Below are positions 1 through 64,000 of a stretch of DNA of 64,000 bases, one piece after another. The notes beneath the pieces were generated by a model. The model ran no database searches. It was given only the letters and a program-made list of their open reading frames with translations, and was not told where the DNA came from. The stretch comes from an uncultured Desulfobacteraceae bacterium (GTDB lineage: Bacteria; Desulfobacterota; Desulfobacteria; Desulfobacterales; UBA5852). The first letter of the stretch is position 1; each line of letters begins with the position of its first letter. The position numbers and the translations under genes were made by a program. The stretch is from NCBI GenBank assembly GCA_913060875.1, contig CAJXSL010000004.1, positions 186,001 to 250,000 of the forward strand, given 5' to 3'.

Positions 1-20
1 CAGGTTCTTCATGGAGGGGT

Positions 21-52
21 GAGGTTCGCCGGGATCTGTCCCGGCGAACCTC
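21..52 (-). terminator. Perfect 13-bp hairpin downstream of the MBL/beta-CASP gene
   Basis: GAGGTTCGCCGGG (21-33) pairs perfectly with CCCGGCGAACCTC (40-52) around a 6-nt loop. It lies just past the stop of the minus-strand gene that ends at 73. No clear U-tract follows, so it may be a terminator or an mRNA 3'-end stabiliser. Confidence 0.5.
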
Positions 53-72
53 GGTATTCGACGGTTGGAGGA

Positions 73-1659
73 TTAATTGTTATCGACGGACACGGTTTGG
101 CCCGCTTCGGGAACAAAGGCATCATATCCTTTTTGGCCGAGGAAATCGGCAAACGCCAGGGATTGATCTTCTTCACCGTGCACCACGGCGATGCGTTTCA
201 CGTCCAGGTTGGACGCCTGCAGGAAGTGCATCATCTCGTCACGATCCGCGTGGGCGCTGAACCCCCCGATTTTCTTCACATGCGCGGCCAGGGGATATTC
301 CTTGTTAAAAATTTTAACCATTGGCGGCTGCCCCTTGCGCCCGTCGGCTTCGTAGGCTTGTCCAAGTTCAAGGATACGGCGCCCAAGCGTGTGCTGCGCC
401 ATAAATCCGACGATCAGAATCGTGTTCCGGGGGTTATGAATCCTGTAACGCAAATGGTGCAGAATGCGGCCGGCTTCACACATACCCGATGCAGATATGA
501 CGATATGGGATTTTTTGTCCCTTGTCAGGGCGATCGATTCATCCACGGACTGGACAAAATGCATCTGGTCGGAGGTGAAGGGGTTGCGACCGTTCTGCAA
601 AAAAGTCTCATGGGTGTCGCGGTCATAGACTTCCGGGTGTTCACCAAAGACTTTGGTCAGTTTGACCGCCAGGGGGCTGTCCACGTAGATGGGCAATCGG
701 GGCACGGCGCCTTCCATATACAATTCGTGAAGCACATAAAGCAGTTCCTGGGTGCGGCCGAAAGCAAAGGACGGAATTAAAATGGAACCGCCGCGCTCGA
801 CCGCCTCTTCCATGACCGCCTTAAGCCGTGGCTTCAGATCGATCACCGGCTCGTGCAGACGGTCGCCATAGGTGCTCTCCATGATCATCAGATCGATGTG
901 GCGATGCTCCTCGGGGAACGCCGTCACCGGATCCCGCAGAATCGGCTTGCCGAACCGCCCGATATCCCCGGTAAAACAAATGGTGCGGTCCCGGCCGTTT
1001 TGGCGCGCGCGAATCATGCTGATGGCCGATCCCAGAATGTGCCCGGCATCGTAAAAGGTGCAGGTCATATCTTTCCCAATGGTAACGGGATGACGGTAGG
1101 GATAGCCGCTAAACAGGGAAAGGGCATCCTCGGCATCCGACGCGGTATAGAGGGGCGTTACCGGATCGAGGCGATAGGTCTGGATGATCTCGTTGATGTT
1201 CTCGATATTAAGTTCATGGCGCCCCTTTTTTAAAAACTTACGAATTTCACTGTTGGACTTTGCCGGATGCTTTTTGCCAGACGGGTTGTCCTTCAGGTGG
1301 GATAAATGGGAACGGGCCATTTTATAGTTCAGATAATTGGCATCCGACTCTTGGATATGCGCGGCGTCCATCAGCAGATACTCGCAGGCATCCCGGGTGA
1401 CACGGGTTGCAATGACACGTCCGCTGAAACCATTGCGGGCCAGCAGGGGGATCCGCCCGGAATGGTCGATATGGGCATGGGACAGAATCACATTGGTGAT
1501 AGCGCTACCGTCAAAGGGCATATGCCGGTTTTTTTCAGCACTCTCCTTACGGCGCCCCTGAAACATGCCGCAATCCAGCAAAATGCGATCCTTGCCGTTG
1601 GCCAGCAAATGGGCGGATCCGGTCACTTCCCGTACTGCTCCGTGGAATGTTACGTTCAT
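73..1659 (-). CDS. MBL-fold hydrolase with beta-CASP and RNA-specificity (RMMBL) domains
   Basis: A 528-residue protein of the CPSF73/YSH1-like metallo-beta-lactamase family, expected to be a zinc-dependent RNA nuclease or exonuclease. The metal-binding SHAHIDHSG motif is near residue 60, a second acidic/histidine block sits around FTGDIGRFG, the beta-CASP region follows STYGDR, and the C-terminal GGFSAHAD segment is typical of the RMMBL domain. The ATG at 1659 is preferred because AAGGAAA lies just upstream; an upstream GTG at 1674 has no such site. The gene stands alone next to the oppositely functioning acyl-CoA synthetase gene on the same strand. The family is clear, but the bacterial RNA substrate is not. 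Confidence 0.9.
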   Translation of the reverse strand: MNVTFHGAVREVTGSAHLLANGKDRILLDCGMFQGRRKESAEKNRHMPFDGSAITNVILSHAHIDHSGRIPLLARNGFSGRVIATRVTRDACEYLLMDAAHIQESDANYLNYKMARSHLSHLKDNPSGKKHPAKSNSEIRKFLKKGRHELNIENINEIIQTYRLDPVTPLYTASDAEDALSLFSGYPYRHPVTIGKDMTCTFYDAGHILGSAISMIRARQNGRDRTICFTGDIGRFGKPILRDPVTAFPEEHRHIDLMIMESTYGDRLHEPVIDLKPRLKAVMEEAVERGGSILIPSFAFGRTQELLYVLHELYMEGAVPRLPIYVDSPLAVKLTKVFGEHPEVYDRDTHETFLQNGRNPFTSDQMHFVQSVDESIALTRDKKSHIVISASGMCEAGRILHHLRYRIHNPRNTILIVGFMAQHTLGRRILELGQAYEADGRKGQPPMVKIFNKEYPLAAHVKKIGGFSAHADRDEMMHFLQASNLDVKRIAVVHGEEDQSLAFADFLGQKGYDAFVPEAGQTVSVDNN

Positions 1660-1718
1660 AAAGTTTCCTTTCACTGCCTGTCAGGTCCGTATGGTCATCG
1701 TCGGCCGGGCCATCCGGT

Positions 1719-3221
1719 TCATGATTGACCAAACAATGCTTTTACTGCGTTGCGATCCGTCGTGCCGTCCGCCTGTTTAGGCAGCCGATCGACCAATTCA
1801 ACGTAGCGGGGTTTTTTATAGCGCGCGATGCGCACCGCTACGAATTCGGCCAGGTCATCCGGAGCAATCGTTTCTCCGGGATGAAGGACACAAACGGCTT
1901 TGACGCCCTCACCGAACTTCGGGTCCGGCACGCCGATCACGGCGACGTCCGCAACGGCCTCGTGGGTCATAATGACCGCCTCCACCTCGGCCGGATAGAC
2001 GTTTTCCCCCCCGGGCTTGATCAATTCTTTTTCAGGCTTGCGCCCCTTGAACCAGAGGACTCCGCTGGCATCCACGCTGCCAAGATCACCGGTGTGGTGC
2101 CAGCCATTGCGAAAGATGCGCGCATTATAGTCCGCCTGCCGCCAAAACCCCTGGAACACCAGCGGGCCCCGGACGACAATTTCCCCCGTCGCACCCGTCG
2201 GCACAGGACGATCCTGCTCGTCAACGATCCGGTATTTCGTCAACAGCCCCTGCCGGCCGGCGGCTCCGGGGTTATCAGAAACCGGCGACAGGGTCACGAA
2301 TCCGGAAGTTTCCGTCTGTCCGTAGAGGGTCCAGAAGCGACAATCCGCCCGCGCTTCAAAAGCCGCGATGGTGTCCGGGTGATCCAGTCCCAAAACGTTT
2401 TTCAAAGAACTGAGATCCCGTGGTTGCTGATCGAGCGCTTCCATGAGCTTGCTGAGGATGGGCGGGAAGCTTCCCAGCAGGGACACACCGGCTTTTTCCG
2501 TCCAGTCCAGCGCGCGTTCGGGATCGAAGCGGTCCATGATGACATTCAGTCCACCGGCATGCATGACGGAAAAAGCCAGATTCAATCCGGTGATGTGAAA
2601 CAACGGCAGCATGTTGAGGTAGGTGTCGTCAGCGGACAACCCAAGGGTGGCCATGGTCTGGATGTTGCTATAGATAAAATTGTGGTGACTCAAAATGGCA
2701 CCCCGTGAACGCCCTTCGACGGCGGCCGTGTAGATCAAACAATAGGGGTCGTCGCCGCCGACAGCGCCATCGGCGGCATCGTCCGGCACGGTTTCCGTTC
2801 CCGGCTCCATGATGTCGCCCAATGCTGTCAAGAGAAATTGTTGGTCAGGAAAACCGGGAGACCCCGCAAGACGTTCAACCGTGTCGGCATTATCCGCATC
2901 AAAAAAAAACCAGGACGGCTCCGCGTCGGCAATGACATGACGGAGTTCATCCACCGCAAGGCGCCAGTTCATGGGAACCAATATCGCCCCCAGGCAGGCC
3001 GCTGCGCCCATGACAAGAAAATACGCCGCGCTGTTGTTCGCCAGGATGGCCACCCGGTCCCCTTTGGCCAAACCCCGTTGCGCCAATCCCCGGGCCAATG
3101 CCATGGTTTGGTCGGCCAGTTCGCGGTAGGAAATCTGCCCGTCATGTGACCTCAAAGCCGGGCGATCGCCGTGCAGAGAAGCATTGCGATAAAAAAGGTC
3201 ATACAGCGTAAAATCGTGCAT
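1719..3221 (-). CDS. AMP-dependent acyl-CoA synthetase (ANL family) with atypical A3 and A10 motifs
   Basis: A 500-residue acyl/aryl-CoA ligase-like protein that would activate a carboxylic acid through an acyl-adenylate. Family features visible are YGQTETSGF (A5), HTGDLG (A7) and KPGGENVYP (A8). Two signature motifs are unusual: the phosphate-binding loop reads YTAAVEGRSRG instead of the usual YTSGTTGxPKG, and the C-terminal region reads LPKQADGTTDR, with Thr where the adenylation lysine of the PxxxxGK motif normally lies. The ATG at 3221 is chosen because AGGAGG sits 7-12 nt upstream; the open frame continues to 3308. The fold is clear; substrate and activity are uncertain. Confidence 0.85.
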   Translation of the reverse strand: MHDFTLYDLFYRNASLHGDRPALRSHDGQISYRELADQTMALARGLAQRGLAKGDRVAILANNSAAYFLVMGAAACLGAILVPMNWRLAVDELRHVIADAEPSWFFFDADNADTVERLAGSPGFPDQQFLLTALGDIMEPGTETVPDDAADGAVGGDDPYCLIYTAAVEGRSRGAILSHHNFIYSNIQTMATLGLSADDTYLNMLPLFHITGLNLAFSVMHAGGLNVIMDRFDPERALDWTEKAGVSLLGSFPPILSKLMEALDQQPRDLSSLKNVLGLDHPDTIAAFEARADCRFWTLYGQTETSGFVTLSPVSDNPGAAGRQGLLTKYRIVDEQDRPVPTGATGEIVVRGPLVFQGFWRQADYNARIFRNGWHHTGDLGSVDASGVLWFKGRKPEKELIKPGGENVYPAEVEAVIMTHEAVADVAVIGVPDPKFGEGVKAVCVLHPGETIAPDDLAEFVAVRIARYKKPRYVELVDRLPKQADGTTDRNAVKALFGQS

Positions 3222-3678
3222 GGACAGCCTCCTTCCTTTACCCTGCTCAGATGGGATGACGCATATGGCTGGCTTTACGGGAGCCCGCCACTTCAAGGCC
3301 TGTGGCATAGATGCGGCGTGATTATCGAACTATACCCATAAGCCCTAAAAGCTTGCAAGCCCCATACAATCCGCATAGCTGGAATTCGGGGCTTTCGCAC
3401 GGTAGGATTGCATCCGATAGGGGCGATACCCCTTCCGGGGTTTTGACACGAAGTGAGATTTCTGGTACGTTTGATAAGCAAAATGACCGTAACCATTTGA
3501 TCGGGGACAGCTGTCCCGCCTTATGGCAACGAATCAAGTATTTGGCGGCAATAAACTCCCGCCGTGGGTGATATCCTAATCCAGTGGCGGTACTCGTATT
3601 GGCGATACCGCACATTGAATACAGGCCGGCAGTGGTACGAATTGAGCCGCGTTCGAATGAGGCTGTTCGGAGTTTGCC
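3222..3678. other. Intergenic region between divergent genes, no gene seen
   Basis: About 457 bp separate the start of the acyl-CoA synthetase (minus) and the zinc-ribbon protein (plus). Short open frames here lack ribosome binding sites and coding character. The stretch should hold the promoters of both genes, but I see no box I would defend. Confidence 0.5.
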
Positions 3679-4257
3679 ATGAAATGTCCGAGATGTGATT
3701 ATCCCCGCAAGCCGGGAGATCGCGAATGCCCGCAATGCGGTATCGATTACGCTTACGTTGAGAAGAAAATGGCGCAGGGGGGACTTGAAAACGAGGCCGA
3801 TTCACCCGCCGGCGCCTCCGACGCAGCAGCAGTATCCGTCGCCAACAATAAGGTGAAAACAATGCCTGAAATGGATCTGCCGTCTTCTGACATCCAGCAG
3901 CCCCAATCTCCGCCGGCGCCCAAAGTTGCCTGCCCGAAATGTGGCTTTGACAATCCCGAGCAAAGCAAGGAATGCCTGCGGTGCGGGATCATTTTTGAAA
4001 AATATGAAGCCTACCTCGAAAAAAAACGACAGGTAGAAGAAGAAACCAACCAGACCACCGATGGTCTCCTTGACCCCGAAACTATTCGGGCTGCCGCGGA
4101 GAGCAGCCAGCCCGTTGCTGCCGCCGCCGAACTGGCCAAAACGGCCTGTCCCCATTGTGGACAACGCTACAAAATCCGTGACGACCAGATCGGCATCACC
4201 ACCCGCTGTAAAAAATGCAGTTCCATCTTTAAAATCGAAGTTATCCCGAGCATATAG
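3679..4257 (+). CDS. Triple zinc-ribbon protein (MJ0042-type C-terminal ribbon)
   Basis: A 192-residue protein with three CxxC...CxxC knuckles: CPRCDYP...CPQCG at residues 3-20, CPKCGFD...CLRCG near residues 78-98, and CPHCGQRY...CKKCSSIF near residues 156-182. The last matches the MJ0042/zinc-ribbon_5 pattern found at the N-termini of many deltaproteobacterial regulatory and membrane proteins. The linkers are low-complexity, rich in Ala, Ser and Glu. No transmembrane segment or catalytic domain is present, so it probably serves as an adaptor or metal-binding protein. Function unknown. Confidence 0.75.
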   Translation: MKCPRCDYPRKPGDRECPQCGIDYAYVEKKMAQGGLENEADSPAGASDAAAVSVANNKVKTMPEMDLPSSDIQQPQSPPAPKVACPKCGFDNPEQSKECLRCGIIFEKYEAYLEKKRQVEEETNQTTDGLLDPETIRAAAESSQPVAAAAELAKTACPHCGQRYKIRDDQIGITTRCKKCSSIFKIEVIPSI

Positions 4258-4269
4258 CCGGCACTACGT

Positions 4270-4866
4270 TTAACGGCGCCTTTCGGCCGAATCCCAATGC
4301 ACCGCCAAGCCGTTTGTGGTGATGGCAACCAGATGATCGTCCAGGATGCGCTGTTGAATCTCCCAGGACGTGCCCCGATAGACAAGCGTCAGGGTATCGC
4401 CACTGTCGATCGACACGACACGGCAGTTGGACAGCCCCTTCATCCCGACCCCCACAGCCTTCAGGACCGCCTCCTTGGCCGTCCAAAAACGGTAGAAAAG
4501 GTGCCATTCATCTTCACCGCCGAGCTGCCATTCCTGTTGATTGGCGATCTTTCTAAAAAGATTGCGGGAACGCGGGCGTATGCGTTCGATGTCGATGCCC
4601 AGCGGCTTGCGGCCGGTGACACCGGCCACATAGGTGGGTTTGTGGGTCACAGTCCAATACCATCCGTTTGACGGCAGCGGTACCCCTTCCCTGTCCTTCT
4701 GCAAACGGCCTAGGACACCGCCGGATCTGCGGGCCGACTGACGGGCCGCCGCCCGGGCCAGACGGCTTAGGGCAATGACATGGCGTCGCCCCCTCCAGGC
4801 ACGAATGGTATCGGGCACCTTCAGAATGACCGGAAATAGCGCCGGCTTTTCGACCAGTCCTTCCAT
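4270..4866 (-). CDS. 4'-phosphopantetheinyl transferase superfamily protein (Sfp type)
   Basis: A protein of about 198 residues that would transfer phosphopantetheine from CoA to a serine of carrier proteins. GIDIERIRPR supplies the Mg-binding Asp/Glu pair and FWTAKEAVLKAVG is the second family signature (W/KEAxxK). I prefer the ATG at 4866, which follows AGGAGG by 11 nt; an ATG at 4890 would add eight residues and nearly abut the upstream gene's stop at 4896. No polyketide or peptide synthetase is in the window, so the carrier protein is encoded elsewhere. Confidence 0.85.
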   Translation of the reverse strand: MEGLVEKPALFPVILKVPDTIRAWRGRRHVIALSRLARAAARQSARRSGGVLGRLQKDREGVPLPSNGWYWTVTHKPTYVAGVTGRKPLGIDIERIRPRSRNLFRKIANQQEWQLGGEDEWHLFYRFWTAKEAVLKAVGVGMKGLSNCRVVSIDSGDTLTLVYRGTSWEIQQRILDDHLVAITTNGLAVHWDSAERRR

Positions 4867-4895
4867 TCTGGAAGACACCTCCTGAAACATCTCTT

Positions 4896-7061
4896 TTACG
4901 ACTGGGCTTGGTCCTCAGCCGTTTGGAGAATCATACGGCAATCGGCCACAGTTACCCCCTCTCCTTGGGGATGCGCCAGCATCGGATTGATGTCCAGTTC
5001 GACGATCTCAGGGTGATGCATGGCCAAGTCGGAAAGGCGCACCAGGGCCTGCTCAATGGCCTCCGTATCGGCCGCCGGTGTCCCGCGAAACCCCTTGAGC
5101 AGTTTGACGGCACGGACAGCATTGAGCATGCGGCGGGCCTCGTTCCGGCCAATGGGTGCCAGGCGAAAGGTTACATCTTTGAAGACTTCCACAAAAATCC
5201 CGCCGAAACCAAACATGAGCAAAGGCCCAAAGCCCGGATAGCGGTTCATTCCCAGGATAACTTCCTGTCCGGCCGGCGCCATTTTGACCACCAGTACGCC
5301 ATTGATGTCGGCGTCCGGATCGTAGTGGCGGGCATTGGCAATAATCCGGTCATAAGCCGCCCGGGCAGCCTCGCGATCCTCTATGCCCACCACAACGCCG
5401 CCCGCATCGGATTTGTGCAAAATTTGGGGCGAAACGATCTTCATCACCACGGGAAACCCCATGGTTTCCGCCAGGTCAGCCGCGCCTTCGGCATCGCGGG
5501 CCAAACGGGTCGGCGAGACATCAAAGCCGTAGCATTCCAGAATCTGGGCCCCCTCAAGCTCGCCTATGGCCGTCTGCCCCGCCTTCAAACAGTCCTCGAT
5601 AATGCCCCGGGCTTTGTCCACGTCGTAGGTAAAGCGCAAGGGCGCCATTTTCTGGCGATTCAGCCATTGGGAATAACGATAGAGCGCTCCGAACGATTTG
5701 GCGGCATTCTCGGGAAAGCGATAAACCGGATAGCCCTGCCCCTGAAGATACTGGACACCGGCGGAGACATCGACGATGCCCATAAAGCTGCTCAAAATCG
5801 GCTTGTGGGAATGGCGGGCCACCTTGGTGATGGCCTTGGCCGTTTCCAGGGCGTTGGTCATGGACTGCGGCGTCAGGATGACCAGGGCCCCGTCCACGCC
5901 CTGGTCCTTGATGACAGCGGCCAAAGCATTTTCATAACGGTCCTGGGTCGCATCCCCGATCACATCCACCGGATTGTGGATATTGGCAGTGGACGGCAGG
6001 TGGCTTGCCAGCACTTCCACGGTCTCCGGCGCCAGCTGCGCCAACTGAAGACCTGAGGATACCGTCATATCGGTTGCCACGATGCCCGGCCCCCCGGCGT
6101 TGGTCACAATGGCCACCCGATTGCCATTGGGGATTCGCCGGGTAATCTTCCCGAGGCGGCTTTCCGATTTAAACGCAAACGCATTGGCGAAATCGAAAAG
6201 CTCATCGATGGTATCCACCCGTATGACGCCGGCCTGTTCAAAGATGGCGTCGTAGACCGCTTCGGTTCCGGCCAGTGCGCCGGTGTGGGAGGCGGCTGCT
6301 TCGGCACCGGCCGAAGTACGGCCGGACTTGATTACCAGAACCGGGGTGGGACGATCACCGGACGTAATTTCTTTAACCGTCTTAACAAAGGAGGATCCCC
6401 GCCGAAGCTCTTCCACATAGAGCATGATCACATCCGTATCCAGATCCTGGTGGAGATACTGCAAAAGATCCAGTTCGTCCACATCGGCTTTGTTGCCGAT
6501 GGATATAAATTTGGAGAACCCGAAGTCACGGGCCGCCGCGAAATCCAAAACAGCCGTGCACAAGGCCCCGCTTTGGGAAATAAAGGAAATATTCCCCGGG
6601 TTGGGCATGCGGGCGGAAAAGCTGGCATTCAGGCGAACGGAAGCATGGGGATTGATCACGCCCAGGCAGTTGGGGCCCACCATGCGCACACCGGCCTCAC
6701 GGCACATGGCCACCAGACGGTCTTCGATGGCCCGGCCCTCGGCGCCGACTTCCCGGAACCCGGCCGAAACGACGACAACCCCTTTGACCCCTTTACGAAT
6801 GGCCTCTTCGATGGCGCCCACCGCACGATTCGGCGGCAGGATGATCATGGCCAGGTCGACCGTATCGGGGATTTCGGTAATGGAAGCGTAGGCCCGGACA
6901 CTGAGCACCGACCTTGCGGTCGGATTGACGGGATAAAGCGTGCCCTGGTAGCGGCCTCGCAGGATATTGGCAAAAATATCATGCCCGACCTTGCCGGGAG
7001 TGGTCGATGCCCCGACCACCGCCACCGATTGCGGAGAAAAGATCGCATCAATTCTTTCCAT
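4896..7061 (-). CDS. ADP-forming acetate/acyl-CoA ligase, fused alpha and beta subunits
   Basis: A 721-residue protein related to ADP-forming acetyl-CoA synthetase, which makes ATP from acyl-CoA, ADP and phosphate, or runs in reverse. The order is a CoA-binding Rossmann domain (residues 1-130, SVAVVGASTTPGKVG), a succinyl-CoA ligase-like domain (VGPNCLG; the ASHTGALAG segment carries the phospho-histidine), then an ATP-grasp domain from about residue 490 (FPVVMKIVSPQILHKSDAGGV). Its 3' end abuts the phosphopantetheinyl transferase gene and it follows rsmI by 69 bp on the same strand. It is a common energy-conserving enzyme in anaerobes; substrate range cannot be read from sequence. Confidence 0.9.
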   Translation of the reverse strand: MERIDAIFSPQSVAVVGASTTPGKVGHDIFANILRGRYQGTLYPVNPTARSVLSVRAYASITEIPDTVDLAMIILPPNRAVGAIEEAIRKGVKGVVVVSAGFREVGAEGRAIEDRLVAMCREAGVRMVGPNCLGVINPHASVRLNASFSARMPNPGNISFISQSGALCTAVLDFAAARDFGFSKFISIGNKADVDELDLLQYLHQDLDTDVIMLYVEELRRGSSFVKTVKEITSGDRPTPVLVIKSGRTSAGAEAAASHTGALAGTEAVYDAIFEQAGVIRVDTIDELFDFANAFAFKSESRLGKITRRIPNGNRVAIVTNAGGPGIVATDMTVSSGLQLAQLAPETVEVLASHLPSTANIHNPVDVIGDATQDRYENALAAVIKDQGVDGALVILTPQSMTNALETAKAITKVARHSHKPILSSFMGIVDVSAGVQYLQGQGYPVYRFPENAAKSFGALYRYSQWLNRQKMAPLRFTYDVDKARGIIEDCLKAGQTAIGELEGAQILECYGFDVSPTRLARDAEGAADLAETMGFPVVMKIVSPQILHKSDAGGVVVGIEDREAARAAYDRIIANARHYDPDADINGVLVVKMAPAGQEVILGMNRYPGFGPLLMFGFGGIFVEVFKDVTFRLAPIGRNEARRMLNAVRAVKLLKGFRGTPAADTEAIEQALVRLSDLAMHHPEIVELDINPMLAHPQGEGVTVADCRMILQTAEDQAQS

Positions 7062-7130
7062 TCTCGACTCCTTGGAAAAGTTGTAAAAACTGAATGTCCA
7101 TCGGCACAGGCGCCGGTCCTGCGCGAATCT

Positions 7131-8024
7131 TTAGGTGTCTTGCCCTTCTTCAGAGTGCGCGGCGTCATCCGCCCCGCGCTGGGATAGGATCAGGTCGTAG
7201 GCTTCCCGCCGGGTGAGGCCGAAACTGGCCGCCACTTCCTTGGCCAAAGCGGAATGGCTCTTACGGCCATCACGCAGGGCCCGGGCAATCACTTCCTGGA
7301 TCGACTGCGCATTCTCAGGCTTGGTGCGGTCGCAGCCGGCCACCAGCAACGTAATTTCCCCTTTGATTTCACTGCGCTGGTTCAGCTCCTCGGCCAGGTC
7401 CGACAGGGAACCGCGCATAAACTCTTCGTAACGTTTGGTGATTTCCCGGCCGATGACGGCAAAACGCTCGCCGAGGGCCTCGTGGACCTCCCTGGTAAAA
7501 CGGGCGATGCGATGGGGCGATTCATACCAGATGAGGGTACGCCTCTCTTCCGCCAGGGACAGCAGTTCCTGCTTCCGCCGACCGGCTTTGCGGGGGGGGA
7601 ACCCCAGAAACAGGAACGCATCGGTTGGCAAGCCCGCGGCCGAGAGGGCGGCAATAGCCGCCGAAGGGCCCGGAATGGGTGAAACCGCAATGCCCTGGCA
7701 CACGGCCTCATGCACCAGGACATAACCCGGATCGGAAATGGCCGGCGTACCGGCATCGGACACCAGGGCAATGGACTCTCCTCCGGTCAACCGCTGCAAC
7801 AACTCGCCGGTGCGCTGCCGTTCATTATGCTCATGGTAGGACACCAGCGGTGTTTTGATGCCATGGTGGGCCAGGAGGCGGCCGGTCCGGCGGGTATCTT
7901 CCGCCGCGATCCGCTGGACCGCCCGCAAGATCTTCAACGCCCGCAGGGTGATGTCGTCCATATTGCCGATCGGTGTTGCCACGACGTACAAAGTGCCTGG
8001 CGCTGGGGTGACGTGTTCAGCCAT
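7131..8024 (-). CDS. rsmI: 16S rRNA (cytidine-1402 2'-O)-methyltransferase RsmI
   Basis: A 297-residue SAM-dependent tetrapyrrole-methylase-fold enzyme that methylates the ribose of C1402 in 16S rRNA. Visible signatures are GTLYVVATPIGN near the N-terminus, EDTRRTGRLL, LVSDAGTPAISDPG and FLGFPPRK. The ATG at 8024 overlaps the end of yraN (ATGGCTGA), suggesting translational coupling; an ATG at 8042 would add six residues. It is the last of the translation-related genes in this minus-strand run. Confidence 0.95.
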   Translation of the reverse strand: MAEHVTPAPGTLYVVATPIGNMDDITLRALKILRAVQRIAAEDTRRTGRLLAHHGIKTPLVSYHEHNERQRTGELLQRLTGGESIALVSDAGTPAISDPGYVLVHEAVCQGIAVSPIPGPSAAIAALSAAGLPTDAFLFLGFPPRKAGRRKQELLSLAEERRTLIWYESPHRIARFTREVHEALGERFAVIGREITKRYEEFMRGSLSDLAEELNQRSEIKGEITLLVAGCDRTKPENAQSIQEVIARALRDGRKSHSALAKEVAASFGLTRREAYDLILSQRGADDAAHSEEGQDT

Positions 8025-8388
8025 TGCGCAAACCAAATGCATTGCGGATCAGATCGATAGTGTGTTTGCCTTCACGACGCGTGACCGTCACCACGTCAAA
8101 ACGGGCCTTCACATGCGACTGATCGGTCATTTTCAAATAGCCCAGGGCCACCTTGGCAACCTGTCTTTGCTTGTGGGGCGTCACCGCTGCTTTGGCACTG
8201 CCATAGCGTGAAGACGTTCGGGCTTTGACCTCGACGAAAACCAGCGTCTCACCCTCACGGGCGATAATGTCGATTTCGCCGCTGCGGGTGCGGTGATTGC
8301 GGGTGATGATCTTGTAGCCGCGCCGCTTCAAAAAGCGTGCGGCCATGGCCTCCGCCTTTTGGCCAAAACGTTGTGGCTTATTGAGCAT
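8017..8388 (-). CDS. yraN: YraN/UPF0102 family endonuclease-like protein
   Basis: A 123-residue protein of the UPF0102 family with a Holliday-junction-resolvase-like (restriction endonuclease) fold. The core GEIDIIAREGETLVFVEVKAR carries the conserved D...E-x-K residues. It sits between rnhB and rsmI, its usual neighbourhood in many bacteria, and its stop overlaps the rsmI start. Its cellular role is not established. Confidence 0.9.
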   Translation of the reverse strand: MLNKPQRFGQKAEAMAARFLKRRGYKIITRNHRTRSGEIDIIAREGETLVFVEVKARTSSRYGSAKAAVTPHKQRQVAKVALGYLKMTDQSHVKARFDVVTVTRREGKHTIDLIRNAFGLRNG

Positions 8389-8456
8389 CCCCCCGCCCTT
8401 CTCCCAAGTTGATCTTGTCTGCGGAATGATAAAGCACGGTTTTGCCGCGCAACCAG

Positions 8457-9092
8457 TTATTCACGGTCGTTGCCACCAGCTTCGGGGCAGAATTCTTTCA
8501 CACCTTTGAAACCGCGGCGATGAATGGGGCAGCATCCATGTTGTTTCACCGCCTCCCGGTGCGCCCGGGTCGGGTAGCCCTTATGACGGTCGAATCCGTA
8601 TTCGGGGTAGCACGCGTGGTAACGCTCCATCAGGCCGTCACGGGTCACTTTGGCCACAATCGAAGCCGCGGCAATCGAAGCACTGCGCGCATCCCCTTTG
8701 GGAATGGCCATTTGGGGCAGGGGCACGGCCGTCGGATAGGTGCCGTCGATCAGCAGATAGTCCGGCCGGAAAGGAAGATGATCCACCGCTACCGCCATGG
8801 CACGCAGCGAGGATTGAAGAATGTTGATGCGGTCGATGACGTCGGCATCGATAACGCCGACACCGATGGCCAGCGCGTTTCGACAGATTCGGCGATAGGC
8901 GGCCAGGCGCTTTTTGGGCGTCAGTTGTTTGGAATCCCTGATACCCTCCAGGGGCAGGGTATCGCCCAGGACAACAGCCGCGGCAACCACCGGTCCCGCC
9001 AAGGGCCCCCGTCCGGCCTCATCGACGCCGGCCACCCGGCGGTATCCCTGGACACGGGCCTCATTTTCGAATTGCTGCAGATCCTGGTTCAC
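8457..9092 (-). CDS. rnhB: Ribonuclease HII
   Basis: A 211-residue enzyme that removes ribonucleotides from RNA-DNA hybrids. The catalytic block VAGVDEAGRGPLAGPVVAAAV has the DEAGRG motif; the other acidic residues are in LIDGTYP and SIVAKVTRD. The C-terminal region (GFDRHKGYPTRAH) is typical. It lies downstream of rplS after a hairpin and upstream of yraN, a frequent arrangement. Confidence 0.95.
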   Translation of the reverse strand: MNQDLQQFENEARVQGYRRVAGVDEAGRGPLAGPVVAAAVVLGDTLPLEGIRDSKQLTPKKRLAAYRRICRNALAIGVGVIDADVIDRINILQSSLRAMAVAVDHLPFRPDYLLIDGTYPTAVPLPQMAIPKGDARSASIAAASIVAKVTRDGLMERYHACYPEYGFDRHKGYPTRAHREAVKQHGCCPIHRRGFKGVKEFCPEAGGNDRE

Positions 9093-9145
9093 ACCCCGTC
9101 GCCCTCCGCCATCGGCAGTTGCTAATCGTTCGGTTCAGGTCACAG

Positions 9146-9190
9146 CAAAGGGCCCCGCGCATCCATCCCAGTGAGCATGCAGCGGGGCCC
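9146..9190 (-). terminator. Hairpin after rplS
   Basis: On the minus strand GGGCCCCGC (9190-9182) pairs with GCGGGGCCC (9158-9150) across a 23-nt loop, followed by a short T-rich run (TTTGCTGT). It lies between rplS and rnhB and may reduce read-through from the abundant ribosomal protein genes. Confidence 0.55.
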
Positions 9191-9215
9191 GTCAACAGGT
9201 AAAAAAACCGGCGGT

Positions 9216-9560
9216 TTAGAAACGGCGTTCCTTGATGCGGGCCGCTTTACCGCGCAGTTTGCGGAGGTAGTAAATCTTGGCCCGGCGGACACGGCCGCGG
9301 GAGACCACCTCGACTTTGTCGATAATCGGTGAATGGGTCGGGAAGACGCGTTCCACGCCGACGCCATAGGACACCTTGCGGACAGTAAAGGTTGCGTTCG
9401 TGGTGCCTTTGCGCTTGCTGATAACCACGCCCTGGAAGACCTGAATACGTTCCTTCTCGCCTTCTTTAATTTTGACGTGCACCTTGACCGTATCCCCGGG
9501 AGCGAACTCCGGCAGATCAAGCCGCATCATTTCTCTTTCCAGTTGTTTTAGCTTTTCCAT
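9216..9560 (-). CDS. rplS: 50S ribosomal protein L19
   Basis: A 114-residue ribosomal protein at the 30S-50S interface. [27 protein letters not shown] and the C-terminal [18 protein letters not shown] are characteristic. It follows trmD and an RNA methyltransferase in the conserved rpsP-rimM-trmD-rplS order. Confidence 0.97.
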
Positions 9561-9595
9561 GGTTTACCCCTATCCTTCTTCCAACAGTTTGATAT

Positions 9596-10171
9596 TCATG
9601 ACCGGGACATCAGCAGGCGATCCATCACAATTGCCGCCGCACAGCGAACCGACAGGTGGTTATAGCCCTGATGATCGCCAATCGGCTCTAAGATAATCTC
9701 CGATGCTTCGATCAGGTCCGGGTGCAATCCCCAGGCCGTTCCAAATATAATTAAATGCGGCGACCCCGTCTCCAAGCGCTCCGCCAATTGGTCAAATCCG
9801 TATGCATCCGGATAGCGCCGGGCGCAGGTGGCAACAACCGCAGGTGGCTCGCCATTCTCCCCCGCGATAAGTGCCCGGGTTTCGTCCAGGGAAGCCGTTA
9901 TCTTGACCAGTTCCAGGGCTTCGCGTCGCTTCGGGTTGTGGTCGCCACCGGCCCCGCCGGTCCAGTGCCCGACAATCTTGGCGGCCAGCCCCCGCTGATC
10001 TTCCAGCGGGGTGATCACATGAAAAGACCTTATCCCGTAGGTCCGGGCAGCCCTGGCAATATCATGCAAATCCAGATTGGTGACCGCCGAGGCGACCGTA
10101 TCGCCTTTTTTGTCAATGACCGGATAGTGAATCAGGGCGACATGCAGATTGAACCTGGATAAGGTTTTCAA
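9596..10171 (-). CDS. Putative SAM-dependent RNA methyltransferase (Methyltrn_RNA_4 family)
   Basis: A protein of about 191 residues resembling the SPOUT-like family often inserted between trmD and rplS in deltaproteobacteria. Motifs include [20 protein letters not shown] and the C-terminal knot-like [14 protein letters not shown] and [17 protein letters not shown]. The frame opens with a TTG at 10171 that overlaps the end of trmD by 59 bp; no better in-frame start is visible, so the N-terminus is uncertain. The target nucleotide is unknown. Confidence 0.85.
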
Positions 10172-10898
10172 GTTCCTGGGACCACTTCTTCAGTATGGCA
10201 ATTTCCTGTGCCGTGAATTCACGTTTTTCAAGCAAATCCGGTCGTTTTAAAAACGTTCGCACCAGCGCCGCCTCGAGACGCCATTGCGCAATGGCCGCAT
10301 GGTTCCCCGACAGCAGCACATCCGGTACTTCCCGCCCCTCAAAATCCCGTGGACGGGTATAGTGCGCATGTTCCAACAGCCCATCCGCAAACGAATCGTT
10401 GGCCGCCGAGTCAAGGCCGCCGAGAACACCTGGAATCAAGCGCACCACGGCATCCACAACCACCATGGCCGGTAATTCACCGCCGGTCAAAACATAATCG
10501 CCGATGGAGATCTCGGCATCGACGAACTGCTGCACGATGCGCTCATCCACCCCTTCATAGCGACCACAAATAAAAATCAGCCCCTGCCGGCCGGCCAGTT
10601 CGGCCGCCGTCTGCTGGCTGAAGGGACGGCCCTGGGGGGTCATGAGCAAGGTGGCCGCCTCCGGCATCCGTTCCCGCTCCGCGCGAAGTGCTTTCGCCAG
10701 TGGTTCCGGCTTCATTACCATGCCGCACCCACCACCGTATGGTCGATCGTCGGTCACCTTGTGGCGATCTTCCGCGAAAGCACGGATATCCACAGCACTG
10801 CCGTTGAGATGGCCTTGTTCGATGGCCCGCCTGACAATGCCGTGCGTCCAGAAACGATCGAACATCTCAGGAAAAATTGTCAGGACGGCCACATCCAT
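10113..10898 (-). CDS. trmD: tRNA (guanine37-N1)-methyltransferase TrmD
   Basis: A 261-residue SPOUT-fold methyltransferase forming m1G37 in tRNA. N-terminal [33 protein letters not shown] and the knot region [14 protein letters not shown] are all present, as is the EHAHYTRP segment. It lies between rimM and a second RNA methyltransferase gene. Confidence 0.97.
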
Positions 10899-10934
10899 TA
10901 TCTTGCAATCCTTCCCGATGCCATCACGTGTGCG

Positions 10935-11465
10935 CTACAACCCCTCGGGAAGGACAACCTCCATCCGTCGCCGATCCGTATCGATTACCTGGACGACCGA
11001 CGCCAATGCCGGCACCAATATCTCTTCCTCGCCCTTGCGAACGACATAAACATCATTGCTGCCTGTCGGCAGAATGGTTTCCAATGTACCCAAAAACTGT
11101 TCTTCAGCCGTATAGACCGCCATGCCGATCAACTCAAACCAGTAGTAGCTTCCGTCTTCCAGTTCCGGAAGCATCGCCTTGTCCACCAGAATGCGGCTGC
11201 CCACAAGCGCCAGGGCGCCATCCCTGTCATCCACCCCCTCGATTGCCAGCAGCATCCCCCTTCCATGGGGTTTGGCCCAAGCCACTGTGCAAGGCTGAAT
11301 GCGGCCGTCAAGATATTCCAACTGCAGTATGCGGCCCGCATCGAACATTGTCGGCGAATCGGCATGGGAACGAACCTTGACAGCCCCCTTTAGGCCGTGC
11401 ACGCCCACGATCTCACCAATGAACAGGGTATCATCGGCCGTATGCCTGTCATTCGATGATCTCAA
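10935..11465 (-). CDS. rimM: Ribosome maturation factor RimM
   Basis: A 176-residue 30S maturation factor with an N-terminal RimM beta-barrel ([16 protein letters not shown]) and a C-terminal PRC barrel ([13 protein letters not shown]...[18 protein letters not shown]). The best start appears to be a TTG at 11465, which overlaps the end of khpA by 17 bp; there is no in-frame ATG nearby. Confidence 0.93.
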
Positions 11466-11679
11466 GTACCGTCCGTTTTTTCACCTTGGCCGAAGCCGCA
11501 CTCAAAATGGTTCGCATGGCACGCGCGGTCCGACCCTGCTTGCCGATTACTTTACCCAAATCCTCTTTGGCCACCTTAAGCTCGAGAACCGATGTCTGGT
11601 TACCTTCAACCTCGGAAACCGAGACCTCGTCAGGATTGTCAACCAGCGCCCGTGCGATGTAATCAATCAGGTCTCTCAT
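11449..11679 (-). CDS. khpA: KH-domain RNA-binding protein KhpA
   Basis: A 76-residue single KH-domain protein. The [18 protein letters not shown] segment carries the GxxG RNA-binding loop. It sits between rpsP and rimM, the usual place for this small RNA-binding protein (formerly YlqC). Confidence 0.93.
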
Positions 11680-11724
11680 AGCTCCATCTCCTTTGTTGGT
11701 GGGTGAGAATATGGGGCAGAGGTG

Positions 11725-11979
11725 CTATGCCGTCCCTTGCGGAGTCGCCTCCTTTTTCAACAGACTTCTGACCGTATCGGTCGGGACGGCACCTTGCTCT
11801 ATCCAATATTGGACGCGTTCCTGTTTCAACGTAATCTCTGCCGGGTCGCGCAATGGATTATATGTTCCCACCGCTTCCAGATATCGACCGTCACGAGGGG
11901 ACTCACTGTCGGCAACGACAATGCGGTAGTAGGGTTTCTTTTTAGCACCATGTCGGGCCAGTCTGATTTTTACTGCCAT
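11725..11979 (-). CDS. rpsP: 30S ribosomal protein S16
   Basis: An 84-residue S16 protein starting [11 protein letters not shown], with [18 protein letters not shown] and VGTYNP. The ATG at 11979 follows AAAGGAGAG; the open frame extends upstream into the end of ffh but that extension is not conserved. It is directly downstream of ffh. Confidence 0.97.
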
Positions 11980-11992
11980 TCTCTTCTCTCCT

Positions 11993-13324
11993 TTAGAAAG
12001 GTAGCATGCCCCGGCCAAGGCCGCGCATACCGCTTTTATTCATCTTCTTCATCATTTTCATGACCTGGGTATAATTTTTCAACAGGCTGTTGACGTCCTG
12101 CACACGGGTACCGCTGCCTTTGGCGATCCGCTTGCGCCGGCTGCCGTTGATAATGGCGTGGTTGCGTCGCTCTTTGGCGGTCATGGAATTGATAATCGCC
12201 TCGATTTTCACGAGTTCACCATCGTCCACATCCAGATGCTTCATCTGCTTCATCTTGCCCATGCCCGGTATCATTTGCAGCAGATCGGACAGGGAACCCA
12301 TTTTACGGACTTGCACCAGCTGGTCGCGAAAGTCTTCCAGCGTGAACTGGCTTTTCCGTAATTTTTTTTCCAGCTCGACCGCTTTTTTCTCATCGACAAC
12401 CGACTGGGCCTTTTCGATGAGGGTAAGAACGTCGCCCATCCCCAGAATGGTAGACGCCATTCGGTCGGGATGGAACTGTTCCAGCTGCGTCAGTTTCTCC
12501 CCGGTGCCGACAAACTTGATTGGCTTGCCCGTGACCGCTTTGACGGAAAGCGCCGCACCCCCACGGGCATCGCCATCGGTCTTGGTCAGGACAATCCCGC
12601 CGATATTCAACGCATCGTTGAAGGACTGGGCAATGTTGACCGCATCCTGGCCGGTCATGGCGTCGGCCACCAGCAAGGTGTCCGACGGTTTGACGGCCTC
12701 TTTGATGCGTCCCAGCTCCGCCATCAACGTTTCATCGATGTGCAGGCGGCCGGCCGTATCAAGCAGCAGCACGTCGCAACCGGCCATCTGGGCGGCAACC
12801 CGGGCTTCCAGGCAGATATCCACAGGATCCATGTCCGCCTGGGACGCATACACCGGCACCGACAACTGTCCGCCGAGCTTGGTCAGCTGGTCGATGGCCG
12901 CCGGCCGGTAGACGTCCGCCGGAACCAGGTATGGTTTGTGCCCGTTGTCGCGCAGGTGCACGGCCAGCTTACCGGCGGTGGTCGTTTTCCCGGAGCCCTG
13001 GAGCCCCACCAGCATGACCGCCACCGGCCTGGGGCCCTTGAGGTCGAGCTGTTCATGCCGGGAGCCCATCAGCTCGGTGAGCTGCTCATTGACGATCTTG
13101 ATGATCTGCTGCCCAGGGGTCAGGCTGGTCAGCACATCCTGCCCCAGGGCCCGCTCCTTGATCTCGGCAATGAACTTCTTGACAACCCGAAAATGGACAT
13201 CCGCTTCCAGCAGTGCCAAACGCACCTCGCGGAGGCCCTCTTCGATGTTGCTTTCCGTTAGCTTGCCGTGCCCTTTGAGCTTTTTAAATACCGACTCAAG
13301 CTTATCGGACAGGTTTTCAAACAT
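11993..13324 (-). CDS. ffh: Signal recognition particle protein Ffh
   Basis: A 443-residue SRP54 GTPase directing membrane proteins to FtsY and the translocon. It has the N domain, the G domain with P-loop [20 protein letters not shown] and [10 protein letters not shown], and a C-terminal Met-rich M domain with MSGKERR-like [25 protein letters not shown]. It is the first gene of the translation/RNA operon and has its own promoter-like sequence upstream. Confidence 0.97.
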
Positions 13325-13364
13325 AACCTTTCCCCAATCAGCCTTCTATTGTCATAAATCCTTG

Positions 13365-13393
13365 AATTTAGATTTTTAACAATGGTATGTCAA
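13365..13393 (-). promoter_or_regulatory. Sigma-70-type promoter for the ffh operon
   Basis: On the minus strand TTGACA (13393-13388) is followed by a 17-nt spacer and TAAATT (13370-13365), about 40 bp before the ffh start codon. Confidence 0.6.
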
Positions 13394-13538
13394 GAATAAA
13401 AGGAAGGCTCGCAACAGACGGTTTCCCCTTCCACGAGGGGGTGTGCTGACCACACGATAAGAAACGAAGGCGGGTGGAATGCATTCGAGACGACTTCCAT
13501 TTCACAATTAGCCTAACCTTCTAAAAATTGCAAATAAA

Positions 13539-14597
13539 ATGATCATAGAGACCCCCCGCAGAGACATCAAGGATTTGGATCGGGACGCCCTCCAGCAGTG
13601 GCTTGCCCAGCAGGGCGAAGCACCCTACCGGGCTGACCAGATCTGGCGCTGGATTTATCGCGATCAGGCCGATACCTTCGACGAAATGAGCAACTTGGGT
13701 AAATCGCTGCGCCAAACCCTGGCGGCGAGCTTCGCGATCGACCGCCTGCTCCTGGCCAAACATGAGAAAGCCCGTGACGGCGCTGAAAAATTTCTTTTCG
13801 AACTTCAAGACGGCCGCCATATCGAAAGCGTGCTCATCCCGGAACGGAACCACGCCACCCTGTGCATCTCGAGCCAGGTAGGATGCGCCCAGAACTGCCG
13901 TTTCTGCTTCACGGCCACCGGCGGGTGGGAACGCAATCTGACCCGTGGAGAGATCCTCGGCCAGGTGCGGGACGTCAAACACCGTCTACGCCATCCGGAA
14001 GTCCTGACCAATATCGTGTTCATGGGCATGGGGGAACCGCTGGCCAACTACCGCAACGTGGTGGATGCCATCCACTTGTTGCTGGACAATAAAGCCGGTT
14101 TCGGCTTCTCCCAGCGCAAGATCACGGTTTCCACCGCCGGCCTGGTGCCCCAGATGGAAAAACTGGGCCGCGAGACCGCAATCAGCCTGGCCGTTTCCCT
14201 CAACGCTACGGACAACGCCACCAGGAGTCGCCTGATGCCCATCAATCAGCGCTATCCGCTCGAAACGCTGCTGGAAGCCTGCCGCCGCTACCCCTTGCGC
14301 CCCCACCGGCGGATTACCTTCGAGTACATCCTGATCCAGGGCGTCAACGACCGACGGGAGGATGCCCGGCGGCTGGCAAAGCTCCTCCGCCCCATACGAT
14401 CCAAAATCAACCTCATTCCTTTCAATGAGCATGAAGGGTGCCGCTTCCGGTGCCCGACCGAAACGGTTATCCTGCAATTTCAAAAACGTCTTATCGACCT
14501 GGGATACACGGCCATCATCCGCAACAGCAAAGGAAGGGATATTTCGGCGGCCTGCGGCCAACTCCGGGCCCGAACCGAGGGCATTCCCATAACCTGA
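13539..14597 (+). CDS. rlmN: Dual-specificity 23S rRNA/tRNA adenine C2-methyltransferase RlmN
   Basis: A 352-residue radical-SAM enzyme that methylates A2503 of 23S rRNA and A37 of some tRNAs. The CxxxCxxC cluster motif is CAQNCRFC; QVGCAQNC, GMGEPLANY and ISLAVSLNAT match the family, and the C-terminal PTETVILQF...AACGQL segment contains the second catalytic cysteine. It is transcribed divergently from ffh. Confidence 0.96.
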   Translation: MIIETPRRDIKDLDRDALQQWLAQQGEAPYRADQIWRWIYRDQADTFDEMSNLGKSLRQTLAASFAIDRLLLAKHEKARDGAEKFLFELQDGRHIESVLIPERNHATLCISSQVGCAQNCRFCFTATGGWERNLTRGEILGQVRDVKHRLRHPEVLTNIVFMGMGEPLANYRNVVDAIHLLLDNKAGFGFSQRKITVSTAGLVPQMEKLGRETAISLAVSLNATDNATRSRLMPINQRYPLETLLEACRRYPLRPHRRITFEYILIQGVNDRREDARRLAKLLRPIRSKINLIPFNEHEGCRFRCPTETVILQFQKRLIDLGYTAIIRNSKGRDISAACGQLRARTEGIPIT

Positions 14598-14623
14598 CAG
14601 GCATTTTTCCAGGCACCACCCGT

Positions 14624-15622
14624 TCAAACCAGTAAGGCGCTGACCTTTTCAGGGGGCAACGGCCGCACCTGGAGGCATTCCTTCTGGTTGGCCCGCATCA
14701 CCAGGATATCCACATCCCGGTCCGGGGGCGCCTTGCTGTAACCGGCGCAGATGGCCCCCGCCCGTTCCACTGCGGTCCGGTCCGCATGACGGGAGACCAG
14801 GACCGTCGGCCCCGGGTAGGACTTTAGCTTCAGCATGACGTCCCAGGCCGGATCGAAATTCCGGGTCAGTTCCTGATTCTCGGCCTTGGTGCGCCCCACG
14901 ACAATTTTGGTGCCATCCTCCAACCGGAAGTGGCGGCCAACCTTCAACAATTCCAGTTCCGCCTCCCGCACCGCCTCCTGATGGTCGAACAAATCTTTCA
15001 GGCGGCGGGAATAATTGGCATCGGTCAGCAGGCAGCCGCCGGCCGGCGCCGGATAGTCCCGGATACCGAACGTTTCGGCCAATTCCATCTGCCGTTTGCG
15101 GGATCGTCCGCTGATGTCCAGCAGGCGCTCCCGGTCCACCAGGCCCCGGGTTTCCGGGATGGTCGCGGGCAGCAGCCGGGCGCTGAGAGGCCTCAGGATA
15201 TACCCGTCATGGCCGGAATGCTTTTCCACATAGCGCAGGGAGGTTTTGTTCTGGCTCATGGGCCGCTGGCCCAGCACTTCACCGCTGAAAAGAAAGTCGA
15301 AGCCCTCCGTTTGCAGGCGTTCCCCGGCCAGGCGGAACATGAGGGCGTGACAGTCCATGCAGGGGTTCATGTTCTTGCCGTATCCGCAGGCGGGTTGACG
15401 CAGCATGGGCAGGTAGACGTCCGTGATGCGCTGAACGGTCAGCGGAATTCCCGTATGACGTGATGCGGCACGGGCTTTGTCGGCCGAGAAAAAAGGGGTT
15501 TCAAATGAAATCCAGGCAACGTCTATGCCCTGCTGGCGAAGCACCAGGGCGGCCAGCATGCTGTCCAGGCCACCCGAACATAGTCCCAACGCACGCACGG
15601 CTTTATTTTTGGTATCGCTCAT
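14624..15622 (-). CDS. PP-loop ATPase, thiouridylase-like, with NFACT-R-like C-terminal domain
   Basis: A 332-residue protein. The N-terminal half is an adenylating PP-loop domain (LGLCSGGLDSMLAA) with a cysteine-containing NPCMDCHALM motif and FLFSGEVLGQRPMSQN, as in tRNA sulfurtransferases of the MnmA/ThiI kind. Past residue 200 the sequence (HFRLEDGTKIVVGRTKAENQ, LKSYPGPTVLVS) resembles the NFACT-R/DUF814 domain. It probably modifies tRNA, but it lacks the THUMP domain of ThiI and the full MnmA architecture, so no gene symbol is given. Convergent with rlmN. Confidence 0.75.
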   Translation of the reverse strand: MSDTKNKAVRALGLCSGGLDSMLAALVLRQQGIDVAWISFETPFFSADKARAASRHTGIPLTVQRITDVYLPMLRQPACGYGKNMNPCMDCHALMFRLAGERLQTEGFDFLFSGEVLGQRPMSQNKTSLRYVEKHSGHDGYILRPLSARLLPATIPETRGLVDRERLLDISGRSRKRQMELAETFGIRDYPAPAGGCLLTDANYSRRLKDLFDHQEAVREAELELLKVGRHFRLEDGTKIVVGRTKAENQELTRNFDPAWDVMLKLKSYPGPTVLVSRHADRTAVERAGAICAGYSKAPPDRDVDILVMRANQKECLQVRPLPPEKVSALLV

Positions 15623-15692
15623 GATAGGTTCCCAAACCGTTTATCCGTTCGCGAAAATCGTCACCGAATTCACATGTGAGCAACGACCGGCC

Positions 15693-16334
15693 ATGGATCC
15701 GCTTCGCAAAAAAACGGACAAGATCAGAAAAATCCTAAGAAAGGCCTATCCGGATGTCAAGACGGCCCTGACCCATCGCAACCCCTACGAGTTGCTGGTG
15801 GCCACCATCCTTTCGGCCCAGACCACCGACCGCCAGGTCAATGGGGTAACCGGCAAACTGTTTGAACGCTTCCCCCGACCGATGGACCTGGCCGCCGCAC
15901 CCCTCGACGAAATCGAGGCAATCATTCGTCCAACCGGTTTTTTTCACAACAAAGCCCGCAATATCCGGGCCTGCGCCCGTACCCTGGCGGACCGGCACGC
16001 GGGGCAAGTACCCGACCGCCTGGAAGACCTCACCCGCCTGCCCGGCGTGGGCCGAAAGACCGCCAATGTGGTGCGGGGGGCCGCCTTCGGGAAACCGGGT
16101 ATGGTCGTGGATACCCACGTCAAACGCATTTCCGGACGGCTCGGGCTGACCGCACACGCCGATCCGGTCAAAATTGAATTCGACCTCATGGCCATTGTTC
16201 CCCAAAGGGCCTGGAACGCTTTTGGTTTGCAACTGATTCATTTCGGGCGGGATGTCTGCCACGCCCGCAAACCCGCCTGCCCGGGCTGCCCGCTCCGGCG
16301 CCTGTGCCCCTTCCCGGAAAAAACGGCATCCTGA
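15693..16334 (+). CDS. nth: Endonuclease III (DNA glycosylase/AP lyase)
   Basis: A 213-residue base-excision repair enzyme. The helix-hairpin-helix motif is LTRLPGVGRKTANVV with the catalytic Lys, followed by VDTHVKRISGRLG with the catalytic Asp; the C-terminal CHARKPACPGCPLRRLC ligates a [4Fe-4S] cluster. The ATG at 15693 gives the usual length; the open frame extends upstream to 15477, overlapping the opposite-strand PP-loop gene, without conservation. Confidence 0.96.
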   Translation: MDPLRKKTDKIRKILRKAYPDVKTALTHRNPYELLVATILSAQTTDRQVNGVTGKLFERFPRPMDLAAAPLDEIEAIIRPTGFFHNKARNIRACARTLADRHAGQVPDRLEDLTRLPGVGRKTANVVRGAAFGKPGMVVDTHVKRISGRLGLTAHADPVKIEFDLMAIVPQRAWNAFGLQLIHFGRDVCHARKPACPGCPLRRLCPFPEKTAS

Positions 16335-16343
16335 AGACGGCCC

Positions 16344-17630
16344 TCAAATGGTGTCGTTGTCGTCCAACTTGAACAGTTTGCGGATGGCGGCCAGCAGTTG
16401 GGCCTTGTTGCCATGCCCTTCCTCGCGTTTGAGGATGGTGGTTGGATCGTGCAGGATTTTATTGACGAGGGCGTTGACCATCTTGTCCAGGGCTTCCGGC
16501 GCGACCTCCGGTAACGAACCCCCTGAAAAGGTGCGAGCCACCTCCGCCCGGGTAACACCTTCGAATTTGCGGCGCAGGCCCACGATGGTCGGCACGACAT
16601 CGAGATTTTCATACCACTGGTGAAAACGGATTACGGCTTCGTCCACGAGGCGTTCACCCTTTACCGCGGCCCGCTGGCGATCCTCGATGTTTTCTTCGAT
16701 AACCCCTTTAAGGTCATCGATGTCATAGGCATAAATATTGTTCAGGCGATTGATCTCGGGGTCGATATCCCGCGGCACGGCAATGTCGATAAAAAACAAC
16801 GGGCGATTGCGGCGGCGGCGCATCACCCCCCGGACCTGTTCCCGCCGGATGACGTAATCGGAAGCCCCGGTGGAACTAATGACGATATCCACCGACTCCA
16901 GGCCAGTGGCGATTTCCTCGAAACGGATCGCCCGGCCATTGAACCGCCGGGCCAGTTCCACCCCTCTTTCGAAGGTCCGGTTGGCTACCAGGATCTGGTC
17001 GGCATGATTTCGGATCAGGTGTTCGACGGCAAGCTCGGCCATCTCCCCCGCCCCGACCAGCATGACCTTGCGGCCTTCCAGATCCCCAAAGATTTTCCGG
17101 GCCAGTTCAATCGCGGCATAGCTGATGGATACGGCATGGTCGCCAATGCCGGTTTCGGTGCGGACCCGTTTGGCCACGAGGAATGTCTTGTGCAACAGAC
17201 GGTTTAATATGACGCCCGAGGTTTTTTTGGTGGCCGCCTTGCGGTAAGCTTCTTTGATTTGCCCCAGAATCTGGGGCTCGCCCACCACCATGGAATCCAG
17301 GCTGGAGGCCACACGGAAAATGTGGCGCACGGCCTCGTCATTCACATGCCGGTAGAGTTTGTCTTCAAAATCATCCGCCGGGATGCCGTTCATCTCGGCC
17401 AGCAAGGTAACAATCTGACGAACCGCATCGTCTTTGGACGATGTCGTCACCAATGCCTCCACCCGGTTGCAGGTGGACACCAAAAGAACTTCATGAACCG
17501 CTTCCAGAGCATGCAGATCAAGCAGCGCCTGGTCACTTTCATCGCCGGAGAATCCAATGCACTCCCGGATTTCAACTGGAGCGGTTTTATGGTTCAAACC
17601 AATTAGAAGAATATCGTGTTTATTGATCAT
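16344..17630 (-). CDS. hemA: Glutamyl-tRNA reductase
   Basis: A 428-residue NADPH-dependent enzyme converting glutamyl-tRNA to glutamate-1-semialdehyde, the first step of C5 tetrapyrrole synthesis. Signatures are LIGLNHKTAPVEIRE, the catalytic-Cys segment LLVSTCNRVE, and the NADPH-binding VMLVGAGEMAELA. It closes a minus-strand run with the CcsA/HemX-like and siroheme synthase genes, all tetrapyrrole-related. Confidence 0.96.
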   Translation of the reverse strand: MINKHDILLIGLNHKTAPVEIRECIGFSGDESDQALLDLHALEAVHEVLLVSTCNRVEALVTTSSKDDAVRQIVTLLAEMNGIPADDFEDKLYRHVNDEAVRHIFRVASSLDSMVVGEPQILGQIKEAYRKAATKKTSGVILNRLLHKTFLVAKRVRTETGIGDHAVSISYAAIELARKIFGDLEGRKVMLVGAGEMAELAVEHLIRNHADQILVANRTFERGVELARRFNGRAIRFEEIATGLESVDIVISSTGASDYVIRREQVRGVMRRRRNRPLFFIDIAVPRDIDPEINRLNNIYAYDIDDLKGVIEENIEDRQRAAVKGERLVDEAVIRFHQWYENLDVVPTIVGLRRKFEGVTRAEVARTFSGGSLPEVAPEALDKMVNALVNKILHDPTTILKREEGHGNKAQLLAAIRKLFKLDDNDTI

Positions 17631-17712
17631 GGATCGCCATCGTCACGCATCGGACGATTGTTTTTCAGTTTACCCCATCGATGCAAGGAACACCCCGGCA
17701 TTCAGCGGCCGC

Positions 17713-18534
17713 CTACCGGCCTGTAAACTCACCGTGGTGCCCGGACAGGAACAAATTGACCCCTAAAAATGTAAACAGCACGGTGGCAAAGCCAATGATG
17801 GCCATGACGGCCGTTCGCCGGCCCCGCCAGCCCACCGACAGCCGCATGTGGATCATGACGGCATACAGGAGCCAGGTGATGCCGGACCAGACCTCCTTGG
17901 GGTCCCAGCTCCAAAAGCGTCCCCAGACCGATTTGGCGTAAACCAGCCCCATGATCAGCCCCAGTGTCATCATTAAAAACCCACCCAGAATGCACCCATA
18001 GCCTGCGGAATCCAACTGGTCCAGCGACGGCAGGCGGCGAAAAAAGAATCCCGGTTTTTTCGATTTGATCGCCCGTTCCTGGGTCAGGTAGAGCACGCCC
18101 AGGCCGCAAGCCAGGGCCATACCGGCCTCACCGATAAAAATGAACGTGACGTGCGAAACCAGCCACAGGCTTTTAAGCACCGGCTTGGCGGCCATGGTGG
18201 TGGCCGGCAGGGTGGCCACTACCGCCACGACGGCCGTGGCCAGAGGCGCGGCAAAAATCCCCATAACCTTCAGCCGATAGCGGTAGTGAAAAAGAAGAAA
18301 CACCCCGGTGAGGGCCCATCCGGCAAAAGACAGGGTATCCCTCAGGGTGTTGACCGGGAGATGCCCTGACGCCACGGTGCGGTAGCCGATCCAGAGGGTA
18401 TGAATAAGGCACCCGGCGGAGAGCAGCCATACGCCATAGTGATGCAGCTTTTTTTTCTGCGTAAAAAGAAAAGCGACATACGCCACGGTGCTTAACGCAT
18501 ACAGCCCCAATGTCCCGAGGATTCCGATATCCAT
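17713..18534 (-). CDS. CcsA/HemX-family cytochrome c assembly membrane protein
   Basis: A 273-residue multi-pass membrane protein (about eight hydrophobic segments) with the tryptophan-rich haem-handling motif WGRFWSWDPKEVWSGITWLLY. Placed between a siroheme synthase gene and hemA, it fits the HemX-type proteins that accompany hemA and may influence its abundance or haem delivery. CcsA proper is usually longer and paired with Ccs1, which is absent here. Confidence 0.87.
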   Translation of the reverse strand: MDIGILGTLGLYALSTVAYVAFLFTQKKKLHHYGVWLLSAGCLIHTLWIGYRTVASGHLPVNTLRDTLSFAGWALTGVFLLFHYRYRLKVMGIFAAPLATAVVAVVATLPATTMAAKPVLKSLWLVSHVTFIFIGEAGMALACGLGVLYLTQERAIKSKKPGFFFRRLPSLDQLDSAGYGCILGGFLMMTLGLIMGLVYAKSVWGRFWSWDPKEVWSGITWLLYAVMIHMRLSVGWRGRRTAVMAIIGFATVLFTFLGVNLFLSGHHGEFTGR

Positions 18535-18567
18535 GACTACTTAATGCGCCTCCTGCCGCATGGGCGA

Positions 18568-19230
18568 TTATGGGTAGGCCATCAGACGCTCAGCGTCAAA
18601 GCCGTCCCCCAGTTCGGATTGCAGCAGCGTATTGATGCCGTCCCTGTCGCCGTCTTTGACCAATGCCAGCAACCCGCCGTCGATCAAGCGGCCCAGGACC
18701 TTCCGGTGTTCATCCGGGGCATGCTCCCGTTCTACCAATCGTTGGCGGATGGCCCCCAGCAACTGCAGAAAGGGGGCATACTCTTCGCCGAAATAGGCTT
18801 CCAGTTCCTGGCGCAGGCGCCGGGCCACGGCCGGGCTCTTGCCGGAGGTGGAGATGCTGATCAGCAAATCCCCCCGTTCGACGAGGGACGGCAGAATGAA
18901 GTGTCCCCTGTCCGGCTGGTCCGCAAAATTGCATAGCACGTGATGCCGGGCCGCATCCGCCCCGATACGGCTGTTCAGGTCGGGATCGTCCGTGGCGCTG
19001 AACACCAGAAACATAGATGTCATATCCGAAGAACGATAAGGCCGATCGTGCCAGGTCAAACGCCCTGCGCCGGCCAGGTCACGAATGACCTCCGTCGCCC
19101 GGGGGCTGACCACCGTCACCCGGGCGCCGGCCCGCAGAAGAGTCTGTGCTTTGCGGCTGCCGACCGCTCCGCCGCCCACCACCAGGGCCTGGCGCCCCTT
19201 CATGTCGAGATAGACCGGATAGTATTGCAT
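18568..19230 (-). CDS. Precorrin-2 dehydrogenase/sirohydrochlorin ferrochelatase (siroheme synthase N-domain)
   Basis: A 220-residue protein matching the N-terminal half of CysG (MET8-like). The NAD-binding ALVVGGGAVGSRKAQTLLRAGA and the SISTSGKSPAVARRLRQELE segment are diagnostic. It would oxidise precorrin-2 and insert iron to make sirohaem, the cofactor of sulfite reductases. No uroporphyrinogen methyltransferase domain is fused. Upstream of the CcsA/HemX-like gene. Confidence 0.92.
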   Translation of the reverse strand: MQYYPVYLDMKGRQALVVGGGAVGSRKAQTLLRAGARVTVVSPRATEVIRDLAGAGRLTWHDRPYRSSDMTSMFLVFSATDDPDLNSRIGADAARHHVLCNFADQPDRGHFILPSLVERGDLLISISTSGKSPAVARRLRQELEAYFGEEYAPFLQLLGAIRQRLVEREHAPDEHRKVLGRLIDGGLLALVKDGDRDGINTLLQSELGDGFDAERLMAYP

Positions 19231-19234
19231 CGGC

Positions 19235-20002
19235 TTAGTCCACCACCACCGTCATCAAATCTTCCGCGATCAGCAAAGGGCCCTGGTAGGCCCGCCGGCA
19301 TTGCGCGGCAATGTCGATCGCGTCGCAGGCCGGATAGAAGTGGGTCAGCATCAGTCGTTGGACTTCGGCCTGGGCCGCCATCCTGCCGGCCAGAACCGGC
19401 GTAAGGTGCCCGGGGATTTTCTCTTCGTCCGGCACGGCCGACTCACATATCAACAGTCCGGTCTTGTGCGCCAAGTTCACCAGATTCTCCGTGTAATCCG
19501 TATCGCCGGAATACACAACCGACCGTCCGGAAGGCGTTTCGATACGAAAGGCCACGCTTTCGGGATTATGGGCCATGGGCGCAGCCGCGACGGTGAACCC
19601 CTCCTCCGTCAGTCCCGGTTGACGGCTTCCATCCAGCTCCACCAAATCGACCTTGCCTTCCGCCAGTTGAATCCAGTGGCCATATACCGATTCAAGTCCG
19701 GAAATAAATTCTTTCAGCCCGGGACCGCCCACAATGGTCAGAGGTTTGGTGCGCCGGGTGGCATCCGGATACTTGTTGGCAAACAGAAGCGGCACCAGTT
19801 CAGCCGTGTGATCCGGATGAAAATGGCTGTAAAACAGGTAGTCGATCTGAAAAATATCGGTGCCCGCCTCCAGCAAGCGCCGCATGGTGCCCGGGCCGGA
19901 GTCAAACACCAGCTGCCGGTCACCGATGTGCAACAGGATCGAACAGGCACTGCGGTCCAGGCGCGGCACACAGGTTCCGGAGCCGAGAACGGTGACCTGC
20001 AT
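19235..20002 (-). CDS. MBL-fold hydrolase, ribonuclease Z-like
   Basis: A 255-residue zinc hydrolase with FYSHFHPDHTAELVPLLF (HxHxDH), YSGDTDYTENL and the late LTHFYP histidine motif, as in RNase Z/ElaC relatives. The ATG at 20002 directly follows the TAG of the upstream DHH gene; the open frame extends to a GTG at 20053. It lacks the long exosite arm of true tRNase Z, so the substrate is unassigned. Confidence 0.85.
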   Translation of the reverse strand: MQVTVLGSGTCVPRLDRSACSILLHIGDRQLVFDSGPGTMRRLLEAGTDIFQIDYLFYSHFHPDHTAELVPLLFANKYPDATRRTKPLTIVGGPGLKEFISGLESVYGHWIQLAEGKVDLVELDGSRQPGLTEEGFTVAAAPMAHNPESVAFRIETPSGRSVVYSGDTDYTENLVNLAHKTGLLICESAVPDEEKIPGHLTPVLAGRMAAQAEVQRLMLTHFYPACDAIDIAAQCRRAYQGPLLIAEDLMTVVVD

Positions 20003-20003
20003 G

Positions 20004-21014
20004 CTATTTTTGCGGCTTGCCGTCACGGCTTGTCCAAGTTCGCTGCTCGACACGGTTAATCAGCCAATCCGTCAAACGTTTGCCATTGCTGAAGTCCACG
20101 GCTTCACTCACGGCCGACAGGGCCAGTTCGGCACGTGCCATGGTCTTACGGCCGCCGGCGGAACCAAATTCGCCGAAGCTGCTGCGCGCCAGATTACCCG
20201 CGTTTTTGCGTATCCCGTCATTACGCAGGATCACCACCAGCTGCTGGTCATATATTCCGGATACGATGCTCCAGGTCACGGTTTCCACCCGCATGAGAAA
20301 GTCGGCGACCAGGACGCATACATCCGGATTGGGAACCTGCCCCAGATGGGCAAACATCCGACCCTTGCGAAAGCGGCGGGCCTGGATGGCCTTGCGAAAA
20401 AACGCCAGGAAACCAAGCTTTAAATCAGCCTGCTCGATACGGCGGGCCAAAGGGATATTCGCATACCGGAAAAGATACTGAAAAGCAACGATATCTTCGA
20501 TCTGGGTCCCGCGCTCGAAATTGCGGGTATCGGTCTTGATGGCATAGAAAAGGCCCGTGGCCAGTTTGGCGCTCGGCTTGATTTGGGCCGCACGCAGATA
20601 TTCCGTCAACATGCTGGCCGTGGCCCCGTAGCCCGGGCGTATATCGACAAATCCTGCCCGGGGGCGGCTGTCGGGGTGGTGATCGATGATGACATCATAG
20701 CGGAAAGGTCCGAAAGCGTCATTGTGCTCCGGCTGAGAGTCGATAAGGACCTTGCGCTGGAAACGATCCGGATCGATGGTATCCAGATGAACGGCACGAA
20801 CCCCCAGCAGGCGCATCATGGTCAGGTTGTCCGGCCGATGGATGATATTGATATGGCTGATGGTAATACCGGCCACCTTGCGCCACAGCAGTCTTTTCAC
20901 GGCCATGGCACTGGCGATGGCATCCGGATCGGCATTGATCAGGATCAACACCTGATCACCGCTATCAAACTGTTCCCAAAACCGACGCAGCCGCTCCTTG
21001 GTTTTCGTTCGCAT
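20004..21014 (-). CDS. DHH/DHHA1 phosphoesterase (NrnA-like)
   Basis: A 336-residue protein with the DHH-family metal motifs INADPDAIASAMA, DSQPEHND and DHHPDSRP, and a C-terminal DHHA1-type domain (SFGEFGSAGGRKTMARAEL). Relatives degrade nanoRNA, cyclic dinucleotides or pAp. The first motif reads NADPDAIAS where DxD plus a nearby Asp are usual. It heads the run that leads to hemA. Confidence 0.85.
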   Translation of the reverse strand: MRTKTKERLRRFWEQFDSGDQVLILINADPDAIASAMAVKRLLWRKVAGITISHINIIHRPDNLTMMRLLGVRAVHLDTIDPDRFQRKVLIDSQPEHNDAFGPFRYDVIIDHHPDSRPRAGFVDIRPGYGATASMLTEYLRAAQIKPSAKLATGLFYAIKTDTRNFERGTQIEDIVAFQYLFRYANIPLARRIEQADLKLGFLAFFRKAIQARRFRKGRMFAHLGQVPNPDVCVLVADFLMRVETVTWSIVSGIYDQQLVVILRNDGIRKNAGNLARSSFGEFGSAGGRKTMARAELALSAVSEAVDFSNGKRLTDWLINRVEQRTWTSRDGKPQK

Positions 21015-21302
21015 GGCATCGTTTCCAAATGAAGGTGCCCGTCGCCAGGCCGCAATTCCTGGCGCCGTGCCGCTATATAAGGGCGCTCCCCTGCTGGCAA
21101 CAGACTATAGAATCTAATCCCACGTAATTCAACCTTGCCCAGGGACAGGCCCGCCATAGACACTCCTCCATCAGATGAATGCATGTTATTCTTTGAATTT
21201 TGATCGAATAATAACGGTTGCCACAATGACATGGCCCGCCTTATATGTTCGCCGCGATAAAATAATCCTCATGGTCCCCAATTTAATAAGGAGCCGAAAG
21301 CA

Positions 21303-22607
21303 ATGGAAGGGGCACTATTACCCATCATTATATTCCTATTGGTCTACGTGGCCCTCACGTTTGAACTGGTCAACAAGGCTGTCGCCGCCCTCTTTGGCGT
21401 TATGGTGCTGTTGATCATGCATGTGGTGGATGAACATGAAGCCGTGTCATTCATCGACACCGAGACCATCATGCTGCTGCTCGGCATGATGACCATTGTG
21501 GCCATTCTGCGACGCACCGGGGTTTTTACGCTGCTCTCCGTGCGCATCGCCGCCCTGACCAAGGGCAGCCCCCTTAAAATCCTGATCTTTTTTTCCGTCA
21601 TTACAGCGGTTTTATCGGCCTTTCTCGACAACGTGACCACGGTGCTGATCATCATCCCCATCGTTATCGAACTGACCACCGGCATGGGGCTCGACCCCAA
21701 GCTTTATGTCATCAGCCAGGCGGTCATCTCCAACATCGGCGGCACCGCTACCTTGATCGGCGACCCCCCCAACATCATCATCGGTTCCAAGGTGGGCCTG
21801 ACCTTCAACACCTTTATCATCAACCTGTCCCTGCCGGTGGTGATTTGTTTCTGTGTCGGCCTGTTCTACTTATGGCTGACCAACCGTGAAAAATTCCGCC
21901 CCATCGATACCAACCTGGCGAAGCTGTTCAGCGTGCAGTTGCTGCTGGAAAAAATCCGCAACGAATTTCTGAACATCAAGATCGACCGGACATTCCTGGC
22001 CAAAGGGCTCTCCTGCCTGGCCCTGGCCCTCCTGTTGTTCGTCACCCAAACCGTAACCGGCATGTCGCCGGGTGTGGTGGCGCTGACAGTGGCTATGCTG
22101 CTGATCATCATCACGAAAGTCGATGTGGAAGACCTGATGGAGGAAATTGAATGGACCACCCTCCTGTTCTTTTCAGGGTTGTTTATTCTGGTCGGTGTTC
22201 TGGAAGAGAAAAATGTGCTGGAATGGATTGCCCACAACGTCTTTCTGAGGGTCGGCGACAACCCCTATGTCATCGTCCTGATGGTCCTGTGGGTCTCCGG
22301 CATCATTTCGGGCTTTCTGGATAACATCCCGTTTACGATCACCATGATCCCAATCGTCAAACTGATGCTGGAATCCCACCCCATACCCAACGACATTCTC
22401 TGGTGGGCCTTGTCTTTAGGCGCCTGTCTGGGCGGCAACCTGACCATGATCGGGGCTTCCGCCAACATTGTCTCCGTGGGCATCGCCAAACGGCACAATG
22501 TCAATATCAGTTTTCTGGAATTCATGAAGCTGAGCGCCGTGATCACACTGATCACCCTCGTCATCGCTTCCCTTTTCCTATCCGTCTATTTATGGGTGTC
22601 ATTATGA
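21303..22607 (+). CDS. ArsB/NhaD-type ion permease (IT superfamily)
   Basis: A 434-residue integral membrane protein with about eleven hydrophobic segments. The repeated motifs SAFLDNVTTVLIIIPI/ISNIGGTATLIGDPPNII and SGFLDNIPFTITMIPI/GGNLTMIGASANIV are the inverted-repeat substrate-binding signatures of the ArsB/NhaD/CitMHS group. It starts at an ATG just after AAGGAGCCGAAAGCA. Its stop overlaps the next gene by ATGA, so the two are translationally coupled. It may carry sodium/proton exchange or an anion; sequence alone does not decide. Confidence 0.9.
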   Translation: MEGALLPIIIFLLVYVALTFELVNKAVAALFGVMVLLIMHVVDEHEAVSFIDTETIMLLLGMMTIVAILRRTGVFTLLSVRIAALTKGSPLKILIFFSVITAVLSAFLDNVTTVLIIIPIVIELTTGMGLDPKLYVISQAVISNIGGTATLIGDPPNIIIGSKVGLTFNTFIINLSLPVVICFCVGLFYLWLTNREKFRPIDTNLAKLFSVQLLLEKIRNEFLNIKIDRTFLAKGLSCLALALLLFVTQTVTGMSPGVVALTVAMLLIIITKVDVEDLMEEIEWTTLLFFSGLFILVGVLEEKNVLEWIAHNVFLRVGDNPYVIVLMVLWVSGIISGFLDNIPFTITMIPIVKLMLESHPIPNDILWWALSLGACLGGNLTMIGASANIVSVGIAKRHNVNISFLEFMKLSAVITLITLVIASLFLSVYLWVSL

Positions 22608-23491
22608 AAGAAGAAGACCGTCAGAACCTGTTCAAGATATTCCGGGACCACGGCGATGTCCTGGGAGCCCATGGAACGTCACTGGTCGCCCTGAAATCGT
22701 TTATCCGGTCCATTCAGGATGTCAAGTGCCGGGCCGACCAGCTCCAGCCGTTGGTGGACGAGCTGATCCAGTCCATCAAGAACACCGAGCCCCAGATTAC
22801 GCCCCTGGTGCATCTGATGGAGCAGTTCGAGGGGGAAATGGCCGGCCAATTCGGTGAGAACCTCGAGGCGACGAAGCAAAAGATTATCGCCCTCTTGAAC
22901 GACAAGCGGGGCCTGCTCGAGCGCGTCGGCGAACAGATGGTGGCCAGCGGGTTGACCTGTATCGATCGTTACGACGTCATTATCGTTTACTCCACCAGTG
23001 CCTCCATTCGCGATACCCTGGTCAAGGCCCGCAAGATCGGCAAACCCTTTGAAGTTCTGATCCTGAAGCAGGATTTTACCAAAACCCGCAAATTGATCTG
23101 GACGGCCTCCGGCGAAGATATCGACCATGAAGTCATCCCGGAATACAACTTGAGCAATTTTATTACCAAAGCCAACAAGTTTTTCCTGGGAACCATGTCC
23201 ATTACGCCGGACAACAAAGCCGTATGCCCTTTAGGGGCAGCCGAAGTCGTCAGCCTGTGCCACCTGAACAAAATACCGGTCTATCTTTTTGCCAACAGCC
23301 TGAAATTCTCGCACAAACCCAGCCAAGACCACCGCATTCACGAAAAGAACGAGTGCCGTCTGGAAGGCCATACCAGCTACAATATGACCATCCACTCCCA
23401 TTGCCTGGTGGATCTGGCCCATGTGGATTTCATCGTGCGGGAGGAAGGCGCCATTCCCCGTGCGGAGTTCCAGACGCTTTTGGCGTGCTGA
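22604..23491 (+). CDS. eIF-2B alpha/beta/delta-like protein coupled to an ion permease
   Basis: A 295-residue soluble protein. The C-terminal half (YDVIIVYSTSASIRDTLV, AVCPLGAAEVVSLCHLNKIPVYLFANSLKF, HVDFIVREEGAIP) resembles the Rossmann-like domain of eIF2B subunits and methylthioribose-1-phosphate isomerases. The N-terminal 120 residues are helical and not recognised. The start ATG overlaps the permease stop, so it is almost certainly made with it. It may bind a phosphorylated nucleoside or sugar; function is open. Confidence 0.75.
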   Translation: MKEEDRQNLFKIFRDHGDVLGAHGTSLVALKSFIRSIQDVKCRADQLQPLVDELIQSIKNTEPQITPLVHLMEQFEGEMAGQFGENLEATKQKIIALLNDKRGLLERVGEQMVASGLTCIDRYDVIIVYSTSASIRDTLVKARKIGKPFEVLILKQDFTKTRKLIWTASGEDIDHEVIPEYNLSNFITKANKFFLGTMSITPDNKAVCPLGAAEVVSLCHLNKIPVYLFANSLKFSHKPSQDHRIHEKNECRLEGHTSYNMTIHSHCLVDLAHVDFIVREEGAIPRAEFQTLLAC

Positions 23492-23684
23492 ACCAAACGC
23501 CTCCGTATGGCCGGATCAAGGGCGCCTGACAAAGGACAAGCGCTGGAAAGCGCCGCTTTGCGGTCCACGAGGCCGGTGATCGTCGGCTCCGCTTGTTTTT
23601 TAGCGCACCAGAGGGTAGAGAGGATTAGCCTGTGAATCACCTTACCCTGCCGCGCGGACCAGCCGCTCCCTTGGCCCCCTGTCT

Positions 23685-24947
23685 ATGGCATCGCGCGCGC
23701 GTGGAGAAGCCGTGGCCGCTCGTCCCTCCAAATGGCGCCTGATTGGGTTTGGCCTTGGCGTTCTGCTGCTCGTCCTCATGGCCGTCGCCCAGCTGTTCAA
23801 ACACGACCTGATCCGCTTGCAGTTTGTCCTCACCCTTTGCGAACCCCGAACCATCGCCACCAATTTCAGGAACATCACCAGGGTCCTGGATTATCATACG
23901 GTACGCCGAAGCGGACCGACCTACCGGATTCCCTATGCCAAAGCACCGCTTCCCGCAACCTACACCTACGCCGGTGACCGCCGCGAGTTGGCCCAGTGGC
24001 TTGAAAAAACCGCCACCGCCGGCATCATCGTCATCCGCGACGGAAAAATCGCCTTCGAGCGCTATTACCTGGCCAATGATGCCCGGACCCACTGGATCGC
24101 CTGTTCGGCGAGCCACCCCTTCATTTCCATCCTCGTTGGATTTGCCCAGGAAGAAGGCCTGATCCGCAGTGTATCCGATATGGTCACCGATTATGTTCCC
24201 GGACTGAAATACTCCGGCTATGACGGTGTCACCCTCAAGGATGCGCTGCAGATGTCTTCGGGCGTTACCTTTGACGGGAACCGTGCCGATTTCTTTTCGG
24301 ACATCAACCGATTGAAGCGGCACCTGGCCCTGGGCAACACCGCGGCCAGCTTCATTGAAAAACTGGACCGAACCCGCCCGCCGGGCACCTACAACCGCAT
24401 CGTCGGAATGGACACCCAGGTGCTGGCCATGGTGCTGCGCGCGGCCACCGGACGGAGCCTGGCGGCCTACATGGAAGAAAAACTCTGGTCCCGGCTGGGC
24501 GTCGAGGGGGATGCCCTTTGGCTTGTCGACGCCGGCGGAACGGCGCTGGCCTTCTGCGGGCTCAATGCACGCCTCCGGGATTACGCCCGCTTCGGCCTGC
24601 TCTGTTTGAACCAAGGCCGCAATTTCAGGGATCAGCAGATTCTGCCGGCGCGATGGTTCCGGGATTCCATAACACCCGACCGCCCCCACCTCATGCCGGG
24701 GGCCGACAACCCGGCATCCTCCCATCCCCATGGCTACGGCTACCAATGGTGGCTGCCGGCCCCCCCCGATGGCGACCACTGCGCCATCGGTCTATACGGC
24801 CAGTTTATTTATCTCCATCCCCGCTTCCGCGTGGTGATCGCCAAAATATCCGCCGACAGCACCCACGACCGACACGGAACCGAAGGGGAAAGGGAGTCGC
24901 TATCGGTCTTCCGCACCATCGCGGCCCACATGGGCCAATATCCCTAA
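23685..24947 (+). CDS. Beta-lactamase-fold serine hydrolase, membrane-anchored, SxxK altered to SxxH
   Basis: A 420-residue protein with an N-terminal membrane anchor (residues 17-40), then a class C beta-lactamase/PBP-like domain. The expected catalytic SxxK reads S141-A-S-H144, so the general-base lysine is replaced by histidine. The second motif region is TYNRIVGMDTQVLAMVLR. The frame, length and alignment around the motif (WIACSASHPFISILVG) are otherwise typical. ATG at 23685 has no strong ribosome site; a GTG at 23712 behind GGAGAAGCC is an alternative. It may be a pseudoenzyme or use a modified mechanism. Confidence 0.8.
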   Translation: MASRARGEAVAARPSKWRLIGFGLGVLLLVLMAVAQLFKHDLIRLQFVLTLCEPRTIATNFRNITRVLDYHTVRRSGPTYRIPYAKAPLPATYTYAGDRRELAQWLEKTATAGIIVIRDGKIAFERYYLANDARTHWIACSASHPFISILVGFAQEEGLIRSVSDMVTDYVPGLKYSGYDGVTLKDALQMSSGVTFDGNRADFFSDINRLKRHLALGNTAASFIEKLDRTRPPGTYNRIVGMDTQVLAMVLRAATGRSLAAYMEEKLWSRLGVEGDALWLVDAGGTALAFCGLNARLRDYARFGLLCLNQGRNFRDQQILPARWFRDSITPDRPHLMPGADNPASSHPHGYGYQWWLPAPPDGDHCAIGLYGQFIYLHPRFRVVIAKISADSTHDRHGTEGERESLSVFRTIAAHMGQYP

Positions 24948-25122
24948 TCGGAGGCCCCCCCGGGGGATGCACGCACTTTCCCCCCCGTTGTCACCTGTCT
25001 GTTTCAAACGCGTCTCCCAAGTGGTGACACCGCCACCTTCCGCCCCCCTTCCAGCCGATCCCTGTTATACGCCAAACCTTTGATAATCCATCCAATTTTA
25101 AAAAATGGAACAGGGCCCCGAC

Positions 25123-25139
25123 CAGGCACACCCTTTGCT
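25123..25139 (+). promoter_or_regulatory. Candidate sigma-54 promoter for the TerC gene
   Basis: CAGGCACACCCTTTGCT has GG and GC separated by exactly 10 nt, matching the -24/-12 pattern TGGCAC-N5-TTGC except for an A before GG. It ends 55 bp before the TerC start codon. Confidence 0.45.
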
Positions 25140-25193
25140 TTAGGAGTTTCCTAACACAAAACGCCTATCATCTTTTCAGCATAGGGGGTAACC

Positions 25194-25955
25194 ATGTCAC
25201 TTGGATTTCTAGGCGATATTCAATTCAATGCACAGTTTTTTTCAGCGCTGATCAGCATCGTGATCATCGATCTGGTGCTGGCCGGTGACAATGCGGTGGT
25301 CATTGCCATGGCCGTTAAAAAGCTCCAAGGCCGCCAGCGGACGTTGGGCATCGCGGCCGGGGCCGGCGGGGCTGTTTTGGTCCGGGTCGTGTGCACCTTT
25401 TTCGTGGCCAAACTCCTGATGATTTCCTTCGTCAAACTGCTGGGGGGTGCCGTGATTTTATGGATCGCCGTCAAATTGCTGGTGGAGGGGGCGGAAGATG
25501 AAAGCGTCCGCGAGGCAGGCAGCTTGTGGCAGGCCGTATGGATCATCATCGTGGCGGACATGAGCATGGGCATCGACAACATGCTGGCCGTGGGAGGGGC
25601 CTCGCATGGAAACTTTTTCCTGCTCATGTTCGGCCTGATGCTGAGCATCCCCTTCGTGGTCTTCATGAGCTCGCTCCTGGCCAAACTCATGGACCGCTAC
25701 CCCATCATCCTCTATATCGGCTCCGCTATCTTGGGCAAGGTGGGGGGCGAAATGATGATCACGGACCCGGTGGTCCACGGCTGGCTGCATCCCTCCAAAG
25801 CGGTTGAATACACCGTGATGGCCGTATTTACGGTCGGCGTCATCGCCCTGGGGCGATGGCTGCTGGCCCGGCGTCGCCAGGCTGAAATGGCGCCCTCCGG
25901 TGCGGTGGGGCTGGCCACCGCCCAGAATGCCCCGGTGGCCGGCGACCGGCCCTGA
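25194..25955 (+). CDS. TerC-family membrane protein (YjbE-like)
   Basis: A 253-residue integral membrane protein with about seven hydrophobic segments. The paired acidic motifs DLVLAGDNAVVIAMA and MSMGIDNMLAVGGAS place it in the TerC family, members of which export manganese or calcium or load metal onto exported proteins. I looked for a yybP-ykoY manganese riboswitch upstream and did not see one; a sigma-54-like promoter is there instead. Confidence 0.88.
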   Translation: MSLGFLGDIQFNAQFFSALISIVIIDLVLAGDNAVVIAMAVKKLQGRQRTLGIAAGAGGAVLVRVVCTFFVAKLLMISFVKLLGGAVILWIAVKLLVEGAEDESVREAGSLWQAVWIIIVADMSMGIDNMLAVGGASHGNFFLLMFGLMLSIPFVVFMSSLLAKLMDRYPIILYIGSAILGKVGGEMMITDPVVHGWLHPSKAVEYTVMAVFTVGVIALGRWLLARRRQAEMAPSGAVGLATAQNAPVAGDRP

Positions 25956-26008
25956 CAACAGTTAGAGCAAGTGCCCCTGGATGGCGTTGCGCCGCCATCC
26001 TCCCCGCA

Positions 26009-26053
26009 GAACCCGTCCGACCGGCAGCCCCCCGGGAGGACGGGTTCTTGTTT
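26009..26053 (+). terminator. Rho-independent terminator after the TerC gene
   Basis: GAACCCGTCC (26009-26018) pairs with GGACGGGTTC (26038-26047), with an inner CCGG pairing, followed by TTGTTT. It ends the TerC transcript about 55 bp after its stop. Confidence 0.75.
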
Positions 26054-26192
26054 AAAAAGCTTTCAATCCCGGCCCTTTTTCTTCTCTCCGCCAAGGATCG
26101 TTTGGTGCCGCACGTTCTTCCACCGCCAGGCAAACAGGCCCTTGGAGAGAGGCCCCTTCATGTCTTCCCTTGAAAGACACCCGCCTCGCAAG

Positions 26193-26226
26193 TTGTCCAC
26201 TGTCAGTATTCAATGGATGTCGACAA
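26193..26226 (+). promoter_or_regulatory. Candidate activator site upstream of TauE/SafE gene
   Basis: TTGTCCACTGTCAGTATTCA (from 26193) matches 15 of 20 positions of the box at 35834, and a second inverted half GTCGACAA is at 26219-26226. The box begins 110 bp upstream of the sigma-54 promoter at 26303. Confidence 0.5.
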
Positions 26227-26302
26227 GTTTCGAAGTTCGCATTCAAGAATAATTATTACACATAAATTCAAATGTTTATAATTTTTTTTATCTTCTCTTA
26301 CG

Positions 26303-26319
26303 TTGGCATGGCGCTTGAA
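26303..26319 (+). promoter_or_regulatory. Sigma-54 promoter of the TauE/SafE gene
   Basis: TTGGCATGGCGCTTGAA has TTGGCATG at -24 and TTGA at -12 with 10 nt between the GG and GA. It differs from the consensus only at the final C. The coding start is at 26410. Confidence 0.65.
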
Positions 26320-26409
26320 AAGAGAGGGCTCAGAAAATGGGATCTTTAAATCTGCATCGACACGCGAATGCTTCTTCCAAATTGAGAATTGAATTCAAAG
26401 GAGGCTCAC

Positions 26410-27456
26410 ATGACAAACGGAACCAATGAGAGAGTCGCAGGGTGGGAAGTCGCCCGGAACCTCGAAGGCACGAAAACAACCATCTGGGAGCGACTCATTC
26501 CGGAATGGCGGCAGATGAGGGCTGCCCTGGGTGGTGTTTTCGTTTTTTTCCTCGTCTTTCTGCTGGGATGCTGGCTGGCGGGCAACCCCTTCGAACCGAC
26601 AGTGCGGATTCAGTCGCCCTACTCGGTGGCCCATGGTTTACAAGGCAACGATTGGCACATCGTGTGGAGCGTCGTCCTGCTGGCCGCCTTTTTCGAATTT
26701 ATGGATGCGTCCGCCGGCATGGGGTTCGGCACCGCCCTGACCCCGATTTTGCTGGTGATCGGCTTCGATCCCAAACAGATCGTGCCCGTGGTGATGATCC
26801 AGCAGGGCGTCGCCGGTCTGGTGGGGGCTTTTCTGCACCGGGAGTTCGAAAATGTGGAATGGAAATTCAAACCCATGTCCGAAACCGTCAAGTTGTGGTT
26901 CATCATCGGCGTGGTGGGGTGTATCGCCGTTTCGGTCTCCATTGTCGGCATCTATAAAATTCTGCACGTCGACAAGGTATGGATCAAGCTTTATGTAGCC
27001 GCTCTGCTGCTGGTCATGGGCGGTGCCTCCATTTTCCAGGGCCGTAAAGACAGGCCCTACAAACCGGGCAAGATGATCGGCTTCGCTGCCCTGGCCGGCT
27101 TCAACAAAGGCGTGGGCGGCGGCGGCTACGGACCGGTGGTGACCATCGGCGGTCTGCTGTCGGGTGTCCCGGTGAAAAGCATGCTGGCCGTAACCGCCAT
27201 CAGCGAGGGTACGGTGAGCGCCTTTTCGATCATTGTCTGGCTGGCCCTGCTCACCAGCGGGGTGCAGATCGATTATCTGCTCCTGCCGTCTTTTATGATC
27301 GCCACCATGTTTTCCGCCATTGCCGCACCCTATATGACGCGGGTGTTTCCCGAAAAGCTTTGGAAAATAGTGGTCCCCGCCTACTGTCTTGTCGTGGCGG
27401 CCATCTGCTTCTGGAAAATCGCCCCTGGTGTGCTGGCCAAACTGGCTGGCGGCTGA
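26410..27456 (+). CDS. TauE/SafE-family sulfite/organosulfur exporter-like permease
   Basis: A 348-residue membrane protein with about eight hydrophobic segments and the repeated family pattern (MDASAGMGFGTALTPILLVIGFDP near residue 95; GFNKGVGGGGYGPVVTIGGLLSGV near residue 225). Family members move sulfite, sulfonates or related anions. The ATG at 26410 follows AAAGGAGGCTCAC; an in-frame TTG at 26389 lies upstream of that site. Expression is probably sigma-54 dependent. It precedes a small membrane protein gene after a hairpin, and a two-component pair. Confidence 0.9.
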   Translation: MTNGTNERVAGWEVARNLEGTKTTIWERLIPEWRQMRAALGGVFVFFLVFLLGCWLAGNPFEPTVRIQSPYSVAHGLQGNDWHIVWSVVLLAAFFEFMDASAGMGFGTALTPILLVIGFDPKQIVPVVMIQQGVAGLVGAFLHREFENVEWKFKPMSETVKLWFIIGVVGCIAVSVSIVGIYKILHVDKVWIKLYVAALLLVMGGASIFQGRKDRPYKPGKMIGFAALAGFNKGVGGGGYGPVVTIGGLLSGVPVKSMLAVTAISEGTVSAFSIIVWLALLTSGVQIDYLLLPSFMIATMFSAIAAPYMTRVFPEKLWKIVVPAYCLVVAAICFWKIAPGVLAKLAGG

Positions 27457-27473
27457 TGCCGTCCGCCGTATCT

Positions 27474-27508
27474 CCCCGGACCCCTTATCGGGGTCCGGGG
27501 TTTGATTT
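27474..27508 (+). terminator. Perfect 11-bp hairpin between the TauE gene and the next gene
   Basis: CCCCGGACCCC (27474-27484) pairs perfectly with GGGGTCCGGGG (27490-27500) over a 5-nt loop, followed by TTTGATTT. As the next same-strand gene starts 40 bp on, it may act as a partial terminator that lowers downstream expression. Confidence 0.7.
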
Positions 27509-27546
27509 CGCCATCGCCGATGGAAATCCCACAGGAGGCATCACCA

Positions 27547-28041
27547 ATGGCCGTACCCCATAACGTTTCGGCGCGCAACCGACTGCAGTCTTTCGGGCTG
27601 ACCATGATCGTCATGGGCGCCTGCTTCATCTTCTACTACCTGGGTCTTTTCGGCACGGTGGAAGGACCGCTTACCCCGGCCAGGATTGGCACGGCCCTGT
27701 CAGCGCTGGGGATGACCCAGTGTCATGTGATCGTTATCCTGCTCTCGATCCTTATCGCCGCGGTTTCCTGGAACTGGATCTTCAACCTGACCAGTCTCCT
27801 TGCCGGCCACCGCATGACCTGCACGGCCAGGCCCGAAGGAGCCGACCGGGTCTGCGGCGCTCCTGTCAAGCGCACCAGCCATGTATCCAAACGCAGCGGT
27901 CGCAGGGTGGTGTTCTATGTCTGCGCCTGCGGGCATAAACGTCCCGAAGCCCATTTTCATCCGCTCAAAAAGGGCACGGTCAGCAACACCATCTGGCTGG
28001 CCTGCCTCATCTTTATGATCATTGCCGTTTTGGGTGCTTAA
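27547..28041 (+). CDS. Small two/three-segment membrane protein with a cysteine-rich loop
   Basis: A 164-residue protein of no recognised family. Hydrophobic segments lie at about residues 15-35, 55-80 and 143-163. The loop between the second and third contains CTARP...CGAP and YVCACGHKRPEAHFHP, which could form a zinc ribbon. The ATG at 27547 follows AGGAGGCATCACCA; the open frame extends to 27502. It follows the TauE/SafE gene and could be an accessory to the exporter. Confidence 0.7.
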   Translation: MAVPHNVSARNRLQSFGLTMIVMGACFIFYYLGLFGTVEGPLTPARIGTALSALGMTQCHVIVILLSILIAAVSWNWIFNLTSLLAGHRMTCTARPEGADRVCGAPVKRTSHVSKRSGRRVVFYVCACGHKRPEAHFHPLKKGTVSNTIWLACLIFMIIAVLGA

Positions 28042-28325
28042 CCCGGATATTTCATGAATTATTCGGTTTAAATCGCCCCAATAGACGGAACAGGCTGCGC
28101 AGGCACGCCATGATGGGCCTGCCGACGGATGGAACCGTAGCGGGTCCGGCAAACCCTGCCCCCATTGCCCGAATTTACAAATGGTAAAAAAAGCTGACAG
28201 GCGATGAAGACAATCAGGGGCAACCCAATGCCGGCGTCTCCCTTCCGGCCCCGATTTTCTTCGATAAAAGCCTATGGCCGCGCCTACGCCGGCATGGCAC
28301 ATGATTTGCTCACCATCAGCATGCC

Positions 28326-30452
28326 ATGGACGAGATCGCAAATGCCAAGCCCCGGAACGGAATTGGATGGGTCATCGTGGCCGCGGCGACACTGGTTTTA
28401 CTGGTGGCTGTCATCCTGCATATCCGCTTTGGTCGACAAATGGCCCGACTGGTCAGCAATCAGTTCAACCAGGAACAGCTCTCCGTGGCCCGCGGCATCG
28501 AAAAACTGGTGGAACTATCCCTTGGCAACATCGAAAAAGACCTGCTGCAGCTTGCCGGGCGGATCGCCTCCTCCCATGTCGACCCCGGCGATTGGGCGGC
28601 CCGTCTGCAGCCCGATCTCGAACGCATGGGAATGGCCGGTGTGGCGGAGATTCGAATTTGGGACCGTGCCGCCGGCACGGCGGCGGTTTATGCCCGCGGG
28701 ATTCCTTTCCAAACCGCTACCGAGAGAACACCCATAGGCGTGGAGAGCCTGCTGCCGGTGCCGGGAGAAATCGCACTGACGTCACCGCAGGTGGATGGTG
28801 CCCGCATCACCATGTTCATGCTCACCCCCATAGGCCCTGGGAACACCCTGTTTCTCGGGTACAACATCAATCTTGTCTGGTTTCTCACCCCGCTTCTCAA
28901 AGACATTCGCTCCGGCATCAGCGGGTATGCCTGGATTATCGATGACCAGGGCCGCTTTCTGTACCACCCCTTTAAGAATTTTATCGGCCGAAGTGCCTTC
29001 GAGGCGCGCAAGTCCGCCTACCCCGATCTCAATTTCGTCGCCATCGATCACATCCAGAAGAGAGAAATGCTCCAGGGCCGGGAAGGCACCGGCATGTATC
29101 AATCGGCTTGGCACCGGGGCCTCACCGGCGAAATCACCAAATTGATCGCCTTTTGCCCCGTCCACATCGCCCAGCGGCCCCGCCAGTTCTGGAGCATCGC
29201 CGTGGTGGCGCCAACCGATGAAATCGCCCATGCCGTCAACCTGATCGGCCGTGGTCAGCTGGTGTTGCAAGGGTTGATGATCCTGGTGGTGGTGACCGCC
29301 GCCACGGCCCTCTACGTGTTCGAAGCCCGTTTTTCCCAACGGCTCGAGAAATTGGTTACGGCGCGTACCCGGGCCCTGAAACGTTCTGAAGAAAAATACC
29401 GTCTGCTCATTGAAAGCGCCGAAGATTTTATCTTTACCCTGGACACCGCCGCCCGCCTGAAATCGGTCAACAGCTACACGGCCAATTTCTTCGGCAGCGA
29501 TGCCGAACATCTCCTGGACCGCCATTTGTGCGAACTGTTCAGCGAGGATGTGGGGCAGCGCAACAGTAAAGCCGTCGAGAAAGTCTTCACCACCCAGCGC
29601 AGCGTCCGTGAAGAAATTGAAATTCGCTCGGTGGACCCGCCGGTCTGGCTCAATGCCAACTACATGCCGCTCAAAAATGACGCCGGGGAAATCCACACCG
29701 TGCTCTGTATCGCGCGGGATATTACGGAAACCAAGAATCTCCAGCAAAATCTGGTGGCCGCCGAAAAACTGGCCGCCCTGGGAACCCTGGCCGCCGGCGT
29801 CGCCCACGAGATCAACAACCCCCTGGGGGTCATCCTGGGATTCTGCGATTTGCTGATCCGCAAGCAGCCGCCGGACAGCCAGGGCTATCAGGATCTGAAA
29901 ATCATCGAGCGTCAGGGCCTGCACTGCAAGGCCATCGTGGACAATCTGCTCAGTTTCGCCCGGAAACGGGAGGTTTCCGAAGAGAGCACGGACCTGAAAC
30001 AATGCCTGGAGGAAATCATTCAGGTGGCCCGACATGGTTTCGAACGCCGCATGGTGACCGTCCGGACAGAATTGGCCCGCCGCATCCCCCCGGTCCAGGG
30101 CGATTGCCGGCAACTGCAGCAGGTCTTTCTCAATCTGATGAACAACGCCGTGGCGGCCATGCCCGAGGGGGGCGAACTGTATGTTGGCATGACCCTCGAA
30201 AAAGGATCCCGGCGCGCCGCGGTCAAGGTGTCGGACACGGGCGTTGGTATTCCCGAACATCATCTGGATCGCATATACGAGCCCTTTTTTACGACCAAAC
30301 CCGAAGGTGAGGGCACCGGCCTGGGGCTGTTCGTGAGTTACGGCATTGTCAGCCGTTTCGGCGGGACGCTCTCCTGCGAAAGCCGGGTGGCCCAGAAATA
30401 CGCCGAAAAAAGCGGCACCACATTTACGGTGAAATTGCCGCTGAGTTCTTAG
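28326..30452 (+). CDS. Membrane sensor histidine kinase (dCache-PAS-HisKA-HATPase)
   Basis: A 708-residue kinase. A transmembrane helix at residues 13-36 and another near 305-335 flank a periplasmic double-cache-like sensor; a PAS domain follows (EEKYRLLIESAEDFIFTLD), then HisKA with GVAHEINNPLGVILGF and a HATPase domain (NLMNNAVAAMPEGG, VSDTGVGIPEHHLDRIYEPFFTTK, GTGLGLFVSYGI). The cognate regulator begins 8 bp after its stop. It probably senses a small extracellular ligand and controls the sigma-54 regulator that follows. Confidence 0.92.
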   Translation: MDEIANAKPRNGIGWVIVAAATLVLLVAVILHIRFGRQMARLVSNQFNQEQLSVARGIEKLVELSLGNIEKDLLQLAGRIASSHVDPGDWAARLQPDLERMGMAGVAEIRIWDRAAGTAAVYARGIPFQTATERTPIGVESLLPVPGEIALTSPQVDGARITMFMLTPIGPGNTLFLGYNINLVWFLTPLLKDIRSGISGYAWIIDDQGRFLYHPFKNFIGRSAFEARKSAYPDLNFVAIDHIQKREMLQGREGTGMYQSAWHRGLTGEITKLIAFCPVHIAQRPRQFWSIAVVAPTDEIAHAVNLIGRGQLVLQGLMILVVVTAATALYVFEARFSQRLEKLVTARTRALKRSEEKYRLLIESAEDFIFTLDTAARLKSVNSYTANFFGSDAEHLLDRHLCELFSEDVGQRNSKAVEKVFTTQRSVREEIEIRSVDPPVWLNANYMPLKNDAGEIHTVLCIARDITETKNLQQNLVAAEKLAALGTLAAGVAHEINNPLGVILGFCDLLIRKQPPDSQGYQDLKIIERQGLHCKAIVDNLLSFARKREVSEESTDLKQCLEEIIQVARHGFERRMVTVRTELARRIPPVQGDCRQLQQVFLNLMNNAVAAMPEGGELYVGMTLEKGSRRAAVKVSDTGVGIPEHHLDRIYEPFFTTKPEGEGTGLGLFVSYGIVSRFGGTLSCESRVAQKYAEKSGTTFTVKLPLSS

Positions 30453-30460
30453 GAGGCCAT

Positions 30461-31921
30461 ATGAAGGGATGCATTCTGGTGGTAGACGATGAACAGGACA
30501 TGCTCTTGTTGCTGAAACGCATCATTGGCGAGGAAACGGACCACAAGGTGGTCACCACCACGGATCCGCTGGAGGCCCTGGAGCAGATCAAAACCGGCGG
30601 ATTCGATTTGATGATAACGGATCTGAAAATGCCGAAAATGAACGGCATCCGCCTGCTCGGAAAAGTAAAGGAAATGGATCCGACCATTTCGGTGATCGTG
30701 ATGACCGCCTTCGGCACCATCGAAACAGCGGTGGAGGCCACCCGCAAGGGTGCCTTTGATTACATCACCAAACCCTTTCGTCGGGAGCGCATCCTGGTCA
30801 CCATTGAAAACGTCATGAGTTATCAATCCGTCGCGCGGGAAAACCGCGCGTTGCGGGAAGCACTTGGCCGGGGCAACGGGTTCGCGTCCCTGTTGGGGGT
30901 CACTCCGGTGATGCAGGACATCTTCGACCGCATCCGCCAGGTGGCGCCCACCCAGGGCACCGTATTGATTACCGGTCCCAGCGGAACCGGAAAGGAATTG
31001 GTGGCCAGGGCCCTGCATGCCCACAGCCATCGCCGGGAAAAACGCCTGATCACCTTGAATTGTACGGTCATTCCGGAAAACGTGCTGGAAAGCGAACTGT
31101 TCGGCCATGTGAAAGGCGCTTTTACCGGCGCATGGAAAGATAAGCGCGGTCTGGTCGAGGATGCCCATGGGGGCACCCTGTTCCTGGATGAAATCGGTGA
31201 TCTGAGTCCGGTCTTGCAGACCAAGATGCTGCGCCTGCTGCAAGAAGGCGAGTACCGGCCGGTGGGGGGCAATGCCACCCGCCAGGCGGATATCCGCTTC
31301 ATCGCGGCGACCAACCGGCGCCTCAAGGAAGAAATCGCCCAGGGGCGTTTTCGTGAAGACCTTTATTACCGGCTCAATGTGATCAACTTCGACCTGCCGC
31401 CCCTTGCGGACAGACGCGGTGACATTCCTTTGCTCAGCCATCACTTCCTTAAAAAATATGCCGCCATCAACCACAAGACCATTGCCGAAATCGGCCCGCA
31501 CGCCATGCAGCGCCTTTTGGCGCTGGACTACCCGGGCAATATCCGTGAACTGGAAAACATCATCGAACGCGGCGTCATTTTTTGTCGGTCCGAAGCGCTT
31601 GCAGTGGAAGATCTGTTCCTTGACCGGGAGCCTGTCGCCCCGGCCGAACCCTATGCCTTGCCGGCGTCCCTGAGCCAGCTGTCCTTCAAAGATGCCAAGG
31701 AACAAATGATGGCCATCTTTCATCGTCAATTCATCGACCATCTCCTGCGGGAAAACGGCGGGAATGTGAGCCGGGCAGCGCAAAAGGCCGGTATTCAGCG
31801 TCAGTATCTGCACCGCCTCATGAAAGACGCCGGGTTGATGACGGAACACTACAAGGAAGCGGCGGAACCGAAAGAAGATACCATGAATCCGGAGAGAGCA
31901 GTGGCATCGCCGGAGGGCTAA
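30461..31921 (+). CDS. NtrC-type sigma-54-dependent response regulator
   Basis: A 486-residue activator: REC domain (residues 1-120, VVDDEQDM and phospho-acceptor Asp in MITDLKMPKM), AAA+ domain with Walker A GPSGTGKELVARALHA, the sigma-54 contact loop GAFTGA, Walker B GGTLFLDEIGDLS, and a C-terminal Fis-type helix-turn-helix (NVSRAAQKAGIQRQYLHRLM). It forms a two-gene unit with the upstream kinase. The TTGTCCAC box in front of the sigma-54 promoters at 26303 and 35946 is a plausible binding site for it. Confidence 0.94.
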   Translation: MKGCILVVDDEQDMLLLLKRIIGEETDHKVVTTTDPLEALEQIKTGGFDLMITDLKMPKMNGIRLLGKVKEMDPTISVIVMTAFGTIETAVEATRKGAFDYITKPFRRERILVTIENVMSYQSVARENRALREALGRGNGFASLLGVTPVMQDIFDRIRQVAPTQGTVLITGPSGTGKELVARALHAHSHRREKRLITLNCTVIPENVLESELFGHVKGAFTGAWKDKRGLVEDAHGGTLFLDEIGDLSPVLQTKMLRLLQEGEYRPVGGNATRQADIRFIAATNRRLKEEIAQGRFREDLYYRLNVINFDLPPLADRRGDIPLLSHHFLKKYAAINHKTIAEIGPHAMQRLLALDYPGNIRELENIIERGVIFCRSEALAVEDLFLDREPVAPAEPYALPASLSQLSFKDAKEQMMAIFHRQFIDHLLRENGGNVSRAAQKAGIQRQYLHRLMKDAGLMTEHYKEAAEPKEDTMNPERAVASPEG

Positions 31922-31959
31922 GCCACGTTGCCAACCCGCGGGGACCTTGACCCCGGCGT

Positions 31960-32181
31960 TCAGGGCATTCGGAGACCGACGATGGCAAAAGCATCTTCGA
32001 GGCGTACCTGCCCCACCGGACGTGTGTCACGCAGAACGGGAAGACAATACAGGTTGTGCTTGACCATAACCTCGATGGCCTTGAAAATCGGATCATCGAT
32101 ATGCACCGACGGCGTCAGGGGCAGCTCTCCGGAGAACGGCAGCAAAATTTCTCTGACATTGAAGAGGGTCCGGGTATCCAT
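31960..32181 (-). CDS. Single-CBS-domain small protein
   Basis: A 73-residue protein that is essentially one CBS motif (LTPSVHIDDPIFKAIEVMVKHNLYCLPVLRDTRPVGQVRLEDAF). CBS domains work in pairs, so it would need to dimerise or pair with the REC-CBS protein encoded nearby on the other strand. No strong ribosome binding site is visible before the ATG. It lies convergent to the sigma-54 regulator. Confidence 0.6.
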   Translation of the reverse strand: MDTRTLFNVREILLPFSGELPLTPSVHIDDPIFKAIEVMVKHNLYCLPVLRDTRPVGQVRLEDAFAIVGLRMP

Positions 32182-32579
32182 CGATCATTTCCGGGCAAGG
32201 GTGACGGGAATGGTGGCCCCCGGCGGGACACGCATGATGCCCCCATCGGCCGGGGTTGCGAAAGCGTTGCCACCGCAAGCTGCCAATCATTCTTTGCAAA
32301 CCGAATGCCACACCGGGGAAACGGGCATTTTTTGAAGAACCCCTTATGGTTGCAGGGCCGAAAGCCCTTGAGGCCTTCGACACCCCTTTGGCGATGGCGG
32401 CTTGCGTCAACCGGTGTCCTGTCACAGGTGACAATGCAACGCCGGATTGTCAACGACTGGTTTGCGATCCAGGCATTCAGGCCGAATCTTACATGCAAAC
32501 CAGGATACAAATTCCTTTTGATGCAGCGGGACACGGAAGGTTGAAGCCTGTCACGCCGTTTTCATGAAAGGTCTTGACC
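32182..32579. other. Intergenic region, no gene seen
   Basis: About 400 bp between the small CBS gene and the REC-CBS gene. Open frames on both strands lack family character. A TTGGCGATGGCGGCTTGC stretch resembles a sigma-54 promoter but its elements are 12 nt apart, not 10. Confidence 0.5.
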
Positions 32580-33470
32580 ATGGCAACAATAGCGGCACAA
32601 AACGCACCGTCCGGTCGGCGCGTGCTGTTGGTGGATGATGAAGACCGCTTTATCACCCAGCTGGGCAGGCTTTTGGAACGACGGCATTTCCATGTGGTCA
32701 CGGCCGGCGACGGTCAGCAAGCCTTGGGCTTGATCGCGAACCAGCGCTTCGATGTCGTGGTATTGGACATCCGCATGCCGGTAATGGACGGCATGACGGC
32801 CTTGCGCCACCTGCAAGCGAACCCATCGGCACCGCCGGTCATCATGCTGACCGGACACGCCACTTTGGAAAGCGGCGTCGATGCCATCCGGCAAGGCGCT
32901 TTCGACTATCTGATGAAACCCTGCAGCACCGATGATCTGGTGGCCAAATTGAACGCCGCCTGCACCATCGGGCAAATGCGCCGCCGCCCGATCTTGTGGC
33001 CCCGATCCACGGCCGGCGAATTGATCCTGGACGCCTTTCGCCGCATCGAAAACACCGCCCCCCTGTTGGAGGCCCTTTCCGTTATCAACCATCGGCTGCC
33101 CCGGATGGCCGGTGAAACGCTTTTCATTGTCGATGCCGACAACCACCTGGTCGGACATTTGAACAAGCAGGATATCATCCAACTCGCGACCCGCCCCGAA
33201 TCGCCGGAAATACTGACCTGGGAAGAACTGTCCGCCAACCCCCAGTGGCTGCCCGATATCGATGTCGAAGCGGCCATGCAGAAGCAAACCATTACGGTTG
33301 CCCCTGGAACCCCCCTGCGACAGGTGGCGGAAATCATGATGGCCAGCCGTATCCGGACCTTGCCGGTAACCGCTAAGGATCGCAAAGTGCTTGGCGTGAT
33401 TCGCCTCAAGGATGTCCTGTTCTACATCAACAGTGCCGGTCCGCCGGTCGATGAACGGTCCGCGGAATAG
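32580..33470 (+). CDS. Response regulator receiver protein with C-terminal CBS pair
   Basis: A 296-residue protein. Residues 15-135 form a REC domain (VLLVDDEDRF; phospho-acceptor Asp in VVVLDIRMPVMDG; Lys in YLMKPC). The rest is a CBS pair (ETLFIVDADNHLVGHLNKQDII and TITVAPGTPLRQVAEIMMASRIRTLPVTAKDRKVLGVIRLKDVL). REC and CBS together suggest that phosphorylation and adenine-nucleotide state are read by one protein. The ATG at 32580 is preferred over the TTG two codons earlier. It ends 5 bp before the GNAT-deacetylase gene. Confidence 0.88.
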   Translation: MATIAAQNAPSGRRVLLVDDEDRFITQLGRLLERRHFHVVTAGDGQQALGLIANQRFDVVVLDIRMPVMDGMTALRHLQANPSAPPVIMLTGHATLESGVDAIRQGAFDYLMKPCSTDDLVAKLNAACTIGQMRRRPILWPRSTAGELILDAFRRIENTAPLLEALSVINHRLPRMAGETLFIVDADNHLVGHLNKQDIIQLATRPESPEILTWEELSANPQWLPDIDVEAAMQKQTITVAPGTPLRQVAEIMMASRIRTLPVTAKDRKVLGVIRLKDVLFYINSAGPPVDERSAE

Positions 33471-33475
33471 GCATC

Positions 33476-35734
33476 ATGATCACACGCGACCACCTGCAAT
33501 CCGCCATCGCTGCTGTTCACGCCGTCAACCCGGACGCCGGTTTGGGGCTTAAAGGACTGTTGGCGGCCGCCCGGATCACCGTCCCGACGGCCCGGGACAC
33601 GCAGGAGGACGCGGGCCAACGGTCATTCCCCTATTATTTCGATGGACAGCGGGTGGACATCCCCAAGACGGCCTTCGTGGCCCACGGCATCCCGGCCCTT
33701 GAGCAATCCCTGGTCTTCAAATTAGGCGAACTCCGGGAAAAGCAAGCCCGCGCCGCCGGCTGGATATCCGGCGAGGTAAGGCAGTTGGCGGGCGCTATTC
33801 GCCAAGCAGGCGCCGCCGCCCTCGTTGACCATGAGTTGCGGCGCATATCCAGAACGCCGACCGGACTGGATACCCCCTTGCAACTGCCGGCACCCCACAC
33901 CGCCGGGCCGCATTTCAGCGGTCATCTGGCCGGCGGTCAGACGGCCCGATTCACGCGCTTGCCGCTCAATCGCGACATACTGGCGCAAATCGCCGGACAG
34001 CGATTTGAGTTCTTCGATGTCCGGTCGATTCTCCAGAGCTGGTCCGATGGCACGCTGCCCTGGATCTACGCCTGCATCGCGCGGGGCCAACTTCTGGGCA
34101 TGGTCTGGCTGAAACGCCACCGCCAGATAGGCGCCACCCGGCTCGAAATCCGCTATATCGCCCGTCGCATGCCGGCACACGACGATACGGAAACGTCTCC
34201 CAGGGGGGTGGGAACTTTCCTGGTGGCGGGGGTATGGATGTTGTGGCAAACGCTTTACCCCGAAGCTCGCCATGTTTTTCTGGATGGCGAAATCGGCGCA
34301 CGGCGATTCTACCGGGGATGCGGTTTCATCGAAGAGCGGCTGTGCCGGTATGTCCTCAAAACCCCTCGCGGGTATTTGTTGACCGCCATCGCCGACATGG
34401 CCGACGAAGTGCGTCCTTCCGCCACGACGGTCCGCCACCGCCTGGGAGCCCTCATCAAAGCGACGGTCAAAACGCTGGATAAGAGGCGAAATGAGCGCGA
34501 GCGTCCATCCCAACTGGCCTTCATCAAACGCTGTCTCATGGCCCGCCATCAACCCTATCCGGCGACCACGGCCCTGTCCCTGCTGTTGAAATACCACCAT
34601 CGGATTCCCGAAGCGCCCGTCCTCATCGATTACGCCAACCGGACATGCCGGGTACGCATTGCCGGCGAGCCGTGCGACAGGCGCACGGCTATCCTGGTCG
34701 TCGACGATCCGCGCTTTGGGCTGCACCTGAAAGATGTCTTTCACCTGGAAAGTCCCCGACGTTTCGAGGCCTTTCAGCGGGCGCTGGCCCATCCCAGCCT
34801 TGACGGCCGCTGGCAATCATTGCCGATCGAACCGGCCGAACGCCGACAGCTGAAGTGGGTGCATACCACCGACTACCTGGATCGGCTGGAACAAACATCC
34901 GGTCGACGGCTGGCCACGCTGGATATGGACACCCAAACCAGCGCGCAGTCCTGGGAGGTGGCTTGCCTGGCGGTTGGCGGCGTGTTTCGCCTGGTGGAGG
35001 CGATTTGGGGCGGCCGGGCCGTGCGGGGCGTTGCCGCCGTACGCCCCCCCGGGCACCACGCCGAGCCCGATCGGGCCATGGGCTTCTGCCTGCTCAACAA
35101 TGTCGCCCTGGCGGCCCGCTTTCTGCAAAACATCCACGGCGCAGGACGCATCATGATTGTCGATCTGGACGCCCACCATGGCAACGGCACCCAAACCATT
35201 TTCTATGAAGACGACGCGGTGCTCTATGTTTCGGCCCATGGTTTTCCCGCTTACCCGGGAACCGGCAATTTTGGTGAAATCGGCCGGGGGCCGGGCCGGG
35301 GCTTTACCGTCAATATTCCCCTTCCGCGGGGCAGCGGCAACCGGGAATATACCTGTATCACCCGGCGCATCATCGCCCCTCTGGCCTGCCAGTTCAAGCC
35401 CGACATCATCCTTGTCTCCCTGGGGTTCGACCTGTATCAACATGACCGCTTGGGGGGCATGCAAGTAACCCCGGAGGGCTACGGCACCCTTACCGCCATG
35501 TTGATTCAAATCGCGGAATCGGAATGCGGCGGCCGCATCGCCTTTATTCTGGAAGGCGGTTACAGTGTCAAAGGCATCGAAGTCTGCGGACTCCGATTCC
35601 TCCAACAGCTCTGCGCCCCCACCCCGGAAGATCGCGATCCGTCCGATCGCCGGCGGCAAAGCGCCGCTTTTACGCCTTCCGCTGTCAGCAAAGTCATTGA
35701 AGTCCAGAGACCCTTCTGGCCCCGGCTGGCCTGA
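33476..35734 (+). CDS. GNAT acetyltransferase-histone deacetylase fusion protein
   Basis: A 752-residue fusion. Residues about 120-300 resemble a GNAT fold, with an acetyl-CoA-loop-like RGVGTFL and the late FYRGCGF motif. From about residue 400 it is a class II-like deacetylase: VDDPRFGLHLKDVFHLESPRRFEAF opens the domain, H527-H528 are in RPPGHHAEP, zinc ligands D565 and H567 in DLDAHHGNGT, D652 in LVSLGFD, and the catalytic Tyr696 in LEGGYS. All deacetylase residues are intact. It follows the REC-CBS gene by 5 bp, so the two are probably co-expressed. A lysine or polyamine acetylation switch is one possibility. Confidence 0.85.
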   Translation: MITRDHLQSAIAAVHAVNPDAGLGLKGLLAAARITVPTARDTQEDAGQRSFPYYFDGQRVDIPKTAFVAHGIPALEQSLVFKLGELREKQARAAGWISGEVRQLAGAIRQAGAAALVDHELRRISRTPTGLDTPLQLPAPHTAGPHFSGHLAGGQTARFTRLPLNRDILAQIAGQRFEFFDVRSILQSWSDGTLPWIYACIARGQLLGMVWLKRHRQIGATRLEIRYIARRMPAHDDTETSPRGVGTFLVAGVWMLWQTLYPEARHVFLDGEIGARRFYRGCGFIEERLCRYVLKTPRGYLLTAIADMADEVRPSATTVRHRLGALIKATVKTLDKRRNERERPSQLAFIKRCLMARHQPYPATTALSLLLKYHHRIPEAPVLIDYANRTCRVRIAGEPCDRRTAILVVDDPRFGLHLKDVFHLESPRRFEAFQRALAHPSLDGRWQSLPIEPAERRQLKWVHTTDYLDRLEQTSGRRLATLDMDTQTSAQSWEVACLAVGGVFRLVEAIWGGRAVRGVAAVRPPGHHAEPDRAMGFCLLNNVALAARFLQNIHGAGRIMIVDLDAHHGNGTQTIFYEDDAVLYVSAHGFPAYPGTGNFGEIGRGPGRGFTVNIPLPRGSGNREYTCITRRIIAPLACQFKPDIILVSLGFDLYQHDRLGGMQVTPEGYGTLTAMLIQIAESECGGRIAFILEGGYSVKGIEVCGLRFLQQLCAPTPEDRDPSDRRRQSAAFTPSAVSKVIEVQRPFWPRLA

Positions 35735-35833
35735 CCCGAACATTGCATGAACGATCCCCTCTGGGCTTTTTCCCCGGCTTGTGCCGTGAGCGGCAGCCCC
35801 CTATACCCCGCACAAGGCAGCCGGGAGACACTT

Positions 35834-35853
35834 TTGTCCACCGGCAGTGGACA
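35834..35853 (+). promoter_or_regulatory. 19-bp palindrome, candidate activator site upstream of second cache kinase
   Basis: TGTCCACCGGCAGTGGACA (35835-35853) is a perfect palindrome with 7-bp arms. With the preceding T it matches 15 of 20 positions of the box at 26193. It begins 112 bp upstream of the sigma-54 promoter at 35946. Confidence 0.55.
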
Positions 35854-35945
35854 GTCTCCCCCTGCCGCGAGACCCTTCGAAGGCTAAAGAACCATATAAC
35901 ACATTGATATCTTGTTAATTTTAAACCCCGCCAGCGCAAGCGTCT

Positions 35946-35962
35946 TTGGCATGCTTCTTGAT
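35946..35962 (+). promoter_or_regulatory. Sigma-54 promoter of the second cache kinase operon
   Basis: TTGGCATGCTTCTTGAT has the same TTGGCATG-N4-TTGA form as the promoter at 26303, with 10 nt between GG and GA. The kinase gene starts at 36132. Confidence 0.65.
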
Positions 35963-36131
35963 TTGACAATCTGCATGGCCGTGGCGGCGCGAGGTTTTTT
36001 CGGCCACGCCCACGCCAGTCTGCTCACCGCATCGGCAATCGCCGGCAGTCGTTATACACCAGGGCCGCCACGGCCAAACGGCCTTTGATGATGATCGACA
36101 ACCCCGTACAGGCGTCTCGGAGGGAGACAAC

Positions 36132-37922
36132 ATGCCGAATTTAAAACCCATCGAATCGGAACCGGCCATGGCCGGGGACTTCTCCAGCAACCACGAGCTG
36201 CGGTACAAGCGCCTATTCCAGCGATTCGTCCTGCTGACGCTGGTGTGTTCCGTGGCCCCCTTGCTGGTGGTGGGATGGGCTATTCGCCATCAATATCAGC
36301 GCTCGGCCGAGACCCGGGTCATGACGGCTTTTCGCAACGAAGTACAGCATCATCGCAAGGTCATCGAACTGTTTCTGGAAGAACACCGCTCCAAACTCGA
36401 GCTGATTGCCCGGACTAACAACCGGCAGGCTTTCCTCCAACCCGGCAAGCTGCGGGGCGTTTTCGATACCTTCAACCGGGACCACTGGACATTGACGGAC
36501 ATCGGCGTGATCGACGGGGACGGCAACCACCTGGCCTATGTGGGGCCTTACGACCTCCTGGACAAAAACTATTCCCAGGCGCATTGGTTCCAGATGGTCA
36601 TGGACAAGGGGATCTACATCAGTGACATGTTCATGGGATTCCGCCGAGAGCCGCATTTTATCATCGCGGTCCAGGGAAACGATGCTCAAGGCGCCTGGAT
36701 TCTGCGCGCCACGGTGGACACGGAAGCCTTTCGGGCGCTGGTTGAAAATGTCATGATCGGCCGTACCGGTGAAGTGTTCCTCGTCAACCAGAAGGGCGTC
36801 TATCAGACCACATCGCGCTACAGCGGGCGGATCATGGAAAAAGCGGCCATGACGGTGGGTGACGTTCATCCCGGTATTCTGGTGCGCCAGGAGGCGGCGG
36901 ATGCCGGGTTCAACGGCGAGCGCACCGTGCGACAAATCGTCAGCACCACCTGGCTGGAGACCCCCCAATGGATGCTCGTGGTGCGGCAGGACCGCGACGA
37001 AGCCTTTGCGTCGGAAAACCGGGCCGACCTGTCCGTCCTGGTTTTCCTGCTGGTGAGCGCCGGCACCATTCTGATCGTCACGGTCCTGGTCACCCGTCAC
37101 ATGCTCAACCTTGTCAAACGCCGGGACGCCAAGGCGGAAACCCTGAACCGCCAGCTCATGCAGGCCAGCAAAATGGCCTCCATCGGGGAACTCTCGGTGG
37201 GGGTGGCCCATGAGATCAACAACCCCCTGGCCATCATATCGACGGAACGGGAAATTTTATTGGATGCCTTCCAGCAGGCCAACGGCATCCCACCGGACTT
37301 CAGCACCCAGATGGAAGACTCCATGAACCAGATCGACGTCCAGATCAGCCGGTGCAAACGCATTACCCACAATCTGCTGCGTTTCTCCCGTCGAACCCAA
37401 TCGGTCATTGACACCGTGGACATCAACGCCTTTATCAGCGAAGTCATCGATCTGATGGAGCGGGAAGCCAAGTCTTCCGGGATCACCTTTTTTAAGGATC
37501 TCTCCCCGACGCTGCCCCCGATCCTGTCCGACCTGTCCCAGCTGCAGCAGGTGTTCCTGAACCTGATCACCAACGCCATCGATGCCCACGACAACAAGCA
37601 GTACGGCTCTGTCGCCATCAGTTCAACCTATCGGGAAGCGGAAGAAATCGTGGAAATCGTCGTATCGGACACGGGCTGCGGCATGTCGGAGGAGACCTTG
37701 GCCAAAGTATTCGACCCCTTTTTCACGACCAAACCCATGGGTCGTGGCACCGGATTGGGCCTCTCCATCTGCTACAGCATCATCAAGGGGCTGGGGGGAC
37801 GGATTCAGGTCGAGAGCGTCCGTAACCAGGGAACTGATTTTACCATCCGGCTGCCCCTGCGGTCGCCGGAGTCCAAAGAAGATGCAGGCCATGGCAATGG
37901 TCCGGTGGCGCAGGCCGCATAA
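36132..37922 (+). CDS. Membrane sensor histidine kinase (dCache-HisKA-HATPase)
   Basis: A 596-residue kinase. Transmembrane helices near residues 33-52 and 300-320 flank an extracytoplasmic cache sensor (DIGVIDGDGNHLAYVGPYDLLDKNY is the typical cache strand-loop). HisKA carries SVGVAHEINNPLAI; the HATPase domain has NLITNAIDAH, VSDTGCGMSEETL, FDPFFTTKPMGRGTGLGLS. The ATG at 36132 follows GGAGGGAGACAAC. A stand-alone receiver gene follows. Confidence 0.92.
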   Translation: MPNLKPIESEPAMAGDFSSNHELRYKRLFQRFVLLTLVCSVAPLLVVGWAIRHQYQRSAETRVMTAFRNEVQHHRKVIELFLEEHRSKLELIARTNNRQAFLQPGKLRGVFDTFNRDHWTLTDIGVIDGDGNHLAYVGPYDLLDKNYSQAHWFQMVMDKGIYISDMFMGFRREPHFIIAVQGNDAQGAWILRATVDTEAFRALVENVMIGRTGEVFLVNQKGVYQTTSRYSGRIMEKAAMTVGDVHPGILVRQEAADAGFNGERTVRQIVSTTWLETPQWMLVVRQDRDEAFASENRADLSVLVFLLVSAGTILIVTVLVTRHMLNLVKRRDAKAETLNRQLMQASKMASIGELSVGVAHEINNPLAIISTEREILLDAFQQANGIPPDFSTQMEDSMNQIDVQISRCKRITHNLLRFSRRTQSVIDTVDINAFISEVIDLMEREAKSSGITFFKDLSPTLPPILSDLSQLQQVFLNLITNAIDAHDNKQYGSVAISSTYREAEEIVEIVVSDTGCGMSEETLAKVFDPFFTTKPMGRGTGLGLSICYSIIKGLGGRIQVESVRNQGTDFTIRLPLRSPESKEDAGHGNGPVAQAA

Positions 37923-37988
37923 ACGCCTTGCACGCCGAACGGCCTGATCGTTGCAGTAGCACAACGCCCTTTTTGAAAGGAGGTTAGC

Positions 37989-38447
37989 ATGATCGGATCA
38001 AAAATACTGCTGGTGGACGACGAGGTCATTTTCACCAAAAACATGAATCGCCTGCTGGATGCCCGCGGCTATCGCGCCACAGCTGTCAACAGCGGGGCGG
38101 AGGCCATTCGAGCCCTGCAGAGCGAGGACTTTGATGTGGTCGTGCTGGATCTGAAAATGCCGGGCATGGACGGATTGACCACCCTGAAGGAAATCAAGAA
38201 ACTGGGGCTCTTCACGCAAACCCTGATTCTTACCGGCCACGGTTCCATCGATTCGGCCCTGGAAGCGATCAAACTGGGCGCCTACGACTACCTGACCAAG
38301 CCCTGCCAGATCAGCGAACTGGTGGAAAAAATCGAGGGGGCCTGGGAAACCAAGGACGAGCTCAAAAAGAAGGATATCCAGGACAAAATCCAGCGTGTGG
38401 TGGAATCACCCCGGGACGCCAAGCACCTCTTTGTGCGCTTGCCCTGA
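37989..38447 (+). CDS. Stand-alone response regulator receiver protein
   Basis: A 152-residue protein that is a REC domain (ILLVDDEVIF; Asp in VVVLDLKMPGMDG; Lys in YLTKPCQ) plus a short helical tail, with no DNA-binding or enzymatic output. The ATG follows AAAGGAGGTTAGC. It is the likely partner of the kinase just upstream; it abuts a DUF1232 gene. Confidence 0.92.
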   Translation: MIGSKILLVDDEVIFTKNMNRLLDARGYRATAVNSGAEAIRALQSEDFDVVVLDLKMPGMDGLTTLKEIKKLGLFTQTLILTGHGSIDSALEAIKLGAYDYLTKPCQISELVEKIEGAWETKDELKKKDIQDKIQRVVESPRDAKHLFVRLP

Positions 38448-38831
38448 ATGCCGGAAAAAACGAATCGACCGGCGGGTCCGGTGCCACTTTCCCCGGATGA
38501 AAAGGTCCATGTGATGATCCGTAATGCCCGTTGGCGAGAACGTTGGAAAGCCCGCGCAAGGGCTTTAAAGACCGAGGTGCACGCCCTCCTTCTGGCCTGC
38601 CGGGATCCCCGGGTTCCCTGGCGGGCCAAAATCGTGGCATCCCTCGTGGTGGCCTACGCCCTCAGCCCCATCGACCTGATTCCGGATTTCATCCCGGTTT
38701 TGGGTTATCTGGATGATTTGATCCTCCTCCCGCTGGGTCTCCTCCTGGCCCTGAAGATGATGCCCCCCGAGGTCTTGCGCGAGTGTCGCCTGAAGGCGGC
38801 GGCATCACCCGGTTCAAACAACGCTCAATAG
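38448..38831 (+). CDS. DUF1232 (YkvA-type) membrane protein
   Basis: A 127-residue protein with the DUF1232 signature [30 protein letters not shown] and one or two hydrophobic segments. The start codon directly follows the stop of the receiver gene (TGAATG), so it is translated as part of that operon. Function unknown. Confidence 0.85.
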
Positions 38832-38991
38832 GGATTCCAAGCACCGGCAAATGGGTGTTTGCCATCGGTCAGTCCCACGGTTCCCTGACCATTGTCGAAA
38901 AACGAGCGGAAGGCTGCCGTCGCCAGGCATTGCCCCCCTCACCACCGATAAAATCTTTGGTTCTTCTCCCAATTAGTTGGGAGAAAGGGTC

Positions 38992-39013
38992 CAAGGGGTC
39001 TAGGATTCAAGTG
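38992..39013 (+). repeat. Left arm of 22-bp inverted repeat around the four-helix-bundle remnant
   Basis: CAAGGGGTCTAGGATTCAAG plus TG at 38992-39013 matches the reverse complement of 39180-39201 at 20 of 22 positions. The remnant gene lies between the arms. Confidence 0.8.
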
Positions 39014-39183
39014 GCCAAGGGTTTGTTCTCTGGAGATTTAATCAGAGCTTTCAGCATTCGCTCGATTGACCCAATTTTCACTGCTAATTTTGGAAAACGT
39101 TTCGATACATTATATGGATGCAAACAAAGCGCATATGCTTTTTGCCACACTTGCCATTCTTTGTAACTTTTTAGTATTTCACT
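39007..39183 (-). pseudogene. Internally deleted four-helix-bundle (S23/IVP family) gene
   Basis: Reading the minus strand from about 39183 gives SEILKSYKEWQVWQKAYALC..., the N-terminal helix of the 23S rRNA-intervening-sequence/four-helix-bundle family, followed after KRFPK directly by KIGSIERMLKALIKSPENKP and a stop at 39009-39007. These are the two ends of a protein normally about 115-130 residues long; the central 60-70 residues are gone while the frame is kept. No start codon with a ribosome site is seen. Base composition is more AT-rich than the surroundings. Flanked by 22-bp inverted repeats. Confidence 0.8.
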
Positions 39184-39201
39184 TGGATCCTTGACCCCTT
39201 G
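39180..39201 (-). repeat. Right arm of 22-bp inverted repeat around the four-helix-bundle remnant
   Basis: The reverse complement of 39180-39201 differs from 38992-39013 at only two positions. It overlaps the 5' end of the remnant gene. Confidence 0.8.
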
Positions 39202-39407
39202 ACGCCTGGAACCCTTATGATCCCGAGATGCCCAAGCGGTAATACCCTGTGACCCAATTACTCATTTGCACCAACTATTCGGGAGAAGACCCACATTTTT
39301 TTTGAACCTTTTGCGCCTCCCAAGCCACTTCACAACAAGTGCGCATTTTTTTGATGGAATCGTGAACCCATGCGGACGCAACCCAACCGACAAAAGGAGA
39401 AACCACC

Positions 39408-40520
39408 GTGACACATCAGACCACAGGCCACCGACCACTGAAACTGCTTCTTCTCATGATCCTGTTGTTGACCGCGCTTCCCGGCCTTGCATTGGCTGCC
39501 AATGTCCAGGTACCTAAAACACCGGCTTTGAAAACGGTTAAACCGGTAAACCCGGCCGCCGCCAAGCTGCCCGTCGATAAAACCAAGCTGCAATTGAAAC
39601 GGGAAGCGAAAATCCTATCCATCGATTTCCGCACGGAACCCAGCGGCCAATGGTTGTATACCTACGACATCCGGAACACCGGGGCGGCCAAGCTCGACCT
39701 CCGCAAAGCCCAGTTTAAAACCACCCAGATGCTCAGCAACAATCAACATATTCCTGTCCATACCATCACCCTCCCTTCCGGCACCCCACTCAACCCAGGC
39801 CAGACGGTCTCCGGATGTTATGCCTGGAATCGCTGCGGTAATGCCGCCCGATTGAAGCTGGAAATGGTTTATGAAGGCGCCCTGCTGGACACCAAGGTCG
39901 TCAACGTCCCCCCCCTTGATGTCAAAATCACCAAGGCCGCACTTGACACGCAAAATAATCTTTGGGGGGCTTCGCTCAAAAACAATACCGGCAACGCTGT
40001 CAAGGTGACCGTACGGCTGATCTCCGACATGGCGAAAGCCGGTCAGGAAATCACCAAAGTCGTGCCGGCCAATGGAACCGCCCAATGCAAAGCGCCTTCC
40101 GATCTCAAGACGGCCAAGGGCGTCCAGGTGATTTTCAGGGATGAAAAGCCGGGCAACCGGCCGGGCTATGTGGTGCTGGATACCCACAGCCTGTCGACGG
40201 GAATGGCCATCGGCCATAGCCCAAACTCCAAAGCAATCGTAGAAAGCATTGCCTGGTATCGTGCAACCAAGCAGTGGGTGGCGACAGTAAGAAACCTTAC
40301 CGCCCAGCCGCTGCCGGTAGGCATTGCGGGATGGCCTATGGAAAACGGCACCCAGGGCATGACCACCTGGTCTACCCAGACCATACCGGCCGGCAACACG
40401 GTCCAGTTGATCGGCGATTGGTCCGATTACGCCGTCCCGCCGGGAACCCGATTGAAAGTCCACGTGCTGCTGAAGCCGTCGAACACCAAAGTCCACGAAA
40501 AAATCATTGTGCTGAACTGA
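39408..40520 (+). CDS. Secreted protein with Ig-like/CARDB-type repeats
   Basis: A 370-residue exported protein. A Sec signal peptide (LKLLLLMILLLTALPGLALA) ends near residue 32. The mature part has three or so beta-rich units with the recurring pattern of comparisons (WLYTYDIRNTGAAKL, LWGASLKNNTGNAVKV, WVATVRNLTAQPLPV), typical of CARDB-like domains, and a CYAWNRCG disulfide candidate. Starts at a GTG behind AAAAGGAGAAACCACC. No function can be named. Confidence 0.75.
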   Translation: MTHQTTGHRPLKLLLLMILLLTALPGLALAANVQVPKTPALKTVKPVNPAAAKLPVDKTKLQLKREAKILSIDFRTEPSGQWLYTYDIRNTGAAKLDLRKAQFKTTQMLSNNQHIPVHTITLPSGTPLNPGQTVSGCYAWNRCGNAARLKLEMVYEGALLDTKVVNVPPLDVKITKAALDTQNNLWGASLKNNTGNAVKVTVRLISDMAKAGQEITKVVPANGTAQCKAPSDLKTAKGVQVIFRDEKPGNRPGYVVLDTHSLSTGMAIGHSPNSKAIVESIAWYRATKQWVATVRNLTAQPLPVGIAGWPMENGTQGMTTWSTQTIPAGNTVQLIGDWSDYAVPPGTRLKVHVLLKPSNTKVHEKIIVLN

Positions 40521-40676
40521 CAGATTGGGCGCCCGGCCGATTGACAAGCCCGAGCCGGAAGCCCAACCTGGATGAGCACAGCCACAGGGGTCAGGATCAT
40601 TTGCGATGGGACCTGGCCCCCAGCCTTTTGCAGTACCAGAAGGGAGCGCACCGATTCACCCCACCCCAAAAACCTT

Positions 40677-41330
40677 TCAACCCGCTTTTTTCAGAAGTCC
40701 CTTACGATAATCCACCAGGTCCTCGATGGTGAGCACCGGCATGCCGTGCGCGTCCGAAAATCGCAGAATTTCGGGAAGACGGGCCATGGTGCCGTCCGGG
40801 TTGGTCAACTCGCAGAGCACACCGAAAGGCTTGAGGCCGGCCAGGGTCATGAGATCCACACAGGCCTCGGTATGCCCGGGCCGTTCCAGGACACCGCCGG
40901 CACGGGCCTTGAGCGGAAAAATATGGCCGGGGCAATGGAGACTTTCCGGCCCGGCGTCATCGGCAATGGCGGCACGCACGGTGGTGACTCGGTCTTGGGC
41001 CGACACACCGGTGGTCACCCCTTCCGCCGCTTCGATGGACACGGTAAAGGCCGTCTGGAAACGGCTCGAATTGTTCTTCACCATCATGGACAGCCCCAGC
41101 CTGGCCACCCGGTCTTCGGTCAGGCACAGGCATACGATCCCGCTGCATTCGCGAATCAACAGGGCCATCTGGGCTGTGGAGACGGTCTCGGCCGGGAAGA
41201 ACAAGTCGCCCTCGTTTTCCCGGTTTTCATCATCGGTAACAATCACCCCGGAGCCGTTGCAAAGGGCTGACAGGGCCGTCGCCACTCTCTCCCGGGGATT
41301 TCCGAAACGCGTCAATAACGTCTGAGTCAT
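40677..41330 (-). CDS. ribB: 3,4-dihydroxy-2-butanone-4-phosphate synthase
   Basis: A 217-residue riboflavin-pathway enzyme converting ribulose-5-phosphate to the four-carbon precursor. [20 protein letters not shown] and the [29 protein letters not shown] region contain the metal and substrate ligands. It stands alone, not fused to GTP cyclohydrolase II. The ATG at 41330 lies 9 nt after AGGAGG; a nearer ATG at 41336 is too close. An FMN riboswitch lies upstream. Confidence 0.95.
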
Positions 41331-41453
41331 GGGCATCGACCTCCTGGTACAGTTTGAAGTGTCAATCGGGTCAGGGCGCAGGAAAGGAGGCCGGCGACAC
41401 ACGGGCAGCCCCCACGGCAGACCGTGACGGCAAAAGGAAGGTGGGCCGTCTGG

Positions 41454-41601
41454 CTTATTCTCTCCCATCCGGACTGTGACCGTCGGCCCTGGCCTCTCAC
41501 CAGGTCTGCTGACCTCCCTTCGCGTCGAAAGGAGCGCTCGCGGGCTCCCCGGAAAACCGGGATACCGCCGGTGGGGAATTCCACCCCGCCCTGAGAATAA
41601 G
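41454..41601 (-). promoter_or_regulatory. FMN riboswitch (RFN element) upstream of ribB
   Basis: On the minus strand the conserved RFN blocks occur in order: TCAGGGCGGGGTG, CCACCGGCGGTA, GAGCCCGCGAGCG, GGTCAGCAGACC-type stem, GGTGAGAGGCC, GCCGACGGTCACAGTCCGGA. CTTATTC and GAATAAG close the basal stem. It would repress ribB when FMN is plentiful. Confidence 0.95.
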
Positions 41602-41758
41602 TGCTATGTCGATGCCGTCGTAACCGAAGCGACAGGCTTTGTCAATCGTTTGATTTTTCCCTGAACCTTTTCAGGTGCCCCGGGTACTGAACATATGAGG
41701 CCATCAAAAAACGTTAATACGTCTAGCACGCATTTATCTCAATCAAAGGAGAAAAATC

Positions 41759-42283
41759 ATGAAATCCAAATCCATCCGTTCCCTGGCCCTGACCTGTTCC
41801 ACCCTGGCACTGCTGGTTGCCGCCGGCGGCGCCTATGCCGCCCAGCCCGTTGCCCAGTCGGTCAAGAAAATGGCACCGGCAACCGTGAAGGAGATCTCTC
41901 CCCAACGGATCAATTTGCCTTGCGACGTTTCCATCAGCTACATCCAGTATTTCAATTGCCCCTGCAATATCAACCTGGATGCCTATTATGTGGATCAGTA
42001 CATGTCCGTGAAACTCTTCAATCCTTCCAATCTCAGCCCCACCGTCCGACTGACGGTCAAATACTTCGATATCCAGCAGAATCGATTGCAGACCATCACC
42101 AAAAACATCACTTTTTCCGGTCGCGGGAGTAAAAATGTGGCCATCCATCAAAACCACCCCATGCTGATCAAAAAATCCTACGGCGTGCAGGCCAGTGTCC
42201 AATTGACAAGCAGCAATATGCATGATCCGGACATGACCAACAACCAGAAGACCCAGTACACCTGTGGACCGGTGGTGGAATAA
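41759..42283 (+). CDS. Small secreted beta-rich protein
   Basis: A 174-residue exported protein with a signal peptide (SIRSLALTCSTLALLVAAGGAYA, cleaved near residue 28). The mature part has cysteines in CDVSISYIQYFNCPCN and a C-terminal strand ending DPDMTNNQKTQYTC, as in CARDB/Ig-like domains. RBS AAAGGAGAAAAATC. It may be functionally related to the secreted protein at 39408, though ribB lies between them on the other strand. Unknown function. Confidence 0.75.
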   Translation: MKSKSIRSLALTCSTLALLVAAGGAYAAQPVAQSVKKMAPATVKEISPQRINLPCDVSISYIQYFNCPCNINLDAYYVDQYMSVKLFNPSNLSPTVRLTVKYFDIQQNRLQTITKNITFSGRGSKNVAIHQNHPMLIKKSYGVQASVQLTSSNMHDPDMTNNQKTQYTCGPVVE

Positions 42284-42290
42284 CGCATTT

Positions 42291-42340
42291 AAAAAAAAAC
42301 AGCGGCTAAGGTCCGGAGGCCTGGCCGCTGTTTTTCTTTC
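42291..42340 (+). terminator. Rho-independent terminator of the small secreted protein gene
   Basis: AACAGCGGC and GCCGCTGTT form the stem, preceded by an A-run and followed by TTTTTCTTTC. It can work in both directions, toward the convergent aminotransferase gene as well. Confidence 0.85.
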
Positions 42341-42402
42341 AAAGGGTGTTGAAAAACAAAATTGCGCGTTTCAGCTATCAATTCCGTTTGTATCGTAAAG
42401 CA

Positions 42403-43743
42403 TCACCCCCTATCGGCCACGCGCCGGCCACGGGGATGATCCGCATTGAAACGGGCCAGGCGGCGGGCCAGCAGATCGAATTTGTCCTCCGGCGTCAGGG
42501 AGACGCAAGCCCGGATGCCCTCTTGCCGACGGCTGCCCGTGGTTACCAGAGAAATGGCGCTGATGCCATAGTATAAGAGTTCTTCGACCAACGCGACGCC
42601 GTTGAGCCCCGGGTAGGCCACCGTGAAGTAGAATCCGTCGGCCAGGGAGGCCCCGTTGTCATTGTCGTAAACGAGGTGGAAGCCATTTTCCAGGAAAAGG
42701 CGCTTCATGGCGGCGGCCCGCCGTTCGTATTCCCTAACAGCAGCTACAAAATCGAATTCTCCGCGGTTGACCGCCCCCAGCACGCCGGTCAGCCCCCACT
42801 GGGCGCTGTGGCTGACCCCGGCGCTCAGCCCGTACATGCCGCCGTAAATCAACGCATAGCCGAATTGACTGCTGCCGAAGTAGGGGCCGAGGCCGTCGCC
42901 GGTGGAATGAAAAAGCACATCCTTGACGGCCATCATGCCGATCCGCTGGCCGGCCAGACTGAAGGCTTTGGAGGAAGACATGAGCAGGATGGCATGGTCC
43001 GTGTACCGGGCGACGGTGGGAATGTAGGGCGGCTGCCCCGGCCGGCTGTAATCGTGCCGAAAATCCATGCCGAAATAGGCCTGATCTTCCAGGGCGATGA
43101 CGTCGTAACGGGTGCACAGGCGACCGATGGTTTCAAGCTCCTGGGGCGACAGGCAAATCCAGGACGGGTTGTTGGGGGTGGAATATAGCACGGCCGCCAC
43201 ATCGCCGGCCTGCAGATAAGATTCGAGCTTGGATCCCAGACGTTCCCCGCGGTAATCATAGAGGTCGAATCCGTCGTGGGGCAGCCCGAGGAGTTTAACC
43301 TGCCGTTTGTTGACGGGAAATCCGGGATCGATAAACAGGATGCGATCTTTGCCTTTCTTGCGACGGCCGGCGGCCATCAGGGCCAGGTAGGTGCCCTGCA
43401 TGCTGCCCACCGTAGGCAGGCAGCCGACCGGGTCGATGGCAACATTCATAAACTTTTGGATGAAGCACGCGATTTCCCGTTTGAGTTCGGGGATACCGTC
43501 GAAGGGGGGATAGATGGAACCGACATTTCGACGGAGCGCTTCGATTTCCGCTTCGGCGGCCTGCCGGGGCGGCGGCAGGCCGGGGATGCCCATTTCCATG
43601 CGGATGAATTCCGTCCCTGTTTCGGCCTGGATGGTGCTGACCAGGATATTCAACTCCCGTATGGTGGCCAGGCCCACCGGCTTCAATCCGCTCTGGACGA
43701 TATGCCTGCGGACAACATCTGGGTCTATCGGTGTTTTTTGCAT
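42403..43743 (-). CDS. PLP-dependent class I/II aminotransferase
   Basis: A 446-residue fold-type I aminotransferase. The PLP-binding lysine is in MSSSKAFSLAGQRIG; STPNNPSW is the NP loop, and EDQAYFGMD holds the PLP aspartate/tyrosine. The ATG at 43743 is preferred over a GTG two codons upstream because AGGTG precedes it. It lies downstream of a 39-codon gene and the sigma-54 activator on the same strand. Substrate not assigned. Confidence 0.88.
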   Translation of the reverse strand: MQKTPIDPDVVRRHIVQSGLKPVGLATIRELNILVSTIQAETGTEFIRMEMGIPGLPPPRQAAEAEIEALRRNVGSIYPPFDGIPELKREIACFIQKFMNVAIDPVGCLPTVGSMQGTYLALMAAGRRKKGKDRILFIDPGFPVNKRQVKLLGLPHDGFDLYDYRGERLGSKLESYLQAGDVAAVLYSTPNNPSWICLSPQELETIGRLCTRYDVIALEDQAYFGMDFRHDYSRPGQPPYIPTVARYTDHAILLMSSSKAFSLAGQRIGMMAVKDVLFHSTGDGLGPYFGSSQFGYALIYGGMYGLSAGVSHSAQWGLTGVLGAVNRGEFDFVAAVREYERRAAAMKRLFLENGFHLVYDNDNGASLADGFYFTVAYPGLNGVALVEELLYYGISAISLVTTGSRRQEGIRACVSLTPEDKFDLLARRLARFNADHPRGRRVADRG

Positions 43744-43827
43744 GGCCACCTCGCTTCCGAACGGTCAATCGTTTTCAAAGGCCCTTTGCTTGGACGGCGT
43801 GCGGCTTCCCGCTCGGAGGGAGAGGGT

Positions 43828-43947
43828 TTACGCTTCCGGCACGAACCAATCCTGTTTGCGATAGACGAGATCCTTACTGATGGCAACCAGTTTTCCGGTC
43901 CGGTCGTTTTTGAGTGTGATATCGCAAATAGCACTTACGCGTTGCAT
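43828..43947 (-). CDS. 39-residue small protein of unknown function
   Basis: An open frame starting MQRVSAICDITLKNDRTGKL and ending WFVPEA with TAA at 43830-43828. AAGGAAACAAC precedes the ATG at good spacing. It is in the same orientation as, and between, the sigma-54 activator gene (ends 43999) and the aminotransferase (starts 43743). Composition is balanced and polar, with a single cysteine. No family recognised. Confidence 0.5.
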   Translation of the reverse strand: MQRVSAICDITLKNDRTGKLVAISKDLVYRKQDWFVPEA

Positions 43948-43998
43948 GTTGTTTCCTTGCACGCGTTATCCAAAGAACGGAAAGTTGACGAAGGACTG

Positions 43999-45522
43999 TC
44001 ACGGATCCGGCGCATCGAGATGCCGACCCCATCCCTTAAATGAATCATCTTTATAGCGCGTCTTTCCCTCATCAACATATCGTTTAACCGTGCGGCGGTC
44101 GACTTTCGTTCGGCGAGCTACAGCCTCATAGGTGCCTAATCGTTCATAAAGGCTGTAACAATAACCGGAAATCAGGCCTTGCATGTCCAAGCGCCCCTGT
44201 TTAACGCCTTTCGCCAGCCAGCCCCCCAAATCTGTGACCGCCTGCGGTTCCGTGCTGTAGGACTCATTGAGCAAAAGGCGCCGCACACATTGCTCGAGTT
44301 CACGGACGTTCCCCGGCCATTCGTAGTCGCGCCCCAGCTCCTTTGAAATCAATCTGCCCAGCTGCGCTGTAAGTTCGGCAGAGGATTTGCCCAGGATTCG
44401 GGTGAGCGTGTGTGCCAGGAGATCTTCTAATTCCTGGGGGGCTTCACGGATGCGCTGGGCAAGACTGGGCACGATAATGACATCCGAACACAGGCGATAG
44501 AAAAAGTCGTTGCGCAGGATGCCATCACCTCGGATCTCCTCCAGAGGTCGGTTGGTTGCCGCAATCACCCTTCCGGAAAAGCGATGGGTCCGATGACTTC
44601 CAACCGGCGAAAACGTACGCTCCTGCAGGACCTGAAGCAGTTTGATTTGTAAGGTGGGATCGACCTCGCCGATTTCATCCAGAAACACAGCCCCGTGGGG
44701 GCTACAGCGATCAAAGCTCCCCATGTAATCTTCAACGGCGCCTGTGAAGGCCCCTTTCTTGTGGCCAAACAGCTCCGATTCTATCAGGGCGGGCGAATAT
44801 TGGGAAAGATTCAGCGCTGTAAAGGAACGGGTAAAACTCTCCACAAACGCCCCTGATTTCGCATCAAAGGGAATATAACCCGACCGCCCGATGGCCACTG
44901 CGGCGGTTCCTTTCCCGGCACCGGTCGGGCCAAGGATCAAGGTGGAAAAATCTTCCATACGATTCCACAGATAGCGTTCGTACCATTTGAGATTATGGGT
45001 AAAAACATTGTTCCATAACCGTTCGCGCAATTTTCGCATACAGGCACTGCAACCGATCAAGTTCTTTTGAATAAAAAAATAGGCGCGCCGCAATTGAAAG
45101 CATAGTTCAAAATAGCGTTGGGCTGTTTCCCGGGAGAATCCCCGTTTCCGTAGAAGTGCGAGAGCTTGAGGCGCAAAGGGGACTTTCAGGCTCTTTTCCC
45201 CCGCTGCCAATTGATCGGCGATCAGGCCATCAAGTTGTGGGATATAGCGATGAAATACATCATACAAAAAAGTGCGCTCCAACAAGGCACGGTCCTTGCC
45301 TTTGAACAACTGAATATTGGCTTGTTTGCGCTTTTCAAGTGCTTTAACACGGTTGCGGACTTCTTGCACGGCCATTTCAACATCTTCCGGCCGGTGGTCG
45401 TTTCCCTGGCGGCCGGCAATACTCAAATCCAGAGCCTTGCGCGCATCACTGAAAGGATTGGCCAAAACAGATTGCCGCACCAACGTGAAAAATTGCCGAT
45501 CTCCGGTCGTCAATCTGGGCAT
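43999..45522 (-). CDS. Sigma-54 activator with unrecognised N-terminal domain
   Basis: A 507-residue bacterial enhancer-binding protein. The AAA+ domain starts near residue 195: Walker A is GPTGAGKGTAA, the sigma-54 loop is GAFTGA in GHKKGAFTGAVED, Walker B is GAVFLDEIGEVD, followed by R-finger and GNVRELEQCV. The C-terminus has a helix-turn-helix (LGTYEAVARRTKVDRRTVKRYVDEG). The first ~190 residues are helical and are not REC, GAF, PAS or V4R; CSACMRKL is the only cysteine pair. The ATG at 45522 follows AAGGAGGATCAA. Divergent from the VIT/vWA-rhombosortase genes, which it probably activates. Confidence 0.9.
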   Translation of the reverse strand: MPRLTTGDRQFFTLVRQSVLANPFSDARKALDLSIAGRQGNDHRPEDVEMAVQEVRNRVKALEKRKQANIQLFKGKDRALLERTFLYDVFHRYIPQLDGLIADQLAAGEKSLKVPFAPQALALLRKRGFSRETAQRYFELCFQLRRAYFFIQKNLIGCSACMRKLRERLWNNVFTHNLKWYERYLWNRMEDFSTLILGPTGAGKGTAAVAIGRSGYIPFDAKSGAFVESFTRSFTALNLSQYSPALIESELFGHKKGAFTGAVEDYMGSFDRCSPHGAVFLDEIGEVDPTLQIKLLQVLQERTFSPVGSHRTHRFSGRVIAATNRPLEEIRGDGILRNDFFYRLCSDVIIVPSLAQRIREAPQELEDLLAHTLTRILGKSSAELTAQLGRLISKELGRDYEWPGNVRELEQCVRRLLLNESYSTEPQAVTDLGGWLAKGVKQGRLDMQGLISGYCYSLYERLGTYEAVARRTKVDRRTVKRYVDEGKTRYKDDSFKGWGRHLDAPDP

Positions 45523-45604
45523 TTGATCCTCCTTGGAAGCATTTTGGTTCCTCAATCACCCTACAATTTCTGGCAACCTCTGATACAAATTTTGGATATT
45601 GAAG

Positions 45605-45621
45605 TATACAATATTTGTATA
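45605..45621 (+). promoter_or_regulatory. 17-bp palindrome, candidate upstream activating site
   Basis: TATACAATATTTGTATA is a perfect 7-3-7 palindrome, 102 bp before the sigma-54 promoter at 45707 and 83 bp before the divergent activator gene. An additional ATACAAAT half-site is at 45583-45590. Confidence 0.55.
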
Positions 45622-45706
45622 TAGCATTCCAGAAACAATTTCCTCCAAAAAGCTATCGACATAAATATTATATATAAAAACAAGCTATTATGGGAAAATG
45701 AGCCAT

Positions 45707-45723
45707 TTGGCACAATTCTTGGT
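45707..45723 (+). promoter_or_regulatory. Sigma-54 promoter of the VIT/vWA-rhombosortase operon
   Basis: TTGGCACAATTCTTGGT matches the -24 element TTGGCAC exactly and has TTGG in place of TTGC at -12 with correct spacing. The downstream start codon is at 45824. Confidence 0.65.
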
Positions 45724-45823
45724 TTTCCGGCTTTCTGGTATCGACGCTGAAACTGTCGCCATTGTCAGTGTAGGTACTCGAACGGATTAGTCCTGACGAA
45801 CAAACAAGCCAAGGAGATGAACC

Positions 45824-47944
45824 ATGCGAATCCATGTTTGTGCCATCCGAAAGCGGAGCTCACTCCCGTTGCTGATCCTGGCGGGTATATTGCTGCTATG
45901 CGTCCCGATGCTCCCCAATAGTGCTCGCGGCGCCGGACTCCTCATTGCCGACGGCGGCTTTGGCGGCGTACTGGAAATCGAGGAGCACGACGTCCGGACA
46001 ACGATTAACAACGGCATCGCCGTAACCCATGTGACGCAGGTTTTTCGAAACACCGAGAATCGACAGGTCGAGGCTTTGTACACCTTTCCGGTGCCCAAAC
46101 ACGCATCGGTTTCTAATTTCAGCATGTGGATCAATGGAAAAGAAATGGTGGGAGAGGTTCTGGAGAAAGAGCGCGCCCGAAAAATCTACAACAGCTATAA
46201 GCAGCAGCGCCGCCCGAAAGATCCAGGGCTGCTGGAGCAAAAAGATTTCAAAACCTTTGAAATGCGCATATTTCCGATCAATCCGGGCGCTAAGCAAAAG
46301 GTTCAGATCACCTATTATCAGGAACTGGATATCGACCACGATCAAGTCACTTATGTTTATCCGCTGGCTACCGTAACTCGGCGTGATATAAACACCCGCA
46401 CCATCGGCCGGTTCGCATTCCAGTTAGAAATTAAATCCGCCATACCGATCGCTTCTATCGGGAGCCCCAGCCACCCCAGCGACTTCGTCGTGGCGAATCA
46501 TACCGACACCTACAAAATGGCCAGCCTGGAACAGCGGAGCGGCTCTCTTTCCTCAGACATTGTCCTTCACTACGATTTAAGACGGCCCAACTCCGGAATC
46601 GACCTGGTAACGTCCCGCGCCAAAGGGCAAGATGGTTTTTTTCTGATGACGATCACCGCCGGGGATGAATTGTCCCGAGCAGACTTTGGCATGGATTACG
46701 TCTTTTTGCTGGATATATCCGGCAGCATGGCAGACGATGCCAAGTTGGCCATCTCCCGTCAATCCCTGTTTGCCTTTATCGACGAACTCGACGCCCGGGA
46801 CCGTTTCGACGTGATGACGTTTAATGTGGAGCCCAACATGGTCTTCAGCACTTTGCGTTCCTCAGATTCGGAATCCAAGGCCACGGCCCGAACATTTCTC
46901 GGCTCGCAGTCGGCAAAGGGCGGAACCATTTTGGCCCCCGCCCTGACGACAGCCTACAAGTACGGCAATCCGGATCGTCCCTTGAACGTTGTGATCTTAA
47001 GCGACGGGATGACCGAACAACGGGAGCGACAGGAACTGGTGCGTCTCATCAGCCAACGCCCCAAACACGCCAGGGTTTTCTGTATTGGTATCGGCAACGA
47101 AGTCAATCGTCCCCTGCTGGAGCAAATGGCCGAAGACTCCGGAGGTTTGGCAGCATTTATTTCCCGGGGAGACGATTTCAAACGTCAGGCCAAGGCGTTT
47201 CGAAGAAAACTGTTGCGGCCGGCAGCCACCGAACTGGGCCTCAAGTTCAACAACGTTGATGTCTATGACGTAGTGCCCGAAAAATTGCCAAATCTTTACC
47301 ATGGTGCTCCGGTTAAGGTATACGGCCGCTACCGGGGACAAGGCCAAATTCCGGTCACCCTTCACGGCCATGTCCAGGGCCGGTTCATGGAACAAAATGT
47401 AGTGCTCGACTTCCCTGACCTTGATACCGACAACCCGGAGATCGAGCGCATGTGGGCGTTGAAGCGCATCGATAATCTGCTCAGGCAGAATAGAAAGGGC
47501 CACAATCAAAAAAATGTTGTTGACGAAGTCATCCGTCTAGGCGAACTCTACGCGATCGTGACAGAATACACCTCATTCTTGGTGTTGGAAAACGATGCAG
47601 AATATAAGCGCTGGAAGATTGATCGCCGCAACCTTACGCGACTCGACCGTGATCGTGCGGCCCAGGCCAAACGGCAAACGCAATTGGATACCATTCGAAA
47701 CAAAGCGATGGTGAACATCGGGCCGCAGTCCATCGCCATGCATAAAGCCTCCCAGACAAAATCCGGTACGGCACCCAAAAAGAACCAGTCCAATACGCAA
47801 CCGGCAGCGCCGCCGTCTTTATCCTCCCGGCCCAGCAGCCAAAGTCAAAATTTCAATTTCGCTGGCGGCAGTGGTTCTGCCCCTGTGGGTCCCCTATTTG
47901 TCGGACTTGCCTATTATTTGACACGCCGCCGAAAAAAGCAATGA
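45824..47944 (+). CDS. VIT and vWA domain protein with GlyGly-CTERM tail
   Basis: A 706-residue exported protein. Signal peptide at residues 1-36; a VIT domain at about 40-165 (VTHVTQVFRNTENRQVEALYTFPVP); a vWA domain from about 290 with the MIDAS motif D297-I-S-G-S301 and DGMTEQRER; then a low-complexity Ser/Pro/Gln linker. The tail AGGSGSAPVGPLFVGL... ending TRRRKKQ fits the GlyGly-CTERM pattern: Gly-Gly, short hydrophobic stretch, basic end. The rhombosortase gene follows directly, so this is its presumed substrate. RBS AAGGAGATGAACC. Confidence 0.88.
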   Translation: MRIHVCAIRKRSSLPLLILAGILLLCVPMLPNSARGAGLLIADGGFGGVLEIEEHDVRTTINNGIAVTHVTQVFRNTENRQVEALYTFPVPKHASVSNFSMWINGKEMVGEVLEKERARKIYNSYKQQRRPKDPGLLEQKDFKTFEMRIFPINPGAKQKVQITYYQELDIDHDQVTYVYPLATVTRRDINTRTIGRFAFQLEIKSAIPIASIGSPSHPSDFVVANHTDTYKMASLEQRSGSLSSDIVLHYDLRRPNSGIDLVTSRAKGQDGFFLMTITAGDELSRADFGMDYVFLLDISGSMADDAKLAISRQSLFAFIDELDARDRFDVMTFNVEPNMVFSTLRSSDSESKATARTFLGSQSAKGGTILAPALTTAYKYGNPDRPLNVVILSDGMTEQRERQELVRLISQRPKHARVFCIGIGNEVNRPLLEQMAEDSGGLAAFISRGDDFKRQAKAFRRKLLRPAATELGLKFNNVDVYDVVPEKLPNLYHGAPVKVYGRYRGQGQIPVTLHGHVQGRFMEQNVVLDFPDLDTDNPEIERMWALKRIDNLLRQNRKGHNQKNVVDEVIRLGELYAIVTEYTSFLVLENDAEYKRWKIDRRNLTRLDRDRAAQAKRQTQLDTIRNKAMVNIGPQSIAMHKASQTKSGTAPKKNQSNTQPAAPPSLSSRPSSQSQNFNFAGGSGSAPVGPLFVGLAYYLTRRRKKQ

Positions 47945-47954
47945 CGGTTGATCG

Positions 47955-47987
47955 AAGGTCGGCCGCTGGGGCCGGCCTTACGCTTTT
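47955..47987 (+). terminator. Attenuator-like hairpin between VIT/vWA gene and rhombosortase
   Basis: AAGGTCGGCC (47955-47964) pairs with GGCCGGCCTT (47970-47979), one G-U pair, then ACGCTTTT. It could cut most transcripts after the substrate gene so that less protease than substrate is made. Confidence 0.6.
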
Positions 47988-48014
47988 CAAACCTTCAGGC
48001 CAGGAAGATACTGA

Positions 48015-48674
48015 ATGCATAAAACCGTGTTTATCCAAGGCCACAGGCCTGCGCAATCAGGTGCATCCACCGTCGTGCAGCTGCTTCGCCAGCATTGGGA
48101 TATAGTGGTGATTTCGCTCCTTCTGGCACTGTCGAACCGGTCCCTGCTAAATGGCTGTGCCAACAGTGAATTAATTTACCACCCCCTTGCCGTAGGGGCT
48201 GGCGAATGGTGGCGCCTGTTGAGCTATCCATTGGCGCACCTTTCCTGGTATCATCTTTTGCTTGATGCCGGGGCTTTTTATCTTCTGTACACCGGTTTGG
48301 GGGAAATGCCTAAACTGCGAAAAATCCTGATTTTGATGATATGCAGTTCCGCCAGCCTGGTGTTCGCTGTATACTTAGGGACGGCTCAGGCGTTTGGACT
48401 GGCAGGCCTTTCCGGATTGGATCACGGATTGATGGCATTTTCCGCTTTGGAAATGATTCGCTCAGATCGAAACCGTAAGCTTGGCCTGTCCTGCATCGCC
48501 TTGGTCCTAGCCAAAAGTATCTTCGAGTTGGTGACCGGAGAAGTATTTTTTGTGGCTCTGCATCGTGATCTCTGTGGAATACCGGTAGCGGCCTCCCACT
48601 TGGGAGGTGTTCTGGCCGGCATGGTATCATTTTGGGTGCTGGGTAGAGAAATTCCGGTTAAAGCCTGGACATAA
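48015..48674 (+). CDS. Rhombosortase (rhomboid-family intramembrane serine protease)
   Basis: A 219-residue membrane protein with about six hydrophobic segments. Catalytic serine S133 is in the GLSGLDHG motif (rhomboid GxSG) and the catalytic histidine H195 in AASHLGGVLAG; HLSWYHLLLDAGAFYLLY supplies the family's H/N region. Rhombosortases cut GlyGly-CTERM tails and, in the characterised Vibrio case, the new C-terminus is then modified and surface-attached. The VIT/vWA protein immediately upstream has such a tail. Acts in the inner membrane. Confidence 0.85.
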   Translation: MHKTVFIQGHRPAQSGASTVVQLLRQHWDIVVISLLLALSNRSLLNGCANSELIYHPLAVGAGEWWRLLSYPLAHLSWYHLLLDAGAFYLLYTGLGEMPKLRKILILMICSSASLVFAVYLGTAQAFGLAGLSGLDHGLMAFSALEMIRSDRNRKLGLSCIALVLAKSIFELVTGEVFFVALHRDLCGIPVAASHLGGVLAGMVSFWVLGREIPVKAWT

Positions 48675-48729
48675 AGTCTCAGGGAAGGATCCTCCACTTA
48701 TACCCGTAAACCAGGAAGAAGAATAGAAA

Positions 48730-50109
48730 ATGCCGAAAATGGATCATTCGAATAAAGACGCAACGGATAGGCGCAATACCCCCCACAACAACAATGGCGG
48801 ACTATGGGCCCGAGCAGCTCGGCTGGCCGAACAAACACCCCCTTCCCGCAACCGGTATGTTGATTTTCTCCGAGCGGTTTCCATACTGGCGGTAGTGGTG
48901 GGGCACTGGATTATGGCCGCGCCGTACTATGAGCATGGCAAGCCGCAAATGTGGCACTTGCTGGCGGTTTCACCATGGTCCCAGTGGCTCACCTGGTTTT
49001 TTCAGGTTATGCCGGTTTTCTTTTTTGTAGGCGGCTACGCCAATTTAACGTCATGGGAAGCTTGCCAGCGTCGCGGTCAAGGGTATGGGCACTGGCTGGC
49101 TGGTCGCCTGCAACGGCTCCTGCAACCGGTCTTACCGCTATTGGGGATTTGGCTTTTCCTGGCTTTGTTCGCCAAAGGGTTGGGGGTGCCACAGGGCTTT
49201 TTGCAGGTCGGTTCACGCATCGCTCTGGTACCCACCTGGTTTCTGGCTGTCTATATTCTCGTGGTGCTCTTCGTTCCGGTTACGGTAGCGGCATGGAATC
49301 AATTCGGGATTTGGAGTGCAATTGTCCTGATGGCCGCGGCCGCGATGGTGGACGTAGCATTTTTCACCGCAGATCTGAAGCTTCTGGGTTGGCTCAATTA
49401 TTTATTCGTTTGGTTAGCCGTGCACCAGCTTGGATTTGCATGGCGCAAGGGCATGTTTGCATCGGCCTGGAAAAGCTTTTTACTGTTCCCCACCGGCATT
49501 CTTGCACTTCTCGCTATGGTCTCCTGGGGGCCTTATCCCTTAAGTCTCGTTGGAGTTCCCACGGATGCCATCAGCAACACCCTTCCGCCCAAGCTGCCTT
49601 TATTGGCGCTGGGTATCGCCCAAATCGGCCTCCTGATGAGTTTACAGAAACCAGCCCGCAGATGGCTTGACCGCCCGCTGCCATGGACTGGCACCGTCGT
49701 GATAAACGGCATGATCATGACGTTATTCCTGTGGCACAGTACGGCCATGATACTTTTGATCGGCTTGGGGTTTCTAGTCCAACCAGCCGTTTTCGGCACG
49801 ACTCCCGGGTCGGTGGCCTGGTGGATACTGCGACCCGCTTGGGGGATGGCCTTCGCTGCGGCAACACTGCCATTTCTCTCGGCCTTCAGCCGTTTTGAAA
49901 ACGCGGGGAGCGCTTCAGCACAACCGGCCCGGAGCGTCTGGCGTCTTTATTTCTGCTGCACGCTCACTTGCGGAGGGTTGGGCTACCTTGCACTAAAGGG
50001 AATCGGGAGCGGGTCTCACTGGTCTTTTGAAGCCTTTTCTATTGCTTTACCCTTTATCGCGACAACCTTTGCGGGCTTTGGGCCGCTGAGCCATCGCAAA
50101 TTCAGATAG
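48730..50109 (+). CDS. Acyltransferase-3 family membrane protein
   Basis: A 459-residue membrane protein with ten or more hydrophobic segments and the acyltransferase_3 N-terminus (RYVDFLRAVSILAVVVGHWIMAAP, conserved Arg and His). Such proteins move acyl groups onto extracytoplasmic sugars or other groups. It follows the rhombosortase gene by 55 bp in the same direction. It might modify the lipid or glycan to which the cut substrate is joined; that link is inference. Confidence 0.85.
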   Translation: MPKMDHSNKDATDRRNTPHNNNGGLWARAARLAEQTPPSRNRYVDFLRAVSILAVVVGHWIMAAPYYEHGKPQMWHLLAVSPWSQWLTWFFQVMPVFFFVGGYANLTSWEACQRRGQGYGHWLAGRLQRLLQPVLPLLGIWLFLALFAKGLGVPQGFLQVGSRIALVPTWFLAVYILVVLFVPVTVAAWNQFGIWSAIVLMAAAAMVDVAFFTADLKLLGWLNYLFVWLAVHQLGFAWRKGMFASAWKSFLLFPTGILALLAMVSWGPYPLSLVGVPTDAISNTLPPKLPLLALGIAQIGLLMSLQKPARRWLDRPLPWTGTVVINGMIMTLFLWHSTAMILLIGLGFLVQPAVFGTTPGSVAWWILRPAWGMAFAAATLPFLSAFSRFENAGSASAQPARSVWRLYFCCTLTCGGLGYLALKGIGSGSHWSFEAFSIALPFIATTFAGFGPLSHRKFR

Positions 50110-50352
50110 GCGTTGGCTCCTGGAGTCTTGGTCACAGCCGTCTGCCCATAGGAGCTGCTCGCCGCGGCAAGGGCCATGTCGCCTGGGGTAAAAATCAGGC
50201 CGCCGTGTTCATCCCGTGAAAATTGGTCATATCGTCGGTCACGATAAACGTTACCCGTCTGTGCCCGGGTTGAACGATCGTGGCTTCAGCCCCGTAAAAC
50301 GGGCAAAGGGGTCGCGCCAAATGTACGCGCGAAGGGCTTTTCCCGGTCCATG

Positions 50353-50835
50353 TCATTTCCTTAAAAGAAGCAGCCCCAATACGCCTATCCCTAAAAAGAG
50401 CATTCCGACCAGCAGGCCGCCGATAAATGTAATAATCGGAAAACCAGGCATCAGGACGGCAACCCGGGGGTTGGACGGATGATGATAAACCCGGACTTTT
50501 TGACCGGGTTTAAATTTGGCCGCGACTTCCTGTTTGCTGGTTCGGGGATAAAAAACATTGTCCAGAAATTGTGCCTTGTCATTGCGATAGCTGGTCCCGT
50601 CCACACGGTATCGATAGTGGATAACCAGATGGTGCTTCTTTTTATCGTTTTCACCCTCCTGGGTCATGATGCGGGATTCGTCAATGATGCCTTCTGTCGC
50701 GGGCCAGGATCGTGAATCAAACCCATAATAGGCCCCCTCGGCAATAATGAACACCATTACCCCGCCGAAACCGGCAACGGCGCCAAAAAACAGGACCATA
50801 ACCAATAGCGCACCAATGCTTCTAGACCGAGCCAT
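50353..50835 (-). CDS. DUF3592 membrane protein
   Basis: A 160-residue protein with hydrophobic helices at about residues 8-32 and 130-155 enclosing an extracytoplasmic beta domain (ATEGIIDESRIM, IHYRYRVDGTSYRND, VRVYHHPSNPRVAVLMPG), the DUF3592 pattern. ATG at 50835 follows AGGTG. Downstream of a DUF3995 gene on the same strand. Confidence 0.85.
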   Translation of the reverse strand: MARSRSIGALLVMVLFFGAVAGFGGVMVFIIAEGAYYGFDSRSWPATEGIIDESRIMTQEGENDKKKHHLVIHYRYRVDGTSYRNDKAQFLDNVFYPRTSKQEVAAKFKPGQKVRVYHHPSNPRVAVLMPGFPIITFIGGLLVGMLFLGIGVLGLLLLRK

Positions 50836-50883
50836 ATGAATCACCTTGTCAGGCCATTATTTCCACTTTGATGGGGGGGACTT

Positions 50884-51303
50884 CTAACCCATTAAAGCGA
50901 GCCACACCGCCAGGGCCGAAACCAAGGCGCAAAGCGGCGTATAAAGGCGGGTGTCGTTTCTTGCAAACGCGGTTCCTTTGATGCGCTTGAAGAACCCGCA
51001 GTAACGAAAATCGCCAATGGCGCGAAGCGCAAAAACCACGGCAAGCAACCCCATGCCCGCCCGGGGCAGCCATACGGGCCCTATGGTAAAAAGACCCGCG
51101 CGCCACAAGGGCACAACTGCAGCCCCGAGCAATGCCAGCGCAACCAGTGCGGTGGCCAAGCTTCCGGGCGTGAATATGGGAACGCCATTCTCCTGCGGAA
51201 TCGCACTTGCCAGGCCCCAGCGCCCCCCGAAGGCCCAATGGAAATGCAGACCGGAAAGCAGGAAGAAAATGACGAGCAGAATGGTGGCGGGTATTACGAT
51301 CAC
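50884..51303 (-). CDS. DUF3995 membrane protein
   Basis: A 139-residue protein with four hydrophobic segments and the DUF3995 features HFHWAFGG and RAIGDFRYCGFFKR. Appears to start with a GTG at 51303; no better in-frame start is present. Precedes the DUF3592 gene by 48 bp. Unknown function. Confidence 0.82.
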   Translation of the reverse strand: MIVIPATILLVIFFLLSGLHFHWAFGGRWGLASAIPQENGVPIFTPGSLATALVALALLGAAVVPLWRAGLFTIGPVWLPRAGMGLLAVVFALRAIGDFRYCGFFKRIKGTAFARNDTRLYTPLCALVSALAVWLALMG

Positions 51304-51349
51304 GAGGAGCTCTTTTTCCGTTGTCCAAAAATAATCTTGTGACGGGGTA

Positions 51350-51544
51350 TCAATCTTCTATTGCGATTTGATTGTCACGGCGCCATTCCTTCAAGGCCTG
51401 TTTCTGCCGTTTGTTCTCAAACTCATCAAAAGAAACGACCATGATCGTCTCCTTGTGGTCTGGGATGGCGATCAGTGCTCTCAACCGAGCGTGCATGACA
51501 TCAACCTGAATAAAGCGCTTTGGCCTGATGGGTTTGCCTTTCAC
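51350..51544 (-). CDS. Hypothetical 64-residue protein
   Basis: An open frame with a basic N-terminus and a charged helical C-terminal half (FDEFENKRQKQALKEWRRDN). It begins with a GTG at the end of an AGGGG-rich sequence that resembles the leader of the four-helix-bundle remnant at 39.2 kb. No family recognised; it might be a DNA-binding or antitoxin-like protein, but nothing proves it. Confidence 0.4.
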   Translation of the reverse strand: MKGKPIRPKRFIQVDVMHARLRALIAIPDHKETIMVVSFDEFENKRQKQALKEWRRDNQIAIED

Positions 51545-51595
51545 TCGGCCCCTTGAACCCCTGGATCCTTTCCAAGGATATTGGCGAAAACCCTA

Positions 51596-52375
51596 TTATT
51601 TAATACATTCTCCCCGTTGGGATGCTTCCAGCAGTTTGGCATACAGCCCGCTTTCTCTGAGCTTCTCAAGTCCCCGGTTGAAAATTAGCAGCAGTTCGCG
51701 GCCCTTTGCAGGATTTTTTTTGGTGAAAATAACGCAGGTGTAGACTTCCTGGATCGGTTTTTCGTGATGGGTAAAAAGGCCGGCTTCTTCCGGAGTGAAA
51801 TGGGTCCTGATCAAATCGTATCCGGCATCGATATCGGATGGAAAAATATGGATTCGGTGCGTAAGCAACTTTTTCAGATTCTGAATTTCACCGGTCGTAT
51901 ATTCGACATGGATCTTTCCGGACCGGGCCGCCCGGTCAAATTCCTCACCATAAGTGTATTCACGGATGGCGCCAATTTTGAACACTTTTAAATCCGCAAT
52001 CGTACGCCAATCAAACGGAAAACTTTTCAAGTGGAAAATCACTTTTTTATGGAAAAAGACCGGGTCGCTGAAAAACACATATTTCTTTTTATCCGGCGTT
52101 GGTGCCCACGTCAGGGATCCGTCCCAAGTGCCCTCTTTGACATTATGATAGCTTCTGGCCCAGGGGAAAAATTGATACTCGACCTCGAATCCTTCCAGGG
52201 CAAACGCCTCGGTCACAATATGTGAATAGACGCCATAATGGTTTAATTTTTCGGATGTGAACGGCGGCCACTCCCCATTTGCCAGCCGAACCTTTTCGCC
52301 TGCATCTGCGTCTGGAATCAACAAAAAGAGCACGATCGCAAAGGCCAGCCATGAAATTCTGACGAAGTATCGCAT
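51596..52375 (-). CDS. Periplasmic solute-binding protein (SBP_bac_3 type)
   Basis: A 259-residue exported protein with a signal peptide (residues 1-25, ending DADAGEK) and a type-3 solute-binding fold: NGEWPPFTS, GVYSHIVTEAFALEGFEVEYQFFPWARSY, DGSLTWAPTPDKKKYVFFSDPVFF. No ABC permease gene accompanies it. It may be an orphan binding protein feeding a sensor. Confidence 0.85.
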   Translation of the reverse strand: MRYFVRISWLAFAIVLFLLIPDADAGEKVRLANGEWPPFTSEKLNHYGVYSHIVTEAFALEGFEVEYQFFPWARSYHNVKEGTWDGSLTWAPTPDKKKYVFFSDPVFFHKKVIFHLKSFPFDWRTIADLKVFKIGAIREYTYGEEFDRAARSGKIHVEYTTGEIQNLKKLLTHRIHIFPSDIDAGYDLIRTHFTPEEAGLFTHHEKPIQEVYTCVIFTKKNPAKGRELLLIFNRGLEKLRESGLYAKLLEASQRGECIK

Positions 52376-52905
52376 TGATTTCCACTCTCATTATTCATTT
52401 GCCGTCATGGAATTTTCGTTCGAGATACGGCGTGACCGAAATATCTCGCAGAGCGGGACTTCCCATCGGATTTTGTCCGTTTGCACGGTAGAGGCGGGGG
52501 CCGGCGAAGGGGAACTTATGGGTCAAAGTGACTATCAGATGATCGATCAATTGACAACATCGTTCGTATGTAAAAAGGGCCAAGCTCAACGCGTCAAGCT
52601 GAAAGGGGAGGAAGGCTTCCCAGCGACATTGAATCGATAAGCCAAACCGACCCTATGGCGACGAGACGGCCATTTCACGATGGGTTTAACCCTGCCAAGC
52701 CGGCGGCATTACGGAAAACCAAAAGGCCCCCAAAAATCCCCCCCAACTGAACCAAAATCATAAAATAATATTTGCACCGAGGGCAATGACGCGCTATAGA
52801 GGCCTATTTTACGAGATCAATCTCAATACTTTATGCCCCGATTGAATGGATTTGCCTGGATCGCAACAGCGATCTACGGCAGCCGGTCAAGAAAAGGAGC
52901 AGTGG
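52376..52905. other. Intergenic region, no confident gene
   Basis: About 530 bp. An open frame from the start of the solute-binding gene region to 52640 (plus) and one at 52395-52589 (minus) have no recognisable product or ribosome site. I see no repeat or RNA gene. Confidence 0.45.
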
Positions 52906-53043
52906 ATGGTGTTTATTTCAGCTTTTCGCCGACGGTACACCCTCCACGGTATTTTTGCGGTTAACCATGACAACTACCAGGTCAATGAATACGGCATGAC
53001 TGTAGACCGGGCCGGATGCCATGACACACACCATCGATTATAA
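52906..53043 (+). CDS. Possible 45-residue leader peptide before the GAF kinase
   Basis: An ATG at 52906 follows AAAAGGAGCAGTGG and opens a short frame (MVFISAFRRRYTLHGIF...) whose stop at 53043 overlaps the kinase start at 53021. This may couple translation. No conservation can be judged from here. Confidence 0.3.
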   Translation: MVFISAFRRRYTLHGIFAVNHDNYQVNEYGMTVDRAGCHDTHHRL

Positions 53044-54268
53044 AGGGTTCTACCTCGCCTTTCGCGATATCAGCCGCCTGGTGCATTCCAGCACCAGCGT
53101 CCAGGAGGTCATTGACCTGGCCGTCCAAAAAACCACGGAACTGCTCAACGCCCGTGGCGCGCTGCTCCGCATCCACAACCGCGAAACCGACCATTTTGAA
53201 GTCGCCGCCGCCTGCGGCTTCGCTGAACAGTATCTCGGGAAAGGACCCGTCTCCCGCGAGCAACTCAAGCTCGACTTGAACCACCGCGACGACGTCTGTA
53301 TCTTCAAGGACATCTGGCAGGCCCCCCGGGTGGACTCGCCCCAGCGCGCCTGGGATGCCGGCGTGCGCATGATCCTCGATTATCCCCTGCACCACGACGA
53401 TGCGATTCTCGGCGTGATCCGGGTCTACCTGGCCGAAGCGCAGGAATTTTCCCAGGCTCAACTGGATTTCACCATTTCCATCGGCGAGCAGTGCGCCTGC
53501 GCCCTCAACAAGGCCCGCCTCATTGAAAACCAGCAGAGCCAGTACAACCACCTGGTCCTGCAAACCGAAAAACTCTCGGCCCTGGGTCGCATGGCCGCCG
53601 GAATCGCCCATGAAATCAACAATCCCCTCGGGGGGATTCTGCTCTACAGCTCCAATATGTTCAAAAAAGCCGGGGACGGCGACCCCTGTAAAAAAGGGCT
53701 GGAAATCATCATGCGGGAAACAACCCGCTGCAAGGGCATCATCCAGGAATTGCTGGAATTTTCACGGCACAAGGCCCCGGACAAGATCCGGCTGAGCCTC
53801 AATGACATCATTTGCAAGGCCCTCAGCATTCTGGACAACGAATTCATGCTGCGGCACATCAAGGTGACCAAAACACTGGCCGACGATCTGGAAGATATCC
53901 TGCTGGACGGCAACCAGATGGAGCAGGTTTTCATCAACCTGTTGCTCAACGCGGCCCAGGCCATCGAAAAGCGGGGACACATCCGCATCGAGACGCGCCT
54001 GGATGCCGACCACGGCCTGGAAATCGTCGAAATCGCCGACGACGGCTGCGGCATCGCGCCCGAAGACGCCGGCAAGCTCTTTGAACCGTTCTACTCGACC
54101 AAAAGCACCGGCACCGGCCTCGGGCTGGCGGTCAGCTATGGGATCGTGCGCAACCACGAAGGCCAGATCCGGGTGGCCAGCCAGTTGAATGAAGGCACCT
54201 GCATGACCATCGAACTGCCCCTCGATCGGCCCGCGCCCTCCGAGCTCAGAAATCAAGGAAACGCGTGA
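53021..54268 (+). CDS. Cytoplasmic GAF-domain histidine kinase
   Basis: A 415-residue kinase without membrane helices. Residues 20-165 form a GAF domain (SSTSVQEVIDLAVQKTTELLN...GVIRVYLAEAQEFSQAQ); HisKA carries GRMAAGIAHEINNPLGGILLY; the HATPase domain has NLLLNAAQAIE, IADDGCGIAPEDAG and STGTGLGLAVSYGI. The next gene's ATG overlaps its stop (TGATG). It senses a cytoplasmic signal and probably governs the hdrA-fdhA operon through the sigma-54 regulator. Confidence 0.92.
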   Translation: MTHTIDYKGFYLAFRDISRLVHSSTSVQEVIDLAVQKTTELLNARGALLRIHNRETDHFEVAAACGFAEQYLGKGPVSREQLKLDLNHRDDVCIFKDIWQAPRVDSPQRAWDAGVRMILDYPLHHDDAILGVIRVYLAEAQEFSQAQLDFTISIGEQCACALNKARLIENQQSQYNHLVLQTEKLSALGRMAAGIAHEINNPLGGILLYSSNMFKKAGDGDPCKKGLEIIMRETTRCKGIIQELLEFSRHKAPDKIRLSLNDIICKALSILDNEFMLRHIKVTKTLADDLEDILLDGNQMEQVFINLLLNAAQAIEKRGHIRIETRLDADHGLEIVEIADDGCGIAPEDAGKLFEPFYSTKSTGTGLGLAVSYGIVRNHEGQIRVASQLNEGTCMTIELPLDRPAPSELRNQGNA

Positions 54269-55668
54269 TGGAACCGCTGCACATCCTCATCATCGATGAC
54301 GAGCCGGTGGTCTGCGACGGGTGCCGACTGGTGCTCACCGACCAGGGCCACACCGTGGACAGTTATACGGCCGGCACCGAAGGCCTGGAAGCCTTCTACG
54401 CCAGGCCTTACGATCTGGTCCTGCTGGACCTCAAGATGCCCGATGCCGAAGGCATGGAAATTCTAGCGGCCTGCCAGGCCCACAACCCCAATGCCTACGT
54501 CATTGTCATGACCGGTTATTCCACCGTCAAGACGGCCGTGCAGGCCATGAAGGCCGGCGCCTTCGACTTTCTTTCCAAACCCTTCGGAGACGAGGAACTG
54601 ACCATCACGGTCCAGCGGGTGCAGGAAAACCGCAAACTGGTGCAGGAAAACCAGTCCTTGCGGCAACAATTGCTGGAGCGTTTTCATTTCGAGAACATTA
54701 TCGGTGAAAACCCTCGCATTCTGAAGATTTTCGAAAAAATCAAAAAGGTGGCCCCCACCGACAGCACCGTGCTGCTGGACGGCGAAAGCGGCACGGGCAA
54801 GGAACTGTTTGCCCGCGCCATCCATGCCCACAGCCAGCGGGCCGCCAGCCAGTTCATGCCCATCGACTGCAGCACCCTGGCCCCGGGGATTCTGGAAAGC
54901 GAGTTGTTCGGTCATGTGCGCGGAGCCTTCTCCGGGGCGGTGGCCGACAAACCCGGCATCTTCGAAGTGGCCAGCGAAGGCACGCTTTTCATGGACGAAG
55001 TGGCCAGTTTGAGCCTGGAGACCCAGGGCAAGCTGCTGCGGGTCATGGAAAGTGGAGAATTCAAACGGGTCGGGTCCAACCGGGTGCAGCAAACCCGGGC
55101 ACGCATCATTGCCGCCACCAATCGGGATCTGCAGGCCATGGTGGCCGACGGCCGTTTTCGTGAGGATCTTTACTACCGGATCAACGTCTTTCCGATCTTC
55201 CTGCCGCCCCTGCGGGAGCGCCGGGACGATATTCCGCGCCTGGCGGACCATTTTCTCAGGCTCTTCAACAAAAAGGCGAGCAAACGCATCGACGGGTTTA
55301 CCGACGAGGCCATGGAAATGCTGGTCCGGCAGGAATGGCCCGGCAATGTGCGCCAATTGAAAAATGTCATCGAACGGCTGGTCATCATGTCGGACCGGCG
55401 TTTCCTGGACATAGTCTACCTGCTCGACAACCTGCAGGTACCACGCTCCGGAGACCATGAAGCGGTCCCCGAAACCCTGGCCGATCTCAAAGCATTGAAG
55501 CAGCAGATTATGACCGAGAGTTTCGGGCAGATTGAAAAAGCTTTTTTGATCAAGGCCCTGCGGGCGGCCGACGGCAATATCAGCCAGGCCGCGACCGAGG
55601 TGGGCATGCAGCGGCCCAATTTTCATGCCTTGATGAAAAAGCACGGCATCACCCGGGAGGCTTTATGA
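54268..55668 (+). CDS. NtrC-type sigma-54 response regulator, GAFSGA variant
   Basis: A 466-residue activator: REC domain (HILIIDDEPVV; Asp in VLLDLKMPDAEG), AAA+ domain with Walker A DGESGTGKELFARAI, Walker B LFMDEVASLSL, and a C-terminal Fis helix-turn-helix (NISQAATEVGMQRPNFHALMKKHG). The sigma-54 contact loop reads GAFSGA, a Thr-to-Ser change. Two matched palindromes and a sigma-54 promoter lie downstream of it and upstream of the next response-regulator gene, its likely target. Confidence 0.93.
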   Translation: MEPLHILIIDDEPVVCDGCRLVLTDQGHTVDSYTAGTEGLEAFYARPYDLVLLDLKMPDAEGMEILAACQAHNPNAYVIVMTGYSTVKTAVQAMKAGAFDFLSKPFGDEELTITVQRVQENRKLVQENQSLRQQLLERFHFENIIGENPRILKIFEKIKKVAPTDSTVLLDGESGTGKELFARAIHAHSQRAASQFMPIDCSTLAPGILESELFGHVRGAFSGAVADKPGIFEVASEGTLFMDEVASLSLETQGKLLRVMESGEFKRVGSNRVQQTRARIIAATNRDLQAMVADGRFREDLYYRINVFPIFLPPLRERRDDIPRLADHFLRLFNKKASKRIDGFTDEAMEMLVRQEWPGNVRQLKNVIERLVIMSDRRFLDIVYLLDNLQVPRSGDHEAVPETLADLKALKQQIMTESFGQIEKAFLIKALRAADGNISQAATEVGMQRPNFHALMKKHGITREAL

Positions 55669-55693
55669 GACCGGCCGCGCGTATCGCCGGCAG

Positions 55694-55711
55694 TGTATAT
55701 TGGTCTATACA
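55694..55711 (+). promoter_or_regulatory. Palindrome 1 upstream of the hdrA-fdhA operon
   Basis: TGTATATTGGTCTATACA fits YGTATA-N6-TATACR, as does the second site 70 bp downstream. Candidate binding site for the sigma-54 regulator encoded just before it. Confidence 0.55.
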
Positions 55712-55763
55712 GTCTGATTTCTTTGGGTTTTTATGCCATTTGGCGGGCATCCGTCCGGTGGAG

Positions 55764-55781
55764 CGTATAACCGCTTATACG
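55764..55781 (+). promoter_or_regulatory. Palindrome 2 upstream of the hdrA-fdhA operon
   Basis: CGTATAACCGCTTATACG is a perfect palindrome with the same YGTATA-N6-TATACR form as site 1. It begins 128 bp before the sigma-54 promoter at 55892. Confidence 0.6.
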
Positions 55782-55891
55782 ATTCAACGGACCGGCGGCA
55801 TTCGGGTGGCCCCTCAAAGAAAGGAGAATTTTTGACATAATATCAATAGTTTGATTCCAATGAGCCCTTATCGGCCGTGGTCGCGTCACCT

Positions 55892-55908
55892 TTGGTATGC
55901 CCCTTGCT
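55892..55908 (+). promoter_or_regulatory. Sigma-54 promoter of the response regulator-hdrA operon
   Basis: TTGGTATGCCCCTTGCT has GG and GC 10 nt apart and the full TTGCT -12 element. The first gene starts at 56000. Confidence 0.65.
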
Positions 55909-55999
55909 ACGGTAGGCATCCATCACAACAACGCGAAGCCAAGCGCGCATCGGGATGATGCCGCCACAAACCGCGCAACCGAACCATTGGGAGGGTCTC

Positions 56000-56686
56000 A
56001 TGTCTGCACAATTGGAAGCTATTGACCGTTCAGAGGATCACGCTGCTCAGATTCTGTTGATGGAAGACGAAATCGTCGTCGCCGAAGGGCTGCAGATGAT
56101 TCTGTCGGAAGAGGGGCATCAGGTGGAAATTGCCAATACCGGCACCCGCGCCCTAGAGCAGCTGCACCACAAACCCTACGATCTGCTGGTCGCCGACCTG
56201 CGGCTGCCGGACATCAACGGCATGGACGTGATCAAACAGATCAAGGCGGACGGCGCCGATACCGGCATTATCGTCATTACGGGCTATTCCACGGTGGACA
56301 CGGCGGTCGACGCCATGCGCATCGGCGCCAACGACTATCTGGCCAAACCGTTCACCGACGACCAGATTCGCGAAGCCGTGGACAAGGTCCTGGGCAACCG
56401 GGTCGTGCCGGCCAAACGGGCGGCCACCCCGGCGGAGCAGCAGGCCCAGGCCCTGATCGAAAAGCGGGAGGTCATGCGGGTGCTCAACCGCACCAGTGAA
56501 GATCCGGAATTCTGGACCGCCCTCATGGAACAGGGCGGCAGCGTCCTGGGCGACTATCAGCTTTCCTCCGCCGCCAAGGCCGCGATTGCATCCGGCGACC
56601 TGGGGTGGATCAACGCCAACATCGGCGAGCTGACCCAGAAGCAGCTCATGTTTATCTACAAGCGATTGGAACGCGAAGCCTGGTAG
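56000..56686 (+). CDS. Response regulator with unassigned C-terminal domain
   Basis: A 228-residue protein. Residues 15-130 form a REC domain (ILLMEDEIVV; Asp in LLVADLRLPDINGMD; Lys in YLAKPF). The last ~80 residues (VLNRTSEDPEFWTALMEQGG..., LGWINANIGELTQKQLMFIYKRLEREAW) are helical, not a known DNA-binding output. The ATG at 56000 follows GGGAGGGTCTC. It lies in the same direction as hdrA, 85 bp upstream, so it may be produced with the enzyme complex. Confidence 0.85.
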   Translation: MSAQLEAIDRSEDHAAQILLMEDEIVVAEGLQMILSEEGHQVEIANTGTRALEQLHHKPYDLLVADLRLPDINGMDVIKQIKADGADTGIIVITGYSTVDTAVDAMRIGANDYLAKPFTDDQIREAVDKVLGNRVVPAKRAATPAEQQAQALIEKREVMRVLNRTSEDPEFWTALMEQGGSVLGDYQLSSAAKAAIASGDLGWINANIGELTQKQLMFIYKRLEREAW

Positions 56687-56771
56687 CAGCACCAGGGCCG
56701 CGGAAACAACATAATACGGGCCGACCGGCGGCCGGCCACTGATTCTGATCACGAAAGATGCGGAGTGAACA

Positions 56772-59700
56772 ATGACGTGTAACACAACACCCGGCGCCCG
56801 ACCCGTGGGCGCGGTACTCGTAGTGGGAGGCGGTATCGCCGGCATGCAGGCGGCCTTGGATATGGCCGATGCCGGTTTTTACGTCTACTTGGTCGAACGC
56901 TCGCCGTCCATCGGCGGCGTCATGGCCCAACTGGACAAGACGTTCCCGACCAACGACTGCTCGATGTGAATCCTGGCCCCCAAACTGGTCGAGGTCGGCC
57001 GGCACAGCAACATCGAGTTACTCACCCTGGCGGAAGTGGAAGCCATCGAAGGCCAGCAGGGCGACTTTCAGGCGCAAGTCCTGCTGCACCCCCGCTATGT
57101 CGATATGGACAAGTGCATTGCCTGCGGGCAGTGCGCCGCCAAATGCCCCAAGAAAGTCGATGACGGCTACAATGCCGGGCTGGGCAAACGCAAGGCCATC
57201 TACGTGCCCTATGCCCAGGCCGTGCCCCTGAAATACGCCATCGATCCCCAGCAGTGCCTGCAGTTGACCAAGGGGCGCTGCGGGGCCTGCGCCAAGGTCT
57301 GCCCCACCGGCGCCATCAATTATGAGGATACGGAAGAGCACCGCACCCTGAATGTCGGCTCCGTGATCCTGGCGCCCGGTTTCCGCAGCTTCGATCCTTC
57401 GGGAATGGATATCTACGGCTACGACCAATTCCCCAATGTGGTGACCTCGCTGGAGTTCGAGCGCATTCTCTCCGCCACCGGGCCTTTCAGCGGCCACCTG
57501 GTCAAGCCTTCGGCCGCCAAAAAGGGCACCGCCCCCCGCAAGATCGCGTGGTTGCAGTGCATCGGCTCCCGTGACCAGAACCGCACCGGCAACAGCTACT
57601 GCTCGTCGGTCTGCTGCATGTATGCCGTCAAGCAGGCGGTCATGGCCCGCGAGCACAGCGAAGACGACCTGGACTGCGCCATCTTCTACATGGACATGCG
57701 CACCCAGGGCAAAGACTTCGACCGCTACAGTGAAAACGCGGCCCGGTCCGGTATCCGCTTCGAGGCCGCCCGGATCCACTCCCTGACGCCGGCACCGGAG
57801 GACGGGTTGAGCATGCGCTATGCGCAGGCGGACGGCACCATCGTCAACGAGGATTTCGACCTGGTGGTGCTCTCCACCGGCCTGGAGATCGCGCCCGAAG
57901 TGGCGGAGCTGGCCGGCAAGCTGGACGTGGACCTCTCCCCGCAGCGCTTCGTGACCACGGGCAGTTTCACCCCGGTGGCCACCTCCCGGCCGGGCATCTT
58001 TGCCTGCGGCGCCTTTACCGGGCCGAAGGACATCCCCCAATCCGTCATGGAGGCCAGCGCGGCGGCGTCCGCCGCCACCGAACCCCTGGCAGCGGCCCGC
58101 AACGATCTGACCCAGACCGTGGCCCTGCCGGCGGAAACCGACGTCCGCGGCGAGCTTCCCCGCATCGGGGTGTTCGTCTGCAACTGCGGCATCAACATCG
58201 GCGGCGTGGTCCGCGTGCCCGAGGTGGCGGAATACGCCCGCACCCTGCCCCACGTGGTCTATGTGGAAGAAAATCTCTTCACCTGCTCCCAGGACACCCA
58301 GGACAAGATGGCCGAAATCATCCGGTCCGAACGCCTGAACCGGGTGGTGGTGGCGGCCTGCACCCCCCGTACCCACGAGGAGCTCTTCCAGGCCACCCTG
58401 ATGAACGCCGGTCTGAACCGCTACCTGTTCGAAATGGCCAACATCCGCAACCACGATGCCTGGGTGCACGGGGATGATCCGGATGCGGCCACGGAAAAGG
58501 CCAAGGACCTGGTCCACATGGCCGTGGCCAAGGCGGCCCTGCTGCGTCCGCTGCAGCGCACCGAACTGCCCATGACCCGCAGCGCGCTGGTGGTGGGCGG
58601 CGGCATCGCCGGGCTGACCGCGGCCCGCGGGTTGGCCCGCCAGGGCTACCCGGTCCACCTGGTGGAACGCGATGCGGCCCTGGGCGGCAACGCCCGCCGG
58701 CTGCGGGCCACCTGGCGGGGCGAGTCGGTGACCGACCATCTGGCCGACCTGATCCAGGCGGTGGAAGCCGATGACAATATCACCGTGCACACCGGGGCTG
58801 CAGTTTCCGGGGTGGACGGATTTGTGGGCAACTTCCAGACCACCCTCCAGGCCGCCGACGGTCAAAGCGAAACCATCGACCATGGCGTGGCCATCCTGGC
58901 CACCGGGGCCGAAGAATCCAAACCCCGGGCCTACCTCTACGGCGAACACCCGGCCGTCTGCACCCAGCTGGAGCTGGACGAACGCCTGGAGGCCGAAACC
59001 CCGGACCTGGACGGCATCCGCAATGCGGTCTTCATCCAGTGTGTCGGCTCGCGCAACGACGAACGGCCCTACTGCTCCAAAGTGTGCTGCAGCCATTCCC
59101 TGCGCAACGCCGTCACCCTCAAGACCCTGCACCCGGAAATGAATGTCTACGTTCTCTACCGGGATATCCGCACCTACGGACTGCGGGAACAGCTTTACCA
59201 GGAAGCCCGCGCCCGCGGCGTGCGCTTTATCCGCTACACCCCGGAAGCGCCGCCGGAGGCCCGCGCCAACGGCGACCAGGTCACGGTCACCTTCCGCGAC
59301 CACGTGCTGGATCGTCCGCTGGCCGTCAAGGCCGACCTGCTTTGCCTGGCCGCGGCCATCGTTCCCCGTGGGGACGCGGCCCTGGCCCAGTTCTTCAAGG
59401 TGCCCGTCGACAATGACGGCTGGCTTCTGGAAGCCCACCAGAAACTGCGCCCGGTGGATTTCGCCACAGACGGCGTCTTCCTGTGCGGCCTGGCCCACTA
59501 CCCCAAACCCGTCGACGAAAGCATTGCCCAGGCCAAGGCCGCCGCGGCCCGGGCGGTCACCTTCCTGGCCATGGATACGATCCAGGTGGGCGGCGTGGTA
59601 TCGGTCATCGATGCCGAGCGCTGCGTGGGCTGCGGGGGGTGCGTCCAGGTCTGTCCCTACAACGCGATTCAGCTTTCCGAGGAAACCGGTATCGCCGAAG

Positions 59701-59825
59701 TCAACCCGGCCCTGTGCAAGGGCTGCGGCGCCTGCGCGGCGACCTGTCCGTCCGAGGCCCCGACCCTTATGGGATTCAACAACCAGCAGCTTTACGCGCA
59801 GATCAACAGCGCGCTGGCTGCCTGA
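56772..59825 (+). CDS. hdrA: HdrA-like FAD/Fe-S protein, double module, selenoprotein
   Basis: A 1017-residue HdrA, the flavin-containing subunit of heterodisulfide-reductase-type bifurcating complexes. A UGA at 56967-56969 falls at residue 66 in DCSM-U-ILAPK, where homologues have Cys or Sec, and the frame continues unbroken, so it is read as selenocysteine. Two FAD/NAD-type GGGIAG motifs occur (near residues 18 and 600), indicating fused duplicate HdrA modules. Fe-S motifs are [21 protein letters not shown] and the C-terminal [12 protein letters not shown] and [12 protein letters not shown]. It is the first enzyme gene of an operon with mvhD, an Fe-S protein and fdhA. Confidence 0.93.
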
Positions 59826-59889
59826 AGCCAACGGGCCGCGCCGCCTCCGGTCCAACCGGATGCCGGCGCCGGCCCTGCAGGAGTGACCA

Positions 59890-60399
59890 TTGGAACCAGA
59901 TCGTTTTGAACCGAAAATCATCGCCTTTTTCTGCAACTGGTGCACCTATGGCGCGGCGGACCTGGCCGGCGTCAGCCGCCTGAGCTATCCGCCCAACATC
60001 CGGCCCATCCGGATCATGTGCTCGGGCACGGTCTCCCCCCACCATATCCTCAAGGCGTTTCAGCAGGGCGCCGACGGGGTGCTGGTGGGCGGCTGACACA
60101 TCGGCGACTGCCATTACCTGTACGGTAATCACATGACGCTGAAACGGATCGCCTTCATGCAACAACTGCTCACGTTCATGGGACTGGAGGGGCGGCTGCA
60201 CCTGGAATGGATATCGTCGGCCGAAGCCCAGAAGTTCGTGCGCGTGGTCACCGATTTTACCGAAACCATCCGCCGGCTGGGGCCCAGCCCGCTGCAGCCC
60301 GCCCGTCACCGGCAGGCGGCCAATGTCATGGTCTCGCCCCCGGGCATCGCCCGGTCGGCCGCCCCTGACGAAACCGCCGCGGTTGCCAAGTCGGCCTGA
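59890..60399 (+). CDS. mvhD: MvhD/FlpD-type electron-transfer subunit, selenoprotein
   Basis: A 169-residue [2Fe-2S] subunit that passes electrons between a dehydrogenase and HdrA. The UGA at 60094-60096 is residue 69 in GVLVGG-U-HIGDCHY, a Cys position in homologues; downstream [16 protein letters not shown] continues the family. The N-terminal [12 protein letters not shown] motif is intact. It starts with a TTG behind AGGAGTGACCA. Sits between hdrA and the Fe-S protein gene. Confidence 0.92.
60113..60129 (+). other. Candidate SECIS stem-loop of mvhD
   Basis: ATTACC (60113-60118) and GGTAAT (60124-60129) form a 6-bp stem with a 5-nt loop TGTAC, 16 nt after the UGA. The spacing is longer than in fdhA, so this is tentative. 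Confidence 0.4.
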
Positions 60400-60409
60400 G
60401 GGAGGTCTT

Positions 60410-61225
60410 ATGCAAAAACAAGTCAGAGCCTGGCTGGAAGACGGCAAGGTGGATGTCTTCCTGGCCTATAAAATGGACTGCGGGCACCCGTTGCCCCACG
60501 CCTTTACCCGGGAGCGGATCGACGAAACCGAAGATCTCGTGACCGGGCCGGCACGCTATTCCCTGGAAAAATTCGCCACCCAGATCGCGGCCCGTCACCC
60601 GGAGAAGAAAATCGGGCTGCTTGCCCGCGACTGCACCCAGCGGGCCTTGAACGTGCTGGCCGTCTGGAACCAGCTGCCGGCCGAGCAGGTGGAACCCCTG
60701 CCGGTCAACTGCTGCCCCTCGGCCCTGAAGCCCCACGCGGACTGCACCTACCTGGAGGCCCCGGCCACCGGCGAGGTCAAGATCCAGTGCGGCCAGGACC
60801 CGCGTCAGAGCATCGAGGCCGTCGACGCCCAGGAGGGGCCCGAACGCTTCGCGCGCTGGATGTACGAATTCCAGAAGTGCATCAAGTGCTACGGCTGCCG
60901 CAACATCTGCCCGGTGTGCTTCTGCAAGGATTGCAGCCTGGAGCACCCGGACCTTATCGGCACCGGCAACCTGCCCCCGGACATTCCCATCTTTCACCTG
61001 GTCCGGGCCGTGCACATGGCCGGACGCTGCATCGACTGCGGCCTGTGCGAAGATGCCTGCCCGGCCGAGATACCCCTGCGGCTGCTCTATGGCAAGGTCA
61101 ACGCTATCGTGAAGGATCTCTTCGACTACGACACCGGCGCCAGCGACGCCTTGTCGCCCTTCAGCATCCTGGGCGACAAACCGACGCTCACACCGGCACC
61201 GCTGCTGGCGGTTTCACAGGAGTAA
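60410..61225 (+). CDS. Four-cluster Fe-S protein of the Hdr-formate dehydrogenase complex
   Basis: A 271-residue protein with CIKCYGCRNICPVCFCKDC and CIDCGLCEDACP motifs for two [4Fe-4S] clusters, and further cysteines in LPVNCCPSA and DCTYLEAP. It resembles the FdhB/FrhB-type electron carriers that link FdhA to MvhD-HdrA. ATG at 60410 follows GGAGGTCTT. It lies 4 bp before fdhA. The exact subunit name varies between organisms, so no symbol is given. Confidence 0.85.
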   Translation: MQKQVRAWLEDGKVDVFLAYKMDCGHPLPHAFTRERIDETEDLVTGPARYSLEKFATQIAARHPEKKIGLLARDCTQRALNVLAVWNQLPAEQVEPLPVNCCPSALKPHADCTYLEAPATGEVKIQCGQDPRQSIEAVDAQEGPERFARWMYEFQKCIKCYGCRNICPVCFCKDCSLEHPDLIGTGNLPPDIPIFHLVRAVHMAGRCIDCGLCEDACPAEIPLRLLYGKVNAIVKDLFDYDTGASDALSPFSILGDKPTLTPAPLLAVSQE

Positions 61226-61229
61226 CGGC

Positions 61230-63284
61230 ATGACGCTAAAATTTGTTCCTTCAATCTGTTCCTACTGCGGCACGGGCTGCGGCGTTCTCTTCCAGGTAAT
61301 GGATGGCCAGCTCGTCGGCACCCTGCCCATGAAAACCCATCCGGTCAACCAGGGCAAGCTCTGCATCAAGGGCTGGAACCTGCATGAGCACATCACCAGC
61401 GAACTGCGCCTCAAGCACCCGCTGCTGAACACCTTCGGCCGCATGACCAAGGTCGGTTGGGATGACGCCATCGGCTTTGCCGCCGACCGCCTCAAAACGA
61501 TCGTGGCCGAGCACGGGCCGGACAGCGTCGGTGTGCTGGTGTCCGCCAAAATCACCAACGAGGAAAACTATCTGGCCCAGAAGTTCGCCCGCGCCGCCGT
61601 CGGCACCAACAACGTGGACCATTGCGCCCGCCTCTGACATGCCTCCACGGTGGCCGGTCTGGCCGCCGCCTTCGGCAGTGGGGCAATGACCAATTCCTAC
61701 GACGATCTGGAAACCGCGGGCTGCTTTTTCGTGATCGGCTCCAACACCACCGCCTGCCACCCCCTGATCGCCCGGCGCATCTACCGGGCCAAGGAGCGGG
61801 GCGCCAAGCTGATCGTGGCCGATCCCCGGGGCATCCAGCTCAGCAGCATGGCCGATCTGGCCGTCAACCACCGGCTGGGCAGCGATGTGGCCCTGCTGAA
61901 CGGCATGATGCACTGCATCCTGCGCAACGGCTGGGAAGCCCGGGACTACATCGACAGCCGCACCGAGGGCTTCGCGGAACTGGAAGCCGCGGTGGCCGAC
62001 TACCCGCCCGAGCGGGTGCAGGCCATCACCGGCGTGGCCGTACGCGACATCGAGGCAATGGCCGATCTGTATGCCAATCACGGCCCGAGCGCCCTCCTCT
62101 ACGCCATGGGCATCACCCAGCACACCACCGGCGTGGACAACGTCAAATCCTGCTGCAACCTGGCCCTGCTCTGCGGCTACGTGGGCGCGGCCGGCGGGGG
62201 CGTCAATCCGCTGCGGGGGCAGAACAATGTCCAGGGCGCCTGCGACATGGGCGGCCTGCCCAATGTCTTCACCGGCTACCAGCCCGTGACCGTTCCGGAA
62301 AACGTGGAGAAGTTCTCCCAGGCCTGGGGCCGTCCCCTGTCGGACAAGCCCGGCCTGACCATCACCGACATGGTGGGCGCCATGCTGGACGGCCGTCTCC
62401 GGGCCCTCTACGTGATCGGCGAAAACCCCAAGCTCAGCGACCCGGACTGGAACCACCTGCACCACGCCCTGAAGAAGCTCGACCTGCTGATCGTCCAGGA
62501 CCTGTTCCTCTCCGAGACCGCCCAGATCGCCGACGTGATTCTGCCGGCGGCCGCGGTGGCCGAGAAGGACGGCACCTTTACCAGCTCCGAGCGCCGCTGC
62601 GCCCGCATCCACAAAGCGGTGGAGCCGGTGGGCCAGGCCCTGTCCGACTGGGAGATCATCAGCCGCCTGTCCACGGCCATGGGCTATCCCATGGAATATG
62701 CGGGCCCCAGCGACATCTTCGATGAAATGGCGTCCCTGACGCCCAAGAGCTATGCCGGCATGTCCTACGAGCGCCTGGGGCTAGACGGCCTGCAGTGGCC
62801 CTGTCCGGACAGCGATCACCCCGGCACGCCCATCCTGCATACCCAGAGCTGCGCCCGCGGCCTCGGCAAGTTCCACGCCATCGCCTACCAGGATCCGGCG
62901 GAGATGCCCGACCAGGAATACCCCTACTTCCTGACCACGGGCCGCATGTTCGCCCACTACCATACCGGTACGATGACGCGCATCTCGCCCCACCTGGATG
63001 CCGAGCAGCGCCGGGGCTATGTCAGCATTCACCCCGCCGATGCCAGCAAACTGGACATCGCCGACGGCGACCTGCTGGTGCTGGCCTCCCGCCGCGGGGA
63101 GATGGAAGCCCCGGCCCGGGTGAACGCCAACGTCCAGCCGGGCTGCCTGTTCATGCCGATTCACTTCGGCGAAAACCCGGCCAATGTGCTCACCAACGCG
63201 GAAGCCTATGACCCCCTGGCCAAGATCCCCGAGTTCAAGGTCAGCGCCGTGCGCGTGGCCAAGGCCCCGGAAGCCCGTCCCTGA
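61230..63284 (+). CDS. fdhA: Formate dehydrogenase catalytic subunit, selenoprotein
   Basis: A 684-residue molybdopterin (Mo or W) oxidoreductase. The N-terminal CSYCGTGCGVLF...GKLCIKG binds a [4Fe-4S] cluster. The UGA at 61635-61637 is residue 136 in CARL-U-HASTVAGL, the metal-ligating Sec position, and homology continues to the C-terminus (MPIHFGENPANVLTN). A stem-loop closely like the E. coli fdhF SECIS follows. RBS AGGAGTAACGGC. It would oxidise formate (or reduce CO2) and hand electrons to MvhD-HdrA. Confidence 0.95.
61649..61667 (+). other. SECIS element of fdhA
   Basis: GGTGGCC (61649-61655) and GGCCGCC (61661-61667) form a 7-bp stem (one G-U) with loop GGTCT, beginning 11 nt after the UGA. 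The GGUCU loop and the 11-nt distance match the E. coli fdhF SECIS. Confidence 0.75.
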
Positions 63285-63291
63285 AAACAAA

Positions 63292-63322
63292 TCCGGCCGG
63301 ACGCTCACAGCGTCCGGCCGGA
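63292..63322 (+). terminator. Perfect 14-bp hairpin after fdhA
   Basis: TCCGGCCGGACGCT pairs fully with AGCGTCCGGCCGGA around a 3-nt loop. The following run is A/T-rich but not a U-tract. It separates fdhA from a convergent gene. Confidence 0.7.
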
Positions 63323-63383
63323 AAGTAAAATACCTGCGTGCTAAAACGTAGACTTCCCACCCGACAGGTTTTATCTAAGTCAC

Positions 63384-63800
63384 TTAATTTTTTAGCTTTA
63401 TTTTAAATCGGCACGCATCATCCCCCGACAGGATGGATTTGAGCATGTCAATCTCAAAATCCTGATTAAGACCGATCTCAAATTTATGCTGAAGATTGCC
63501 GAGTGTGCAGAAGCAGAGCGTCTTCGATGCACCATCTGTGTCTTCATTAACTAACGGGCAATAGCACCGGTCGAACACCACATAGTATTGACCGTCTTCG
63601 TTCACCACTCGCCATTGGCTGATGAGGTTATCGAGAAAATCCAAGTCGTTTCTTGAGTTCTTCTTAATTTCAAGAAGCTTTTCATCCGGGAGATGCGTGA
63701 AGGGACATTTTGCACCACACCCACCTAAAATGCGTTTTCTTGTTGGCTCATCAACATTTTCATCGAGCTGGTTCAGCAATTCCTTTATCCAGATTGTCAT
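63384..63800 (-). CDS. Cysteine-rich small protein of unknown function
   Basis: A 138-residue soluble protein. Cysteines occur in GGCGAKCPF, DRCYCPLV and KTLCFCTLG, then a late DDACRFKI, suggesting a metal or redox site. The N-terminus MTIWIKELLNQLDENVDEPT with ILGGCGAKC recalls the DUF6144 proteins, but I am not certain. The ATG at 63800 is preferred; the open frame extends to 63884. It lies downstream of a partial gene on the same strand. Confidence 0.65.
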   Translation of the reverse strand: MTIWIKELLNQLDENVDEPTRKRILGGCGAKCPFTHLPDEKLLEIKKNSRNDLDFLDNLISQWRVVNEDGQYYVVFDRCYCPLVNEDTDGASKTLCFCTLGNLQHKFEIGLNQDFEIDMLKSILSGDDACRFKIKLKN

Positions 63801-63820
63801 GGGTTTTCTTCCACTATCAA

Positions 63821-64000
63821 TTAATGAAATTTTCGGGCTAAGCGGTTGTTTTGCCGCACATAATCTGTAAATTCTTGAGACCACGGCAAATCAATTGTCA
63901 TTTCTTGCGGATCATTTAGTTCAAGTTTGCCGTATGCATAATCAGATAATTGTGTGTTTTTTGATGCGGATGGCGAGTTCAGAGCGCCGTCAATTGATTG
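63821..64000 (-). CDS. 3' end of a gene that continues past the window
   Basis: An unbroken frame enters at the right edge and ends with TAA at 63823-63821, giving 59 C-terminal residues that finish PWSQEFTDYVRQNNRLARKF plus His. It reads as genuine coding sequence but the family cannot be told from this part. Confidence 0.5.
   Translation of the reverse strand, partial: QSIDGALNSPSASKNTQLSDYAYGKLELNDPQEMTIDLPWSQEFTDYVRQNNRLARKFH

Follow-up and report, generated by a model that had tools for sequence, protein, structure and literature searches.

The locus at 43999–50109 of the window, the whole 64-kb stretch of DNA analysed, carries four genes on either side of a divergent promoter region. 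A gene for a sigma-54 enhancer-binding protein (EBP; PF00158 Sigma54_activat, 1.2e-38) occupies 43999–45555 on the minus strand. Reading away from it on the plus strand are genes for a secreted VIT/vWA protein of 706 amino acids, the proposed rhombosortase substrate (45824–47944), a rhombosortase (48015–48674) and an acyltransferase-3 family membrane protein (48730–50109; PF01757 Acyl_transf_3, 6.1e-22). All four reading frames, together with the palindrome and promoter elements of the original prediction, were located at their positions; sigma-70 promoters and terminators occur at no more than chance level. A plasmid origin is unsupported, the rhombosortase having no match in a plasmid collection.

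The rhombosortase matches the Rhomboid family and scores 105.1 bits with NCBIfam model TIGR03902 (cut-off 84), and it is the sole protein in the genome above that cut-off. Its catalytic Ser133 lies within GLSGLDH (codon 48411–48413), an instance of the SGxxH motif, and is accompanied by the family-specific residue His137 and the catalytic His195 (codon 48597–48599). Ser133, His137 and His195 are invariant across 22 rhombosortase sequences.

The neighbouring VIT/vWA protein combines VIT (PF08487, 2.4e-33) and VWA_3 (PF13768, 8.3e-21) domains with a signal-peptide-like segment at the N terminus and a MIDAS-like DISGS in the vWA domain, the last two recognized by eye. Its closest named NCBIfam model is TIGR03788, which it matches at 250.7 bits, below the cut-off of 551.65, and it contains no LPXTG. 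At the extreme C terminus, the sorting tail NFNFAGGSGSAPVGPLFVGLAYYLTRRRKKQ (47849–47941, plus strand) displays the three expected parts: a G-S motif in a glycine-rich segment lacking Cys, a short hydrophobic helical stretch and a basic cluster (alignment A1, 19 tails). The original prediction had called this a GlyGly-CTERM tail. The tripartite architecture bears that out, but TIGR03501, the curated 22-position model, finds no match in the protein or genome at E values up to 10, nor in five sister proteins at E values up to 1, and no other NCBIfam tail model matches the tail either. GSGPVGPLF is the core common to the aligned tails, and the tail is a member of a class that no model covers, G-[ST]-G-P-V-G-P-L-F...WLRRRK.

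Because TIGR03501 misses even the tail at this locus, it is too insensitive for a genome-wide tail count, and we instead used a model built from sister tails. In the source genome this model returns the VIT/vWA tail as its single significant match (E 7.5e-14; next 1.3). Of 22 genomes with a rhombosortase of the GPVG-cassette type, 21 likewise have a single GPVG tail and the 22nd has one extra weak match (E 0.0017); none of eight control genomes has the tail. In three genomes that contributed no tail to the model, the search recovered tails at E 1e-12 to 1e-16, even though these are unlinked. With one tail and one rhombosortase in the genome, the notion of a dedicated enzyme–substrate pair holds up well, and we propose that the rhombosortase cleaves this tail.

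The cassette of EBP, VIT/vWA and rhombosortase genes recurs across Desulfobacterota, and other records with the cassette bear the labels Nitrospirota, Planctomycetota, Kiritimatiellota, Verrucomicrobiota and Chlamydiota, a spread of six or more phyla when counted by record label. Of the GPVG-tail entries, 33 have 1.5 kb or more of upstream sequence; in all 33 the rhombosortase adjoins the VIT gene, and in 25 a divergent EBP is present. Some cassettes (L157, L159, L169, L177 and L180) have no EBP alongside. Desulfosarcina cetonica JCM 12296, a culturable, non-pathogenic sulfate reducer, also carries the cassette, with its VIT and EBP frames each split (L058/L154).

Between the divergent genes lies the dyad ATACAATATTTGTAT (45606–45620; RTAC-N7-GTAY), a proposed EBP enhancer site, and 102 bp after its start begins a sigma-54 type promoter, TGGCAC-N5-TTGG (45708–45722, plus strand), with TGGCAC at 45708–45713 and a G in the −12 element where C is usual; in related loci this element is often TTG[AGT] rather than TTGC. 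As a single sequence, a loose −24/−12 match in the 64-kb window is not beyond chance, but across related loci dyad and promoter each far exceed it. The dyad was defined on order-level loci first and then tested on others, and among 22 upstream regions collected once it had been defined, 7 were still positive. It is present in 10 of 17 EBP–VIT intergenic regions against 0.43 expected, and in 18 of 50 VIT upstream regions against 1.7 expected; the promoter class [TC]GGCA[CT]-N5-TTG occurs in 21 of the same 50 against 0.35 expected. The best cases place the dyad 102–126 bp upstream of a TGGCA[CT]-N5-TTG promoter, with spacings of 102–103 in four loci and 110–126 in five. Searching the source genome for the dyad plus a −24 element gave five matches, fewer than a reversed-pattern control, and only the cassette locus has a proper −12 element and the shared spacing, making it the sole site of the full arrangement. 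Many cassettes lack the dyad, some with an EBP among them, as do the regions upstream of the unlinked VIT genes of two genomes (G027 and G151). The conserved geometry supports a model in which the EBP would act on the −24/−12 promoter through the upstream site and, with RpoN present in the genome, favours the sigma-54 control originally predicted.

The EBP has no receiver domain and consists of an N-terminal domain, an AAA+ domain with a GAFTGA loop and a C-terminal HTH. The GAFTGA region is kept in 36 relatives (36-row alignment), and the AlphaFold model (pLDDT 89.7) matches the FleQ/NtrC AAA+ domains in the PDB. Conservation suggests that translation starts at the ATG at 45522 (M12). The N-terminal domain (residues ~12–195) is all-helical and without known relatives: it has no convincing Pfam or PDB match, and a fold search gave nothing significant. 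A Cys-x-x-Cys in this domain is not retained as a sensor candidate, since most relatives have another residue in place of the first Cys.

From the gene set and its conservation, the tail class, the single tail per genome, the operator–promoter geometry and the lipid-gene neighbourhood described below, we infer that the EBP, VIT/vWA protein and rhombosortase form a conserved, dedicated and switchable protein-anchoring cassette. We are fairly confident of the regulated enzyme–substrate pair, and less certain of lipid attachment and a lipid trigger. In the proposed sequence of activation, cleavage, lipid attachment and localisation, the EBP would receive a signal through its helical N-terminal domain and, bound at the RTAC-N7-GTAY dyad, would activate the sigma-54 promoter ~102 bp downstream so that the VIT/vWA protein and its rhombosortase are made together. 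The signal peptide would export the VIT/vWA protein, the short C-terminal segment would hold it in the inner membrane, and the rhombosortase would cut the tail near the glycine motif. Vibrio cholerae RssP attaches a glycerophosphoethanolamine (GPE) moiety to its studied substrate, which is exported by a type II secretion system (T2SS; PMC6219818), and because of this precedent we suggest a lipid-linked, inducible surface anchor: the new C terminus would be joined to a GPE lipid, leaving the VIT/vWA protein lipid-anchored, and a T2SS-like machine might then carry it to the surface for display on demand. T2SS components in the genome score below curated cut-offs.

Lipid genes recur around these loci. 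The slot behind the rhombosortase is filled in several other cassettes by an LplT-PlsC or LplT-Aas type gene; LplT-PlsC or LplT-PlsC-AMP-binding genes accompany 8 of the 33 cassette entries, from several phyla, and 18 of 46 LplT-PlsC genes listed lie no more than 6 kb from an EBP. Rhomboids are hydrolases by default, and the enzyme might simply cut the tail and release its substrate, unlipidated, to the periplasm or medium, the lipid-gene neighbours then being incidental. Partial release of VesB (PMC6219818) fits such plain cleavage, as does the source genome, where LplT-PlsC has no match at E 1e-80 and none lies beside the cassette; we nevertheless consider it unlikely, given the GPE modification documented for the studied Vibrio substrate (PMC6219818) and the recurrence of lipid-repair genes beside cassettes in several phyla.

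Elsewhere the EBP neighbours PlsC acyltransferases, a lipase and ketoacyl-synthase proteins, and of the 389 genomes of the order, 171 have its N-terminal family, most of them lacking a rhombosortase that scores above the cut-off. Cassette EBPs do not group apart from those with other neighbours in the tree, where contexts are mixed, and regulators have therefore been swapped or re-used. These patterns would suit an EBP that mainly regulates lipid metabolism, the VIT–rhombosortase pair being one of several unrelated sets that landed beside it, a reading made improbable by the specificity of the dyad for VIT cassettes (10/17 versus 1/24 other EBP upstream regions) and by the joint retention of EBP, VIT and rhombosortase across phyla. 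PF01757 enzymes usually act on sugars and belong to a different family from PlsC. The acyltransferase-3 gene stands on the same strand 56 bp downstream of the rhombosortase, with which it is probably co-transcribed in this genome, in a slot taken elsewhere by PlsC-type acyltransferases, but a four-gene unit with the acyltransferase acting on the VIT/vWA protein or on the anchor is very unlikely, as no homologue lies beside any other rhombosortase locus examined. The gene is therefore not a core part of the cassette, and of the four families predicted to form the unit, only EBP, VIT/vWA and rhombosortase are kept together.

For the regulated anchoring cassette, links of the EBP family and many sister cassettes to LplT-PlsC/Aas and other lipid genes point to altered or damaged envelope phospholipids as the probable trigger. 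More tentatively, and with considerable doubt, the EBP may sense phospholipid damage, such as lysophosphatidylethanolamine build-up, and induce a protective module, which in some genomes would be lipid repair of the LplT-Aas type and in others a lipid-anchored VIT/vWA protein made through a private rhombosortase, the enzyme perhaps using phosphatidylethanolamine (PE) or lyso-PE as acceptor. If so, protein anchoring and lysolipid repair would be one regulated pathway. With one enzyme, one substrate and a switch of its own, this compact rhombosortase locus from environmental bacteria lends itself to finding out what rhombosortases attach, and to which lipid.

The cassette shares features with several known systems. 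LplT/Aas repair (PMC11416262; P. aeruginosa PA3267, PMC8926400) joins an MFS flippase to PlsC, as beside several cassettes and EBPs; no link to rhombosortase or a VIT/vWA protein was seen in these papers, and LplT-PlsC is absent from the genome here. The rhombotarget lipoprotein (TIGR04179), found in the same order (L051), is likewise encoded next to a rhombosortase, but it is small, has a TGGGSL tail and lacks VIT/vWA domains. The proteobacterial dedicated sortase system (TIGR03784/TIGR03788) pairs a related VIT/vWA target with a dedicated adjacent sorting enzyme, there a transpeptidase sortase acting with an LPXTG tail, here a rhomboid protease with a glycine tail. Closest is the rhombosortase/GlyGly-CTERM system (PMC3237569; Vibrio RssP–VesB, PMC6219818), with the same enzyme subfamily, catalytic motif with stacking His and tripartite tail. 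Haft and Varghese listed adjacent single-target rhombosortase pairs in 2011, delta-proteobacteria included, and show VIT/vWA proteins with GlyGly-CTERM tails in their Figure 3C (PMC3237569); enzyme and target adjoin when the target is single, as here, and the one-substrate arrangement is not, as first thought, undescribed. In Vibrio, by contrast, one rhombosortase serves six targets. The present cassette further differs in its GSGPVGPLF tail class, missed by current models including TIGR03501, and in its dedicated sigma-54 regulator and operator, which the available portion of PMC3237569 does not mention. What it adds to these systems is a regulator from a sigma-54 regulator family with an uncharacterised sensor domain, its DNA operator, a class of sorting tail and a testable connection of protein anchoring with the repair of lysophospholipids.

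By profile match, the locus comprises a sigma-54 activator (enhancer-binding protein, EBP; 43999-45555, minus strand) divergent to a VIT/vWA protein (45824-47944, plus strand), followed on the plus strand by a rhombosortase (48015-48674, above the curated cut-off) and an acyltransferase-3 protein (48730-50109). The rhombosortase retains catalytic Ser133 and His195 and the family-specific His137, all invariant in an alignment of 22 sequences, and is the only one above cut-off in its genome (5.88 Mb, 99.7% complete). Across the order, 41 of 389 genomes encode a rhombosortase above cut-off, and five other genomes of the same family have none. Upstream of the cassette, the window also encodes two small proteins of 370 and 174 aa with signal-peptide-like starts (39408-40520 and 41759-42283).

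The VIT/vWA protein, the proposed rhombosortase substrate, ends in NFNFAGGSGSAPVGPLFVGLAYYLTRRRKKQ. A search with the curated GlyGly-CTERM model TIGR03501 at E values up to 10 matched neither this tail nor any other site in the genome. Tails of sister proteins adjoining related rhombosortases form one clear class, with consensus GSGPVGPLFVGxAxWLRRRKxxK, and a model built from 19 of these GPVG tails finds one copy in the window's own genome (E 7.5e-14; next match E 1.3). The same model detects one strong copy per genome in 22 genomes with the GPVG-cassette type of rhombosortase, with an extra weak match in one (G114; E 0.0017, in a 208-aa frame), and no copy in 8 control genomes. In three genomes (G027, G088 and G151) it recovered tails outside the model at E 1e-12 to 1e-16; these belong to VIT/vWA proteins whose genes are unlinked to the rhombosortase. 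Targets differ at other loci of the order: L051 carries TIGR04179, an already known rhombotarget lipoprotein, and others encode VIT proteins whose tails read GGGGGAIDP or GGSVGG.

Scanning named genomes yielded 44 loci, 17 of which duplicated loci of the earlier set. VIT genes with a GPVG tail adjoin a rhombosortase in records labelled Nitrospirota, Planctomycetota, Kiritimatiellota/Pontiellaceae, Verrucomicrobiota and Chlamydiota, most of them metagenome-assembled, so any one phylum label may be mistaken. Of the 33 GPVG-tail entries that retain 1.5 kb or more of upstream sequence, all have the rhombosortase beside the VIT gene and 25 have a divergent EBP of the family within 2 kb (at L058 and L155 the VIT frame is in two pieces and the tail-bearing piece was counted). 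The cassette is real. The acyltransferase-3 gene has no homologue at any related locus examined. Four loci (L052, L060, L072 and L081) form a second cassette type, whose EBPs belong to their own, more divergent clade and whose VIT protein, ending in GGGGGAIDPLTG, is accompanied by a rhombosortase. Two differing rhombosortase-like genes, one of the GPVG-cassette type, stand nearly back to back at L068:6960-9119 (G352). At L065, L074 and L080 the rhombosortase precedes two conserved genes, HEAT-repeat-like and HD-domain (domains checked in L080 only), and the VIT substrate is elsewhere in the genome.

In alignment the GAFTGA loop of the EBP is intact, and the AAA+ portion of its confident predicted structure matches FleQ and NtrC relatives. 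The N-terminal domain, which is helical (pLDDT 89.5), has no convincing match in Pfam, in the PDB by sequence or in the PDB by Foldseek, and occurs in 171 of 389 genomes of the order. Cassette EBPs cluster in the tree beyond shuffled labels, yet do not form one clade. The genome carries a second EBP of this family (L120:12512-16025; C1:315601 region) adjoining a class-3 lipase and an alpha/beta hydrolase, an arrangement that looks common to another species of the genus (L121).

The palindrome of the original prediction proved to be a recurrent element, the dyad RTAC-N7-GTAY (45606-45620), proposed as the EBP enhancer site. It is present in 10 of 17 EBP-VIT intergenic regions (0.43 expected); there, control spacings N3-N6 and N8-N10 gave at most one. 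Upstream of EBPs that have other neighbours it appears in 1 of 24 regions. Because the pattern was defined on the EBP-VIT loci, the fair test is the regions fetched afterwards, of which 7/22 contain it (about 0.75 expected, scaled from the shuffle rate of the 50-region set). A [TC]GGCA[CT]-N5-TTG site occurs in 21 of 50 VIT upstream regions (0.35 expected), together with the dyad in 10 (0.01 expected). From dyad to -24 the distance is 102-103 in four loci, the window's among them, 110-126 in another five and 318 in the last, the two main spacings lying about two helical turns apart. The genome encodes RpoN; in it, the combined dyad/-24 pattern with a proper -12 is found at the cassette locus only. 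The arrangement is not universal: in many cassettes the exact dyad is missing, and neither element is present upstream of the unlinked VIT genes in G027 and G151. The second cassette type shares the dyad. The unlinked VIT gene of G151 diverges from an NtrC-like activator of another kind, with about 40 bp between them (L216:735-4504), which suggests that the regulator was swapped.

A T2SS may export the VIT/vWA protein: the genome encodes secretin and GspE homologues, which score below the T2SS cut-offs. One cluster combines a secretin with ExeA-like ATPase, GspE-like and GspF-like genes, the ExeA-like and GspF-like assignments being made by eye.

Lipid genes are among the neighbours of cassette-free EBPs: MFS-PlsC fusions, PlsC acyltransferases, a class-3 lipase with an alpha/beta hydrolase, and a ketoacyl-synthase/acyltransferase megaprotein. 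At L132-L138, EBP paralogues sit next to small PlsC acyltransferases and to ketoacyl-synthase/nitronate-monooxygenase proteins of very large size, a set that may represent a PUFA- or PKS-like lipid pathway controlled by sigma-54. Among the matches listed, 18 of 46 MFS-PlsC genes lie within 6 kb of an EBP, and 34 genomes have both. Such a gene is directly 3′ of the rhombosortase in L055, L061, L062 and L070; forms that also carry an AMP-binding domain lie beside cassettes L170, L182 and L157 and rhombosortase locus L175; and 8 of the 33 GPVG-tail entries have an LplT-PlsC or LplT-PlsC-AMP-binding gene. A search of the window's own genome at E 1e-80 found no MFS-PlsC gene; here the acyltransferase-3 gene, which belongs to a different family, occupies that slot.

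The MFS-PlsC protein resembles Pseudomonas aeruginosa PA3267, a single polypeptide that fuses LplT to the Aas acyltransferase region (PMC8926400); the Escherichia coli pair is LplT and Aas (PMC11416262). In Vibrio cholerae, VesB emerges from rhombosortase processing attached to a glycerophosphoethanolamine-containing moiety (PMC6219818), which makes it plausible that anchoring and lysophospholipid turnover are linked. A literature search, with most subscription journals outside it, returned no paper containing both 'rhombosortase' and 'sigma-54'. Haft and Varghese (PMC3237569) already described single-target adjacent rhombosortase pairs, as well as VIT/vWA proteins with GlyGly-CTERM, LPXTG or PEP-CTERM tails; what is added here is a defined cassette, spread over several phyla, that has its own regulator, predicted operator, tail class and lipid-repair neighbourhood.
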